Of a DNA stretch of 52,539 bases, positions 1 to 52,539 are shown in pieces. Position 1 is the first letter of the stretch. Every line of letters begins with the position of its first letter. The stretch is from Salinivirgaceae bacterium (GTDB lineage: Bacteria > Bacteroidota > Bacteroidia > Bacteroidales > SZUA-534). Location: positions 1 through 52,539 of the forward strand of contig JAEINW010000013.1 of NCBI GenBank assembly GCA_016342715.1, written 5' to 3'. The notes beneath the pieces are model-generated. The model was not told where the DNA came from and did not search any database. It saw only the letters and a program-made list of their open reading frames with translations. A program made the translations under genes and the position numbers.

Positions 1-815
1 CAGGAAATGCAGGATCATCTCTTGCAGGAATATGTGCATCGCAAGGGCAAAAAGCCATTGTGTTTGTTCCCGCAAACGCTCCAGCAGCAAAACTTACGCA
101 AATTTTAATGTATGGCGCTAAATTGGTTCCAGTTGACGGAACTTACGACGATGCTTTTGATTTAAGTATTGAAGCCTCACGTGAATTTGGCTGGTTTAAT
201 CGTAACACAGCGTTTAATCCATTAACCATTGAGGGGAAAAAAACTGTTTCGTTCGAAATATTTGAACATTTTAATGGTACTATTCCCGATTATATATTTG
301 TCCCAGTTGGCGATGGAGTTATAATATCAGGTATTTATAAAGGTTTTGAAGATTTGTTGCTTCTAAATTTGATTGACAAAATACCAACAATTGTGGCAGT
401 TCAATCGGAGGGAAGTAATAATATTATTTCAAATATTTCAAAACCTGATTTTACGTACAAATCAAGTTCTACCATTGCCGATTCAATTTCAGTGGATATT
501 CCACGAAATTTTTATATGGCAAAACAATATATTAATGATTACAAAGGAAAAGTAGTAGAGGTTTGTGATAATGAGATAATGAAAGCATCGGTTTTATTAA
601 GCAAAGAAACCGGTTTGTTTGCAGAACCAGCCGCTGCAGCAGCAATGGCTGGTTTTTTGCATTTAAAAAGTGAATTGAAAAATAATAATTTATCAAGTTT
701 GGTATTACTAACAGGTAGTGGTTTAAAGGATTTGGCAGCGGTTTCGAAGCATATTATAAAGCCAGAACCAATAAATTGCAACCTAAGGGCTGTAAAAAAA
801 CTTTTAGAATTATAG
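1..815 (+). CDS. thrC: Threonine synthase, 3' part (5' end outside window)
   Basis: Threonine synthase converts O-phospho-homoserine to threonine with PLP. The frame is open from base 3 and begins inside the fold-type II PLP enzyme with GNAGSSLAG, the glycine/serine loop that follows the PLP lysine, so the lysine itself lies upstream of the window. Further family marks are a phosphate-binding stretch (VFVPANAPAAK), the segment FVPVGDGVIISG and a C-terminal LLTGSGLKD. The GTG at base 60 is internal to the gene and should not be taken as its start. A fold-type II relative such as diaminopropionate ammonia-lyase is possible in this purine-type neighbourhood, but the motifs fit threonine synthase better. 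The next gene starts 45 bases downstream. Confidence 0.85.
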   Translation, partial: GNAGSSLAGICASQGQKAIVFVPANAPAAKLTQILMYGAKLVPVDGTYDDAFDLSIEASREFGWFNRNTAFNPLTIEGKKTVSFEIFEHFNGTIPDYIFVPVGDGVIISGIYKGFEDLLLLNLIDKIPTIVAVQSEGSNNIISNISKPDFTYKSSSTIADSISVDIPRNFYMAKQYINDYKGKVVEVCDNEIMKASVLLSKETGLFAEPAAAAAMAGFLHLKSELKNNNLSSLVLLTGSGLKDLAAVSKHIIKPEPINCNLRAVKKLLEL

Positions 816-860
816 AATAATATCTATATTGTTGAAGTTTTCAAAAAAGGTAAAAAATAC

Positions 861-1250
861 ATGGAAACCTTAATACTTAAAGCTACAAAAACGAATCCAT
901 ATATTTGTTTTGACCCTTCAAGCAAGAAATATGAAATATCAGGTCAGTCATTTCCTGAAAATCCTATGGTTGCTTTCGATCCTATTTTTGATTGGCTAAG
1001 TAATAATTTAGCAAAGCTCGATCATCAAATGGAATTAACATTACAGGTCGATTATTTCAATTCAGCTTCCAATAGATTATTGCTTAAAATGTTTAGAATA
1101 CTTGAGGTTCAAGTACAAGCTGGGAAGGACATTCGGATTTTATGGAATTATGAAGATGAGGAAATCCAAAACGATGGAATTATTTTTTCACGTATAGTTA
1201 ATATCCCTTTCGAGTTTGTATATAAGCCTACTTACGATAATATAGATTAG
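861..1250 (+). CDS. SiaC-family regulatory phosphoprotein (DUF1987)
   Basis: A 129-residue cytosolic protein with the DUF1987 pattern: an N-terminal ATKTNPYICFDP strand, G-S-F-P-E-N at residues 28-34, and DYFNSASN at 64-71. In Pseudomonas SiaC the matching stretch carries a threonine whose phosphorylation by the SiaB kinase and removal by the SiaA phosphatase controls binding to the diguanylate cyclase SiaD (family knowledge). Here residue 68 is serine, so it could still be a phosphosite (inference). No SiaA, SiaB or cyclase gene is visible nearby. It lies 17 bases before the molybdenum hydroxylase gene, so they may be co-transcribed, but no functional link is known. Confidence 0.75.
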   Translation: METLILKATKTNPYICFDPSSKKYEISGQSFPENPMVAFDPIFDWLSNNLAKLDHQMELTLQVDYFNSASNRLLLKMFRILEVQVQAGKDIRILWNYEDEEIQNDGIIFSRIVNIPFEFVYKPTYDNID

Positions 1251-1267
1251 GAAATTATACAAATATC

Positions 1268-3817
1268 ATGATATCATTTGAACTTAATGGAGAAGCAATC
1301 CAATACAATGGGGTTGTTGATATTTCTTTGCTTAAATATGTTAGGCAAACCAAGTATTTAATTGCAGCTAAAGATGGATGTTCTGGAGAAGGAACCTGTG
1401 GAGCTTGTTTAATAGAAATGAATGGTAAACCAAAATTAGCCTGTAAAGTTAAAATGGCTGATGTGCAGGATGCTAAAATATTTACGGTAGAAGGTTTGCC
1501 AGAAAATATAAAGAAAATTATTGCACAATCGTTTGTAGATGCAGGAGCTGTTCAATGCGGTTTCTGTAGCCCAGGATTTGTAATGAGAACTAAATTGTTG
1601 TTGGAGAAAAATCCGAATCCTACGGTTGACCAGATTAAAAAAGCTATAAATACTAACCTTTGTCGGTGTACAGGTTACACAAAAATTATTGAAGCAGTTC
1701 AACTATCTGCCAAACGTATAGGTGGTGACGATCTTCCAAAAGAGAAGACTGATGGAAAAGTGGGTGAGCGTCTTAATAAATATGAAGCTTATAAAACAGC
1801 TATTGGTGAACGTAAATTTACCGACGATTTATATCTGGATGGAATGCTTTATAGCGCATTAAAATTTTCTGATCATCCTAAGGCAAAAGTGCTTTCTATA
1901 AACACTTTAGCAGCTGAAAAATTAGCCGGTGTTCAAAAAGTTGTAACTTATAAGGATATTCCTGCTGAAAGATATTTAGGCTTAATTAAAAAAGATTGGC
2001 CTTTAATGATTGCTGAAGGCGAAATTACCCGATATATTGGTGATGTTTTAGCCGGTGTAATTGCCGATACTGAAGAAATTGCCAGAGAAGCGCTAAGTCT
2101 TATTAAAATTGAATACCAGGTTTTTGAACCAGTAACCGATCCATATAAAGCTATTTTACCAGATGCACCAAAAGTTCATCCAAATACAGAAAATTTATTG
2201 GATGTTTGCAGCGTGTTGCGTGGTAATCCCGATGAAGCAATTGCAAAATCAAAATATGTAGCAAAAGGAGTTTTTCAAACCCAGCGAATTGAGCATGCAT
2301 TTCTTGAGAAAGAAGCGGCAGTGGCTTTAAAAGATGGTTTAGGAATTAAATTATATAGTCAAAGTCAAGGGGTTTACGAAGACCGTCGTCAAATAGCTTT
2401 GATGCTTGGAGTTGACGAAGAAGAAGTTAAAGTTGAATTATTACCCAATGGCGGAGGTTTTGGAGGAAAAGAAGATCTTTCCGTTCAAGGTCATGTAGCT
2501 TTATTTGCTTATTTAATGAATAACCCGGTTAAATTAACATTAAGCAGGCAAGAATCTATTCGAATGCATCCAAAGCGTCATCCGGTTACTATGGATATGA
2601 TTATAGCCTGTGATGAAAATGGAAAATTAACGGCAGCAAAACTAGAGGCCATTGGTGATACCGGAGCATATGCATCGGTTGGCGCAAAAGTTATGGAACG
2701 TGTGGCCGGTCATGCAACCGGAGGATATAGCGTACCAAATGTGGCTCTTAATGCAAAAACTGCATATACTAATAATATTCCATGTGGTGCTATGCGTGGT
2801 TTTGGTGCCAATCAGGTAACTTTTGCTTTAGAAGTTTTGATTGATGAACTTTGTGAAAAAGGTGGATTTGATCGTTGGCAAATGCGTTACAACAATGCTT
2901 TAGTTGATGGAGCTATGACTTCAACAGGACAGAAAGTTTATGGTGTGGGTATTCAGGAAAGTTTAGAGGCTTTAAAAGATGATTTTTATAAAGCCAAATA
3001 CGCAGGTTTAGCCACAGGAATTAAAAATAGCGGTGTTGGTAATGGAATGATTGATGAAAGTGGCGTAAGAATTACCATAAAGTCTGAAAATAAGGTTTTA
3101 ATTGAGCACGGATGGACCGAAATGGGACAAGGTGTAAATAATATGGCCATTCAAACCTTATGCACCGAAACCAATATTTCACCAGATATTATTACGGTTG
3201 AAATTGATACGGAAGCTCAAATAAAAACAGGAATGACCACATCATCGCGTGGAACTGCACTTTTAGGCTTGGCGATTATTGATGCGTCAAAAGAATTAAA
3301 AGAAGCGCTTAAAACAAAATCGTTAAAAGATTTAGTAGGAAGAGCTTATAATGGTAAATATGTTTGCGATTTTACCAATAAACCTGGAGCCGATGTGGAT
3401 GAGCAAATTATTCATTATTCGTATGGGTACGCAGCTCAGCTTTGTATTTTAAATGAAGAAGGCAAAATTGAAAAATTCATTGCTGCTCACGATGGAGGAA
3501 AAGTAATGAATCCTATGTTATTTGAAGGTCAAGTACAGGGTGGAGTTCATATGGGACTTGGATATGCATTAACTGAAGATTTACCCATGAAAGATGGCTA
3601 CTTGGTTTCCGATAAATTAAGAGATTTGAAAATTTTAAGAGCTACAGAAACTCCTGAAATAGAGGTTCGTTTTGTAGAAAAAGCTGATCCAGTAGGACCA
3701 TACGGGGCAAAAGGGATAGGTGAAATTGGTTTAGTTCCCACAGCAGGAGCTGTTGCAAATGCTTACACTCAATTTGATGGAATAAGAAGATATAAGCTAC
3801 CATTAAATATAAAATAA
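1268..3817 (+). CDS. Molybdenum hydroxylase, selenium-dependent xanthine dehydrogenase type (2Fe-2S + Moco)
   Basis: An 849-residue single-chain hydroxylase. Residues 1-160 are two [2Fe-2S] domains: Cys38, 44, 47 and 59, then QCGFC and the CRC of NLCRCTGY. From about 165 to the end is the aldehyde oxidase/xanthine dehydrogenase molybdopterin domain with GGGFGGKED, AMRGFGANQ and GPYGAKGIGEIGL, whose Glu819 is in the position of the catalytic base. There is no FAD domain between them. Length, architecture and an SsnA-like neighbour match the family called selenium-dependent molybdenum hydroxylase 1, which uses a labile selenium at the cofactor rather than selenocysteine, so selenium use cannot be read from the gene. 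A purine substrate is the best guess; an aldehyde substrate as in MOP-type enzymes is the alternative. The insertion and maturation genes usual for such loci are not in the window. Confidence 0.8.
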   Translation: MISFELNGEAIQYNGVVDISLLKYVRQTKYLIAAKDGCSGEGTCGACLIEMNGKPKLACKVKMADVQDAKIFTVEGLPENIKKIIAQSFVDAGAVQCGFCSPGFVMRTKLLLEKNPNPTVDQIKKAINTNLCRCTGYTKIIEAVQLSAKRIGGDDLPKEKTDGKVGERLNKYEAYKTAIGERKFTDDLYLDGMLYSALKFSDHPKAKVLSINTLAAEKLAGVQKVVTYKDIPAERYLGLIKKDWPLMIAEGEITRYIGDVLAGVIADTEEIAREALSLIKIEYQVFEPVTDPYKAILPDAPKVHPNTENLLDVCSVLRGNPDEAIAKSKYVAKGVFQTQRIEHAFLEKEAAVALKDGLGIKLYSQSQGVYEDRRQIALMLGVDEEEVKVELLPNGGGFGGKEDLSVQGHVALFAYLMNNPVKLTLSRQESIRMHPKRHPVTMDMIIACDENGKLTAAKLEAIGDTGAYASVGAKVMERVAGHATGGYSVPNVALNAKTAYTNNIPCGAMRGFGANQVTFALEVLIDELCEKGGFDRWQMRYNNALVDGAMTSTGQKVYGVGIQESLEALKDDFYKAKYAGLATGIKNSGVGNGMIDESGVRITIKSENKVLIEHGWTEMGQGVNNMAIQTLCTETNISPDIITVEIDTEAQIKTGMTTSSRGTALLGLAIIDASKELKEALKTKSLKDLVGRAYNGKYVCDFTNKPGADVDEQIIHYSYGYAAQLCILNEEGKIEKFIAAHDGGKVMNPMLFEGQVQGGVHMGLGYALTEDLPMKDGYLVSDKLRDLKILRATETPEIEVRFVEKADPVGPYGAKGIGEIGLVPTAGAVANAYTQFDGIRRYKLPLNIK

Positions 3818-3835
3818 TCAAAGATAAAAATAAAT

Positions 3836-3883
3836 GCATTATTCTAATTAGCAAATAAATACTTTAGCTAATTGGAATAATGC
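3836..3883. repeat. Long imperfect inverted repeat after the molybdenum hydroxylase gene
   Basis: Arms at 3836-3852 and 3867-3883 (GCATTATTCTAATTAGC and its complement with one G-T wobble) enclose a 14-base loop. It begins 19 bases after the stop codon. There is no T-run, so it is not a standard intrinsic terminator. It may be an RNA-stabilising or processing hairpin between this gene and the SsnA-like gene. Confidence 0.6.
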
Positions 3884-4047
3884 CTTGTGTTTAGGAAGTT
3901 TATAAAAAGCTTTTCCTGAATGATTTTTTTTTGAGTAACAATTATTGTTAAAATTGGTGTTTTTGCACCGATTTTTATGCTTTTTAGGAAGCAAATAAAT
4001 TTTAATAACCGAGTTTTTTTTATACATTTAATAGAAAAAGAAATATC

Positions 4048-5322
4048 ATGATAATTCTGAAGGATGCAACTTTTATTGATTGGAAGACCCTTGAATTTAA
4101 ACAAGGGCACGTGATAGTGGAGGAAGGCGTGAATAAGGCAATCCAGATTGTTGATGAATTGCCACAAAATTTCCCAGGTAAAATTATTGATTGTAAAGGT
4201 AAATATGTTACAAAGTCCTTTGGATGTGGACATCATCATGTATATTCAGCTTTGGCAACTGGAATGCCAACTCCAAGAAAAATTCCAGGAAATTTTTACG
4301 AAATATTAAAATATGTATGGTGGACTCTAGATAAATCGCTCGATTTAGACATGATAAAAGCAAGTGCCTATGTTACTGCTATTGCTTGCGCAAAAAATGG
4401 AGTTACGTTTGCTATTGATCATCATGCGAGCCCTTTTGCTGTAGAAGGTTCCTTACAAACCATTGCCGATGCTTTTAACGAAGTTGGAGTAGGGCATTTG
4501 TTATGTTATGAAATTTCGGATCGCGATGGAGTGAATATTGCTAATAAAGGACTTGAAGAGAGCAAAAATTATTTACAGAATAATCAAGGTTTGGTAGGTT
4601 TACATGCATCTTTCACCTTAACCAATAAAACTTTGAAAAAAGCTGCCGATTTAGCTAAAGAGTTTTCTACGGGCGTACATGTTCACGTTGCTGAAGATAT
4701 ATATGATCAGGAGCATTGTTACGATATTCATAATAAGAGAGTAATAGAACGCTTTAGAGATTATGGAATTCTTGACCTACCAAAATCATTGTTGGTACAT
4801 TGTTTATACTTAACAGATGAAGAGCGTCATTTAATTAGAAATAGTGGAGTATATGTGGCTCAAAATGCAGAAAGCAACTTAAATAATAATGTTGGACAAT
4901 TCAATTCTTGTGCTCTGGGAAATAATATCATGCTAGGAACCGATGGAATGCACAGTGATATGTTACGTGCAGCAAAAGCGACTTTTTATAATGGTCAAGC
5001 ATCCGATACTATTGATTATCCTGAAATTTATCGTCGTTTTAGAAATGTTCATAATTACTTAAATGATAATAATTTTGTGGGTGATGGCGATAATAATTTG
5101 GTGGTGTTAGATTATCAACCCCAAACAGATTTTAACCAGCAAAACTTTTTAGGCCATTTCTTGTTTGGTATGGATTCAGCTCAGGTACAGCATGTAATTT
5201 CAAATGGTAAACTTATTGTTGAAAACAAAATAGTTACTACAGTTAATGAAGCTGATGTAAAAATGTATGCACGTGAACTTAGCAAAAAGCTTTGGGGAAA
5301 AATGAATGAAGTTGCTGTTTAG
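4048..5322 (+). CDS. ssnA: SsnA-like amidohydrolase
   Basis: A 424-residue metal-dependent amidohydrolase of the chlorohydrolase/guanine-deaminase fold. The first metal-site histidines (usually HxH) lie in GCGHHHVYSAL (about residues 60-70). IDHHASP and GLHASFTL follow, then HVHVAEDIYDQ, LLVHCLYL and the metal-site aspartate in LGTDGMHSD. These segments match SsnA, a putative aminohydrolase found with selenium-dependent molybdenum hydroxylases in purine-degrading gene clusters. The exact substrate of SsnA is uncertain, but an aminated or hydroxylated purine breakdown product is a reasonable guess. A 230-base gap with a hairpin separates it from the upstream hydroxylase gene, and a terminator-like hairpin follows it. 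Confidence 0.8.
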   Translation: MIILKDATFIDWKTLEFKQGHVIVEEGVNKAIQIVDELPQNFPGKIIDCKGKYVTKSFGCGHHHVYSALATGMPTPRKIPGNFYEILKYVWWTLDKSLDLDMIKASAYVTAIACAKNGVTFAIDHHASPFAVEGSLQTIADAFNEVGVGHLLCYEISDRDGVNIANKGLEESKNYLQNNQGLVGLHASFTLTNKTLKKAADLAKEFSTGVHVHVAEDIYDQEHCYDIHNKRVIERFRDYGILDLPKSLLVHCLYLTDEERHLIRNSGVYVAQNAESNLNNNVGQFNSCALGNNIMLGTDGMHSDMLRAAKATFYNGQASDTIDYPEIYRRFRNVHNYLNDNNFVGDGDNNLVVLDYQPQTDFNQQNFLGHFLFGMDSAQVQHVISNGKLIVENKIVTTVNEADVKMYARELSKKLWGKMNEVAV

Positions 5323-5351
5323 TTTGATTAATTTATATTAATAAATTTATG

Positions 5352-5383
5352 TCCTGGAACCTAAGGGCTTCGGGATGTTTTTG
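5352..5383 (+). terminator. Intrinsic terminator after ssnA
   Basis: The stem TCCTGGAACC / GGCTTCGGGA (two G-U pairs, one mismatch) is closed by a 4-base loop and followed by TGTTTTTG. It sits 30 bases after the ssnA stop. Confidence 0.6.
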
Positions 5384-5406
5384 TAAATAAAAAAAATAGA
5401 TATAAA

Positions 5407-6039
5407 ATGTTGAATATTGATTTATTAGAGTGGATTGGGTACTTAGCCTCGGTGCTAATTTTAACATCAATGTTAATGAGTTCGTTTTTGAAACTGAGAA
5501 TCATTAATATGAGTGGTGCCGCATTATTTTCCATTTATGGTTTTATGATTGGTGCTTTACCAGTAGGAATTTTAAATGCTTGCATAGTTTTTGCTAACAT
5601 TTATCATTTGTATAATATATATAAAACAAAAGATAGTTTTAACTCACTTGAAATACGACGTGATAATAGATATCTGGTAGCTTTTATTGACTATTATAAA
5701 AAAGATATTATAAAATATTTTCCAAAATTTCAATATCACGATTGTATGAATACTTATACATATATGATATTAAGAAATATGGCAGTAGCTGGAGTATTTT
5801 TAGCTCGTGAATATGGCGACAAACTACTATATATTGGTTTAGATTATGTAATTCCAGAATACCGCGATTTAAAGATAGGGAAGTATGTGTATCGTGAAAA
5901 AATAAAGAAATTTAAAGAAGATGGCTATGAAAGAGTTTGTACAATTCCTCAAACCGATAGTCATGCTAAATACTTAGAAAAAATGGGCTTTGTAAAAGAA
6001 ATAATTAATGATGAAGATCATTATGTATATAAATTGTAG
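5407..6039 (+). CDS. YgjV-type membrane protein fused to a GNAT acetyltransferase-like domain
   Basis: A 210-residue protein. Residues about 6-75 form three hydrophobic helices with small-residue motifs as in the YgjV family of inner-membrane proteins. Residues about 85-210 are soluble and look like a GNAT fold, with IGLDYVIPEYRDLKIGKYVY in the place of the acetyl-CoA-binding motif and AKYLEKMGFVKE near the end, a typical GNAT C-terminal pattern. A cytosolic acetyltransferase tethered to the membrane is the likely arrangement. The acceptor substrate is unknown. It stands alone between two terminators, 84 bases after ssnA. Confidence 0.6.
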   Translation: MLNIDLLEWIGYLASVLILTSMLMSSFLKLRIINMSGAALFSIYGFMIGALPVGILNACIVFANIYHLYNIYKTKDSFNSLEIRRDNRYLVAFIDYYKKDIIKYFPKFQYHDCMNTYTYMILRNMAVAGVFLAREYGDKLLYIGLDYVIPEYRDLKIGKYVYREKIKKFKEDGYERVCTIPQTDSHAKYLEKMGFVKEIINDEDHYVYKL

Positions 6040-6065
6040 AAATAATTTATAATTCTATTTATGAT

Positions 6066-6110
6066 AAGGTTAAAAAGTGAATTTTGAATTCATTTTTTAA
6101 CCTTTTTCTT
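6066..6110 (+). terminator. Strong intrinsic terminator
   Basis: 18-base arms at 6066-6083 and 6087-6104 (AAGGTTAAAAAGTGAATT with a single G-T wobble) enclose a 3-base loop, and TTTCTTTTT follows. It ends the YgjV-GNAT transcript. Confidence 0.85.
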
Positions 6111-6158
6111 TTTATGTTAAAATTCTGAGTATTTTTAGCACGCATAAAAAATAAAAAT

Positions 6159-6455
6159 TTGCTTTCTGTTTATTACATAGGAATTGTTCAGGCGCTATTT
6201 GCAGCCTTGTTAATTTGGAAAAAGCCCAATTTAGCTTTGCCGACAAAATTTTAATTGTTTGCTTGTTATGTACCTTTTTATTCGTTAGGTATTGCATATA
6301 ATGTTAACGATAAAATGACTGTTGAAGCAGATATGAATTTGAGTTTATACTCAATGCTTGATTTGGAAGATGAAACGGGATATGATGCAGCAAAAAATTA
6401 TAACAATGGTTTTGATATTGGCTTAGGTGTAGAATATCAAATTAGCAAGTTTTGG
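6159..6455 (+). pseudogene. Composite gene debris: membrane-helix fragment and FadL/OmpP1-like barrel fragment
   Basis: Two unrelated coding remnants abut. At 6159-6240 the DNA reads YYIGIVQALFAALLIWKK, a hydrophobic segment like the N-terminal membrane part of AraC-type sensors of this phylum. A shift to another frame near 6240 continues it as DKILIVCLLCTFLF. From about 6282 to 6455 another frame reads SLGIAYNVNDKMTVEAD and then FDIGLGVEYQISKFW, which resembles two strands of an OmpP1/FadL-type outer-membrane transporter. Neither has a proper start or end. The open frame runs on to 6593 through repeat sequence. The identities are tentative, especially for the first piece. Confidence 0.5.
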
Positions 6456-6520
6456 CTGATTTTAACTTTGTTGAGGGCTATAGATCAAATCAGTGTAAAT
6501 CAGTTTTTTTTAGCGTTATC

Positions 6521-6540
6521 CCTGCCTGGCGGCAGGCAGG
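6521..6540. repeat. GC-rich palindromic repeat
   Basis: CCTGCCTGGCGGCAGGCAGG is a near-perfect 20-base palindrome in AT-rich DNA. A sister copy lies at 10897-10917. Hairpins of this type are scattered through many Bacteroidota genomes. Confidence 0.8.
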
Positions 6541-6574
6541 TGCGTTCTAACTCTTTCAACTTAGCGATAGCGAA

Positions 6575-6622
6575 TAATTTGAAAGTGTGCTGATAAAGCT
6601 TTTCACTTTTTTAACACCCTCG
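6575..6622. mobile_element. Solo IS end (right-end repeat)
   Basis: About 48 bases closely match 14353-14401, ending in CACTTTTTTAACACCCTCG. Read from the other strand it starts GAGGGTGTTAAAAAAGTG, similar to an IS terminal inverted repeat. In the plus direction the preceding frame ends NNLKVC followed by a stop, which could be the last codons of a transposase. No left end is visible. Confidence 0.55.
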
Positions 6623-6714
6623 TATTAAGTTTTGAATTAGGAGTTTAGCCAATGAAACTTATTTTTTACAAATAAATAATAAGCTTTGCAAATAACATTT
6701 TATTCATAGATTTA

Positions 6715-8727
6715 TTACATTTTCTCGAATTCACTATCATTTTCTGTATTTTGAAACATATTTAGTTTTGTACCTTTTTGTGTGTTCTTATCAATATTCT
6801 GGTTTGTCTTTGTTGTTTTTATTTTAGTTGGGGTTTTTCGTTTGTTGGTTTTCTCTAATTTGAAAAATGAAATTACATCTTTTAATTGTTCTGCTTGACT
6901 TGCTAATTCTTCAGCACCTGAAGCCATCTGCTCTGAACTAGCTGCATTTTGTTGGGTAACCATATTTAATTGTTGAATGGCGCTATTAATTTGTTCTGCG
7001 CCACTATTTTGTTCTTTTGACGCTGCAGCAATTTCTTGCACTAGCCTAGCTGTTTTTTGTATTTCAGGAGTTAACTCAATCATCAATTTTCCAGCGCCTT
7101 CAGTAACATCAACACTGGTTTTTGACAGTATCTCAATTTCATCGGCTGCAATTTTGCTGCGCTCGGCCAGTTTGCGTACTTCGGCAGCTACAACGGCAAA
7201 ACCTTTTCCTTGTTCACCGGCACGAGCCGCTTCAACAGCAGCATTTAATGCTAAAATATTAGTTTGGAATGCTATATCGTTAATTATAGTTATTTTTTGA
7301 GCAATCTCTTTTATTGATACTAAACTTTCTTGCGATGCTTTGCCTACTTTACTTACTCCATCGAGGGCTACTGAAGATATTTTATCAGTTTGCATCGCAT
7401 TGTCGGTATTTTGCATAATGTTGCTGGTCATTTCTTCCATTGAAGAACTCACTTCCTCGGTTGATGTAGCTTGTTCTGATGCCCCTTGTGACATTTGTTG
7501 TGAGGTACTACTCATTTGCATACTAGCACCAGCAATATTTTCGGCGCCAGTTATTACTTCGCCAATAATATTTTTTAGATTTTCAGCCATATTAGTTAAA
7601 GCATTGCAAAGTTCTCCTATTTCATCCTTGGTATCACATTCAACGGTTGCTAAGAGATTTCCAGAGGAAATTTCTTTAGCAAAAAACAAACCTTTTTTTA
7701 ATGGATTAACAATGTTCCCTGTAATAATAAAAGCAACTATTATAGCAATAATAATAGCACTAATGCTTAAAAAAAGCACAACTCTTTTCGTGTATTTTGC
7801 TTTTGTTACCATAACATCAGCAGATAATATTTCATTTTTCGATTTTTCGATTACCTCATTAAACAAAAATTTTAACTTATTTAGTGATGCTACTGTTTCT
7901 TTTGAATAAATAATTTCAGCCTGTTTCATTCCATTAAGATTGGAATTGTTTACATCAATCAATTTGTCTATTAATGTAAGAGTAGTCTCTTGGTATTTCA
8001 CTGTATTTTTTTCAAAAAAACTAGTGGCTGCTTCTATATTTCCATTTTTAAGGTAGTTTTCAACATGAATAGCACTTTGATGAAGGTTGTCATGTTCTAA
8101 TTTTAAATTATTAATTGTAGATTGCAATTCAGGATTTTGAGAAATAAATATTTTAAAATCTGCACTGTTAATAAACTTTCCAAATTCGCACTGTGTTGGA
8201 TCTTTTTGAACATTAACCAAGCGTGTACGATTTAAAATAGCCGTACTTAATTTATTAGACCAACTCAAATGTGCAACTTTTGCACTTAATAACTCTTCAC
8301 CAATTTTATGGTTAGCCCTAACAAAAACATTATTAATTTTACTTGCCGATGTATGAAGCATTTTATGGGGTTCTTCAAATTTATCGAGAATGGGTTTTAT
8401 GCCCGGTGCCATATGTTCAGCATCTTCACGACCTTGTCCATAATACCATTTACCAAAGGAGCATAGGTGATCATCAGTTTGCACGTCAAGCTCTATTTCT
8501 TCTTCGTTCGAAAGAAAGAATCTTAATTTATCGGCCCATTCAACATGCTGCATAAATTTTTCCTGCAATTCACTTCTTAAAATATTTCCATGAATAACAT
8601 CTTCAGCATCAATTACAATTTCACCTATTCTTGTTATTGACCATATAGCAACAATTGCTAATATGGCTGTTATTGTACCAAATGCCATATGCATTTTTGT
8701 TCCAATTTTTAAATCTTTAAGTTTCAT
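6715..8727 (-). CDS. Methyl-accepting chemotaxis protein with two CZB (zinc-binding) domains
   Basis: A 670-residue chemoreceptor. One membrane helix lies at about 13-33 and a second at about 315-337, with an extracytoplasmic region between them, then HAMP (about 338-390) and a long cytoplasmic signalling coiled coil. The coil tip carries [20 protein letters not shown], the binding site for CheA and CheW. The sensor region holds two copies of the CZB pattern. The first has His61, Cys89 ([11 protein letters not shown]), His121 and His125; the second has His153, Cys180 (CEFGKFI), His212 and His216. CZB domains bind zinc through three His and one Cys, and respond to zinc or to oxidants such as hypochlorous acid (family knowledge). 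The gene follows cheW by 23 bases on the same strand, so they form one operon. Confidence 0.9.
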
Positions 8728-8750
8728 ATTATTAATATTTTTCAGTTTTA

Positions 8751-9260
8751 TTATAATTTGTTATTTATATCATCATTTTCTGCTATTTGGTTAACAACTA
8801 ATAATTCATCGCTTGAAAAAACCTTATCCATATCTAAAAGCATAATAAACCCTTCTTCTTTTTGAGCCATGCCCACAATAAATTCCGATTTATATTTAGC
8901 CCCAAGAGTTGGAGACTCTTGAATATGCTTACCATCGAGTTCAATTACTTCATCAACAGAATCAACCACGGCACCTAACATCACATCCTTTCCTTCAATT
9001 TGCACATTAAGTACTAATATGGCAGTATTTACACTAGCTTCAACTGTTGGCATTCCAAATTTTAAACGGGTGTCAATTACCGGCAATGCGGTTCCACGCA
9101 TATTAATAACACCTTTAATGTAATATGGAGCCTTGGGGATTTGAGTAATGGGCATCATCCCCAAAATATTGAGTACATTGTTAACATTGGCAGCAAAAAA
9201 TTCTTTATTTAACTGGAATGTAAGGTAGGTTTGTGTTGTGTGTATAATTTCATTACTCAT
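8751..9260 (-). CDS. cheW: CheW chemotaxis coupling protein
   Basis: A 169-residue CheW fold: [19 protein letters not shown], then [20 protein letters not shown], the conserved loop that joins receptor to kinase, and [11 protein letters not shown]. It has no CheY or CheV domain. It is the first gene of a two-gene unit with the zinc-domain chemoreceptor and probably serves that receptor. No CheA gene is in the window. Confidence 0.92.
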
Positions 9261-9302
9261 ATTAGTTTCTCCTATTTATTTGTAATGCGATTATCATTTA
9301 TA

Positions 9303-9503
9303 TTATTGGTCAGTTATTTTTGATGTAATATCTTCATGAAAAATTATATTAGCAGAATTCACCTCCCGAATAGCTTGTTTGATTTCCAAAAATTACTCAG
9401 CACTACTTGCTTCTCCAATAATATTGTAAATAAGTTGTATCATACGATAAAAACTTTAATCTTGTCTGAATTACTTATTGTCGTCAACTATTATGATTTT
9501 CAT
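9303..9503 (-). pseudogene. Decayed NarL-type response-regulator gene (receiver part)
   Basis: On the minus strand an ATG at 9503 opens MKIIIVDDNK, then a stop, FRQD, a stop, SFYRMIQLIYNIIGEASSAE, a stop, and FLEIKQ, followed by NIIFHED at the place of the phosphorylated aspartate. This is the beginning of a receiver domain (acidic pair, then the GEASxxEEFL pattern) with three in-frame TAA codons and no DNA-binding part. It lies between cheW and an intact response regulator. Confidence 0.75.
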
Positions 9504-10003
9504 TAAGTTTGAAATTTTGATTTATTAAACTTAAGTAAGAATAAAGTTGAATACTAGAGGGTAATTCCTAATTGCGAGCTGTGATGCAAGTATATGAAGA
9601 TAGGATTTTTACTTGTTTAGCTTGCCAAAAACTATTAAGGGTTTTTTCATAAATGGTTTGAAAAACCCCTGTATTTATACAGATTAAAATTAAAGTTTAT
9701 TTAACTTTTAACAGGCTTTTCAGCCTTATACCTCATTAATAGTTTTGTTAGATAAATTTTTTATTTAGCTTCCATTGTTAATTGTTCCGATCGTTTTTTC
9801 AAAATTTCTGCAACGTTTTTTAAATTTTTTAGCTATTTATTCTGCATAAAAAACTAATAAACACTACTAAATAATAGCTAATAATCAACAATTAAAAAAG
9901 TCCGTTTTTGATTTTAGCACCCTAAACTAATTATTGTGAGTAAAATTATAGACTTTCAAAAAAATGGCCGGAAGTGTGCGGTATATTAAATCACTAAATG
10001 CAT
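9504..10003. other. Gene-free stretch with an inverted repeat
   Basis: No intact gene is seen in these 500 bases. An inverted repeat lies at about 9638-9670 (AAGGGTTTTTTCAT against TTGAAAAACCCCT) without a T-run. On the minus strand near 9770-9830 a short frame reads LKNVAEILKKRSEQLTMEAK before a stop, perhaps the end of a lost signalling gene, but too short to assign. TACTAGAGGG at 9550-9559 recurs upstream of the response regulator at 10689. Confidence 0.5.
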
Positions 10004-10678
10004 TTAGAAATCGGTTACTATTTTATTTTTAATGGCGTACAAAACCAGACTTAGGGTGTTTTTTGAACCCGTTTTATGTAAAAGGCTTGAACGATAAGTT
10101 TCCACAGTTTTTGGGCTAAGAAATAATTGGGCAGCAATATCCCGAATTGAGAAACCTTTACAAAGCAAATGTATGGTTTCGCTTTCACGATCTGACAAGT
10201 CAAGATCTAGCAATAATTTATCCGATTGTTTAGGATTTTTTAAATTATTAATGATGGTGAGTAACAGCTCTTGTGAAAAGTAACTATCACCACTAATTAT
10301 TTTATTAATAGCCGTTTTTAGCTCTATTTTATCTGCTGTTTTAAGAATAAATCCTTTTACTCCTGCATCAATAAAACTCGAAAAATACTCATTATTTCCA
10401 TGCATAGAAATAATAAGTATTTTTAAATTTGGATATTTTTTTAATGCTTTTATGGATGCTTCAAGACCATTCATAATGGGCATGTCGATATCCATAATTA
10501 CCATATCGGTGCTATGTAATTCTAACAATTCAAGAAGCACTTTTCCATTTTCAGCCTCTGCAATTACATCGCCAACTTGTTCAACTTCAATTAAGAGCCT
10601 AATTCCTTCACGAAATAATGCATGGTCATCGGCTATAATTATTTTTGGTTTAATTGATGATGGTGATTTTGTGTTCAT
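10004..10678 (-). CDS. NarL/LuxR-type response regulator
   Basis: 224 residues. The receiver domain spans about 10-130, with Asp17/Asp18, the phospho-acceptor Asp63 in VIMDIDMP, and Lys113 in GFILKTA. A LuxR-type helix-turn-helix spans about 158-224, with LSDRESETIHLLCKGFSIRD and LSPKTVETYRSSLLHKTG. It should be a DNA-binding regulator activated by the histidine kinase encoded just upstream at 11062-14103. The two genes are separated by 383 bases containing a GC-rich repeat, so the regulator may also have its own promoter. The target genes are unknown. Confidence 0.9.
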   Translation of the reverse strand: MNTKSPSSIKPKIIIADDHALFREGIRLLIEVEQVGDVIAEAENGKVLLELLELHSTDMVIMDIDMPIMNGLEASIKALKKYPNLKILIISMHGNNEYFSSFIDAGVKGFILKTADKIELKTAINKIISGDSYFSQELLLTIINNLKNPKQSDKLLLDLDLSDRESETIHLLCKGFSIRDIAAQLFLSPKTVETYRSSLLHKTGSKNTLSLVLYAIKNKIVTDF

Positions 10679-11061
10679 AATAAATCTATTACTAGAGGGG
10701 TATTTTTAAAATTATGTTGACCTTATGGATATAGGTAGTTTTTTAGTATAAATGCAAATTAGTTTAATTATTTATAAATACAAAACGCCATAAATACTTG
10801 AGTTAGTATTATTATTTTTAATTAGCTTTTATTATTAATAAAGAAGAGTACAGTATAAAAAGCAGATTTACAACATTTTTTACCGTAGCCTTAAAGCCTG
10901 CCTGGCCGGTAGGCAGGGGAAATAGTTGAAAATCAGACTCCCTATAGATTGGGGTAATGCTGATGTTTTACTTTACCCTATTTCGCACCTTTTTATACTA
11001 AACACAAAGAAAAATGTAAAAATAACTATCCCTGCGGCAGAGCTTCGAGGAATTCTTTAGA
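10679..11061. other. Intergenic region between regulator and kinase genes
   Basis: No coding sequence is seen. It contains TACTAGAGGGG at 10689-10699, 11 bases upstream of the regulator start and shared with 9550-9559, and a GC-rich palindrome at 10897-10917. A GC-rich stretch near 11030-11055 (CCCTGCGGCAGAGCTTCGAG) also looks like dispersed repeat sequence. Confidence 0.6.
10897..10917. repeat. GC-rich palindromic repeat, second copy
   Basis: CCTGCCTGGCCGGTAGGCAGG has arms CCTGCCT and AGGCAGG. It is of the same type as 6521-6540. Confidence 0.75.
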
Positions 11062-14000
11062 TTAAAACACCGGAACTTCAATTCTTGCTTCAAACCCCAG
11101 GCCTTTGCTGCTATTCATGTTTATTTTACCCTTAATGTTTGAAACTCTGTTATTAATGTTTAATAAACCTCTTCCTTTTTTTTGCTTTTGTACTTTTCTT
11201 AAATCGAAGCCTTTTCCATCATCAGTATATTTAACTAAAATTAGTTTGATGGTTTCATCAAATTCAATATTAATATTTATTTGTTTTGCATTGGCATATT
11301 TTAAGCTGTTGTTAATTAGCTCCATAATAATACGATATAATGATGTTTCAATAGTATTATGAAAACGTTTTTCTGTATTGTAAATAAAATTAATTGAAAC
11401 CCCACTTAACTGGTTAATACCATCAATAAAACCAGTGATGGTTGAAATAAGACCAAATGCTTGTAATATGCTTGGACTTAAATTGTTTGATACTTCGCGT
11501 ATGGTTTTTATAGCCTCATTAATATTATTATTTCCTTTCAGAATGATTAACTTTTTTATATCGGGGTCATTGGTTTCTGACAGTAATTGAAAATAGATTT
11601 TAATACTTGATAGTAAGGGGCCTAATCCATCATGAATATCTCTTGAAAAGCGATTGCGCTCTTGTTCTTGTCCCTCAATCAGGGCGCTTAATATTTTTCT
11701 ATCCATCTCCTTTTTTTTAGTAATATCTTCTTTTACTGCAATAAAATTTATTATTTCACCCATATCGTTAATTACAGGTGAAATAAGTGCATTCTCCCAA
11801 TATTTTTCACTGTTTTTTTTCAAGTTACAGAATTCACCTTGCCAATCATTACCCGATGTTATGGTTTTCCATAACACCTGATAATCTTCTGAGCTTGTAT
11901 GACCCGATTTTAGAATGCTTGGATTTTTTCCTAACACCTCATGATTTAAGTAACCCGTAATTTTTGTGAATTTTGGGTTTACATATTCAATATTTCCATT
12001 AATGTCAGTAATAACTATTGAAACCGAACTTTGCTCCACAGTTCGTGATAGTTCGAGTAAAGATTTTTCATAGTGCTTGCGTTTGGTTATATCAAAAAAT
12101 GTTACTACTGAACCTGTAATTTTACCCTCATAAGTTGTTGGGTATGACCAGTATTCTGCATGGAAATTTGTACCATTACTTTTCCAGAAAACTTCATTAT
12201 CGATATGTGTTACTGAAGCTTGATTAAAAGCTTTATGTATCTTACATTCGTTTTTATGATAAGGAGTTCCATTTTTATGTGTATGGTGAATTAAAAGATG
12301 CATATTTTTTCCAAGTACTTCATTAATATCAGAATACTCTAGAATTCGCAATGCAGCATCGTTGCAGAAGGTACAATTACCTTCTGCATCAATTCCATAT
12401 ATTCCTTTAGCAGTTGAGTTTAATAACAAACGAAATTGTTTTTCGCTATTATATAGTTTTTCTTTGGCAAGTATTCGCTCAGTTATATCATATGCAATAC
12501 CAAAAACTTTATCGTCAGTTGCTGGAACGATGGTTAAAAGTGCTTTACGGGTAGAACCATCGGGTCTTTTATATTCAATTTCTCCCATATTTTTTGAATG
12601 CTCTAGTGTAGCTAATTCTCTTAAACTTTTTATTACTCCTGTTGGAGTAATATCTAGAATTGATAGTTTTTTTAAATTATTAAGCGAGTATCCAGTAATT
12701 TTTTCGGCGGCTTTGTTTGCATTTAAATATGTTCCAAGTTTTTTATCTATTAAAAACATGGCATCGTTACTTTTTGTAAAAAGTGAATGATACTTTTCTT
12801 CGCTTTTTTTAACTAAATTTTCTAATAATTTTCGTTCAGTAATATCTTGAGTAATTGATAAAATATGTGTGTTGTTATTTATTTTAATGAGTCTAGCTGA
12901 CATTAAACCAGACTTCAAAGAGTCATTTTTAGTTTTAAAAGTGGATTCAATATTATTTACGTATCCTTTTTCTTTTAAAACTTCAACTAATTTAATACGA
13001 TCATTGAGATTATTCCAAATATTAAGGTCAATGGATGATTTTCCAATTACATCATCTCTTGTATAACCCATAATTCTTGTAAAGCTTTCATTAACATCAA
13101 TATAGATACCATTCATGCTATTAATACTTATTGAATCGGGGCTGGTAATAAATAATAACCTGTATTTTTCTTCACTTTCTTTTAATTTATGCTCTATTTG
13201 CTTTTGCATGGTAAGGTCGGTAAATATGCAATATGTTTGCTTAAAATTACCTAACTCGTCATAACCAACTTTTTCTTTATAGGATACTGTTAAATGCGAG
13301 CCATCTTTTCTTACCATTTCAAATTGATAATCGTGAATTTCACCAGCAGCAATAAGTCTGGAAAATCGTTCTTTAATTAGTTTAGCTGATTCAGGTGTCA
13401 AAAACTTGCTAAAATGGCATCCAATTACTTCTTCTCGCTTATAACCAAGGGTTGTGAGCCATTTTGGATTAACATCAATTAAACATGCATTTTTATCTAA
13501 TGATTGATAATTGAATGGTGCAGTTTCGTATAATAGGCTAAAGCGCTTTTCGCTTTCTTTTAATATTTTATTTGTTTCAATTAATTTTAAATTCTTAAGG
13601 CCTATTTCATTTATAATTTCTATAAAAACTTTTATGAAATCAAAATATTGTAAGCGCTTCTCTGATGACAAAATTGGAACTTTTTTTACAGCTTCAATAT
13701 ATTCATTTTCGTCAAATTTATATTTTTTTGCTTGCTTTTTAAAAAATTCTAAATTTGGTTTTTCTAAAAAATACTGACCCGTAAAAAAGCTTCCCAAGTG
13801 CATTTTATTAATAATAATAGGAATAGCATTATCAACTAAGCCATGTGGACAAAAGTAGCTAAGTGCAGGATTTGCTTTGTGTAAATGATAGTTGATATAC
13901 TTATCACTTTTAATACATTCTTTTTCGCAAAGTGGATGTTTTCGGTGAAATTTCGTACAGATATCTTGCCACGCAACAGCAGAAAGAATTTTTCCCTCAG

Positions 14001-14103
14001 TGTCAATAATAGCAGAGGAAAAAGGATACAATAAATTCATCTTATACTGCAAATCTTGAAGCAAAGAGATTTCAACTAAATCCTCTAATCTGTAGTTACT
14101 CAT
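11062..14103 (-). CDS. PocR and multi-PAS sensor histidine kinase
   Basis: 1013 residues with no membrane segment, so the sensor is cytosolic. Residues 1-185 are a PocR ligand-binding domain with a cysteine cluster (CTKFHRKHPLCEKEC, later YFCPHG). Five PAS domains follow, each opened by SEKRF/SEEKY-like helices, at about 185-305, 308-430, 432-550, 552-680 and 682-803. The C-terminus is a HisKA_3 kinase with His824 in RDIHDGLGP and an ATPase domain with ELINNSLKYANA, DDGKGFD and GRGLLNINNRV. This is a NarL-family kinase and its partner is very likely the regulator at 10004-10678. PocR domains bind small molecules such as hydrocarbon derivatives in characterised cases; the cysteines could alternatively hold a metal or respond to redox state (inference). 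Confidence 0.88.
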   Translation of the reverse strand: MSNYRLEDLVEISLLQDLQYKMNLLYPFSSAIIDTEGKILSAVAWQDICTKFHRKHPLCEKECIKSDKYINYHLHKANPALSYFCPHGLVDNAIPIIINKMHLGSFFTGQYFLEKPNLEFFKKQAKKYKFDENEYIEAVKKVPILSSEKRLQYFDFIKVFIEIINEIGLKNLKLIETNKILKESEKRFSLLYETAPFNYQSLDKNACLIDVNPKWLTTLGYKREEVIGCHFSKFLTPESAKLIKERFSRLIAAGEIHDYQFEMVRKDGSHLTVSYKEKVGYDELGNFKQTYCIFTDLTMQKQIEHKLKESEEKYRLLFITSPDSISINSMNGIYIDVNESFTRIMGYTRDDVIGKSSIDLNIWNNLNDRIKLVEVLKEKGYVNNIESTFKTKNDSLKSGLMSARLIKINNNTHILSITQDITERKLLENLVKKSEEKYHSLFTKSNDAMFLIDKKLGTYLNANKAAEKITGYSLNNLKKLSILDITPTGVIKSLRELATLEHSKNMGEIEYKRPDGSTRKALLTIVPATDDKVFGIAYDITERILAKEKLYNSEKQFRLLLNSTAKGIYGIDAEGNCTFCNDAALRILEYSDINEVLGKNMHLLIHHTHKNGTPYHKNECKIHKAFNQASVTHIDNEVFWKSNGTNFHAEYWSYPTTYEGKITGSVVTFFDITKRKHYEKSLLELSRTVEQSSVSIVITDINGNIEYVNPKFTKITGYLNHEVLGKNPSILKSGHTSSEDYQVLWKTITSGNDWQGEFCNLKKNSEKYWENALISPVINDMGEIINFIAVKEDITKKKEMDRKILSALIEGQEQERNRFSRDIHDGLGPLLSSIKIYFQLLSETNDPDIKKLIILKGNNNINEAIKTIREVSNNLSPSILQAFGLISTITGFIDGINQLSGVSINFIYNTEKRFHNTIETSLYRIIMELINNSLKYANAKQININIEFDETIKLILVKYTDDGKGFDLRKVQKQKKGRGLLNINNRVSNIKGKINMNSSKGLGFEARIEVPVF

Positions 14104-14313
14104 AGTTTTTAATTTTTAATAAAGAATGCTTTTTTGATTAAAATATTCCTATGCATAATAGCAGTTATTTAAAGATAATAAAAAGTTATTTATTAGTTCA
14201 TTCTTTTACAGTGAAATAGTTAATAATTTTTATTATTATTTTTGGTGCGTGATATCTTTTATTTTCATTTATACATTTCGGCTTGCGCATATTTCTATTA
14301 TTGAATATTTATA

Positions 14314-14400
14314 GAGGCTGTTTAAAAAGGTTTATTCCTATCTAAAAAACTTACAATTTGAAAGTGTACAGATAACGTTTTTCACTTTTTAGACACCCTC
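14314..14400. mobile_element. MITE-like internal-deletion derivative of an insertion sequence
   Basis: An 87-base element with terminal inverted repeats GAGGCTGTTTAAAAAG (14314-14329) and CTTTTTAGACACCCTC (14385-14400), 14 of 16 matching. Just inside the right end the frame AAT TTG AAA GTG TAC AGA TAA reads NLKVYR-stop, like the last codons of a transposase. Its right half matches 6575-6622. The end sequence resembles IS1182-type ends, which is a recollection and not a search result. No target-site duplication is obvious. Confidence 0.6.
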
Positions 14401-14474
14401 GTTATGCAACTTTCGTTAAAATTGGTTTCATTAAATTGAAATTCTAATTATTTTGATGATAAATATTTTGTTTA

Positions 14475-14503
14475 GGCTTGCAATAATCGCAAGCCATTTT
14501 TGT
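14475..14503 (+). terminator. Terminator-like hairpin upstream of the galactose genes
   Basis: A perfect 7-base stem GGCTTGC / GCAAGCC with a 7-base loop is followed by ATTTTTGTT. No plus-strand gene lies upstream, so it is either left over from a lost gene or part of a leader controlling the galactose genes. Confidence 0.55.
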
Positions 14504-14530
14504 TAAAATTTAGAAATATTTTGAATTATT

Positions 14531-14549
14531 AAAAGTATTAAGTACTTTT
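14531..14549. promoter_or_regulatory. Palindromic candidate operator of the Nudix regulator
   Basis: AAAAGTATTAAGTACTTTT is a perfect inverted repeat with 7-base arms and a 5-base centre. It ends 19 bases before the regulator's ATG, the right place for autoregulation and control of the gal operon. Function is inferred from position and symmetry. Confidence 0.5.
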
Positions 14550-14568
14550 ATCAAAAGCATGTAACAAA

Positions 14569-15246
14569 ATGATCTATCAAAATCATCCCAAACAACTAAT
14601 TTCAGTAGATTGTGTAGTTTTTGGCTACCAAAACGAACAATTAAAATTATTGTTGTTTGAAAGAGATTTAGAGCCAGCAAAAGGCGAGCTATCATTAGTG
14701 GGAGGTTGGGTAAATGAAAATAAGTCGGTTGAAGATGCCGCAGCTCAAGTATTGCTTCATCTTACAGGTTTGTCCGATATTTTTTTAAAGCAAGTATCTG
14801 TATTCTCTAAGCCCGATCGTGATCCAGGTGGTAGAGTTATTTCTGTGGTTTTTTATGCGCTTATAAATATCGAGGATCATAATCAGAAATTGGTAGATGA
14901 ATTTGGAGCCAAATGGTGGCCTGTGGATCAATTGCCAAATCTGGTTTTCGACCATAACCTAATGGTTGAAAAAGCATTGGAAAAATTACAACAATTAGCT
15001 ACTTATGAATTGGTTGGGAGAGATTTATTGGCCGAGCAATTTACCATAACTCAGCTAAGGAATTTATATAACTCTATTTTTCAACGCGAATTTGATCCCG
15101 GCAATTTTCGAAAAAAGATATTATCGTTAAAAGCGATGGATCGCTTAGATATAAAAGATACCTCCGAATCGAAAAAAGGTGCCTTCTATTACCAATTTAA
15201 AAGTCAAGAAGAAATAAATATATCAGAACGAATTGTGAAGTTATGA
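14569..15246 (+). CDS. Nudix-type transcriptional regulator of galactose genes (NrtR/AraR-like)
   Basis: 225 residues. Residues about 8-145 form a Nudix fold and about 150-225 a winged-helix region (QFTITQLRNLYNSIFQREFD) as in the NrtR family. The Nudix box is degenerate: where active enzymes have REUxEExGU, this protein has AAQVLLHLTGL (58-68), so the metal-binding glutamates are gone and it should sense a ligand rather than hydrolyse one. In Bacteroidota such proteins act as sugar regulators (the arabinose regulator AraR is a known example). Here the four-base ATGA overlap with galK argues for a galactose regulator responding to a galactose-pathway intermediate (inference). Confidence 0.82.
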   Translation: MIYQNHPKQLISVDCVVFGYQNEQLKLLLFERDLEPAKGELSLVGGWVNENKSVEDAAAQVLLHLTGLSDIFLKQVSVFSKPDRDPGGRVISVVFYALINIEDHNQKLVDEFGAKWWPVDQLPNLVFDHNLMVEKALEKLQQLATYELVGRDLLAEQFTITQLRNLYNSIFQREFDPGNFRKKILSLKAMDRLDIKDTSESKKGAFYYQFKSQEEINISERIVKL

Positions 15247-16394
15247 TACAAAAAATTAAACAAGCATTTATTGAAAAGTTTGGTAAGCATCCTATTCTGG
15301 TGAAATCGCCGGGAAGAGTAAACCTTATTGGAGAACACACCGATTATAATGAGGGTTTTGTGTTGCCAGCAGCCGTTAATAAAGCCATTTACTTTGCAGT
15401 AAAACCAAACGGATTAGATAAATTCTGTTTCTATAGCTACAATTTACAGGAAACTTATGAAACATCAATAAATAGCATTGAGCCTTGCCAAAAACAGTGG
15501 GCCAATTATTTATTGGGAGTTGTTGCACAATTTGTAAATGATGGAAAAACAGTACCTGGTTTTGATTGCGTTTTTGGTGGCGATATACCATTAGGTGCTG
15601 GGATGTCTTCATCCGCCGCATTAGAATGTGGTTTAGCGTTTGCCTTAAATCATATATATACATTCAAATATTCAACGCTGGAAATGGTTAAGTTTTCGCA
15701 AAAAGCTGAGCATGAATATGCTGGTGTACAATGTGGAATTATGGATCAGTTTGCTGTGATGCATGGAAAAGCAAATCAAGTAATTAAACTCGATTGCCGT
15801 TCGCAAGAATATGAGTTATTTCCATTGGATATGTCTGATTTTATGCTCATTCTGGTAAATACTGGAGTGAAACATTCATTAGCATCCTCAGAATACAATA
15901 CACGTAGAAAGGAGTGCGAAACAGGAGTGGAGCTTCTCAGGAAATACGATGCTTCTATAAATTCACTTCGTGATGTAACCTTAGATTTTATTCAAAATCA
16001 CGAGAATGAGTTTGATGCAACTGTTTATAAAAGATGTACTTATGTTATTGAAGAAAATATGCGTTTGCAAAAAGCTTGTGAAGCTCTTTTAAACACTGAT
16101 TTTACCGAATTCGGTAAGCAAATGTATGGTTCGCACTATGGCTTAAAAAATAAATACGAAGTAAGTTGTAAAGAATTGGATCTATTGGTAAACATCGCAG
16201 AAAAAGTGGATGGTGTGCTTGGAGCTCGTATGATGGGTGGTGGCTTTGGTGGTTGCACAATTAATTTGGTAAAAAAGGAAGCTGTTGAAACCTTTAAAAA
16301 TCAGATTATAGCATCTTATAAAACACCGGAAGGAGAAACTCCTCAAATAATTGAAGTAGTTATTGAAGAAGGAACACATTTGCTTAATGAATAA
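15243..16394 (+). CDS. galK: Galactokinase
   Basis: Phosphorylates galactose at C1 with ATP, the first committed step of the Leloir pathway. The 383-residue GHMP kinase shows the galactokinase signature GRVNLIGEHTDYNEGF (about 24-39), the ATP loop GAGMSSSAALE (about 118-128) and the C-terminal GARMMGGGFGGC. Length is normal for the family. The start codon overlaps the stop of the Nudix regulator (ATGA), so the two are translated together. A 387-base gap with repeats separates it from galT. Confidence 0.95.
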   Translation: MIQKIKQAFIEKFGKHPILVKSPGRVNLIGEHTDYNEGFVLPAAVNKAIYFAVKPNGLDKFCFYSYNLQETYETSINSIEPCQKQWANYLLGVVAQFVNDGKTVPGFDCVFGGDIPLGAGMSSSAALECGLAFALNHIYTFKYSTLEMVKFSQKAEHEYAGVQCGIMDQFAVMHGKANQVIKLDCRSQEYELFPLDMSDFMLILVNTGVKHSLASSEYNTRRKECETGVELLRKYDASINSLRDVTLDFIQNHENEFDATVYKRCTYVIEENMRLQKACEALLNTDFTEFGKQMYGSHYGLKNKYEVSCKELDLLVNIAEKVDGVLGARMMGGGFGGCTINLVKKEAVETFKNQIIASYKTPEGETPQIIEVVIEEGTHLLNE

Positions 16395-16443
16395 TGATCA
16401 ATAAGTAATCATCATTTGAGAGTATTGCTTAATGACAAATTTT

Positions 16444-16487
16444 AGCCTGAAAGGCTTAAATAATTCAACTTGGGGCAACGCCCCAAG
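16444..16487. repeat. Dispersed repeat with paired palindromes
   Basis: AGCCTGAAAGGCT followed 12 bases later by CTTGGGGCAACGCCCCAAG. A related arrangement occurs at 39590-39685 (GCCTGTAAGGC, CTTGGGGCGATGCCCCAAG, then GACTTTCAGCC). Confidence 0.75.
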
Positions 16488-16740
16488 ACAAAAGATAAAT
16501 AACATTCGTCGTAAGTAGAAAATAAAAATAATGGTTTGAAAATCAAATACGACGAAATAACAGAATGATACCCAAATTGAGCGATTCTCGCTCACGATTT
16601 AGTTCTTGTAAGTATTTCACTGCACTTTGTTTGTGAAACACTACAATCTCTACATCGGGGTTAACTCTAAGTAAAGCGCTTGTTCGCTATGCTCCAATCG
16701 CTCAACTTAGATGATAATAACAAGATTGACTAATTTTCAA

Positions 16741-16776
16741 ATTAACACATTAGCGAATTAACACATTAGCGAATTA
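16741..16776. repeat. Short tandem repeat
   Basis: Two exact copies of ATTAACACATTAGCGA plus the first four bases of a third. It ends 5 bases before the galT ATG, so it occupies the ribosome-binding region. Confidence 0.8.
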
Positions 16777-16781
16777 GTAAA

Positions 16782-17816
16782 ATGAACTTTTTAGAACATT
16801 CACATAGAAGATACAATCCTTTAACCGGCGAATGGGTTTTAGTTTCACCGCATCGTGCAAAACGTCCCTGGCAAGGACAAACAGAAAAGGCTACACAAGA
16901 AAACAGACCGAGCTATGATCCCGAATGTTACTTGTGCCCGGGAAACAAAAGAACATCAGGAATAAGCAATGACAACTATGAATCAACCTTTGTTTTTACC
17001 AACGATTTTAGTGCCTTATTGCCCGATACACCTAGCGATGAATTAAACGACGACTTATTTAAAGCCAAGGCAGAACAAGGCTTATCAAGGGTTATTTGTT
17101 TTTCGCCCAAGCACAACTTAACCATTCCAGAAATGGATGTAAACGTTATTAAAAAAGTAGTTGATTTATGGTGCGATGAATATGAATCGCTAGGAAAAAT
17201 GGATTTTATTAATCATGTGCAAATATTTGAAAATAAGGGCGCTGTAATGGGCTGTAGTAATCCACATCCTCATGGACAAATATGGGCACAATCTTCCATT
17301 CCCGATGAAGTAATGAAAGAATCTGAGAAACAAAAGCTTTATTTTGATAGGAAAAACAATACTTTGCTTTCAGATTACTTGCATCAAGAATTAAAAAAAG
17401 ATGAGCGAATTGTTTTGGAAAATGATACTTTTGTTTCGCTGGTGCCCTTTTGGGCTGTTTGGCCATTTGAAACTATGATTTTGCCCAAACGTATAGTTTC
17501 AAAAATTACGGATTTAACGCAACAAGAAAAAATGGATTTTGCCGATATGTATAAGAAATTAACCATAAAATACGATAACTTATTCGAGGTTTCTTTTCCT
17601 TACTCGGCAGGTATTCATCAAGCGCCTACCGATGGATTGGAACATCCAGAATGGCATCTACACATGCATTTTTATCCCCCTTTATTACGTTCAGCATCGG
17701 TAAAAAAATTCATGGTAGGTTACGAAATGATGGCTAATGCACAGCGCGATATTACTGCAGAGCAGGCAGCACAGCGATTAAATGAACTTTCAAATACACA
17801 TTATAAGCAACTATGA
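16782..17816 (+). CDS. galT: Galactose-1-phosphate uridylyltransferase
   Basis: Exchanges UMP between UDP-glucose and galactose-1-phosphate. The 344-residue protein has an N-terminal [20 protein letters not shown], a zinc-type CYLCPGN (about residues 50-56), the catalytic HxHGQ site in [10 protein letters not shown] (about 160-169), and the C-terminal [19 protein letters not shown]. All key residues are present and length is normal. The start codon lies directly after a tandem repeat. The stop overlaps the galE start (ATGA). Confidence 0.95.
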
Positions 17817-18850
17817 GCAAAAAAGGAAAAATATTAGTTACGGGTGGAACCGGATACATTGGTTCACACACTACTGTTGAATTAATTGAACAAGGATATG
17901 AAGTGGTTATTATTGATAACCTTTCAAACTCCGATGCATTTATCGTTGATAGAATTGAACAAATTACGGACATTCGACCAAAATTTTATGAGTTTGATTT
18001 ATTAGACACTGATAAGTTGGATAATTTCTTCAAGGAAAATGCAGATTTAGTTGGAATTATTCATTTTGCAGCAGCAAAAGCAGTTGGAGAATCGGTTGAA
18101 ATTCCTTTGCATTATTATCGTAATAATTTGGTTCCGATGATTAATATTTTGGAAGCCATGAAAAAATATAAAATCGAAAACTTTGTATTTTCATCCTCGT
18201 GCACGGTTTATGGGCAACCCGATGAATTACCAGTAACAGAAAATGCTCCTGTAAAACCTGCGGAATCGCCTTATGGATATACCAAACAGGTGAATGAAAA
18301 CATATTGAATGATACCATAAAATCAGGAGCCAATATTAAAGGTATTGCTTTACGATATTTTAATCCGATAGGTGCGCATCATTCAGGTTTAATTGGTGAA
18401 TTACCTAAAGGCGTTCCCAATAATTTGTTGCCTTTTATAACACAAACTGCCTATGGTCTTCGTAAACAATTGAGTGTTTTTGGCGAAGACTACAATACAC
18501 CTGATGGCAGTTGCATTCGCGATTACATTCATGTGGTTGATTTGGCGAAAGCACACATTGTAGCCATTGAAAGGCTTATTGACGGAAAGAATAAAAACTC
18601 TTACGAAATGTTTAATATTGGAACCGGAAATGGATTCTCAGTATTTGAAGTAATCAAATCATTTGAACAATCCACAGGTGAAAAATTAAATTACAAAGTA
18701 GTTGCACGAAGAGCTGGCGATATTGAGCAAATATGGGCCGATACAACCATTGGCAACAATGAATTGGGATGGAAAGCTACAAAAACTTTGGATGAAATGA
18801 CTTTGTCAGCTTGGAAGTGGGAGCAGAATTATAGAAAAGATCTTAATTAA
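17813..18850 (+). CDS. galE: UDP-glucose 4-epimerase
   Basis: Interconverts UDP-galactose and UDP-glucose using bound NAD+. The 345-residue extended short-chain dehydrogenase has the NAD loop [11 protein letters not shown] (about 8-18), the serine of FSSSCTVYG, the catalytic tyrosine and lysine in SPYGYTKQ (about 152-159), and [14 protein letters not shown], a typical GalE segment. It overlaps galT by four bases. Confidence 0.95.
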
Positions 18851-18955
18851 TAAATAATTAGCTCAAAACGAATAGCCTATAGCTAAAATAAATTTAAAAT
18901 CACAATGAGCTATCAGCTAGGAGCTGTGAGCTTTATAAACTCAAAAATCAACATT

Positions 18956-20581
18956 ATGAACGAAAATTTTGCATTACTCGATTACATTATTTTTGGCTTA
19001 TATGCTGCGGTAATCATTGGCGTAGGCTTGTTTGTTTCTCGCACTAAAAAAGGAGAGGAGAAAACAGCCGAAGATTATTTTTTAGCTGGTAAAACACTTC
19101 CCTGGTGGGCCATTGGCGCCTCCTTAATTGCAGCAAATATTTCAGCTGAACAGTTTATTGGCATGTCGGGCTCAGGTTTTAAAGTTGGTTTGGCCATTGC
19201 ATCCTACGAATGGATGGCGGCTTTAACCTTAATAATTGTTGCCAAATACTTTTTACCTATTTTCATTAAACAAGGTTTATATACAATTCCTGAATTTGTT
19301 GAAAAACGTTTTAATACCTCCTTAAAAACCATATTGGCCGTTTTCTGGATTGCTTTATTTGTATTTGTTAATCTTACTTCGGTTCTATATTTAGGTGGAA
19401 AAGCCTTGGATACCATACTGGGTAATGGCGATGGAGCTTCTATTGTTCCTTTTATGATAGGTTTGGCCTTATTTGCTGCCGCTTACTCGGTTTGGGGTGG
19501 ATTATCAGCCGTAGCCTGGACCGATGTAATTCAAGTAGTGCTCTTGGTAATCGGTGGTTTAATCACAACCATTATTGCTTTAAACCATGTTACTCCCGAT
19601 GGAAGTGCCATTTCTGGAATGTCGCATATTTTTGATGTGGCCGGTGATAAATTTCACATGATCCTGAAAAAGGATAATCCTGAATTCTCAAACCTTCCGG
19701 GTATCGCCGTTTTAATTGGTGGTATGTGGGTGGCCAATCTTTACTATTGGGGCTTTAACCAATATATTATACAACGTGCTTTGGCGGCAAAATCGTTGAA
19801 GGAAGCACAACGCGGTATCGCATTTGCAGCATTTTTAAAAATAATTGTTCCATTAATTGTTGTTGTTCCAGGTATTATTGCTTATGTAATGTATCAAGAA
19901 AATATTGCTGGAGCGGGAGGTGTATTTACCGATGCAATTGGCGGAAATAACGATCATGCTTATCCTTGGTTGATAAGTAACTTTGTGCCAGTTGGTTTAA
20001 AAGGTTTGGTTGTTGCAGCACTTTCAGCGGCAATTGTATCATCGCTAGCATCGATGCTAAATTCTACAGCCACTATTTTTACTATGGATATTTACAAACC
20101 CTATATAAATAAAAACGCTGGAAATAAACAATTGGTGGGTATGGGTAGAATATCGGTTATTGTGGCCTTATTAATTGCTACCGCTCTGGCAAATACCATG
20201 GGCTCCATACCACAAATGTTTCAATACATTCAAGAATATACTGGCGTTGTAAGTCCCGGTATTTTAGCCGTATTTTTGATGGGATTATTCTGGAAAAAGA
20301 CCAATGTTAAAGGAGCAATTATAGGTGTATTAGCATCAATACCTGTGGCTTTAGCATTAAAATTTTTACCCATTGAAATGCCATTTTTAGATCAAATGCT
20401 ATATACCTTGCTTATTACCATGGTTGTAATTGTTGGCGTTTCATTGAGCACTGGCAAAGGTGACGACGATCCAAAAGCTATTGCTTTATTACCAGAAACC
20501 TTTATGACAGGTAAGAAATTTAACATAAGCGCCTACGTTTTACTAATTATATTGGTTGTTTTGTACGCTGTTTTTTGGTAA
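18956..20581 (+). CDS. Sodium/galactose symporter (vSGLT-like)
   Basis: An inner-membrane Na+-coupled sugar importer of the SSS family with about 14 hydrophobic helices. Its sequence tracks the structurally known Vibrio vSGLT very closely, for example YFLAGKTLPWW, ISAEQFIGMSGSGF, ASYEWMAALTLI, VLYLGGKAL and VANLYYWGFNQYIIQR, so galactose or glucose is the likely substrate. An upstream ATG at 18905 would add 17 residues, but those codons read through AGCTATCAGCTAGGAGCTGTGAGC, which looks like intergenic repeat sequence. I therefore prefer ATG 18956 (541 residues, MNENFALLDY). It follows galE by about 105 bases and ends at a strong terminator. Confidence 0.93.
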   Translation: MNENFALLDYIIFGLYAAVIIGVGLFVSRTKKGEEKTAEDYFLAGKTLPWWAIGASLIAANISAEQFIGMSGSGFKVGLAIASYEWMAALTLIIVAKYFLPIFIKQGLYTIPEFVEKRFNTSLKTILAVFWIALFVFVNLTSVLYLGGKALDTILGNGDGASIVPFMIGLALFAAAYSVWGGLSAVAWTDVIQVVLLVIGGLITTIIALNHVTPDGSAISGMSHIFDVAGDKFHMILKKDNPEFSNLPGIAVLIGGMWVANLYYWGFNQYIIQRALAAKSLKEAQRGIAFAAFLKIIVPLIVVVPGIIAYVMYQENIAGAGGVFTDAIGGNNDHAYPWLISNFVPVGLKGLVVAALSAAIVSSLASMLNSTATIFTMDIYKPYINKNAGNKQLVGMGRISVIVALLIATALANTMGSIPQMFQYIQEYTGVVSPGILAVFLMGLFWKKTNVKGAIIGVLASIPVALALKFLPIEMPFLDQMLYTLLITMVVIVGVSLSTGKGDDDPKAIALLPETFMTGKKFNISAYVLLIILVVLYAVFW

Positions 20582-20597
20582 AAAATATAAAATAGTT

Positions 20598-20636
20598 AAA
20601 TCCTTGTGGGAGAAATCTCGCAAGGATTTTTATATT
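20598..20636 (+). terminator. Intrinsic terminator after the galactose symporter gene
   Basis: AAATCCTTG pairs with CAAGGATTT, extended by an inner GAG/CTC pairing, and TTTATATTT follows. It lies 17 bases after the stop. Confidence 0.85.
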
Positions 20637-20706
20637 TACCATTAATTCCCCCCTTAGCCTAAATTGATTACATATCAATTGTATTCAAATATTAAACTTA
20701 TAAACT

Positions 20707-21723
20707 ATGTCGGCATCTACAGTTTATCAATTAAGCAACAATAATGGCTTGCTCATTGAATTCATTTCTTACGGCGCAAAGCTTACTGCTGTAAAAATTC
20801 CTGAGGGTGATAAAAGCATTGATATATTACTGGGATATGATACTCCAGAACAAGCAATAAATGGCGATGTTTATATGGGAGCCATTTGTGGAAGATATGC
20901 CAATAGAATATCTGGAGGTGGTTTTAATTTAGAAGGAGAATTTATCAAATTAAATCAAAACGATGGCGCCAATCATTTACATGGTGGACATAAAGGTTTT
21001 AATGTGAAGGATTGGAAAGTTGAAAAAACCGAATTGCAAGGTTATTCATCGGCTTATAAATTATCCGTTTTAAGTAACGATGGCGATGAAAATTACCCTG
21101 GAAACCTTAATGCAACAATAATTTATGCCTTAAATGATGCCAATGAATTTCTAATTGATATTACAGCAACTACTGATAAAACAACCGTTGTGAATCTTAC
21201 CAGTCATCCTTATTTTAATTTAAAGGGAGCCGGAAATGGAGATGTTTTGAACCATATTTTGGAAATATCTGCCAAGCAATTCACTCCATTATCAACTGAT
21301 ATGGTTCCATCGGGCGAAATGCGAAGTGTGAAAAACACAGCTATGGATTTTACCAAACCTGTAGTCATCAAGGATAGAATAGACAGTGATTATGAACAAA
21401 TTCAATTGGTTGGAGGCTTAGACCACAATTGGATAGTAAATAAACAACAAGGGGAATTAGCATTGGCAGCAAAAGTAACAGAACCAAAGTCGGGTAGGTC
21501 AGTTGAAGTTTATACTACCCAACCTGGTATTCAGGTGTATACAGCGATGCATTTTAATGGAAGCGATATTGGAAAAGGGCAAGTTCCTTTTAAGAAATAT
21601 TGTGGCATTGCGCTGGAAGCTCAGAATTTCCCAGACGCCCCAAACCATTCAAATTTTCCAAGTTCCATTTTAAAACCTCAAGAAAAATATCAGGAAAAAA
21701 TACAATATAAATTTACTTATTAA
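20707..21723 (+). CDS. galM: Aldose 1-epimerase (galactose mutarotase)
   Basis: Interconverts the alpha and beta anomers of galactose to supply alpha-galactose for GalK. The 338-residue GalM fold begins with FISYGAKLTAVKIP and contains CGRYANRISGG and NHLHGGHKGFN. The catalytic His lies in NLTSHPYFNLKG (about residue 168) and the catalytic Glu in IALEAQNFPDAPN (about 304). It comes after the terminator that closes the symporter gene, so it has its own promoter in the 125-base gap. No signal peptide is seen, so it is cytosolic. Confidence 0.94.
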   Translation: MSASTVYQLSNNNGLLIEFISYGAKLTAVKIPEGDKSIDILLGYDTPEQAINGDVYMGAICGRYANRISGGGFNLEGEFIKLNQNDGANHLHGGHKGFNVKDWKVEKTELQGYSSAYKLSVLSNDGDENYPGNLNATIIYALNDANEFLIDITATTDKTTVVNLTSHPYFNLKGAGNGDVLNHILEISAKQFTPLSTDMVPSGEMRSVKNTAMDFTKPVVIKDRIDSDYEQIQLVGGLDHNWIVNKQQGELALAAKVTEPKSGRSVEVYTTQPGIQVYTAMHFNGSDIGKGQVPFKKYCGIALEAQNFPDAPNHSNFPSSILKPQEKYQEKIQYKFTY

Positions 21724-21745
21724 TGCTTTTGCTATTCGATGTAAG

Positions 21746-21776
21746 AAAAGCTGTTCAATTTGTTCAGCTTTTTTTA
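21746..21776 (+). terminator. Intrinsic terminator after galM
   Basis: AAAAGCTG and CAGCTTTT enclose an 11-base loop and TTTTATTT follows. It closes the galactose region. Confidence 0.8.
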
Positions 21777-21828
21777 TTTAAATGGTTTCTTTGAAAGAAT
21801 TATTATCTTTAGCTAGTAACAAATTAAA

Positions 21829-23475
21829 ATGGTAGCTTTTAAAGATAATTCATCAAACATTCATAAATCCATACTTAATAGTATTGGTGAGGCCGTATTT
21901 ATTCACAATGCCAAAACGGGTATTATTGAAGACGTAAATGAAGCCATGCTAAATATGTATGGCTTCGAAAAAAACGAAGTAGTTGGAAATAATGTGGGCT
22001 ACATAAGTGCAGAGGACGAAGGTTATACAGGAGAGAAAGCTTTTGATAAAATCCAAAGTGTATTAAAGGGAAATATTGAATTGTTTGAGTGGAAAGCCAG
22101 ACGAAAAGATAAATCAACATTTTGGGCAGAAGTTTCATTAAAACTTACCAAATACTCAGGAAAAGAGTGGATAATTGCTGTTGTTCGGGATATCTCTGAT
22201 AAAAAGGAAAATGAAATGAGAGTGCTTCATTTTTCAAAATTTCAAAAAATACTTGCCGATTTATCTACCACCTTCATTTCATTACCCATTGAAGAATTCA
22301 ATACTTCCATTGATAATGCACTGGAATTATTAGGAAATAATTTCTTATCAGACCGAGCATATATTTTTATCTATAATGACGATTACTCAAAAATGTCAAA
22401 TACCCATGAATGGTGCAATTTAAATATTACAGCATTTAAAAATAAGTTGCAAAACATCCCTTCTAATCTTTTTCAATGGAATCATAATCAGTTGATTAAA
22501 GGTGAAATTATTTGTGTTCCTGATGTGTCGCAAATGGGCCAAGATGCGAAGGTTGAAAAAGAAGAATTTGAAAAAGAAGGTATTCAATCCTTAATAATAG
22601 TTCCTTTTTTGCATAATAAACAAATTGTAGGGTTCATAGGGATAGATTATGTGAATAGAAAAAACGCATTTCAAGAAGAAGATGAATATGCACTAAAAGC
22701 TTTTGGGAATATTATCGGACAAGCATTAGTTCGAAAACGAAATGAGGAATCGATAAAAAGGGCAAAGCTAAAAGCAGAAGAGAGTGATAAATTGAAATCA
22801 GCCTTTCTTTCAAATATGAGTCATGAAATTCGAACACCCATGAATGGAATAGTTGGTTTTGCTGAATTGTTAACCGATACTAAACTACCAGAAAAAGAGC
22901 GTTTGAACTATGTTAAAATTATTAATGAAAGCAGCCATCAATTACTTTCAATTATTAATGACATTATTGATATTTCGAAGATTGAAGCGAACCTAATAAC
23001 TTTAAATCTAGAGCACTTTAATTTAATACAAGAAATACAAAATATAATTAATTTTTTCACTCCAATTGCTCAAAATAAAGGGCTTGAGCTTTCATTTTCT
23101 CATGAAATGCTAAAAAGTACCAAAGGTTTATTACTTGATAAAAGCAAATTAAATCAAATATTCAACAACCTGATTAGTAATGCCATTAAATATACTGAAA
23201 GCGGATTCATAAAAGTTCATCTTTTAGTGGATAGAAATAGCATGGTATTTAAAATTAAAGATTCAGGAATTGGTATCGATAAAAACAATCAAGAAAGTAT
23301 TTTCAAAAGATTTGTTCGTGAAGACAATGAATATACAACAAAAACAGGCGGAAACGGATTAGGCTTAGCCATTACAAAAGGTTATATTGATAAAATGGGT
23401 GGTAAGATTACCGTAACATCTGAAAAAAATGTAGGCTCTGAATTTGCATTTTTTATACCCACTCTTTTTGAATAA
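21829..23475 (+). CDS. PAS-GAF sensor histidine kinase
   Basis: 548 residues, no membrane helix. A PAS domain at about 12-125 (GEAVFIHNAKTGIIEDVNEA, with VVRDISDKKENE at its end) is followed by a GAF domain at about 135-300 (SDRAYIFIYN, SLIIVPFLHNKQIVGFIGID). HisKA has His332 in SNMSHEIRTPMNG, and the ATPase domain has NLISNAIKYTESG, KDSGIGID and GGNGLGLAITKGYID. It has no receiver domain. No response regulator is adjacent, so its partner is unknown. The position after galM does not by itself link it to galactose sensing. Confidence 0.9.
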   Translation: MVAFKDNSSNIHKSILNSIGEAVFIHNAKTGIIEDVNEAMLNMYGFEKNEVVGNNVGYISAEDEGYTGEKAFDKIQSVLKGNIELFEWKARRKDKSTFWAEVSLKLTKYSGKEWIIAVVRDISDKKENEMRVLHFSKFQKILADLSTTFISLPIEEFNTSIDNALELLGNNFLSDRAYIFIYNDDYSKMSNTHEWCNLNITAFKNKLQNIPSNLFQWNHNQLIKGEIICVPDVSQMGQDAKVEKEEFEKEGIQSLIIVPFLHNKQIVGFIGIDYVNRKNAFQEEDEYALKAFGNIIGQALVRKRNEESIKRAKLKAEESDKLKSAFLSNMSHEIRTPMNGIVGFAELLTDTKLPEKERLNYVKIINESSHQLLSIINDIIDISKIEANLITLNLEHFNLIQEIQNIINFFTPIAQNKGLELSFSHEMLKSTKGLLLDKSKLNQIFNNLISNAIKYTESGFIKVHLLVDRNSMVFKIKDSGIGIDKNNQESIFKRFVREDNEYTTKTGGNGLGLAITKGYIDKMGGKITVTSEKNVGSEFAFFIPTLFE

Positions 23476-23562
23476 ACGTTCCAATCTTATTCTAATTCCC
23501 TATTAATCAGATCGTATCTTTCTATCGATTTTATAAAAAAACAATTTATTATTGCTGTTGTT

Positions 23563-23590
23563 ATACTTCAAAAAAAATAACCTGAAGTAT
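23563..23590 (+). promoter_or_regulatory. Inverted repeat covering the alkD-like start codon
   Basis: ATACTTCA (23563-23570) and TGAAGTAT (23583-23590) are exact complements with a 12-base spacer. The second arm includes the first two bases of the ATG at 23589. In RNA it could mask the start; in DNA it could be an operator. Position is the only evidence. Confidence 0.4.
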
Positions 23591-24302
23591 GACCTTTGAA
23601 GACGCATTTAAAAGTTTAAGAAATTTTGGAACCGAACAGAATCGGATCATTTACAGACGGCATGGAGCTAACGATCCTTTATTTGGTGTTAGTCATTCAA
23701 ATCTACAACATTTAAAAAAGAAAATTAAGCGAAACCATTTATTGGCTCTTATGCTTTGGGATACAAAAGTTTTGGACGCTCAATGTTTAGCTGCCTTAAT
23801 TGCCGATCCGAAACAAATATCGTATAATCAAGCTCTTGAATGGATAAAACAAAGTTCCTATTATGTGTTAACCGATATGCTGGTTCAAAATTTAGTTTAT
23901 AAAACAAAAAGTGCACAACGTATCATGCACGAGCTTATACTTTCAAAAGAAGAATATATCGGAAGAGCAGGATGGAAACTTTTAGAGCAGTTTGCTTCGG
24001 ATAATAATACACTTTCTGATGCTTATTTTATTCCCTATTTGCAATGTATACAGTCCGAAATCAATTCGTATCCCAATAGAATTAAGGAGGCAATGAATCA
24101 AGCATTAATTGCTATTGGATGCAGAAATGATAATTTGGAAAAAATATGTTTAACTATTTCCAAAGAAATTGGAAAGGTTTATATTGATCATGGAAAAACA
24201 TCGTGTAAAACTCCAAATGCCGCTGAATATATAGTGAATTGCAGAGAAAAGAAACTTCAAAAAATAGTTTTATATTCTAATACAAACAACTCACTTAAAT
24301 AG
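23589..24302 (+). CDS. AlkD-like DNA alkylation repair protein
   Basis: A 237-residue helical repeat protein of the AlkD/AlkC-like DNA glycosylase superfamily, which removes alkylated bases (family knowledge). Recognisable segments are LFGVSHSNLQHLKKKIKRNH, LMLWDTKVLDAQCLAALIAD, GRAGWKLLEQFA and the C-terminal YIDHGKTSCKTPNAAEYI, characteristic of a widespread Bacteroidota subfamily. Whether this member is an active glycosylase or only a DNA-binding relative cannot be said. It is a single gene before the aromatic leader region. Confidence 0.8.
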   Translation: MTFEDAFKSLRNFGTEQNRIIYRRHGANDPLFGVSHSNLQHLKKKIKRNHLLALMLWDTKVLDAQCLAALIADPKQISYNQALEWIKQSSYYVLTDMLVQNLVYKTKSAQRIMHELILSKEEYIGRAGWKLLEQFASDNNTLSDAYFIPYLQCIQSEINSYPNRIKEAMNQALIAIGCRNDNLEKICLTISKEIGKVYIDHGKTSCKTPNAAEYIVNCREKKLQKIVLYSNTNNSLK

Positions 24303-24329
24303 AAAATATAAAATAAATGACTGTTTTTG

Positions 24330-24360
24330 TTTGGATTTTTAAATAATACAGCCATATTTG
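24330..24360 (+). promoter_or_regulatory. Bacteroidota-type promoter for the aromatic attenuator
   Basis: TTTG at 24330-24333 and CATATTTG at 24353-24360 are 19 bases apart, fitting the TTTG-N19-TAnnTTTG consensus except for the first base of the -7 box. A transcript would start near 24366, 20 bases before the leader peptide ATG. Confidence 0.6.
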
Positions 24361-24385
24361 TAATGAATTTAAAAATACACAAGAG

Positions 24386-24466
24386 ATGAAAACCTCATTC
24401 GTACATACTTCTTTTTATTATTTCTTTTATTTATGGAGAAGTAGAACGGGGTTGTTACGTGCATAG
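24386..24466 (+). CDS. Phe/Tyr-rich leader peptide of an attenuator
   Basis: A 26-codon reading frame encoding MKTSFVHTSFYYFFYLWRSR and six more residues. Seven of residues 5-15 are Phe or Tyr, with six in a row (FYYFFY, codons 10-15 at 24413-24430), followed by Trp17. It precedes a terminator hairpin and genes for Phe/Tyr synthesis, the classic layout of a pheA-type leader in which ribosome stalling at scarce Phe-tRNA or Tyr-tRNA lets transcription continue. Too short for normal gene calling, but composition and position make it convincing. Confidence 0.85.
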   Translation: MKTSFVHTSFYYFFYLWRSRTGLLRA

Positions 24467-24514
24467 ATAAAATTAAATGTATATATAACCTCGCTATTAG
24501 CGAGGTTTTTTTTT
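24390..24514 (+). promoter_or_regulatory. Transcription attenuator: segments 1, 2, 3 and 4
   Basis: Four segments can be read. Segment 1 is AACCTC at 24390-24395, inside the leader peptide. Segment 2 is AACGGGGTT at about 24445-24453. Segment 3 is AACCTCGCT at 24487-24495. Segment 4 is AGCGAGGTT at 24499-24507, followed by a run of T. Segments 3:4 form a perfect 9-base terminator with loop ATT. Segment 2 can pair with segment 3 (eight of nine positions including G-U) as antiterminator, and with the identical AACCTC of segment 1. A ribosome stalled on the FYYFFY codons would block segment 1 and free segment 2; one finishing at the stop codon (24464) would cover segment 2. Confidence 0.85.
24487..24514 (+). 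terminator. Attenuator terminator
   Basis: A 9-base perfect stem AACCTCGCT / AGCGAGGTT with a 3-base loop and seven further T. It lies 11 bases before the ATG of the pheA remnant and acts as the regulated stop of the leader. Confidence 0.92.
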
Positions 24515-24524
24515 GCTCAAAATT

Positions 24525-24836
24525 ATGAAAAACGAAAATTTTAAAAGTATTAACAATCAATCCGTAGCCATTCAAGGTGGACTTGGAGCTTTTCATAAAA
24601 TAGCAGCACGAAAGTATTTTGGTGCTGCTATTAAAGCTGTTCCGTGTCAAACTTTTGAAGAAATTACGCAATCGATGGCTGGTTTTAGAGTAGGAATGGT
24701 TGCAGGAAAATCGAAATTTATTAACCATGTATTAAAAATTAAGAGCAATATGGATTCAGGTTCTATGTATAAGTTAAGTGAATTGTTACAACGAATTGAT
24801 AAAGTATTAGTTACAAAATTAAAACCAATAAAATAA
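24525..24836 (+). pseudogene. pheA: Prephenate dehydratase remnant with internal deletion
   Basis: 103 codons against about 280 for a complete protein. Residues 14-52 match the start of prephenate dehydratase (VAIQGGLGAFHKIAARKYFG, then PCQTFEEITQSM). After residue 60 the sequence jumps to something like the beginning of the C-terminal ACT domain (SGSMYKLSELLQRIDKVLVT) and stops at KLKPIK. The catalytic core is absent, so it cannot be an active dehydratase. The frame is still open, consistent with one in-frame internal deletion plus loss of the C-terminal end. The start is ATG 24525; a TTG at 24513 lies within the terminator T-run. One base separates its stop from the tyrA start. Confidence 0.75.
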
Positions 24837-24837
24837 A

Positions 24838-25677
24838 ATGATAATCACAATTATAGGTTTAGGATTAATGGGAGGCTCGGTTGCCATCGATTTACGTAAA
24901 AGAGGATTTGCCGACAAAATTATTGGCGTCGACAAAGATAAAATTAATGCTAATGCAGCGCATCATATAGGTTTTGTTGACGAAGTTACTGATTTGGAAA
25001 GTGCAGTTAAACAAGCCGAACTTATTATATTAGCTGTTCCTGTTGATGCAGCGATAATCGTTTTACCAAAAGTGCTTGATTTAATTGATAATCAGGTGGT
25101 AACCGACATTTGTTCCACCAAGGAAACCTTGCTTGAACGGGTTAGGTATCATAGTAAAAGAAAACAATATGTGGCCGCACATCCAATGGCTGGTACAGAG
25201 TTTTCGGGGCCTTGGGCTGCCGTTTCAGGCTTGTTTGATGGAAAGGCTAGCATTTTATGCGATACGGAAGATTCAGACATTAGAGCTATTGCAAAAGTGA
25301 AACGAATGTATGAAGTTTTAAATATGCGTGTTATTTATATGAATAGCAGCAATCATGACATACATGCTGCCTATGTTTCACATATTTCGCATATTAGCTC
25401 ATTTGCTTTAGCCTTAACTGTACTTGAAAAAGAGAAAAACGAAAAGCATATTTTTGATTTGGCCAGTGGTGGATTTGACAGTACTGTACGATTAGCAAAA
25501 AGTTCCCCTGATATGTGGACTCCAATTTTCAATCACAATAAGAATAATGTAGTTACAGTGCTTGATACCTACATCAATCATTTAAAAGCCTTTAGAGATT
25601 CTATTGAAAATGATGAAATAGAAAAAGTCCATCAATTAATTGAGCAAGCAAATAAAATTAAACGAATAGTAAAATAA
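24838..25677 (+). CDS. tyrA: Prephenate dehydrogenase
   Basis: Oxidatively decarboxylates prephenate to 4-hydroxyphenylpyruvate, the precursor of tyrosine. The 279-residue protein has the NAD(P) loop GLGLMGGS (7-14), DICSTKETLL, the substrate motif AHPMAGTEFSGP and HAAYVSHISHISSF, with LASGGFDSTVRLAKSSPDMW near the end. It has no chorismate mutase or ACT domain; the mutase is fused to the next gene. It follows the pheA remnant immediately and so lies under the Phe/Tyr attenuator. The aminotransferase often found beside these genes in relatives is absent. Confidence 0.93.
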   Translation: MIITIIGLGLMGGSVAIDLRKRGFADKIIGVDKDKINANAAHHIGFVDEVTDLESAVKQAELIILAVPVDAAIIVLPKVLDLIDNQVVTDICSTKETLLERVRYHSKRKQYVAAHPMAGTEFSGPWAAVSGLFDGKASILCDTEDSDIRAIAKVKRMYEVLNMRVIYMNSSNHDIHAAYVSHISHISSFALALTVLEKEKNEKHIFDLASGGFDSTVRLAKSSPDMWTPIFNHNKNNVVTVLDTYINHLKAFRDSIENDEIEKVHQLIEQANKIKRIVK

Positions 25678-25689
25678 TAAAAAATAGTA

Positions 25690-25875
25690 TGCAGTTCTCA
25701 GTCACCAGTCTCCAGTTTTTTTACTGCCTACTGCCTAATATTTTCATTCTTCAACAGCAACCAGTTGCTAAGCGACTTTGTTTGAAATAGTCACTATGCA
25801 ACTTTCAGTTTTCAGTCTACTGCCAACTGCTGACTGCTTACTTTATACTACATACTGATGACTGAATACTATTAT
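25690..25875. repeat. Low-complexity CAGT/CTGC repeat spacer
   Basis: The gap between tyrA and the DAHP synthase gene is filled with imperfect repeats such as CAGTCACCAGTCTCCAGT, ACTGCCTACTGCC, CAGTTTTCAGTCTACTGCC and ACTGCTGACTGC. Such stretches are frequent between Bacteroidota genes. No gene is seen here. Confidence 0.65.
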
Positions 25876-25965
25876 TGCAAAACAATTAAACATGACAAAA
25901 TCTTTAGAATAGAGAATAATTAAATATAATAAATTAATTTAGTAACATTAATACCTGTAAACAAG

Positions 25966-27054
25966 ATGAATTCGATTTTAAAAGATCCTTTTAAAGGTTG
26001 GGGACTAAATAATACAAGCAGACCGGTTACCATTGCTGGTCCATGCAGCGCTGAATCTGAAGAACAAATTTTAGATACCGCCAGACAGTTAAAAGCTCAA
26101 AATATTGAAATTTTTCGTGCAGGGATATGGAAACCAAGAACCAGACCCAATTCGTTTGAAGGTGTGGGAAGTATAGGTTTAGAATGGCTTAAACTGGTTC
26201 AGAAAGAAGTTGGATTGAAAGTTTCAACAGAGGTTGCCAATGTAAAACACGTTTATGAAGCACTTCGCATGGGTGTTGATATTCTGTGGATTGGAGCAAG
26301 AACCTCGGCAAATCCATTTGCCATGCAAGAAATTGCTGATGCTTTAAAAGGGGTAGACATTCCTGTGCTGGTAAAAAATCCTGTGAATCCTGATGTTGAT
26401 TTGTGGAGAGGTGCTATTGAACGTATTCAAGGGGCTGGTATTACTAGAGTTGGAGCTATTCACCGTGGTTTTTCGTCGTTTAACAAAACCAGATACCGTA
26501 ACATACCTCAATGGCAACTACCCATTGAGTTGCGTCAAAAAATGCCGGATATTCCAATGATTTGTGATCCAAGCCATATTGGAGGAAATAGAGATATTTT
26601 ACAAGAAATATCGCAAAAAGCAATGGATTTAAACTACGATGGTTTAATTATTGAAACTCATTGTAATCCTGATAAAGCATGGAGCGATGCCAGCCAGCAA
26701 ATTACACCCGATCAATTAAAAAATCTATTGGGAAAATTGGTTTTGCGCCATAGAAATATGGAACCAGGTGTATTAAATGAAACTCTGGAAGATTTACGAT
26801 TGAAAATTGATCAATTTGACGATGATTTATTGGGTATTCTTGAAGAACGGATGAAGGTTGCTGAGCAAATAGGTATGTTTAAGAAAGAAAATAATATTAC
26901 TATTTTGCAACCTGATAGATGGCAGGAAATATTAGCAAAAACCTTAGAAAAAGGGCATAATAGAGATTTGAGTGATGAATTTATTAGTCAAATGTTTAGA
27001 GCCATTCACCAGGAATCTATTAATAAACAAACAAAAATTATGAACGAAGATTAA
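25966..27054 (+). CDS. aroF: Bifunctional DAHP synthase / chorismate mutase
   Basis: Residues about 10-265 are a KDPG/DAHP-type class I-beta synthase (IAGPCSAES, AGIWKPRTRPNSFEG, MICDPSHIGG, IIETHCNP), which condenses phosphoenolpyruvate with erythrose-4-phosphate. Residues about 270-355 are an AroQ-type helical chorismate mutase (LEDLRLKIDQFDDDLLGIL, ERMKVAEQIGMFKKE), which makes prephenate. This 362-residue fusion is typical of Bacteroidota. The mutase domain can serve as the feedback sensor of the synthase (family knowledge). It lies 288 bases after tyrA and starts a run of five tightly spaced aro genes. Confidence 0.94.
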   Translation: MNSILKDPFKGWGLNNTSRPVTIAGPCSAESEEQILDTARQLKAQNIEIFRAGIWKPRTRPNSFEGVGSIGLEWLKLVQKEVGLKVSTEVANVKHVYEALRMGVDILWIGARTSANPFAMQEIADALKGVDIPVLVKNPVNPDVDLWRGAIERIQGAGITRVGAIHRGFSSFNKTRYRNIPQWQLPIELRQKMPDIPMICDPSHIGGNRDILQEISQKAMDLNYDGLIIETHCNPDKAWSDASQQITPDQLKNLLGKLVLRHRNMEPGVLNETLEDLRLKIDQFDDDLLGILEERMKVAEQIGMFKKENNITILQPDRWQEILAKTLEKGHNRDLSDEFISQMFRAIHQESINKQTKIMNED

Positions 27055-27102
27055 TGTTAAATTCATTATAAATTGTAATTTCACATATCTTTTGAATTTA
27101 AA

Positions 27103-28122
27103 ATGGAAAAAGTTTACATAAAAGGCTCACAATCAGAATCATTAATACTAATAGGCGAAAGTTTTAAAACCTATAAAAAGTATCTGCCAAACAAAAAGGT
27201 AATAGTATTAACCGATGAAAAGGTCGGTTCTTTTTATAACCAATACTTTCAAGAATATCCGATTATTGAAATTGGTCAAACTGAAAAAAATAAAAACCTT
27301 AAAACCATTGATTTTATTCTGACTCAACTTATTGAATTAAATGCTGATAGATCGACTTTTTTGTTGGCCGTTGGAGGTGGAATTGTATGTGATATTGCAG
27401 GGTTTGTAGCTTCAATTTACCTACGTGGTATTGATTTTGCTTTTATTTCAACTACTTTATTGTCGCAGGTTGATGCTAGTGTAGGTGGCAAGAATGGAGT
27501 AAATTTTCAGGGATTTAAAAATATACTTGGGGTTTTTAATCAACCAAAGTTTGTGATTTGCGATCCTGTGATGTTAAAAACACTGGAAACCAACGAACTA
27601 AATAGCGGTTTTGCTGAAATTGTTAAACACACGCTTATTGACGATAAACCCATGTTTGAAAAGTTGGAGAAAGATTATTCAAAAGCTTTGAACTTGGATG
27701 AGACCTTTATTAATGCATTGGTTTCAAACTCGGTAAAAATAAAAGCTGGAATTGTAAATAAAGATGAAAAGGAGAAAGGGGAACGACGTAAACTTAACTT
27801 AGGTCATACCTATGGTCACGCCATTGAAAAGCTTATGGGAATTTCTCATGGAAATGCAGTAAGTATTGGATTGATGGTGGCTGCAAAACTTTCTTTTAAG
27901 CTAGGATATCTTTCGCAAGACAGAGTTTTCAGGATTGAAAAATTGCTAAATAATTTGAATTTGCCTACTTCAGTTTCAGAAAAACAAGCTGAAATTTTAG
28001 ATGCCTTGATTATGGATAAAAAACGTGAAAATTCACAAATCCATTTTGTACTTTTAAAAGATATTGGAGAGGTGTTTGTTAAGACAATAAGCATTGAAGA
28101 ACTTAAAACCATTGAATTGTAA
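27103..28122 (+). CDS. aroB: 3-dehydroquinate synthase
   Basis: Cyclises DAHP to 3-dehydroquinate with NAD+ and a divalent metal. The 339-residue protein shows the NAD-binding LLAVGGGIVCDIAGF (about 87-101), STTLLSQVDASVGGKNGVNF, the metal-binding glutamate of GFAEIVKH, and the metal histidines in LGHTYGHAIEKL and GISHGNAV. It is slightly short for the family (often 350-370) but has all key residues. The next gene follows after five bases. Confidence 0.94.
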   Translation: MEKVYIKGSQSESLILIGESFKTYKKYLPNKKVIVLTDEKVGSFYNQYFQEYPIIEIGQTEKNKNLKTIDFILTQLIELNADRSTFLLAVGGGIVCDIAGFVASIYLRGIDFAFISTTLLSQVDASVGGKNGVNFQGFKNILGVFNQPKFVICDPVMLKTLETNELNSGFAEIVKHTLIDDKPMFEKLEKDYSKALNLDETFINALVSNSVKIKAGIVNKDEKEKGERRKLNLGHTYGHAIEKLMGISHGNAVSIGLMVAAKLSFKLGYLSQDRVFRIEKLLNNLNLPTSVSEKQAEILDALIMDKKRENSQIHFVLLKDIGEVFVKTISIEELKTIEL

Positions 28123-28127
28123 TTATT

Positions 28128-28757
28128 ATGTTGTGCAGATCAATAGCCGAAAAAGGATTTGATACCATTGCAGGTCTAATAAATGGAGCTCAAATGGCTG
28201 AAATTCGTATTGAAAAATCGGATTTAAGTAAGGATGAAGTGTATAAACTATTTGCTTTGCATGAAAACTTAATTGCTACTTGTAGAGCTGAAAACTTATC
28301 TGATAAAGAAAGGTTGGAATTATTAAAATCTGCAATTTCAGGAGGAGCAAGGTGGGTTGATATTGAAATTGAATCGGAAGAAGCCTATAGAACAGAATTG
28401 CTTGCATATGCTAAAAACAAAGGCTGTTCGGTAATAATTTCCTATCACAATTATGATAAAACGCCTAAAAATTCAAAACTTGGGTCAATTGTTATTGAAT
28501 CTATAAAAAATGGAGCTGACTTAGTAAAAATAGCCACTTCAGTTAGCAATATAAAAGATAATGCTCGTTTAATGGCTTTGTATCAGTATGATGTTACTTT
28601 ATTAGCAATTGGCATGGGTGAATTAGGCATAATCACACGAATATCAGCAATAGCTTTAGGTGCTCCATTTACTTTTGTTCGATGCGACGAAATGCAAGAA
28701 ACTGCCTCTGGACAATTGTCAGAATCACAAATGAATAAATTATTAAAGTATTTATAA
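28128..28757 (+). CDS. aroD: 3-dehydroquinate dehydratase, type I
   Basis: Dehydrates 3-dehydroquinate to 3-dehydroshikimate through a Schiff base. The 209-residue TIM barrel has EIRIEKSD (25-32), WVDIE (76-80), the catalytic His107 in ISYHNY, the Schiff-base Lys134 in DLVKIATS, and ALGAPFTFVRC. This is the class I enzyme and not the small type II form. Shikimate dehydrogenase and shikimate kinase, the next two steps, are not in the window. Confidence 0.93.
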   Translation: MLCRSIAEKGFDTIAGLINGAQMAEIRIEKSDLSKDEVYKLFALHENLIATCRAENLSDKERLELLKSAISGGARWVDIEIESEEAYRTELLAYAKNKGCSVIISYHNYDKTPKNSKLGSIVIESIKNGADLVKIATSVSNIKDNARLMALYQYDVTLLAIGMGELGIITRISAIALGAPFTFVRCDEMQETASGQLSESQMNKLLKYL

Positions 28758-28782
28758 TCATAAATATACATGGTTTAATTAA

Positions 28783-30048
28783 ATGGATAAATTAATATTT
28801 AAATCATCAATCAAAGGAAAGGTAAATGCTCCACCGTCGAAAAGTTTTATGCAACGAGCCATTGCTTTATCGGTTTTAGCAGAGGGCAATACTATTATTG
28901 AAAATCCTTCAAGATGCGAAGATGCTTTAGCTGCATTAGGTATTGCTCGTGATTTTGGCTGCAAGGTTAGCGATGATGGGAAAACCATATCTATATTTAC
29001 AGAAAAGCATTTAAAGCCAAAAATATTGTATTGTGGAGAATCTGGATTAGCTATTCGCTTATTCACGCCTATTGTTAGTCTTTTTGATTATCCGGTTGAG
29101 CTGGAAGCCAAAGGATCCTTACGAGAGCGTCCAGCTGACTTTATGATTACTCCCCTGAAGCAATTAAAGGTTGAAGTACTATCAAATAATGGATTTCCTC
29201 CGATTACTGTTAAAGGGCCAATTGAACCTGGGGTAGCCATTGTAGATGGAAGTATAAGCTCGCAATTTTTATCAGGCTTGTTAATAACCCTTCCTTTGGC
29301 AAATGGCGATTCTTCATTAAAGGTTGAAAATTTGAAAAGCAGCCCATATATTGATATGACCATTGCAGCTATTGAAGCCTTTGGTGGGAAAATTATGCAT
29401 CATGAACATAATGAATACTTTATAAAAGGGAATCAGAAATATAAAGCAGATCATTATTGCATTGAAGGAGATTGGAGTGGAGCTGCTGGGCTATTAGTAG
29501 CTGGCGCTATTGCAGGGGAGGTTGTTGTTGATCAATTATCATGCAAATCAACTCAGGCCGATTTGGCTATTTTAGAAGCTTTAGAAGCTTCAGGAGCAAT
29601 AGTTGAAAGAAATACAAATTCCATAAGAGTTAAAAAACCTGATACATTGGACGCTTTTGAATTTAATGCACTGCACTGTCCCGATTTATTTCCTGTACTG
29701 ACTGCACTTGCCGCAAATTGTAAGGGTATTAGTAAAATTTCAGGAGTTCATCGCTTATTACATAAAGAAAGTAATAGAGGTTTTGCCTTAAAGAATGAGT
29801 TTAATAAAATTGGAATACGTATTGACTTTGAGGATGATAAGATGATTATTGAAGGCGGAAAAATACTAGGAGGTGAGGTATTTGCCCACAACGATCATAG
29901 AATTGCCTTTGCACTAACATTAGCGGCCTTAAATTCAGAGAATCCAATTACTATTGAAGGAGCAAAGTGTGTAAAGAAAACATATCCTGAGTTTTTTGAT
30001 GATATGGAGAGCCTTGGCGTAAAAATTGAAAATGTTACTCTTAAATAA
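28783..30048 (+). CDS. aroA: 3-phosphoshikimate 1-carboxyvinyltransferase (EPSP synthase)
   Basis: Transfers enolpyruvate from PEP to shikimate-3-phosphate. The 421-residue protein has the N-terminal APPSKSFMQRAIALS, the CGESGLAIRLFTP segment in place of the common GNAGTxxR motif, GSLRERPADFM, SSQFLSGLL, EGDWSGAAGLL and HNDHRIAFALTLAAL. The degenerate first-loop motif (GESGLAIR) resembles the class II-like forms of this enzyme. It is 25 bases after aroD and 9 before aroC. Confidence 0.94.
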   Translation: MDKLIFKSSIKGKVNAPPSKSFMQRAIALSVLAEGNTIIENPSRCEDALAALGIARDFGCKVSDDGKTISIFTEKHLKPKILYCGESGLAIRLFTPIVSLFDYPVELEAKGSLRERPADFMITPLKQLKVEVLSNNGFPPITVKGPIEPGVAIVDGSISSQFLSGLLITLPLANGDSSLKVENLKSSPYIDMTIAAIEAFGGKIMHHEHNEYFIKGNQKYKADHYCIEGDWSGAAGLLVAGAIAGEVVVDQLSCKSTQADLAILEALEASGAIVERNTNSIRVKKPDTLDAFEFNALHCPDLFPVLTALAANCKGISKISGVHRLLHKESNRGFALKNEFNKIGIRIDFEDDKMIIEGGKILGGEVFAHNDHRIAFALTLAALNSENPITIEGAKCVKKTYPEFFDDMESLGVKIENVTLK

Positions 30049-30057
30049 TACAATAAT

Positions 30058-31050
30058 ATGAATAGTTTCGGAAGATTATTTAAAGTCGATATATTTGGTG
30101 AATCTCATGGTTTGGGAGTCGGTGTATCTATAGATGGCTGCCCAGCCGGGATACCCGTTGATGCCGATGATTTAGAACCAGATTTATCAAGACGTCGTGC
30201 AGGAGCCAAAGGAACTACACCCAGAAAAGAAGCCGATTTACCTGAAATAATGAGTGGTGTTTTTAAGGGAAAAACAACCGGTGCTCCGGTAACAATTTTC
30301 TTTAGAAACACGAATATCCAATCGGGCGATTATGAAAATCTGGTGGCCTCTCCAAGACCTGGCCATGCTGACTTTACAGGACATAAAAAATTTGGTGGCT
30401 TTAATGATTATAGAGGGGGTGGCCACTTTTCGGCTCGATTAACTGTAGGCATTGTTGCTGCCGGAGTTTTAGCAAAAAAAATATTAAAAGACATCACTAT
30501 TGAATCAAAATTAATAGAAGCTGGTGGTTCTACAAATATTGATGAAGCATTAGATAAAGCAATGGCCGATCAAAATTCCATTGGTGGAATTGTTGAATGT
30601 CGAGTAAAAGGGCTTCCTGTTGGTTTGGGTGAACCTTTTTGGGATTCCGTAGAATCTTTAATCAGCCATGCTGTTTTTGCTATTCCTGCCACAAAAGGAA
30701 TTGAATTCGGTAGTGGTTTTTATTCAGCAAAAATGACTGGATTCGTGCATAACGATAGTATTATTGATGATAATGGAACCACTGAAAGCAATTATTCAGG
30801 TGGAATTAATGGGGGAATTACTAATGGAAATGAATTGGTGTTTCGAATGGCAACAAAACCAACTTCGAGCATAGCAAAAGCTCAAAAAACTATGAACTTT
30901 GAAAAAGGAATGGTTGATGAATTGGAAATTAAAGGAAGACATGATGCTTGTGTTGCATTGCGTGTTCCTCCAATTTTAGAAGCTATAACAGCTATTGTTT
31001 TAGCCGATTTAATGTTGCTTGAACAGAAATCAAACAGAATATATTTGTAA
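30058..31050 (+). CDS. aroC: Chorismate synthase
   Basis: Makes chorismate from EPSP using reduced FMN. The 330-residue protein has GESHGLGVGV (about 15-24), LSRRRAGAKGTTPRKE, SPRPGHADFTGHKKFGG, DYRGGGHFSARLT and the C-terminal RHDACVALRVPPILEA. It is a little shorter than the usual 350-360 residues but has all signature blocks. It is the last gene of the aro run and ends at a bidirectional terminator shared with clpC. Confidence 0.95.
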   Translation: MNSFGRLFKVDIFGESHGLGVGVSIDGCPAGIPVDADDLEPDLSRRRAGAKGTTPRKEADLPEIMSGVFKGKTTGAPVTIFFRNTNIQSGDYENLVASPRPGHADFTGHKKFGGFNDYRGGGHFSARLTVGIVAAGVLAKKILKDITIESKLIEAGGSTNIDEALDKAMADQNSIGGIVECRVKGLPVGLGEPFWDSVESLISHAVFAIPATKGIEFGSGFYSAKMTGFVHNDSIIDDNGTTESNYSGGINGGITNGNELVFRMATKPTSSIAKAQKTMNFEKGMVDELEIKGRHDACVALRVPPILEAITAIVLADLMLLEQKSNRIYL

Positions 31051-31052
31051 AA

Positions 31053-31078
31053 AAAGGGCTGAAAATCAGCCCTTTAAT
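31053..31078. terminator. Bidirectional terminator between aroC and clpC
   Basis: AAAGGGCTGA (31053-31062) and TCAGCCCTTT (31066-31075) form a perfect 10-base stem with loop AAA and A/T flanks on both sides, placed between convergent genes. Confidence 0.88.
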
Positions 31079-31080
31079 AT

Positions 31081-33609
31081 TTATTTCTTTTCTTCCTTCT
31101 TTTTAAGAACCTCAATCTTGATATTTATTTTTTCCTTTTTCTTATCAAAAGAAACGGTAATGGTATCTCCTTGAACAATCTGAGCCTTTAAAATAACTTC
31201 AGCCATTTCATCTTCCAAATATTTTTGAATGGCTCTTTTTAAAGGTCTTGCCCCGTATTGCACATCATAGCCCTTAGTGGCAATAAAACCTTTTGCTGCT
31301 GGGGTTATTTTAAGTTTATATCCCATTTGTTCAACACGCTCATATAAACCCTTTAATTCAATATCAATAATTTTATGGATATCGTCAATAGTTAATTGAT
31401 TAAACATTATTACATCATCTAATCTGTTCAAAAATTCAGGAGCAAAAGCATTTTTCAAAGCTTTTTGAATAACACTTTTAGCAATTTCGTTTGAAGAACT
31501 TTCTTTACTTGATGTATTAAACCCAACTCCTGCACCAAAGTCTTTTAATTGACGAGTACCAATATTTGATGTCATTATAATAATGGTATTTCTGAAATCA
31601 ACTCGGCGTCCCAAACTATCCGTAAGTCTTCCTTCATCTAAAACCTGCAATAATATATGAAAAACATCTGGGTGAGCTTTTTCAATTTCGTCTAAAAGAA
31701 CCACTGAGTAAGGTTTTCTTCTCACTTTTTCAGTTAATTGTCCGCCTTCTTCATAACCAACATATCCCGGAGGCGCTCCAATTAATCTCGAAACAGAGAA
31801 TTTTTCCATATATTCACTCATGTCAATTCTTAATAAGTTTTCTTTGCTATCGAATAAATATTCAGCCAAAACCTTTGCTAGCTGTGTTTTTCCAACACCA
31901 GTAGGACCTAAAAAAACGAAGGAACCAATGGGTTTATTTGGATCTTTTAAACCAGCTCTGTTTCGTTGAATAGATTTAACAATTTTACCAATTGCTTCTT
32001 CTTGACCAATTACACCTTTGGTAAGTTGATCACCCATTTTTAAAAGAAGATTCCCTTCGGTTTGCGCTATTCTTTGAACAGGTACGCCTGTCATCATAGC
32101 AACCACTTCAGCCACATTCTCATCATCAACGGTTTCGCGATGTTTAATCAGATCACTTTCCCACTTATTTTTTTCATTTTCAAGACTCTCCAACAATTTC
32201 TTTTCACTATCTCTAAAATTAGCAGCCATCTCAAAATTTTGACTTTTTACGGCAGTAATTTTCTTTTCTCTAATTTCTTCAATCTCTTTTTCAAGATTCT
32301 CAATTTTTTTAGGAACCTTAATATTCGAAATATGAACTCTAGACCCTGATTCATCTAAAGCATCAATTGCTTTATCAGGTAAATGTCTGTCTGAAATATA
32401 TCTTGTGGTTAATTTTACACAAGCTTCTATAGCTGCATCTGTATAAATAACATTATGATGATCTTCGTATCTTTCTTTAATATTATTTAAAATAGTTACT
32501 GTTTCCTCAGGTGAGGTTGGATCTACCATAACTTTTTGAAATCTTCTTTCCAAAGCACCGTCTTTTTCAATAAACTGGCGATACTCATCAAGTGTGGTGG
32601 CACCAATACATTGAATTTCACCTCTTGCTAAAGCCGGTTTTAACATATTTGCAGCATCTAAGGAACCTGTTGCTCCTCCAGCTCCAACTATGGTGTGAAT
32701 TTCATCAATAAATAAAATAACATCATTGTTCTTTTGAAGCTCGTTTAAAATAGCTTTCATTCGCTCTTCAAATTGTCCGCGATATTTTGTGCCAGCAACA
32801 ATTGAAGCTAAATCAAGTGCAATTATTCGTTTGCCAAAAAGAATTCGTGAAACTTTCTTTTTAACAATTCGAATGGCCATACCTTCAGCAATTGCAGATT
32901 TACCAACCCCTGGCTCTCCAATTAGAACCGGATTATTCTTCTTTCTTCTACTTAATATTTGAGCCAAACGCTCAATTTCTAATTCTCTACCAACTATAGG
33001 ATCCAAACGATTTTCTTCAGCAGCTTTGGTTAAATCAATCCCAAAATTATCTAAAACTGGAGTATCACTATTGGTTTTAGGAGCATTAGCTTGCGGATTA
33101 TTTTGATTGCTTTCTGATCGACCTCCAAAATCGTCCTCATCGTCATCATAATTATGATCAGACATGTCTTGAATTTGTTCTTTTTGTATCATAGTTTTAA
33201 TAGTATCGTAATTAATATCTCTTTCGTTTAAGGTTAGAGTTATAATATTTGTTTCATCTCTAAGAATTGCGAGTAACAAATGTCCTGTATTTACTGAATT
33301 GTTGCTCATAGAGCGAGCTTCTAAATAAACCACCTTCAAAATATTTTCAGCAGTTTTAAGCAATGGAATATTTTCAATATCAGTAATTTCACTTTCTCCT
33401 TTTAGGCGAATTTTTGTTTCAATCGATTTTTTTAAATCGTATAAATCAACTCCTAAACCTATTAGTGAATCAATAGCCAAACCTTCGCCTTCGCGAAGTA
33501 TCCCCAGAAAAATATGTTCAGGTCCAATATGATTATTATTTAGTCTTATAGCTTCTTCTTTACTATAGGCTAAAATGTCTTTCATTTTTTGCGAAAATTT
33601 CGAATCCAT
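31081..33609 (-). CDS. clpC: ATP-dependent Clp protease ATPase subunit ClpC
   Basis: An AAA+ unfoldase that feeds proteins to ClpP. 842 residues: Clp N-domain (about 1-145), an acidic linker (DDDEDD near 155), first ATPase module with Walker A GEPGVGKS (231-238) and IDEIHT (301-306), a middle region containing the UVR-like QNFEMAANFRDSEKKLLE (457-474), and a second module with GPTGVGKT (568-575), LLDEIEKAH and the C-terminal D2-small domain. The UVR-like middle region separates ClpC from ClpA and ClpB. It is transcribed divergently from gyrA. Confidence 0.95.
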   Translation of the reverse strand: MDSKFSQKMKDILAYSKEEAIRLNNNHIGPEHIFLGILREGEGLAIDSLIGLGVDLYDLKKSIETKIRLKGESEITDIENIPLLKTAENILKVVYLEARSMSNNSVNTGHLLLAILRDETNIITLTLNERDINYDTIKTMIQKEQIQDMSDHNYDDDEDDFGGRSESNQNNPQANAPKTNSDTPVLDNFGIDLTKAAEENRLDPIVGRELEIERLAQILSRRKKNNPVLIGEPGVGKSAIAEGMAIRIVKKKVSRILFGKRIIALDLASIVAGTKYRGQFEERMKAILNELQKNNDVILFIDEIHTIVGAGGATGSLDAANMLKPALARGEIQCIGATTLDEYRQFIEKDGALERRFQKVMVDPTSPEETVTILNNIKERYEDHHNVIYTDAAIEACVKLTTRYISDRHLPDKAIDALDESGSRVHISNIKVPKKIENLEKEIEEIREKKITAVKSQNFEMAANFRDSEKKLLESLENEKNKWESDLIKHRETVDDENVAEVVAMMTGVPVQRIAQTEGNLLLKMGDQLTKGVIGQEEAIGKIVKSIQRNRAGLKDPNKPIGSFVFLGPTGVGKTQLAKVLAEYLFDSKENLLRIDMSEYMEKFSVSRLIGAPPGYVGYEEGGQLTEKVRRKPYSVVLLDEIEKAHPDVFHILLQVLDEGRLTDSLGRRVDFRNTIIIMTSNIGTRQLKDFGAGVGFNTSSKESSSNEIAKSVIQKALKNAFAPEFLNRLDDVIMFNQLTIDDIHKIIDIELKGLYERVEQMGYKLKITPAAKGFIATKGYDVQYGARPLKRAIQKYLEDEMAEVILKAQIVQGDTITVSFDKKKEKINIKIEVLKKKEEKK

Positions 33610-33652
33610 ATATAATTTTATTGCTTTTTCAGTTAATTTTCAATTAATGTAC

Positions 33653-33660
33653 CAAAATTA
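33653..33660 (-). promoter_or_regulatory. Possible clpC -7 box
   Basis: On the minus strand TAATTTTG fits TAnnTTTG, 43 bases upstream of the clpC ATG. A TTG lies 22 bases further upstream, slightly more than usual. Weak evidence. Confidence 0.35.
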
Positions 33661-33812
33661 ATTGAATATAATTATTCTAATACAATTATAAACAATATTG
33701 TGTTGATAATTTCCCAAAATACATATAAAATATATATGGTTGAACCAATGAAAATTACTACTTTTAAACGCTTGTAAAAAAAAAATAGAATGCTAATTTA
33801 AATATAATATAA

Positions 33813-36314
33813 ATGGCTGACGGAGAGAAGATTATTAAGATTAATATTGAAGAGGAAATGAAATCGGCCTACATCGATTATTCGATGTCGGTAATTGTAG
33901 CCCGTGCGCTGCCCGATGTGCGTGATGGTTTGAAGCCAGTGCACCGTCGTGTATTGTTCGGAATGTCTGAATTAGGAATTTCTGCAACTAAACCTTATAA
34001 AAAGTCTGCAAGAATCGTAGGAGAGGTGCTTGGTAAGTACCACCCTCATGGTGACTCATCGGTATATTATGCAATGGTTCGTATGGCTCAAGAATGGTCC
34101 TTACGCTATCCATTAATTGATGGTCAAGGAAACTTTGGCTCTGTAGATGGCGATAGTCCTGCTGCCATGCGTTATACCGAGGCCAGATTAATGAAAATTG
34201 CTGAAGAAACCTTAGCTGATTTAGAAAAGGAAACCGTTGATTTACAATTAAATTTTGATGATACCCTATATGAACCAACGGTTTTACCAACTAAAATTCC
34301 AACATTACTGATAAATGGGGCTTCTGGTATTGCTGTTGGGATGGCTACAAATATGCCACCACATAATTTAACTGAAATAATTAATGCTCTTTGCGCAGTA
34401 ATTGACAATTCTGACATAAGCATCGAGGAATTGTTACAATATGTCAAAGCTCCTGACTTTCCGACAGGAGGTATAATTTACGGATATCAGGGAATAAAAG
34501 ATGCTTTTGAAACCGGACGTGGAAGAATTGTTTTACGAGGTAGAGCTGAAATTGAAACTACAGATTCAGGCAAATCAAAAATTGTAATAACAGAAATCCC
34601 TTACCTTGTTAATAAGGCCGAATTAATTATTAAAACTGCCGAATTAGTTAATGATAAGAAGATTGAAGGAATTAGCAATGTAAATGATGAGTCGGATAGA
34701 ACAGGTATGCGTATTGTTTACGACCTTAAAAAAGATGCAATTCCACATGTGGTTCTTAACAAACTATATAAATATACGCAGTTACAAACTTCATTTAGTG
34801 TAAATAATATTGCATTGGTTGAAGGTAGACCGCAAATGCTTAACCTAAAAGATTTACTTGAAAAATTTGTTGCTCACAGACACGATGTTGTTGTGCGCAG
34901 AACCAAATTTGAACTTAGAAAAGCCGAAGAAAGAGCCCACATCTTAGAGGGTTTAATTATTGCCAGTGATAATATTGATGAGGTAATAAAAATTATTCGG
35001 GCCTCTAAATCACCCGACGAAGCAAGAGCAAATCTGATTAATAGATTTGAACTTTCCGATATTCAAGCAAGAGCAATTGTCGAAATGAGATTAAGACAGT
35101 TGACAGGTCTTGAACAGGATAAATTGCATACAGAATATGAAGAAATCAAAAAACTCATTGAGCATTTAACAGAAATTCTTGCTAATTTAGAATTAAGAAT
35201 GCAAATAGTGAAAGATGAGTTGATTGAAGTTAAAGCTAAATATGGCGATGAAAGAAGAACAGAGATTGTTCCCGATGCTGGTGAATTTAATCCTGAAGAT
35301 TTTTACGCCGATGAAGAAGTTGTTATTACCATTTCAAGATTGGGATATATAAAAAGAACTGCTTTAACAGAATTTAAAACTCAAAGTAGAGGAGGAGTTG
35401 GAGCCAAAGGAAGTAATACGCGTGAACAAGATTTTATTGAGCATTTATATATTGCCAATATGCATAGTACCATGCTATTTTTTACTGAATTGGGGAAATG
35501 TTTCTGGTTAAAAGTATATGAAATTCCTGAAGGCACTCGTACTTCAAAAGGCCGTGCTATTCAAAATTTATTGCAAATTAATCCCGAGGATAAGGTTAAA
35601 GCATATATCAATGTTAAAAATTTAACCGATACTGACTACATTAATAATCATTGTATATTACTTGCTACTAAAAATGGTATTGTTAAAAAAACATCATTAG
35701 AAGCCTATAGCAGACCTCGCCAAAATGGTGTAAATGCTATTACAGTTCGCGATGGGGATCATTTGTTAACTGCAAAACTTACCAATGGAAATCATGAAAT
35801 AGTTATTGCAGTAAGAGGAGGAAAGGCTATTCGCTTTAACGAGAGTCAGCTTAGAACCATAGGCAGAACAGCATCTGGAGTACGTGGCATAAATCTTGCA
35901 AAGGGTGATGAAGTTATTGGAATGATTTGTATTGAAAATGAGAGTGAAGATATCTTGGTTGTTTCTGAGAATGGTTATGGTAAACGTTCAAATATTGCAG
36001 ATTACCGTATTACCAAACGCGGAGGAAAAGGTGTTAAAACTTTAAATATTACAGAAAAAACCGGAAAATTAATAGCTCTTAAAGGTGTAATTGATACCGA
36101 CGACTTGATGATTATTACTAAAAATGGATTAACCATTCGTTTAGCAGTTGAAAAATTAAGAGTAATGGGAAGAGCAACTCAAGGCGTGAGATTAATTAAT
36201 TTAAAAAACAACGATCAAATTGCCGCAGTAGAATTTGTAGCATCAGATGGAAAAGAAGATGAAGATTTATCTGAAAATGATGAAGAATCTACAGAAAATG
36301 AAAATGAAGATTAA
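33813..36314 (+). CDS. gyrA: DNA gyrase subunit A
   Basis: Cuts and rejoins DNA in the type II topoisomerase reaction. 833 residues. The catalytic Tyr121 lies in [12 protein letters not shown]; the quinolone pocket reads [19 protein letters not shown] (78-96); the C-terminal beta-pinwheel includes a GyrA-box-like [11 protein letters not shown], which favours GyrA over ParC. The last 25 residues are a very acidic tail ([18 protein letters not shown]). At the position of E. coli Asp87 this protein has Tyr86. Expressed divergently from clpC; the TPR gene follows 58 bases downstream. Confidence 0.95.
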
Positions 36315-36372
36315 ATAATTGAATGAATTGCGAAATTAAATTATATTTGAAGCAAAAAATTAAGAACTAAAA

Positions 36373-37566
36373 ATGATTATGATGAAAAAACTTGCATTTA
36401 TTTTTGCTTGGATAATGATTGTCACAGTTGTATCAGCACAGAACTCAAAAGTTCAAAGTGCATTAAACTATTCCAAACCACAATACAATCAATTAGACAA
36501 AGCTCAAGAAGCTATCGAATTAGCTATTAAACATGAAAAAACTCAGGATAAGGCCAAAACTTGGAAAGTTAGAGGTCAAGTTTATCAAGCAATAGCTAAT
36601 TCGAAAGATGAAAATTTTCAAAAATTAAGCGATAATCCTTTAAAAGTTGCATTTGAATCCTATAAAAAAGCACTTGAATTAGATGAAAAAGGTCAATTAA
36701 AAAATGAAATTAGTATTCAATTAAAATTCATTGGGGTACTAATGATTAATAAAGGAATTGACTATTTTAATACAAAAGAATTTCTTAAAGCTTTTGATGT
36801 GTTTGAAAGTTCACTTGCTATTGATGAAATAGTTGACCCAGGCAAAATTGATACAGCAATAATTTTTAATGCAGGAGTAGCTGCCGATCAAGGAAAAGAT
36901 TTCGATAATGCCATTAAATATTATAAGAAAACTGCTGAATTAGGCTATGAAGGAGCAAAAGTGTATGGCTATATTGCAAATATAGAGAAAGATAAAGGCG
37001 ATACTGTAGCCTATGTTACTGCATTAAAGGATGGTATTTCTGCATATCCAGCTGATAATACCATATTAAGGGTAGAGTTAATTAATTATTATCTTAATAA
37101 AGGAATGTCTGATTTAGCTTTAGAATATTTAGCAAAAGCAATTGAAAAAGACCCTACTAACCACACATTCTATTTTGCTCAGGGTGCTTTGTATGATGAG
37201 TTGAAGGATTTTGAAAATGCGAAAGCTTCGTACGAAAAAGCTGTGGAGATTAATCCAGAATATTTTGATGCCTATTATAACCTTGGAGTTTTATATTTTA
37301 ATAAAGGGGCTGACATGCTTAAGGAAGCTAATAATATACCACCAAATGAGCAAAAAAAATATGATGCTGCAGTTAAAGAATCTTTCAAGGAATTAGAAAA
37401 AGCATTGCCTGCTTTAGAAAAAGCTCATGCACTTGATCCTACTGATAAACCGATTTTATTAACCTTAAAAGAAATTTATTTTAAACTTAGAAATGATAAG
37501 GAAGAATATATGACTAAGTATAAAGAATTTAATGAAAAGATTAAAAATCTACCAGAAGAAAAATAA
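36373..37566 (+). CDS. Secreted tetratricopeptide-repeat protein
   Basis: 397 residues with a signal peptide (KKLAFIFAWIMIVTVVSAQ, cleavage probably after the Ala of VSA), so it is periplasmic or otherwise exported. The mature part is built of helical TPR units: an early pair around residues 45-110, then 150-200, and a clear array at about 225-320 (YYLNKGMSDLALEYLAKAIE, YDELKDFENAKASYEKAVEI, YYNLGVLYFNKG). TPR proteins act as scaffolds; the partner is not known. The start could be any of the first three Met codons (36373, 36379 or 36382). It may be co-transcribed with gyrA. Confidence 0.85.
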   Translation: MIMMKKLAFIFAWIMIVTVVSAQNSKVQSALNYSKPQYNQLDKAQEAIELAIKHEKTQDKAKTWKVRGQVYQAIANSKDENFQKLSDNPLKVAFESYKKALELDEKGQLKNEISIQLKFIGVLMINKGIDYFNTKEFLKAFDVFESSLAIDEIVDPGKIDTAIIFNAGVAADQGKDFDNAIKYYKKTAELGYEGAKVYGYIANIEKDKGDTVAYVTALKDGISAYPADNTILRVELINYYLNKGMSDLALEYLAKAIEKDPTNHTFYFAQGALYDELKDFENAKASYEKAVEINPEYFDAYYNLGVLYFNKGADMLKEANNIPPNEQKKYDAAVKESFKELEKALPALEKAHALDPTDKPILLTLKEIYFKLRNDKEEYMTKYKEFNEKIKNLPEEK

Positions 37567-37576
37567 AGATATTATT

Positions 37577-37606
37577 AAAAGCCTAATTTGCGTTGGGCTT
37601 TTTTTA
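37577..37606 (+). terminator. Intrinsic terminator after the TPR gene
   Basis: AAAAGCCTAA pairs with TTGGGCTTTT (one G-T wobble) around a 6-base loop, followed by TTTTAC. Confidence 0.82.
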
Positions 37607-38711
37607 CAATTATGCTATTTTACATAATATATATTATCAGTTTTATGTAATTGGAATTACTGTCTGTCAAATCCAAAACAAGTTGCAAATACTCATAACT
37701 TAATGCGAATATTAAAAAGATATTGCGACCATTTGGTATTGGCCAATTTGAATTACCTATTTATATAATCACTCAGAAATAGAATTGTTAAATAATTATT
37801 TAGAAATATTAAATTTAAAAACTCATATCATGGAAATATTGGTCAAATAGTATGCTTTCAATAAATTATCTGATTTGAGAAATTTCTAAAAATCTCTGAG
37901 AATTAAATATTCTTGTATAATGTGTAATAAATTTCAAAATATTAAATTCTCAGGCTTTAAATTTTATCTGTTATCAATTTAACATAAGTATAATTAAGAT
38001 AACAATTCAATTAAATACCGTTTAGCATCTAATTCAAAAAGAATTGTTTCTTTTGAAAAACTTGAACCAAGCATTTTATTAACCTTTAAGTAGAGTTGTC
38101 TAGCATTAGCAGTACGACAAAAATATTTAAGATATCCTTAAAATCAACATAATTTATTGGATCATTCGTTATCATTATCAGGTAATTGGGGCAAAACTTT
38201 AGGTTTTTTTGGGGTAAATAAATATTTTTCAGAATTCATACCTCCTGATATTTTCTCTATCTCTTGTTGGTGGTCAACCATAAATTGACTAATTCACTTA
38301 CTTTCATTTCATGAACTCCTACGCTGCCATTATTGGCTATTACCCGTTTTTGGGCTCTGGCTAAATTTACCGGATGCAGAATTTGTCTTATTAAATTCAT
38401 ACTTTTTTTTGTTTCATTCCTTGATCGCCCTCCTGTAACCAGTGACGCTAGCCACCACATCAGGGTAATGGTGGTTTTCATCATTGGGCTTTACAAGTGG
38501 GGCTACGGAAGCCATTCCGGGTACACACAAAAGCTATAAAAGATACTAAAATGGTGCGATTGCAAAACTAGTTCGTACTTGAAAGCCCGCAAATTAATTG
38601 ACTATGAGTAAACTGAATCGAATAAAATTATTAAACCCGTACATTTTTTTTTATCGTTCGTTAACGGAAAGCAAAAAGAAAAAAAACCAGCACGTGTAAA
38701 ATAGTGAATAA
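37607..38711. other. Decayed 1.1-kb stretch without an intact gene
   Basis: No intact gene is recognised. 37607-37990 is very AT-rich and gives no readable protein. On the minus strand 37994-38140 reads RTANARQLYLKVNKMLGSSF and KETILFELDAKRYLIELLS before a stop, and 38162-38281 is a 39-codon frame from an ATG (MVDHQQEIEKISGGMNSEKY, then PKVLPQLPDNDNE). These look like pieces of genes split by frameshifts, but I cannot name them. A reverse-transcriptase remnant lies at 38257-38484. Confidence 0.55.
38257..38484 (-). pseudogene. Group II intron reverse transcriptase/maturase remnant (N-terminal part)
   Basis: A 75-codon frame. From the ATG at 38400 it reads MNLIRQILHPVNLARAQKRV and then IANNGSVGVHEMKVSEL, which matches the start of group II intron reverse transcriptases (pattern: ILxxxNLxxAxxxVxxNxGxxGVDGMxxxEL). 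The usual VDGM is VHEM here. The frame ends soon after and none of the polymerase motifs (such as YADD) follow, so only the first tenth of the gene survives. The higher GC of 38300-38540 against its surroundings also suggests foreign origin. Confidence 0.6.
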
Positions 38712-38725
38712 TTGCACGCCTCGTG
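38691..38725. promoter_or_regulatory. CGTG-containing palindromes, possible VapB operator
   Basis: CACGTG at 38691-38696 and CACGcctCGTG at 38715-38725, the second inside the promoter spacer of the toxin-antitoxin pair. CGTGTAAA and CGTGTTAAA also form a loose direct repeat 29 bases apart. Autoregulation by the antitoxin is the family norm; the site assignment is inferred. Confidence 0.4.
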
Positions 38726-38742
38726 TTAAATCATTATCTTTG
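38712..38742 (+). promoter_or_regulatory. Bacteroidota-type promoter of the toxin-antitoxin pair
   Basis: TTG at 38712-38714 and TATCTTTG at 38735-38742 (a full match to TAnnTTTG) are spaced by 20 bases. The transcript would start near 38749. GGAG at 38766-38769 lies close before the ATG at 38772. Confidence 0.7.
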
Positions 38743-38771
38743 TATAAAGGAATTTAGAAAAATACGGAGAT

Positions 38772-39020
38772 ATGAATACAAAACTAACATTGACTATAGA
38801 GCAAGCTTTGATTGAGAAAGCTAAAGAATACGCTAAAGGGAAAGGGCGAAGCTTATCTGACATAGTAGAAAATTATTTCAAAGCCATAGTAAAGGAAGAT
38901 GAAACTGTAAAGTCTGAGTCAACGCCAATTGCCGATTCATTACGAGGTTCATTTAAAGCTCCAAAAGATTTTGATTATAAAAAAGAATTGACCAAAGCTC
39001 TAACGGAAAAATATTTGTAA
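38772..39020 (+). CDS. Antitoxin of a VapBC-type pair (DUF6364-like)
   Basis: 82 residues. The N-terminal part (KLTLTIEQALIEKAKEYAKG, then RSLSDIVENYFKAI) is a strand followed by two helices, as in ribbon-helix-helix DNA-binding antitoxins. The C-terminal third (DSLRGSFKAPKDFDYKKELT) is charged and would wrap around the toxin. It is followed one base after its stop by the PIN-domain gene. It should neutralise that nuclease and repress the shared promoter (family knowledge). Confidence 0.82.
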   Translation: MNTKLTLTIEQALIEKAKEYAKGKGRSLSDIVENYFKAIVKEDETVKSESTPIADSLRGSFKAPKDFDYKKELTKALTEKYL

Positions 39021-39021
39021 A

Positions 39022-39447
39022 ATGGATAGAGTTTTAATTGATTCAGACGTAATATTGGATTTATTTTTTGATAGAAAACCATTTGTAGAATATTCTTCAT
39101 TAATTCTTTCACTTTGTGAATCAGGAAAAATAAAAGGATTCTTAACACCATTGATTTATAGTAACGTTTATTATTTATTACGACAGACTGCAAAACATGA
39201 TAAAGTAATAGAAAAGTTAAAACAGTTATTAAAAATAACAGATGTTCTTCAAATGGATAGAATGGTTGTGGAAAATGCGTTAAACTCTGGATTTAAAGAC
39301 TTTGAAGACAGTTTGCAAAATTCATCTGCAGTCAATAATGGAAATATTGATTTAATTCTTACTCGAAATCTGAAAGATTATAAAAATAGTGAATTGGGAG
39401 TTTTTTGCCCTGAAACCTATATCAAATCAAGAAATGCCAGGCGTTAA
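39022..39447 (+). CDS. PIN-domain toxin, VapC type
   Basis: A 141-residue PIN ribonuclease. The N-terminal acidic site is LIDSDVILDLFF (Asp8, with Asp10 and Asp14 nearby), and the second acidic cluster is DFEDSLQN followed by IDLILTRNLKDYK, a pattern of PIN toxins in Bacteroidota. Such toxins cleave tRNA or rRNA when free of antitoxin. The start ATG is fixed by the one-base gap to the antitoxin stop. The pair sits next to decayed mobile DNA, consistent with acquisition by transfer. Confidence 0.85.
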   Translation: MDRVLIDSDVILDLFFDRKPFVEYSSLILSLCESGKIKGFLTPLIYSNVYYLLRQTAKHDKVIEKLKQLLKITDVLQMDRMVVENALNSGFKDFEDSLQNSSAVNNGNIDLILTRNLKDYKNSELGVFCPETYIKSRNARR

Positions 39448-39589
39448 CCCATGCTAACCATAATTGCTATAAAGTGGGAACTTAAAAGGCACTAATTTAA
39501 AATAATATGCTTATCCCTATGTCAACCTAAATTAAAAAATTAGAAAAGGTGATTTAAAAAAGTCGATTAATACATTCAGACAATTAATT

Positions 39590-39685
39590 GCCTGTAAGGC
39601 ATATTTATTTCAGCTTGCACCCTTTTCTTTGTAGGTTCTATTTCTTGGGGCGATGCCCCAAGCTAAACTATACAAGACTTTCAGC
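39590..39685. repeat. Dispersed palindromic repeat, second copy
   Basis: GCCTGTAAGGC at 39590-39600, CTTGGGGCGATGCCCCAAG at 39644-39662 and GACTTTCAGCC at about 39675-39685. The central palindrome differs from the copy at 16469-16487 only in its loop. It stands between the toxin gene and the convergent racemase gene. Confidence 0.75.
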
Positions 39686-39735
39686 CTTAGTTTTTTTTAT
39701 AAAAACCTATTTAGGTATTTATAAGGATAACCATA

Positions 39736-40887
39736 TTATGTTATTATGCTACGCTTAATATTTTCTGGTAATCGGGCTAATATTTCATAATTCATTGAAT
39801 TATTCATTTCGGCAAACGACGAAAATGTAATTTCATTTTCCCCTTGTTTCCCTATTAATATTACAGGATCACCTATTTTTATCTTTTGAATATGTGTAAC
39901 GTCGCAAATAATCATATTCATATTAACGCTACCAATTACCGGGGCTTTTTGATCCTTAATCAGAAGATGTCCTGTATTGCTTAACGAACGACTGTATCCA
40001 TTACAATAACCTACCGGAATAATAGCAATTTGCATTTTATGCTGTGCCTGATAGCTCATTCCGTATCCTATAAATTCACCTGAAGGAATAATCTTAGTTA
40101 TTATTATTTCTGAAGTCCACCGTAAAGCTCTTTTAATAGGATCGGATTTATCTTTTCGCCTGTGAATATATTGAATAAAAGTTTCGCGGGTTGGCCAATA
40201 GCCATAAATTAATATCCCAATTCGAACCATGTCTAAGCGCATTTCAGGATAATTTATTGTTGCTGCTGAACTTGCTACATGTTTTAACTCACCGGTAATA
40301 TTATTATTTTCTAATAATTTTAAACGCTTTTTATATACTGCAAACTGCTTACGTATGCGCATATGATTTGCAATACTTTCAGCTCCAGCCAAATGAGTTG
40401 TAATACCTTTTATTTCAAGACATTCTATATTTTCAAGAATTATGGGTATGGCTCTTCTAAGTTGCGATATGCTTAATCCGGTTCTATTCATACCTGTTTC
40501 TAAATCGATATGAATCTGAGCTTTTTTATTTACGTTTTTTGATGATTCAATAGCTAATTTTAAATCTTCTAAAGATGAAATGTAAAATTCAACTTTATTT
40601 TTAACCACCCAGTCATAATCATTCTTGCTAATATAGCCCATGATCATTATATCTGAATCTTTGATTCTTTCATAATAAGCTACTTTTGCTTCGGCCGATG
40701 AATATACCGAGAAATGGGTTACACCTAAATTTTCAAGTATGGGAATAACGGTGTGTGTGCCATGCCCATAGGCATTTCCTTTAATTACTACAGATAATTT
40801 TGTGTTTGAACCAATTAATGATGTAATAAACGAAAAGTTGTTTTCTAATGCCGATATTTTAATTTCAATTTTTGAAGTACTACCCAT
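39736..40887 (-). CDS. alr: Alanine racemase-like PLP enzyme
   Basis: A 383-residue fold-type III racemase. The PLP lysine is Lys36 in VVIKGNAYGHG (most alanine racemases have VKANAYGHG). The second catalytic residue, a tyrosine, is probably Tyr275 in EFIGYGMSY. GMNRTGL, RLDMVRIGILIYGY and the C-terminal SVNMNMIICDVT fit alanine racemases. It is the last gene of a tight minus-strand operon containing a second racemase of another subfamily, so it may be a dedicated racemase of the pathway rather than the cell-wall enzyme. Substrate alanine is assumed, not shown. Confidence 0.85.
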   Translation of the reverse strand: MGSTSKIEIKISALENNFSFITSLIGSNTKLSVVIKGNAYGHGTHTVIPILENLGVTHFSVYSSAEAKVAYYERIKDSDIMIMGYISKNDYDWVVKNKVEFYISSLEDLKLAIESSKNVNKKAQIHIDLETGMNRTGLSISQLRRAIPIILENIECLEIKGITTHLAGAESIANHMRIRKQFAVYKKRLKLLENNNITGELKHVASSAATINYPEMRLDMVRIGILIYGYWPTRETFIQYIHRRKDKSDPIKRALRWTSEIIITKIIPSGEFIGYGMSYQAQHKMQIAIIPVGYCNGYSRSLSNTGHLLIKDQKAPVIGSVNMNMIICDVTHIQKIKIGDPVILIGKQGENEITFSSFAEMNNSMNYEILARLPENIKRSIIT

Positions 40888-40891
40888 TTTA

Positions 40892-41569
40892 TTAAATATT
40901 AAATAATAATGCAGGATTTGGGCAAAGGGCTAAATACTTATTTAGTTCCTTTTTACTACAAACACCTGGAAAATCGCCAAAATTATTTTCCATTTCTGAA
41001 ATTATTTGGAAATGTAAATGTGGTGGCCAATTCCCATTCTCATAATGAGTTCCAATTTGTGCAAATGGATTTCCCATGGGTATAATATCACCAATTTGAA
41101 TTTGTTTTAATGAATCAGTAGCTAAATGTCCGTATAATGTATAGAATCGAATACCTTCAAGTTTGTGTTCTAAAATAATAGTTGGTCCATAATCTCCAAA
41201 ATTGTTATTTATTTTAAAACTGTGTACAATTCCATTCAACGGTGCATGAACTATCGTGTTTTCATCGCACCAAACATCAATTCCTAAGTGTATTGATCTT
41301 ACATTTTCACCTAAACCAAAATGTGTACTTTTCTTATAAATTATTCGGTCTTCGGCATATCCACCAATAGCAATTTTAGTTTGAGTTTCTATTAATTTTT
41401 TATGAATGTAATTAGCTAAGTTCTCTGTATCAAGTATGGTGTAAGTATCTAATTCTTTATTGTTTGCACTTAAATCTAAAGAGTGTATTTCATTATGCGA
41501 AACATTCAATTTCATTATCGAGGTAAAATGATCTTGGTTTCTTCTAAGAACTTTTTCTAATTCATTCAT
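40892..41569 (-). CDS. Cytosolic M23-like (LytM fold) protein
   Basis: 225 residues without a signal peptide or membrane helix. The metal site of M23 peptidases is complete: HLGID (His94, Asp98), ILEH (His135), YTLYGHL (His148) and PPHLHFQ (His184, His186). The blocks DYGPTIILEH, NGNWPPHLHFQII, FGDFPGVC and CPNPALL closely resemble the M23-like middle domain of large bacterial phosphotransferase-M23-class III aminotransferase fusions. Here that domain stands alone as its own gene. M23 enzymes normally cut peptidoglycan peptides outside the cell; a cytosolic form with two racemases suggests a small D-amino-acid or amine-containing substrate (inference). It overlaps the upstream racemase gene by one base. 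Confidence 0.75.
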   Translation of the reverse strand: MNELEKVLRRNQDHFTSIMKLNVSHNEIHSLDLSANNKELDTYTILDTENLANYIHKKLIETQTKIAIGGYAEDRIIYKKSTHFGLGENVRSIHLGIDVWCDENTIVHAPLNGIVHSFKINNNFGDYGPTIILEHKLEGIRFYTLYGHLATDSLKQIQIGDIIPMGNPFAQIGTHYENGNWPPHLHFQIISEMENNFGDFPGVCSKKELNKYLALCPNPALLFNI

Positions 41570-42669
41570 TACTTTAAAAATTCTTTTTCAATAAACTTTG
41601 AATTTAACAATCGGGCTACTGATATATAATTTGGATCCATACAAATTTTATCACCAATTTTATACTTCTTTTTACCCTTTTCGTCTATATTATCACCAAT
41701 ATCTACTACGGTCATATCAGAAGTTATTCCAACAAATTTAATGGTTTCATCATCTAAAGTCAACCCTTCCTGATCAACATCGAGTAAGCCAAAATCAAGA
41801 ATTGCTTTATAGGTTGTTTTTCCTATATCAGAATCATTATAATCAGCTGAATGGCCTATACTTGCATCGTTTATAACGCCATCAGGAACAATGCCTTTTT
41901 CTTCAAGTTCAATAATTTGAGCATAAAAATTAAAGGTATCGGTATATAAATCTAAAAATTGTGCATTATCTAAAGGACTCACTCCAAAGAAGGCAGCTTC
42001 TCCAATTCTAAAGTGATTAATATCTTTAGGAACAATATTATTTGCAATAAGTGGCAATGTAATGGAACTACCCCCTGAAATGAGTTCTAATTTGGTTCCA
42101 TGTTTTGCTTCAATAAGTTCTTTATATAAATTTAATTGAAGTAGTTTATCGTACGTGGGTTCTACTCCATACATACATCCTAAATTACTACCAAGGCCTA
42201 CTACTTCAATATTCGATAATTCAAACACTGTTTTGTAAAAGTCAAATAAATCTTCCCGATTCACTCCTTCTCTGAGCTCCCCTAGCTCAACCATAATTAT
42301 TATTTTATGAATTTTGTTTTGCTTTTTTGCCTCTTTATCAAGTTTAACAATGGTTTTATACGAGGAGTTTAGTGAAATATCGGCATAGCGAACTATATCT
42401 TCTAAATATGCTTGCGCCGGAGGTTTAATGTATATAGTTATTAATTCAGGATTTAATTCCTTAAGCTTTTTTAAGCTCGAAAGTCTTGAATCACCTACCG
42501 AATGAATGTCTTTTACAATATCAGGAGTTAATATTTGTTCCATAAATTCTCTGTCGCCTGAGAATACTTTTGTAATAAGGCTCCATTGTATGTTATTTGC
42601 TTTTAAATAAGTGCTTAACTTTTTAATATTATTTCGTATTTCAGAAATATTTATTTGCAATTCAGCCAT
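41569..42669 (-). CDS. Ornithine/alanine racemase-family PLP enzyme
   Basis: 366 residues, fold-type III PLP barrel of the subfamily containing clostridial ornithine racemase and YhfX. Marks are the PLP lysine Lys34 in LITKVFSG, DSRLSSLKKLK, YADISLNSS, IIMVELGELREGV, GLGSNLGC, LISGGSSITLP, HFRIGEAAFFG, and the C-terminal ISVARLLNSKFIEKEF. These differ clearly from classical alanine racemase. Family members racemise ornithine, lysine or alanine, and this sequence does not tell which. It lies 18 bases after the GNAT gene and overlaps the M23-like gene, so it is part of one transcript. Confidence 0.82.
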   Translation of the reverse strand: MAELQINISEIRNNIKKLSTYLKANNIQWSLITKVFSGDREFMEQILTPDIVKDIHSVGDSRLSSLKKLKELNPELITIYIKPPAQAYLEDIVRYADISLNSSYKTIVKLDKEAKKQNKIHKIIIMVELGELREGVNREDLFDFYKTVFELSNIEVVGLGSNLGCMYGVEPTYDKLLQLNLYKELIEAKHGTKLELISGGSSITLPLIANNIVPKDINHFRIGEAAFFGVSPLDNAQFLDLYTDTFNFYAQIIELEEKGIVPDGVINDASIGHSADYNDSDIGKTTYKAILDFGLLDVDQEGLTLDDETIKFVGITSDMTVVDIGDNIDEKGKKKYKIGDKICMDPNYISVARLLNSKFIEKEFLK

Positions 42670-42687
42670 AATTATTAGTTTCGTTAT

Positions 42688-43131
42688 CTACTTTTTTTTA
42701 TATCTCATTTCAGCGTATTTTGATTCAAAACCCATGCGCTCATAAAGTCTTTTTGCTGGATTATCATATTCCACGTGAAGTTTAATATCACCATCGCATT
42801 GTTTATATACTTCTTCAATTATTTGTTTTCCGAAACCTTTTCCACGATGCGTTGCATCAACAGCTACATAAACTAAAATCCAGTCTGGAATATATCCACT
42901 CATACCTGTTTTATTCATGATTAAGGCACCAACTAATTTTTCTTCGTAAAATGCAGCCAGAGCAAAGCCTCCCTCCGATTTTTCATTTGAAAAAGCATAA
43001 TTCAAACACTTGTTTATATCTTCTTTCGGATCGCCAAACTGATCTAAATGGGTGAATAAAAAGTCGATAAAGTCTTCTCTTGATATACTTTTAAAATCGT
43101 CGTTTTTGTTAATTCTTTGAATTTGTAACAT
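42688..43131 (-). CDS. GNAT-family N-acetyltransferase
   Basis: 147 residues with a clear GNAT fold: LVGALIMNKTG, then the acetyl-CoA motif YVAVDATHRGKGFGKQIIEE (about residues 88-107) and the C-terminal DNPAKRLYERMGFESK. In the operon it sits between an M20 amidohydrolase and a racemase, so it probably acetylates an amino acid or amine made by that pathway (inference). Spacing is 26 bases to the upstream and 18 to the downstream gene. Confidence 0.85.
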   Translation of the reverse strand: MLQIQRINKNDDFKSISREDFIDFLFTHLDQFGDPKEDINKCLNYAFSNEKSEGGFALAAFYEEKLVGALIMNKTGMSGYIPDWILVYVAVDATHRGKGFGKQIIEEVYKQCDGDIKLHVEYDNPAKRLYERMGFESKYAEMRYKKK

Positions 43132-43157
43132 AATTAGTTATTTTAAATTTAATTTAT

Positions 43158-44285
43158 TTAATAATTTATTTGGTGAATAATTTTGTTGAAAATGTTAACT
43201 CCAGTTTCAATAAGTTCATCGGGAAAATTATAATTTGGGTTGTGTAATGCAGGTTGCTTCACTCCTGCTCCAAGTCCAAAAAAACCGCCTTTGTATTTCT
43301 GAGTAAAATATCCAAAATCCTCCGACCAATTAAAAGGCTGGCTAAGCTCTTCCATAATATAATTATTTTGAGCAACAGAGTTATAAATGAAGTTAATACA
43401 CTCCGGATGGTTTACAGTTGCTGGAAATATTTCACAATACGAAATATCTATTTTTAGGCCTTCATTGCTTACTATTTTGCCGATTGTTTTTTCAACTATT
43501 TGGCTTAGCGTTTCCAAGTCTTCATTGTTGAAGGCTCTTAAGGTAATTCGTATTTCGGCATAACCCGGTGATGTGCCAAAGGCAATTTCACCCAACTGAA
43601 TATTTACAATAGTTAATAGAATTTTATCGTTAAAAAAATGCCCAAGTTTTTCTTTTATTATTTGAATCTCTTTTATAAATGCTCCAATAGCATTTGTTGG
43701 ACTTATCCCTTTTTCAGGTTCACCTGCATGCGAAGTTTTACCGAATAATTTAATTGTCATGCCTTTTGATGCGGCTGCGAATGAATTTTCTTTATAAACA
43801 ATTTTATGTAATTCAATTCCAGGAATATTATGTAATCCGAATATATAATCAGGTTCAATTTTACTGAATTTGCGATCTTCAAGTATAGCCTTTGCTCCTT
43901 CTCCTGTTTCTTCAGCCGGTTGAAAAAGCAAAACAATTTTTCCTTTTTTCGGCATATTTTCTGATATTTTTTTTGCCAAACCAATAAGAATAGCACTATG
44001 TCCGTCGTGCCCACATAAATGAGCAACTCCTTTTGAAGTCGATTTGTAGTCTATAGTATTTTCTTCTTGAATGGGCAAAGCGTCCATATCAGCTCGTATC
44101 ATAGTAGTTTTTCCAGGTAAATTGCTAGTAAAAACAAAGGCTAGCCCTGTATCGGCCAATTGAATAGTTTCCGATGGTGAATATTTTGAAATTAATTCTC
44201 TAATAAATTTAGATGTATTTATTTCATTACCAGATAATTCTGGCATTGAGTGTAGTTTTTGTCGATATGCAATTAAATCATTCAT
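43158..44285 (-). CDS. M20-family amidohydrolase (N-acyl amino acid hydrolase type)
   Basis: A 375-residue metallo-amidohydrolase of the IAA-amino acid/hippurate hydrolase group. RQKLHSMPELSG opens the catalytic domain; metal ligands lie in HLCGHDGHSA, PAEETGEGA, FGLHNIPG and PALHNPNYNFPDE; and the lid domain begins at GMTIKLFGKTSHAGEP. These enzymes release an amino acid from an acyl or aryl conjugate in the cytosol. Its start overlaps the end of the symporter gene (ATGA), so import and hydrolysis are probably coupled. Confidence 0.88.
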   Translation of the reverse strand: MNDLIAYRQKLHSMPELSGNEINTSKFIRELISKYSPSETIQLADTGLAFVFTSNLPGKTTMIRADMDALPIQEENTIDYKSTSKGVAHLCGHDGHSAILIGLAKKISENMPKKGKIVLLFQPAEETGEGAKAILEDRKFSKIEPDYIFGLHNIPGIELHKIVYKENSFAAASKGMTIKLFGKTSHAGEPEKGISPTNAIGAFIKEIQIIKEKLGHFFNDKILLTIVNIQLGEIAFGTSPGYAEIRITLRAFNNEDLETLSQIVEKTIGKIVSNEGLKIDISYCEIFPATVNHPECINFIYNSVAQNNYIMEELSQPFNWSEDFGYFTQKYKGGFFGLGAGVKQPALHNPNYNFPDELIETGVNIFNKIIHQINY

Positions 44286-45715
44286 TTTTTCTGATTTGCA
44301 ATAAAAGATACAAAAAAATAAACGAATGCTGAAGTTAATATTCCGTAAATATTTGCATCTAACATAAAAGGTAAATCAATTTTTAACATCGATAGAATTA
44401 TTGTTGTACTTCCTCCAAAAAGCATAGAAAATATAGCCGCTGTGGCATTTGGTTTTTTCCCATACAATGCAGCTATTATTGGCACAAATAAACCTGAGAC
44501 CATAAAAGCATATGAATAAAGCATTAATTCCAAAACATTTGTCATGTATGAGGCTAACACTAAAGCCAAAATACCAATGAGTAAGGTAACAATTTGTGAT
44601 GTTTTTAATTGGGACTTTGTACCTTTTTTAAATATAAATAACTTGTTTAATATATCCGTTTGAACATTACCCGATGCTGCCATTAAGCAGCTATCGGCAG
44701 TTGAAAGTATAGCCGAAAAATATGCTGATAACATCAACCCCATTAATCCAATGGGCAATACAGTATTTAATAAAATAGGAAGTCCCATTTCAGCATCCAT
44801 ATTTGAGCTTGTTGTATAACCCATTTCTGCAAAAAGTCCATTTTCTAAAGCAACTCTAGACAATAAACCAAGAAAAACACCCATAAATGCCATAATCGGC
44901 CATTCAAATATACCAGCTATAAACCATGCTTTTTTAGCTTGTTTTTCACTTTTTGATGCATAAATTCGCTGATAGAGTGTCATCCCAACAAACCAAATGG
45001 GTATTATAGTAACTGCCCAATTAACTAATTGTTGCCATGTTACGTTTGTGAATGATAAAAACTCGCTACCTAAGGTTGATTTTATTACCGAAAATCCACC
45101 TACGGCAAAATATGCTATTGGAATTCCGATAAAAATTAATCCAGACATTAAAATAATCCACTGAATGGTATCTGTATAAATTACAGCTTTAAGTCCACCA
45201 ATTCCGGTATAAACTACTGCAATAACACCCATAATAATAAGTGCCATTTGTAAATTTATTTCAGGAAAAGTAGCCGAAGCTAACTTTGCACCAGCTAACA
45301 GTTGTGAACTAGTAAAACCAATGTATCCAATGGCTGAAATAATACCTGCAATAAAGGCAACTTTTTTGTTGTAATAGTGTTCAAATACTTGTGGAAAAGT
45401 AAAGAATTTATGTTTTACCGATAGCTTGCTAATAATGGGAATTAAAAACACAGCACTTAACCAAGCTCCAATGAGTCCGGTGAAGAGCATCCACGAACCT
45501 GCAATTCCAATTAAAAACCCAAGTCCACCTAATCCAATTGAAAACCCTCCTCCAACATCGGTAGCTACAACAGAAAGTCCTATATGCCAACTACCAATTG
45601 AACGTCCGCCCACATAATAGTCATCAATATTTTTATTTTTGTTGAAAAAATAAACTCCTACTCCAAGCATTGTTAAAAAGTAGACTGCAAATATTAGAAT
45701 ATCCAGCCAATGCAT
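44282..45715 (-). CDS. Sodium:solute symporter (SSS family)
   Basis: A 477-residue inner-membrane carrier with about 13 hydrophobic helices. Family motifs are YYVGGRSIGSWHIGLSVVAT (about 33-52), the small-residue helix GGGFSIGLGGLGFLIGIAG, YTGIGGLKAVIYTDTIQW and AYFSAILSTADSCLMAASGN. It is not close to the vSGLT-like sugar carrier at 18956. The operon of amidohydrolase and racemases suggests it imports an amino-acid derivative or small peptide. Confidence 0.9.
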   Translation of the reverse strand: MHWLDILIFAVYFLTMLGVGVYFFNKNKNIDDYYVGGRSIGSWHIGLSVVATDVGGGFSIGLGGLGFLIGIAGSWMLFTGLIGAWLSAVFLIPIISKLSVKHKFFTFPQVFEHYYNKKVAFIAGIISAIGYIGFTSSQLLAGAKLASATFPEINLQMALIIMGVIAVVYTGIGGLKAVIYTDTIQWIILMSGLIFIGIPIAYFAVGGFSVIKSTLGSEFLSFTNVTWQQLVNWAVTIIPIWFVGMTLYQRIYASKSEKQAKKAWFIAGIFEWPIMAFMGVFLGLLSRVALENGLFAEMGYTTSSNMDAEMGLPILLNTVLPIGLMGLMLSAYFSAILSTADSCLMAASGNVQTDILNKLFIFKKGTKSQLKTSQIVTLLIGILALVLASYMTNVLELMLYSYAFMVSGLFVPIIAALYGKKPNATAAIFSMLFGGSTTIILSMLKIDLPFMLDANIYGILTSAFVYFFVSFIANQKK

Positions 45716-45752
45716 TACCTTACTACTGCATTTCCATTTACCATATTAACAC

Positions 45753-45935
45753 TTAGTTTTGATGTGTAATTTCCTCTTGTTCAAATTCTACACGTTTTTT
45801 ACAATTACTCCATCCTTTTTCTCCTCGATTGCAAAAAACATTCTTGTAAACCATTAAATCGAGAACAATTGATTTGTCTGAACCTAAAAATATGGGACAA
45901 TCATTTGAATATTTACATTTTGATTTAAAACTCAT
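45753..45935 (-). CDS. Small four-cysteine protein, function unknown
   Basis: 60 residues with Cys7, Cys13, Cys35 and Cys45 arranged as KCKYSNDCPIFLG and VFCNRGEKGWSNCKKRV. The even cysteine pattern and the CPIF and FCNRG segments look like a conserved small metal-binding or Fe-S-type protein. It lies 37 bases upstream of the symporter gene on the same strand and would be the first gene of that operon. No transposon or shadow gene explains the frame. Confidence 0.6.
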   Translation of the reverse strand: MSFKSKCKYSNDCPIFLGSDKSIVLDLMVYKNVFCNRGEKGWSNCKKRVEFEQEEITHQN

Positions 45936-46271
45936 TTATTTTTATTTTAATATAGTTTGTACAGAAATTAAATATCAATAAAACGGATTCGAACTGCTAA
46001 AAATAGATCTAACAAACATATTATATAAATATCAATTAATAAGCTTGTTATGTAATCTAGTTTACATATTACATAGTTGAAAATCTGTTTGGATTGTAAA
46101 TATTAGTTTCTATGCGAACAAAGGTACGCATTATTATAGAATCATAAAAATATCGTTTGCATAAATACAAAACAATCAGACTTAGAATAAAGACAATATA
46201 TATAACATGTTTTGGTATTAATTGTAAATTTGTTAGTTAATAGTTTGGATAGAAATAATTAAAAATGACCT
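45936..46271. other. Divergent promoter region between the racemase operon and the trehalose genes
   Basis: 336 AT-rich bases with no coding sequence. It must hold promoters for both directions. TAAATTTG at 46225-46232 is the best -7 box for the plus strand. Confidence 0.6.
46225..46232 (+). promoter_or_regulatory. Candidate -7 box for the trehalose genes
   Basis: TAAATTTG matches TAnnTTTG fully and lies 40 bases before the ATG at 46272. No clear TTG is found at the expected distance upstream. Confidence 0.42.
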
Positions 46272-48479
46272 ATGGATAGATTAATTATTGCATCGAATAG
46301 ATTACCAGTGAGTATTCAAAAATCTGATGAAAAACTTACAGTAACACCTAGTGCTGGTGGTTTGGCTACAGGTTTAAAATCTTATCATAAAAATAACAAT
46401 AGCATTTGGATTGGCTGGCCCGGCATAGATGCAGAATCGGAAGATGAAAAGAATGCTGTTAGCGAATTGCTATCAAAAGAACAATGTTTGCCCGTTTTTC
46501 TGGAAAAGGAATTGGTTGAAAACTTTTATGATGGATTTAGTAATGCCACTTTATGGCCTTTATTTCATTATTTTACTGAATATACCGAATTTAAAGAAAG
46601 ATATTGGTTGGCCTACAATAAAGTAAATGAACTGTTTGCTCAAACTATTATTGAAAATGCACAAGAGGGTGATACGGTTTGGGTACACGATTACCAATTA
46701 TTGCTTCTTCCAAATTTATTAAAAGCACAACGTCCTGACTTGAATATTGGATTCTTTTTACACATACCTTTCCCCTCGTATGAGGTTTTTAGAATTCTTC
46801 CTTGGCGCGAAGAAATATTGAAAGGATTATTAGGAGCCGATTTAATTGGGTTTCATACCTACGATTATGCCCGGCATTTTATAAGTTCAGTTAAACGTTT
46901 ACTTGGCTACGATGTTGATTTCAATACCATTGCTCTAGAGAATAGACAAGTATTTATCGATGTTTTTCCGATGGGTATTGATTACGAAAAATTTGAAAGC
47001 AAAGCACTTGAAGTGCAGAGCAAACCTATTCAGGAACGATCAAAAATGCATCAGGATATTGACCGATTTTTAATGGGAATGCCCGATAGAAAACTGATTC
47101 TGTCGATCGATCGCTTAGATTATACCAAAGGTATTCCTGAACGGATAAAAGCATTCAAACATTTTTTAACAAAACACCCTGAGTATAAGGAGAAAGTTTC
47201 CTTGCTAATGCTTACGGTACCTTCAAGAGTTGATGTGGAACAATATCAAAACTTGCGTAGCGAAGTTGAAGAATTGGTGGGAAGTGTAAATGGAAAATTT
47301 GGATCGCTTAACTGGAATCCAATCATCTACTTCTACCGCTCCTTACCTTTCGAAAATTTAATAGAATTGTATAGTTCATCAGACATTGCCTTACTAACTC
47401 CCCTGCGCGATGGAATGAATTTGGTTGCTAAGGAATATTTAGCATCAAAAACAAATCATAAGGGAGTACTCATTTTAAGCGAAATGGCTGGCGCAACAAA
47501 AGAATTAGGCGAAGCAATATCAGTTAATCCTAATAATATTCAGGATGTTTCTGATGCAATTTACAAAGCTTTAACAATGTCGGTTGAAGAGCAATCGAAA
47601 GGTGTTACTACCATGCAAAAGCGAATAAAAAGATATGATGTGCATAAATGGGCATCGGAATTTACAAATGCCTTAACAAATTCGCAAAAGAAAATTGCTG
47701 AACATCAGGCGCGCAAAGTTTCAGCAAAACATTTAGAACAAATTAAAAACGACTTTATAAAAGCTAAGCAAAAAGTTCTTTTCTTAGATTATGATGGTAC
47801 GCTTCAACGCTTTTATGGAAACCCTGAAGATGCCAAACCAGATAAAGAAATATATGATTTAATAGATGCATTGTCGTTGAACAAAAGTACAGAACTGGTA
47901 ATTATTAGTGGAAGAGACAAAAACACACTGCATAAATGGTTCGATGGAAAACAGGTTACGCTTATTGCTGAACATGGTGCCTGGATTAAGCACGTAAATA
48001 AAGATTGGAAAGGAAGAAATAAAAATCAAGTAAAATGGAAAGACAACATTCGACCCATTCTAGAATCGTATGTGGACAGAACTCCGGGAAGTTTAATTGA
48101 AGAAAAGACATATTCCTTAGTTTGGCATTACCGTAAAGCCGATATTGAATTGGGAATTTTGCGAGCTTTAGAGCTTAAAACCGATGTATCAAACTTTTTA
48201 CTGAACCAAGAACTTGAAATATTAGAAGGCAGTAAGGTAATTGAAGTTAAGGAAACTGGAATTAATAAAGGAACTGCTGCAAGCGAATATATTAAAGATA
48301 CCGACTACGATTTCATTATGGCTATAGGTGACGATTGGACCGATGAATATTTATTTAGGGAATTGCCTGAAACTGCATTCACAATTAAAGTGGGTACAAA
48401 TAAATCAGATGCAAAGTATTATGTAGACAACTATTTAGAAGTACGATCGTTATTGAAAAAGTTAATTAATACTAAGTAA
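46272..48479 (+). CDS. Bifunctional trehalose-6-phosphate synthase/phosphatase
   Basis: 735 residues. The first about 480 are a GT20 synthase (IASNRLPVSI, SAGGLATGLK, WVHDYQLLLLP, FFLHIPFPS, LLTPLRDGMNLVAKEY), which joins UDP-glucose to glucose-6-phosphate. From about residue 500 follows a HAD-type phosphatase with VLFLDYDGTLQRF (nucleophile Asp near 507), VIISGRD, AEHGAWIK and the magnesium-binding GDDWTDEYLF. Both activities look intact, so this one protein makes trehalose. It is four bases upstream of the GH15 gene, an arrangement common in this phylum. Trehalose would protect against osmotic or desiccation stress. Confidence 0.94.
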   Translation: MDRLIIASNRLPVSIQKSDEKLTVTPSAGGLATGLKSYHKNNNSIWIGWPGIDAESEDEKNAVSELLSKEQCLPVFLEKELVENFYDGFSNATLWPLFHYFTEYTEFKERYWLAYNKVNELFAQTIIENAQEGDTVWVHDYQLLLLPNLLKAQRPDLNIGFFLHIPFPSYEVFRILPWREEILKGLLGADLIGFHTYDYARHFISSVKRLLGYDVDFNTIALENRQVFIDVFPMGIDYEKFESKALEVQSKPIQERSKMHQDIDRFLMGMPDRKLILSIDRLDYTKGIPERIKAFKHFLTKHPEYKEKVSLLMLTVPSRVDVEQYQNLRSEVEELVGSVNGKFGSLNWNPIIYFYRSLPFENLIELYSSSDIALLTPLRDGMNLVAKEYLASKTNHKGVLILSEMAGATKELGEAISVNPNNIQDVSDAIYKALTMSVEEQSKGVTTMQKRIKRYDVHKWASEFTNALTNSQKKIAEHQARKVSAKHLEQIKNDFIKAKQKVLFLDYDGTLQRFYGNPEDAKPDKEIYDLIDALSLNKSTELVIISGRDKNTLHKWFDGKQVTLIAEHGAWIKHVNKDWKGRNKNQVKWKDNIRPILESYVDRTPGSLIEEKTYSLVWHYRKADIELGILRALELKTDVSNFLLNQELEILEGSKVIEVKETGINKGTAASEYIKDTDYDFIMAIGDDWTDEYLFRELPETAFTIKVGTNKSDAKYYVDNYLEVRSLLKKLINTK

Positions 48480-48483
48480 ATTT

Positions 48484-50292
48484 ATGGATAACTTAAATTA
48501 TGGCATTATTGGTAATTGCCGTAGCGCAGCATTAATATCAGAACAAGGAAGTATTGATTGGTGCTGTTTGCCTGATTTCAATTCTTCCTCGGTTTTTGCC
48601 AACATTCTTGATACTAAAATTGGCGGAAAATTTGAAATTATTGTTGATACTGACTATAAAATTAATCAAGAGTATATAAAAGACACAAACATTCTTAAGA
48701 CACGATTTTCAGACGGGAATAACATTTTTGAAATTTTAGATTTTATGCCTCGATTCAAGTCTGAATCAAAAGATTATTATAATCCACCAGATGTTATTCG
48801 GTTTTTTAAGCATATTAATGGCAAGCCTACTTTTAAAATAAATTACAAACCAAAGTTAGAATTTGCCAGATTCGAAACCCTCACAAAAGAACACAGGGAT
48901 TACATAAAAAGTAGCACAATTGAAGGCACTTACGATTCATTATATTTATACACCGATTTTGAAAAAGAAAAAATAATAAATAGTGAATTAATTGAGTTAA
49001 GCCAAAATGCTTTTGTTTTAATTAGTTATAATCAAAAACTTCTGGAGCAAAATATTGAAAGACAAAATCTTAAACTACAAAAAACTAAAGTTTATTGGCT
49101 GAATTGGGCTAGCGAAACCTACATAGGGAGTGATTTTAAAAATGAAATAATGCGCAGTGCACTCACTCTTAAAATGTTAAGCTACGATAAAACTGGAGCC
49201 GTATTAGCTGCCATTACTACCTCCATACCTGAAACCATTGGCGAAGTCAGAAACTGGGACTATCGCTTTTGTTGGATTCGCGATGCATCAATGGTAATAA
49301 AAGTAATGACTGAATTGGGACATGGAAGAAGTGTTCGCCGGTTTATGAATTTTATTCTTGATATAATTCCCGATAAGGATGAAAAGATTCAGATTATGTA
49401 TGGAATTAATAAAGAGAAAACCTTAACTGAAGAAACTCTATCACACTTGAGTGGATACGAAAATTCAGCACCGGTAAGGGTTGGTAATGCTGCATATATT
49501 CAAAAACAAAACGATATTTACGGAATTCTGGTAGATGTAATTTATCAGCAATTTAAACGCTTTGACACTTCGCTTGAAAATAGTGAATCACTTTGGACAA
49601 TTACTCGCAGTATTGTGCGAATTGTAGAAGAAAATTGGCAAAAACCAGATAAAGGAATATGGGAAATACGTACCGAAGAAAAACATTTCACCTTTTCAAA
49701 AGTACTCTGTTGGGTTGCTATTGATAGAGCTATTAAAATAGCTAAAATAATACGAATGAAAGATTATATTGCCCCTTGGGAAAATCTTGCTAAAAGCATT
49801 GAAAAAGACATTTACGATAATGCTTGGAATGAAAAAGTTGGTGCATTTACTCAATTTTACGGATCTGCTGATTTAGACGCCTCAAATTTACTAATGGAGT
49901 CCTACGGTTTTATTGATGCCTCAAATGAAAAGTATATTAAAACAGTCAAAGCAACTCAAAAAGAACTTTGCCAAGACGGCCTCATGTACAGGTATAAAAA
50001 CAAAGATGATTTTGGATTGCCAAGTTCTTCATTTACCATATGTTCTTTTTGGCTAATTAACAGCTTGAATGCCATTGGCGAAAATGATGTAGCAACTCAA
50101 TTATTTAAAAAAATATTGTCGTATAGCAATCATTTAGGGCTGTTTAGCGAAGATATTGATTTTAAAACCAAACGCTTGCTAGGAAACTTTCCTCAAGCAT
50201 ATAGTCATTTAGCACTTATTGAAACAGCAATAAATTTATCGAAAAGAAAAACGAGCAAGGATGAGAAAATTCTACAGGCAATAAAACACTAG
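48484..50292 (+). CDS. Glycoside hydrolase family 15 protein (trehalase or glucoamylase-like)
   Basis: 602 residues, cytosolic. The N-terminal beta domain begins YGIIGNCRSAALISEQGSID, typical of GH15, and the alpha/alpha-barrel holds TIGEVRNWDYRFCWIRDASM (about 250-269, with a conserved Glu) and the later CWVAIDRAIKIAK and FSEDIDFKTKRLLGNFPQAY. Bacterial GH15 enzymes are glucoamylases, glucodextranases or, as in mycobacteria, trehalases. Partnering with a trehalose synthase makes a trehalase role attractive (inference). Its stop overlaps the convergent MarR gene by four bases. Confidence 0.88.
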   Translation: MDNLNYGIIGNCRSAALISEQGSIDWCCLPDFNSSSVFANILDTKIGGKFEIIVDTDYKINQEYIKDTNILKTRFSDGNNIFEILDFMPRFKSESKDYYNPPDVIRFFKHINGKPTFKINYKPKLEFARFETLTKEHRDYIKSSTIEGTYDSLYLYTDFEKEKIINSELIELSQNAFVLISYNQKLLEQNIERQNLKLQKTKVYWLNWASETYIGSDFKNEIMRSALTLKMLSYDKTGAVLAAITTSIPETIGEVRNWDYRFCWIRDASMVIKVMTELGHGRSVRRFMNFILDIIPDKDEKIQIMYGINKEKTLTEETLSHLSGYENSAPVRVGNAAYIQKQNDIYGILVDVIYQQFKRFDTSLENSESLWTITRSIVRIVEENWQKPDKGIWEIRTEEKHFTFSKVLCWVAIDRAIKIAKIIRMKDYIAPWENLAKSIEKDIYDNAWNEKVGAFTQFYGSADLDASNLLMESYGFIDASNEKYIKTVKATQKELCQDGLMYRYKNKDDFGLPSSSFTICSFWLINSLNAIGENDVATQLFKKILSYSNHLGLFSEDIDFKTKRLLGNFPQAYSHLALIETAINLSKRKTSKDEKILQAIKH

Positions 50293-50801
50293 TGTTGCTT
50301 TTTGTGAGCCTTATCATTTGTTATATTATCTTCAATGTTGTCTTCAATGGTAAGCAATGGAGAGGCATCAACATTCTGAATATTAAGTAGTTTGATTAGT
50401 ATTTCCAATCCTTCTTCAATTTGAGATACTTTGCCAGGATTAAGTTTATTTAACTTTTCTATTAATTGTTCATGTAACAACGAAGGTATTTCGTTTAAAA
50501 GTTTGTCACCTGCTGATGTCAATGCAATATTTACAACACGTTTGTCGCCTGATTTTGGCAAGCGAGCCAAATGACCTTTTTTTTCTAAACGATTAATAAT
50601 ACCACTAATTGTACTGGAATTTAAATTGAGGAATTTCTTAATTTCTCCCTGAGTAGCTTGATAATTAGGAGATGTATGCAGAAAATTTAAACAAAGTATT
50701 TGGGGAATACTAACTCCATATTCTTTTTGAATTTTCTTTGATTCTAAATTAATAGAGCGAACTATTTTTCTAATTTTTATTAATATGTCGGTTGTTTCCA
50801 T
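50289..50801 (-). CDS. MarR-family transcriptional regulator
   Basis: 170 residues with a winged helix: YGVSIPQILCLNFLHTSP, the recognition helix region SSTISGIINRLEKKGHLAR, and the wing KSGDKRVVNIALTSAG. The last 30 residues are an acidic, unstructured extension. It is convergent with the trehalose genes and the overlap is four bases. The same pairing of MarR regulators with osmoprotectant genes is known elsewhere, so osmotic control is possible (inference). A palindrome upstream may be its own operator. Confidence 0.9.
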   Translation of the reverse strand: METTDILIKIRKIVRSINLESKKIQKEYGVSIPQILCLNFLHTSPNYQATQGEIKKFLNLNSSTISGIINRLEKKGHLARLPKSGDKRVVNIALTSAGDKLLNEIPSLLHEQLIEKLNKLNPGKVSQIEEGLEILIKLLNIQNVDASPLLTIEDNIEDNITNDKAHKKQH

Positions 50802-51034
50802 TTTTTTGAAATAAATACTTAACTAAAAAAGTTTTTTTTAGTTGTCTTTAAAATTATTATCTAATGCTCAAAATAAATAAGTATTTTTCTAATTATCAGC
50901 TTGCACAACAAATTTTAAAAATCCAAATCTGATAAATTCGAGAAGGAAACCTATCTTTTTTATGTTTTTAGACCCATTCATCAACTTGAGTTCAATAAAA
51001 AATCAATATTTTATCTTTTATTTAAAGCATTTAA
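50802..51034. promoter_or_regulatory. MarR upstream region with palindromic candidate operators
   Basis: AACTAAAAAAGTTTTTTTTAGTT at 50821-50843 is a perfect inverted repeat (10-base arms, 3-base centre), 20 bases upstream of the marR ATG. AAATACTTA at 50813-50821 and TAAGTATTT at 50879-50887 form a second, wider inverted pair. These are plausible MarR binding sites. Confidence 0.5.
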
Positions 51035-51040
51035 ATATAT

Positions 51041-52195
51041 TTGTTTAAAAGTAATATTAAAATTAATCCTATCATACATATAATAAGTTTAAATGTTCCT
51101 TATCCTCCAAACTATGGTGGGATCATTGATATTTTCTATAAAATAAAGGCCTTACATGAAGTAGGAGCAAAAATTCATTTGCATTGTTTCGATTACGGAA
51201 GAGGAATGCAAATGGAACTAAATAAATATTGCCAATCGGTTAGCTATTACAAACGCAACAGAAATATTTATAAACAATTTAGTTCAAAACCATTTATTGT
51301 TTCAAGCCGAAGTTCAAAAAAATTGTTAACCAATTTATTAAAAGACAATTACCCTATCCTATTTGAAGGTCTTCACACAACTTTTTTTATCGACCATTCA
51401 AGTTTAGCCGATAGAATAAAAGTTGTTAGAACCCATAATGTGGAACACCTTTATTATAAACTACTACAAAAACAGGAACCTTTCTTTTTGCGCAGGTGGT
51501 TTTTCGCTGCCGAAAGTCGAAAGTTAGAAAAGTATCAATCAATTTTATCTCACGCTCAATTAATTGCAGCCATATCTCCTAATGACACAAAATATTTTAT
51601 TTCTAAGTTTGATAATACATTTTGGTTACCCCCTTTTCATTCAAATAGTGAAATAAAAACGGAGGTTGGTTCCGGTAATTATGCATTGTATCATGGAAAC
51701 CTTTCGGTAAGAGAAAATATTGAGGCCGTATTATTTCTAATTGATACATTTAAAGAAACACAAATTAATTTAATAGTTACGGGGAAAAATCCTAGTATTC
51801 AAATTCGCAAAAATATAGCAAAAGTTAAAAACATTAAACTTATTGCTAATCCAAGCTATCAGGAAATGATGGAATTAATTTTAAATGCTCATATTCATTT
51901 GCTCCCAACTTTTCAAGCAACAGGTATTAAACTAAAATTGATTGAATCGCTTTTTATGGGTAGACATTGTATTGTAAATTTTGAAATGCTTAGTGGAACT
52001 GGTCTTGAAAAGCTTTGTCATTTAGCAAATTCAAAAGAAGAATTTTTAAATAAAGCATTAAAACTAATGAGTTCGCCTTTTGAAAATAAAGATTTGATAA
52101 TGAGAAAAGAAATATTGAGTAAAAAGTTTAGCAACAACAGAAACGCTCAAATGCTACTTAATGCAATAAAAGATTCATATTTACAGATAAAATAA
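51041..52195 (+). CDS. Glycosyltransferase (GT4-like)
   Basis: 384 residues of a GT-B fold. The N-terminal IHIISLNVPYPPNYGGIIDI carries the glycine-rich acceptor-side loop. The C-terminal half has YALYHGNLSVRENIEAVLFL, LIVTGKNPS, IHLLPTFQATGIKLKLIESL, the donor-sugar binding region of GT4 enzymes, and GRHCIVNFEM. The start must be the TTG at 51041: an in-frame TAA lies at 51032-51034, and the next Met is after residue 50, beyond essential sequence. That TTG lies inside TATATTTG (51036-51043), a perfect match to the -7 promoter consensus, so leaderless or ATT-initiated translation is also possible. The sugar and acceptor are unknown. Confidence 0.85.
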   Translation: MFKSNIKINPIIHIISLNVPYPPNYGGIIDIFYKIKALHEVGAKIHLHCFDYGRGMQMELNKYCQSVSYYKRNRNIYKQFSSKPFIVSSRSSKKLLTNLLKDNYPILFEGLHTTFFIDHSSLADRIKVVRTHNVEHLYYKLLQKQEPFFLRRWFFAAESRKLEKYQSILSHAQLIAAISPNDTKYFISKFDNTFWLPPFHSNSEIKTEVGSGNYALYHGNLSVRENIEAVLFLIDTFKETQINLIVTGKNPSIQIRKNIAKVKNIKLIANPSYQEMMELILNAHIHLLPTFQATGIKLKLIESLFMGRHCIVNFEMLSGTGLEKLCHLANSKEEFLNKALKLMSSPFENKDLIMRKEILSKKFSNNRNAQMLLNAIKDSYLQIK

Positions 52196-52265
52196 GTATA
52201 GTTTCTTCGGTATTTTAGGATATCATTTGTATCTTATATCAGATATTAAAGCCAAACATGACCTT

Positions 52266-52487
52266 ATGTGGAATCTGTTTTTAAAATACATTCGTATTAG
52301 TTTAATATTCTGCATATTAATAATACCATCCATAATTATTGGTCAAGTTTCAGAATCAAAAATTAAAGCTCTCTATATTTATCAAATAGCACAACAGATT
52401 GAATGGAAAAATCATGATCAAATAAGTAATTATAAATTCGGAATTATTTCTGAGGATACTATTTTACAATACTTCGGTAGATTTTAA
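52266..52487 (+). pseudogene. Truncated YfiR-like (DUF4154) secreted protein
   Basis: 73 codons from ATG 52266. A signal peptide (YIRISLIFCILIIPSIIIGQ) is followed by SESKIKALYIYQIAQQIEWK and FGIISEDTILQYF, the first strands of the YfiR/DUF4154 domain. The domain normally needs about 140 residues after the signal peptide, but the frame stops at 52487 and all frames beyond are interrupted. In this phylum such domains often precede sensor kinases. An ATG at 52227 would add 13 residues that look non-coding. Confidence 0.6.
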
Positions 52488-52539
52488 TATAATCATCTGA
52501 TTATCAGTAAAATAAATCAAATAAAATTAGGTTAAAACC

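What the first reader, a model, noticed from the sequence alone, without database searches (positions are those of the whole stretch)
39736..45935. Seven-gene operon pairing two racemase families with a cytosolic M23-like protein, amidohydrolase, acetyltransferase and symporter
The genes overlap or lie within 37 bases of each other: Cys-rich protein, SSS symporter, M20 amidohydrolase, GNAT, ornithine/alanine racemase, M23-like, alanine racemase. I know of no described pathway with this content. A likely logic is import of an N-acylated or D-amino-acid-containing compound, deacylation, racemisation and re-acetylation, with the M23-like protein acting on an intermediate. This is the strongest candidate for an undescribed system in the window.
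Basis: inference. Interest (0 to 1): 0.78.

Follow-up and report, generated by a model that had tools for sequence, protein, structure and literature searches.

The report
Conserved amino-acid racemase–acetyltransferase gene cluster
Six neighbouring genes form a conserved but apparently undescribed bacterial gene set, built around an acetyltransferase and a racemase-like enzyme, that probably makes, takes up and breaks down an N-acetylated mirror-image (D-) amino acid.

Summary
Six of seven genes (SSS symporter, M20, GNAT, Orr-like, M23, Alr) form one tight minus-strand array; the seventh, a 60-aa Cys-rich ORF, has no homologue in 245 loci and I leave it out. Clustering is conserved: of 296 genomes of the phylum, 42 have the Orr-like protein and 42 the GNAT, 41 both, 40 of these within 2.5 kb. 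The Alr paralogue occurs in 32, all with both, though 12 lie more than 5 kb away or on another contig; in a second sample 10 of 10 agree. GNAT–ORR is the firm core. M20 and ALR are a looser second pair (within 5 kb in 24 of 31 genomes). M23 is optional and goes with either; it keeps its zinc ligands, lacks a signal peptide and is kin to the middle domain of an APH–M23–aminotransferase fusion. Best explanation: the core inverts and N-acetylates an amino acid, M20–ALR deacylate and re-racemise it, the symporter imports it. Substrate and direction are unproven; the Orr-like protein is below the ornithine-racemase cut-off. No description was found in nine paper searches. New variant of a known kind; interest 0.56.

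The parts
44282..45715 (-). SSS-family Na+/solute symporter, 477 aa
   Evidence: PF00474 158 bits; PutP TIGR02121 161.6 bits, below its cut-off of 515.5; an SSS gene within 5 kb on the same strand in 39 of 84 well-flanked ORR loci, divergent ones included
43158..44285 (-). M20-family amidohydrolase, 375 aa (second pair with ALR)
   Evidence: TIGR01891 221.5 bits, cut-off 153.75; H-x-CGHDGH invariant in 13 rows; closest solved structure by profile YxeP 1ysj
42688..43131 (-). GNAT acetyltransferase, 147 aa (core)
   Evidence: PF00583; family found in 42 of 296 genomes, 41 of them with ORR
41569..42669 (-). Orr-like fold-type-III PLP enzyme, 366 aa (core)
   Evidence: PF01168; NF040742 272.6 bits, below cut-off 480; Lys34 invariant in 19 rows; AF2 model pLDDT 90.3 matches alanine, lysine and serine racemases, TM about 0.7
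40892..41569 (-). Cytosolic M23-type zinc peptidase-like protein, 225 aa (optional member)
   Evidence: PF01551 49.3 bits; NF004799/PRK06148 positions 351-573; H94, D98, H148, H184, H186 invariant in 17 rows; no N-terminal hydrophobic stretch; LytM/lysostaphin fold Z 12.9, 132 residues, 2.5 A
39736..40887 (-). Alr paralogue, 383 aa (second pair with M20)
   Evidence: TIGR00492 271 bits, cut-off 168; one other PF00842 gene in the genome, in a 774-aa frame on C16; NMN in 11 of 11 rows where three solved Alrs have CMD or TMD, Tyr of NY[EQ] kept in 11 of 11
45753..45935 (-). 60-aa Cys-rich ORF upstream of the symporter; not a recurrent member
   Evidence: no family; no homologue in 245 loci
50289..50801 (-). 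MarR-family regulator; relatives are the next gene upstream of the cluster in L103 and L136 (possible regulator)
   Evidence: PF01047; same protein cluster c26

Best explanation
This is a conserved amino-acid system of two coupled enzyme pairs. The core pair, ORR and GNAT, inverts the alpha carbon of an amino acid (Orr-like PLP enzyme) and caps its amine with acetyl-CoA (GNAT), giving an N-acetyl-D-amino acid; an SSS symporter, often beside them, takes up the amino acid or its N-acyl form. The second pair, M20 and ALR, undoes this: M20 (with M23 where present, on a peptide-linked form) hydrolyses the N-acyl or peptide bond in the cytosol, and the dedicated Alr paralogue returns the freed small D-amino acid to the L pool. 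Shown: the clustering, the phyletic dependence, family membership, conserved zinc and PLP-lysine residues, and lack of a signal peptide on M23. Inferred: that ORR is a racemase, that the GNAT acts on the alpha-amine, the substrate, what M23 cuts, and the direction.
For: GNAT and ORR co-occur in 41 of 296 genomes with one exception each way and are linked in 40 of 41. GNAT stands immediately upstream of ORR in 95 of 123 distinct loci, median gap 3 bp. ALR: 32 of 296, all with ORR and GNAT, and 31 of 32 with M20; 12 of the 32 are not within 5 kb of ORR; ALR and M20 are within 5 kb in 24 of 31. Second sample: ALR in 10 of 60 genomes, all 10 among the 15 with ORR (nine are new genomes, G000 is in both samples). 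SSS–GNAT–ORR and M23–M20–ALR are separate loci in G273 (L097, L234); M20–ALR is apart in G224 (L231). ALR keeps the Tyr tied to small substrates in 11 of 11 rows (meaning of that Tyr from passages of PMC3485190). GNAT-then-deacetylase N-acetyl capping has a tested precedent in B. subtilis (PMC12757645, abstract and start of the introduction).
Against: Running both pairs together would be a futile cycle unless they are regulated apart. A reversible ORR makes a second racemase redundant, so ORR and ALR may have different substrates. ORR scores below the Orr cut-off (272.6, 288.1 and 316.5 against 480). No Tyr column conserved in 80% or more of rows lies between residues 183 and 335, where a weak profile comparison (4.3% probability) places the Alr catalytic-Tyr region. 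Foldseek also matches aldolases (6qkb, 4v15). The division into pairs is not clean: M23 goes with M20–ALR or ALR in G273, G070 and G227, but stays with SSS–GNAT–ORR in G235, G266 and G022; M20 is by ORR while ALR is elsewhere in G104 and G112. M20 relatives occur in 18 genomes without ORR. The GNAT and ALR profiles were built from ORR-linked rows (one ALR row, L062, was by M23), which favours finding such members. There is no substrate evidence. Fisher values ignore phylogeny.
Confidence: 0.35

Rival explanations
1. Scavenging pathway, close to the first reader's: the symporter imports D-amino-acid-containing dipeptides or N-acyl amino acids, M23 and M20 hydrolyse them, the two racemases convert two different released amino acids to L forms, and GNAT protects or detoxifies one product.
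For: A symporter gene is near ORR in 39 of 84 well-flanked loci. ALR keeps a small-substrate Tyr while ORR is of another subfamily, which suggests two substrates. M23 and M20 are hydrolases and often adjoin ORR. Bacteria using D-amino acids by racemases in reverse is reported (PMC3960212, abstract).
Against: 35 of 84 well-flanked loci have no SSS, M20, ALR or M23 gene within 5 kb on the same strand of GNAT–ORR, and 9 of the 41 ORR+GNAT genomes lack ALR altogether at the threshold used, so the core persists without the hydrolytic part. ALR depends on ORR and GNAT, not the reverse.
Confidence: 0.25
2. The GNAT acetylates the side-chain amine of a dibasic amino acid (ornithine, lysine or diaminobutyrate type) and the Orr-like enzyme inverts the alpha carbon of that product, or the reverse order; the product is a solute or a building block.
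For: The Orr-like protein's best family is ornithine racemase. In three Winogradskyella records the pair stands beside a 2223-2246-aa protein, which in L165 carries AMP-binding, PP-binding and ketosynthase domains.
Against: All three Orr-like proteins tested are under the Orr cut-off. ALR keeps the Tyr tied to small substrates, so M20–ALR would fit a dibasic substrate poorly.
Confidence: 0.15
3. Detoxification only: the core N-acetylates D-amino acids released by cell-wall turnover, and ORR is an auxiliary racemase.
For: 35 of 84 well-flanked loci hold the core without the other four genes within 5 kb.
Against: A detoxifier would not need a dedicated Alr that occurs only where it occurs; ORR is as conserved as the GNAT.
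Confidence: 0.1

Closest known systems
B. subtilis scm (formerly yxe) S-(2-succino)cysteine pathway: acetyltransferase ScmL, deacetylase ScmP
   Same: An acetyltransferase and a metal-dependent deacetylase in one cluster use N-acetylation as a temporary cap (PMC12757645, abstract and start of introduction); YxeP, which I take to be ScmP, is the closest solved structure of this M20
   Different: That pathway has a monooxygenase between the two steps; that it has no racemase, M23 or SSS gene is my recollection, not a test
Ornithine racemase Orr (NF040742)
   Same: Best family hit, over the full length, of the Orr-like enzyme
   Different: 272.6, 288.1 and 316.5 bits against the cut-off of 480; no D-ornithine aminomutase genes were identified near it, though most neighbours were not scanned
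PRK06148 fusion (APH kinase–M23–class-III aminotransferase)
   Same: The M23 protein is kin to its middle part (positions 351-573); L081 shows the three domains
   Different: Here M23 stands alone; kinase and aminotransferase domains are absent from the cluster's proteins
Ectoine-degradation deacetylase DoeB2 (NF038260)
   Same: M20 scores 212.8 bits to it
   Different: Cut-off 550 not reached; no other ectoine-degradation family was hit by the cluster's proteins
Alanine racemase (TIGR00492), including the bifunctional MurF–Alr
   Same: Above the TIGR00492 cut-off; full-length profile match to solved Alrs
   Different: A second PF00842 gene besides one in a 774-aa frame, the size of MurF–Alr but not scanned for MurF; NMN in place of the CMD or TMD of the solved Alrs shown

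Membership tests
Ornithine racemase Orr (NF040742) | Score above the curated cut-off (480 bits) | tested here: not met
   272.6 (window), 288.1 (L082), 316.5 (L075)
Fold-type-III PLP racemases | PF01168 barrel with PLP lysine and racemase fold | tested here: met
   PF01168 47.8 bits, cut-off 24.1; Lys34 invariant in 19 rows; Foldseek E 8.3e-19 to Alr 5yyc
Fold-type-III PLP racemases | Second catalytic base (Tyr265 of Alr) in the Orr-like protein | tested here: inconclusive
   No conserved Tyr column in residues 183-335 of 19 rows; the mapping is weak
Alanine racemase (TIGR00492) | Score above cut-off; PLP-Lys and Y-G motifs | tested here: met
   271.3 against 168; VxKGNxYGH-type and GYG motifs in 11 of 11 rows; that the Tyr of GYG is the catalytic one is recalled
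Alanine racemase (TIGR00492) | Acts on alanine | not testable with these tools
   Only the retained Tyr of NY[EQ] points to a small substrate
Peptidase M23 | HxxxD and HxH zinc motifs, LytM fold | tested here: met
   H94, D98, H184, H186 invariant in 17 rows; Z 12.9, 132 aligned, 2.5 A
Peptidase M23 | Export to the envelope, as in known peptidoglycan hydrolases | tested here: not met
   Highest 19-residue hydropathy in the first 40 residues is 0.10 for the window protein (-0.38 to 1.29 over 17 rows) against 2.31 for the symporter; a hydropathy test, not a signal-peptide predictor
PRK06148 (NF004799) | Full-length score above 1128 bits | tested here: not met
   162.5 bits over one part only
M20 amidohydrolase TIGR01891 | Score above 153.75 | tested here: met
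   221.5 bits
DoeB2 (NF038260) | Score above 550 | tested here: not met
   212.8 bits
Na+/proline symporter PutP (TIGR02121) | Score above 515.5 | tested here: not met
   161.6 bits; general SSS PF00474 met, TIGR00813 159.2 against 184 not met
Scm/yxe-type N-acetylation pathway | GNAT product is cleaved by the M20 partner | not testable with these tools
   needs enzyme assays

The most novel reading that the evidence does not exclude
An undescribed N-acetyl-D-amino acid is a regular cytosolic metabolite (solute, store or building block) of many Bacteroidota, Ignavibacteria and Cloacimonadota, made by the GNAT–Orr-like pair, taken up by the SSS symporter and dismantled by M20–Alr with M23. Weak hints of a compatible-solute role: sucrose-phosphate synthase and sucrose synthase genes inside the cluster of L101/L162 (one contig held twice), and trehalose-phosphate synthase next door in the window, a neighbour not seen in the stretch held of L105.
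Probability: 0.2. Interest if true: 0.75.

Novelty: new variant of a known kind. Interest (0 to 1): 0.56.

Why it matters
It would add a route for D- and N-acetyl-amino acids to bacteria in which its substrate and role are unknown, explain a dedicated alanine-racemase paralogue, and give a metabolic context to a cytosolic M23 family whose other members stand alone or inside kinase–aminotransferase fusions. The gene dependence (ALR found only where GNAT and ORR are) makes a specific and cheap biochemical test possible.

Tried and rejected
Seven-gene count: the Cys-rich ORF was dropped. A clean two-operon division, which I first favoured, was softened: G273 shows it, but M23 stays with SSS–GNAT–ORR in G235, G266 and G022, and M20 stays by ORR without ALR in G104 and G112. 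M23 as the defining member: rejected. It is near ORR in 17 of 84 well-flanked loci and lies elsewhere in many genomes; in the M23 tree of 56 rows the linked label needs 6 changes (at least 4 forced by supported branches). In that tree two long proteins (L081, 1011 aa, and L072, 422 aa) were cut crudely from residue 301 on, so their places are unsure. Ectoine or proline assignment: below the cut-offs. Promoter scan: at shuffle level. M20 alone is not specific: 51 of 296 genomes, 18 of them without ORR.

Literature (open-licence PMC library only): ornithine racemase with M23, with acetyltransferase and symporter, and hydroxylysine with M23 gave 0 papers. The 12 papers holding 'ornithine racemase' were seen as a listing; one, PMC12838360, as passages: it lists an ornithine racemase in a Flavobacteriales strain without the neighbours found here, and its authors suggest that D-amino acids may play a part in osmoregulation. 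One search listed 8 papers, one, 8 of 9, 6, and 12 of 487, none of which by title and start of abstract describes this cluster; the 475 unlisted ones I did not see. PMC12363236 holds none of five terms looked for.

One search used the window, L062-L181 and L196-L215 and dropped repeats by identical C-terminal 150 residues; L226-L245 were not in it. Larger neighbourhoods were fetched for 40 of the 42 ORR genomes (not G142, G156). Some record names may be wrong for MAGs (for example the Ectothiorhodospiraceae and archaeal ones). The thresholds (GNAT E 1e-20; ALR and M20 E 1e-90) were mine; the weakest listed hits are 1.9e-53, 1.4e-115 and 6.4e-122. In those searches only some first-look candidates per genome were scored (for GNAT at most 13). 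The GNAT–ORR distance correlation has no species-tree control.
Full report
OBSERVATION. Families by Pfam and NCBIfam: SSS symporter; M20 amidohydrolase (TIGR01891 221.5 bits, cut-off 153.75); GNAT; Orr-like PLP enzyme (NF040742 272.6 bits, cut-off 480); M23 (PF01551); Alr (TIGR00492 271.3 bits, cut-off 168). The 60-aa Cys-rich ORF matches no family, and a tblastn against 245 loci found nothing better than E 0.37; I exclude it.

CONSERVATION. In a draw of 296 genomes of the phylum, the Orr-like protein is in 42 and the GNAT in 42. 41 are shared; G156 has only a 33%-identical Orr relative and G076 only the GNAT. In 40 of the 41 the two genes lie within 2.5 kb; in the exception, G119, the Orr gene is cut by a contig end. 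Among 123 distinct Orr loci, GNAT is the gene immediately upstream in 95, median gap 3 bp, 72 of 95 at most 10 bp. Among 84 loci with at least 5 kb on both sides, same-strand neighbours within 5 kb are GNAT 82, SSS 39, M20 33, ALR 33 and M23 17. The commonest sets are GNAT alone (35), all five (12), all but M23 (12) and GNAT+SSS (10). GNAT and Orr distances correlate over 93 pairs (Mantel r 0.567, 0 of 999 permutations as high), which shared descent alone could give. Named records with GNAT next to or near ORR include Salinivirgaceae and other Bacteroidales, Flavobacteriales (Tenacibaculum, Winogradskyella, Crocinitomix), Melioribacteraceae/Ignavibacteria and Cloacimonadota.

DEPENDENCE. The Alr paralogue is in 32 of 296 genomes; all 32 have both ORR and GNAT, and 31 have M20. 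In 12 of the 32 the ALR gene is not within 5 kb of ORR: nine on other contigs, three farther on the same contig (8 kb, 12 kb and 1.7 Mb), so linkage alone does not explain it. Nine of the 41 ORR+GNAT genomes lack ALR. In a second sample of 60 relatives the Alr is in 10, all among the 15 with ORR. The own genome has one other PF00842 gene, in a 774-aa open frame of MurF–Alr size that I did not scan for MurF. M20 is less specific: 51 of 296 genomes, 33 with ORR. M23: 87 of 296 at E 1e-8, fusions included, 29 with ORR, of which 17 lie within 1.5 kb of ORR. The GNAT and ALR profiles were built from rows found by ORR (one ALR row by M23), a bias towards such members; no listed GNAT hit lies between the 1e-20 threshold and 1.9e-53.

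ARCHITECTURE. G273 has SSS–GNAT–ORR (L097) and M23–M20–ALR (L234) as separate loci. G224 has GNAT–ORR beside a divergent SSS (L084) and M20–ALR elsewhere (L231). G070 has GNAT–ORR beside a divergent SSS (L063) and M23–ALR elsewhere (L062). G227 has M23, M20–ALR and SSS–GNAT–ORR side by side (L099). But the division is not clean: M23 stays with SSS–GNAT–ORR in G235 (L073), G266 (L098) and G022 (L213), and in G104 and G112 M20 lies by ORR while ALR is elsewhere. ALR and M20 are within 5 kb in 24 of 31 genomes, ORR and ALR in 20 of 32. G076 keeps only the GNAT at what by gene lengths is the place where G111 and G194 have SSS–GNAT–ORR. In the M23 tree of 56 rows the linked ones need 6 changes (at least 4), so M23 was joined to or lost from the cluster several times.

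PROTEINS. M23: AF2 model pLDDT 92.1, LytM/lysostaphin fold (Z 12.9, 132 residues, 2.5 A), zinc-site and catalytic-type histidines and aspartate invariant in 17 rows, no N-terminal hydrophobic stretch. Its best NCBIfam match is the middle of PRK06148; L081 shows the full APH–M23–aminotransferase protein. The own genome has eight other M23 hits to this family's profile, at most 50.6 bits against 312.8. ORR: AF2 pLDDT 90.3, matches alanine, serine and lysine racemases and also fold-type-III aldolases; Lys34 invariant; no conserved Tyr column in residues 183-335. ALR: NMN in 11 of 11 rows where the three solved Alrs shown have CMD or TMD. The Tyr of NY[EQ] is kept in 11 of 11; I take it as the equivalent of Tyr354 of Geobacillus Alr from the alignment and recall. 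Passages of PMC3485190 tie that position to small-substrate specificity (Thr in lysine racemase, Ala in Bar, Asn in VanT). A PDB title (8b8h) names D322N of M. tuberculosis Alr as D-cycloserine resistant; that this is the second N of NMN is a recall-based mapping, not a test.

MECHANISM. The best reading is synthesis (ORR, GNAT) and undoing (M20, ALR) of an N-acetyl-D-amino acid, with symport and an optional cytosolic M23. The asymmetry (ALR not found without ORR and GNAT; ORR and GNAT found without ALR in 9 of 41) fits ALR acting downstream of the core. The precedent for an acetyl cap later removed is the scm/yxe pathway (PMC12757645, abstract and start of introduction). Problems: futile cycling, two racemases, unknown substrate, and an ORR chemistry that is only inferred. 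An osmolyte role is a weak extra guess: sucrose genes inside the L101/L162 cluster and a trehalose synthase beside the window cluster, the latter not seen in the stretch held of L105; the authors of PMC12838360 suggest an osmoregulatory role for D-amino acids in general (passage).

REGULATION. A MarR gene at 50289-50801 shares a family with MarR genes that are the next gene upstream of the cluster in L103 and L136. In the window it is about 4.4 kb from the first gene, with the trehalose genes between.

VERDICT. Real, conserved and apparently undescribed in the papers I could search (open-licence PMC papers only). Made of known enzyme families, hence a new variant of a known kind.

Noticed in passing
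window 38772-39447 (+): DUF6364 gene followed by a PIN_3-domain gene: a likely type II toxin–antitoxin pair downstream of the operon (families; the reading as a toxin–antitoxin pair is mine).
   Followed up: no
window 46272-50292 (+): Bifunctional trehalose-6-phosphate synthase/phosphatase (NF011071, above cut-off) followed by a trehalase-like protein (NF041084 399.7 bits, below its cut-off of 820), divergent from the operon.
   Followed up: partly
L228:5792-10290, L235:6294-10704, L236:5500-10447: Second copies of the Alr paralogue in G104, G227 and G211 follow a 404-408-aa protein (ATP-grasp in the two scanned, L228 and L236) and a 589-659-aa protein without Pfam match: a possible separate D-amino-acid ligase cluster.
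   Followed up: partly
L165, L173, L174 (Winogradskyella): GNAT–ORR stands next to a 2223-2246-aa protein; in L165 it carries AMP-binding, PP-binding, ketosynthase, acyltransferase and class-III aminotransferase domains.
   Followed up: partly
L234:7793-8737 (-): BhcB/threo-3-hydroxyaspartate ammonia-lyase-like PLP enzyme divergent from M23–M20–ALR (433.7 and 364 bits, both below cut-off).
   Followed up: no
L072:7005-8273 (+): M23 family member with a DUF559 endonuclease-like domain in the same protein.
   Followed up: no
L108:124-7069 (+): Two GNATs and two ORRs interleaved in one cluster with SSS, M20 and ALR, suggesting two substrates.
   Followed up: partly
L111, L117, L133, L135: RpoD-like sigma factor and ribosomal-protein-S21-like genes (named by eye from their sequences) sit between GNAT and the symporter in these Flavobacteriia-type records.
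   Followed up: no
G000:C32:14774-15892 (+): The own genome has a second close relative of the cluster's M20 (503.5 bits to the A4 profile) on another contig.
   Followed up: no
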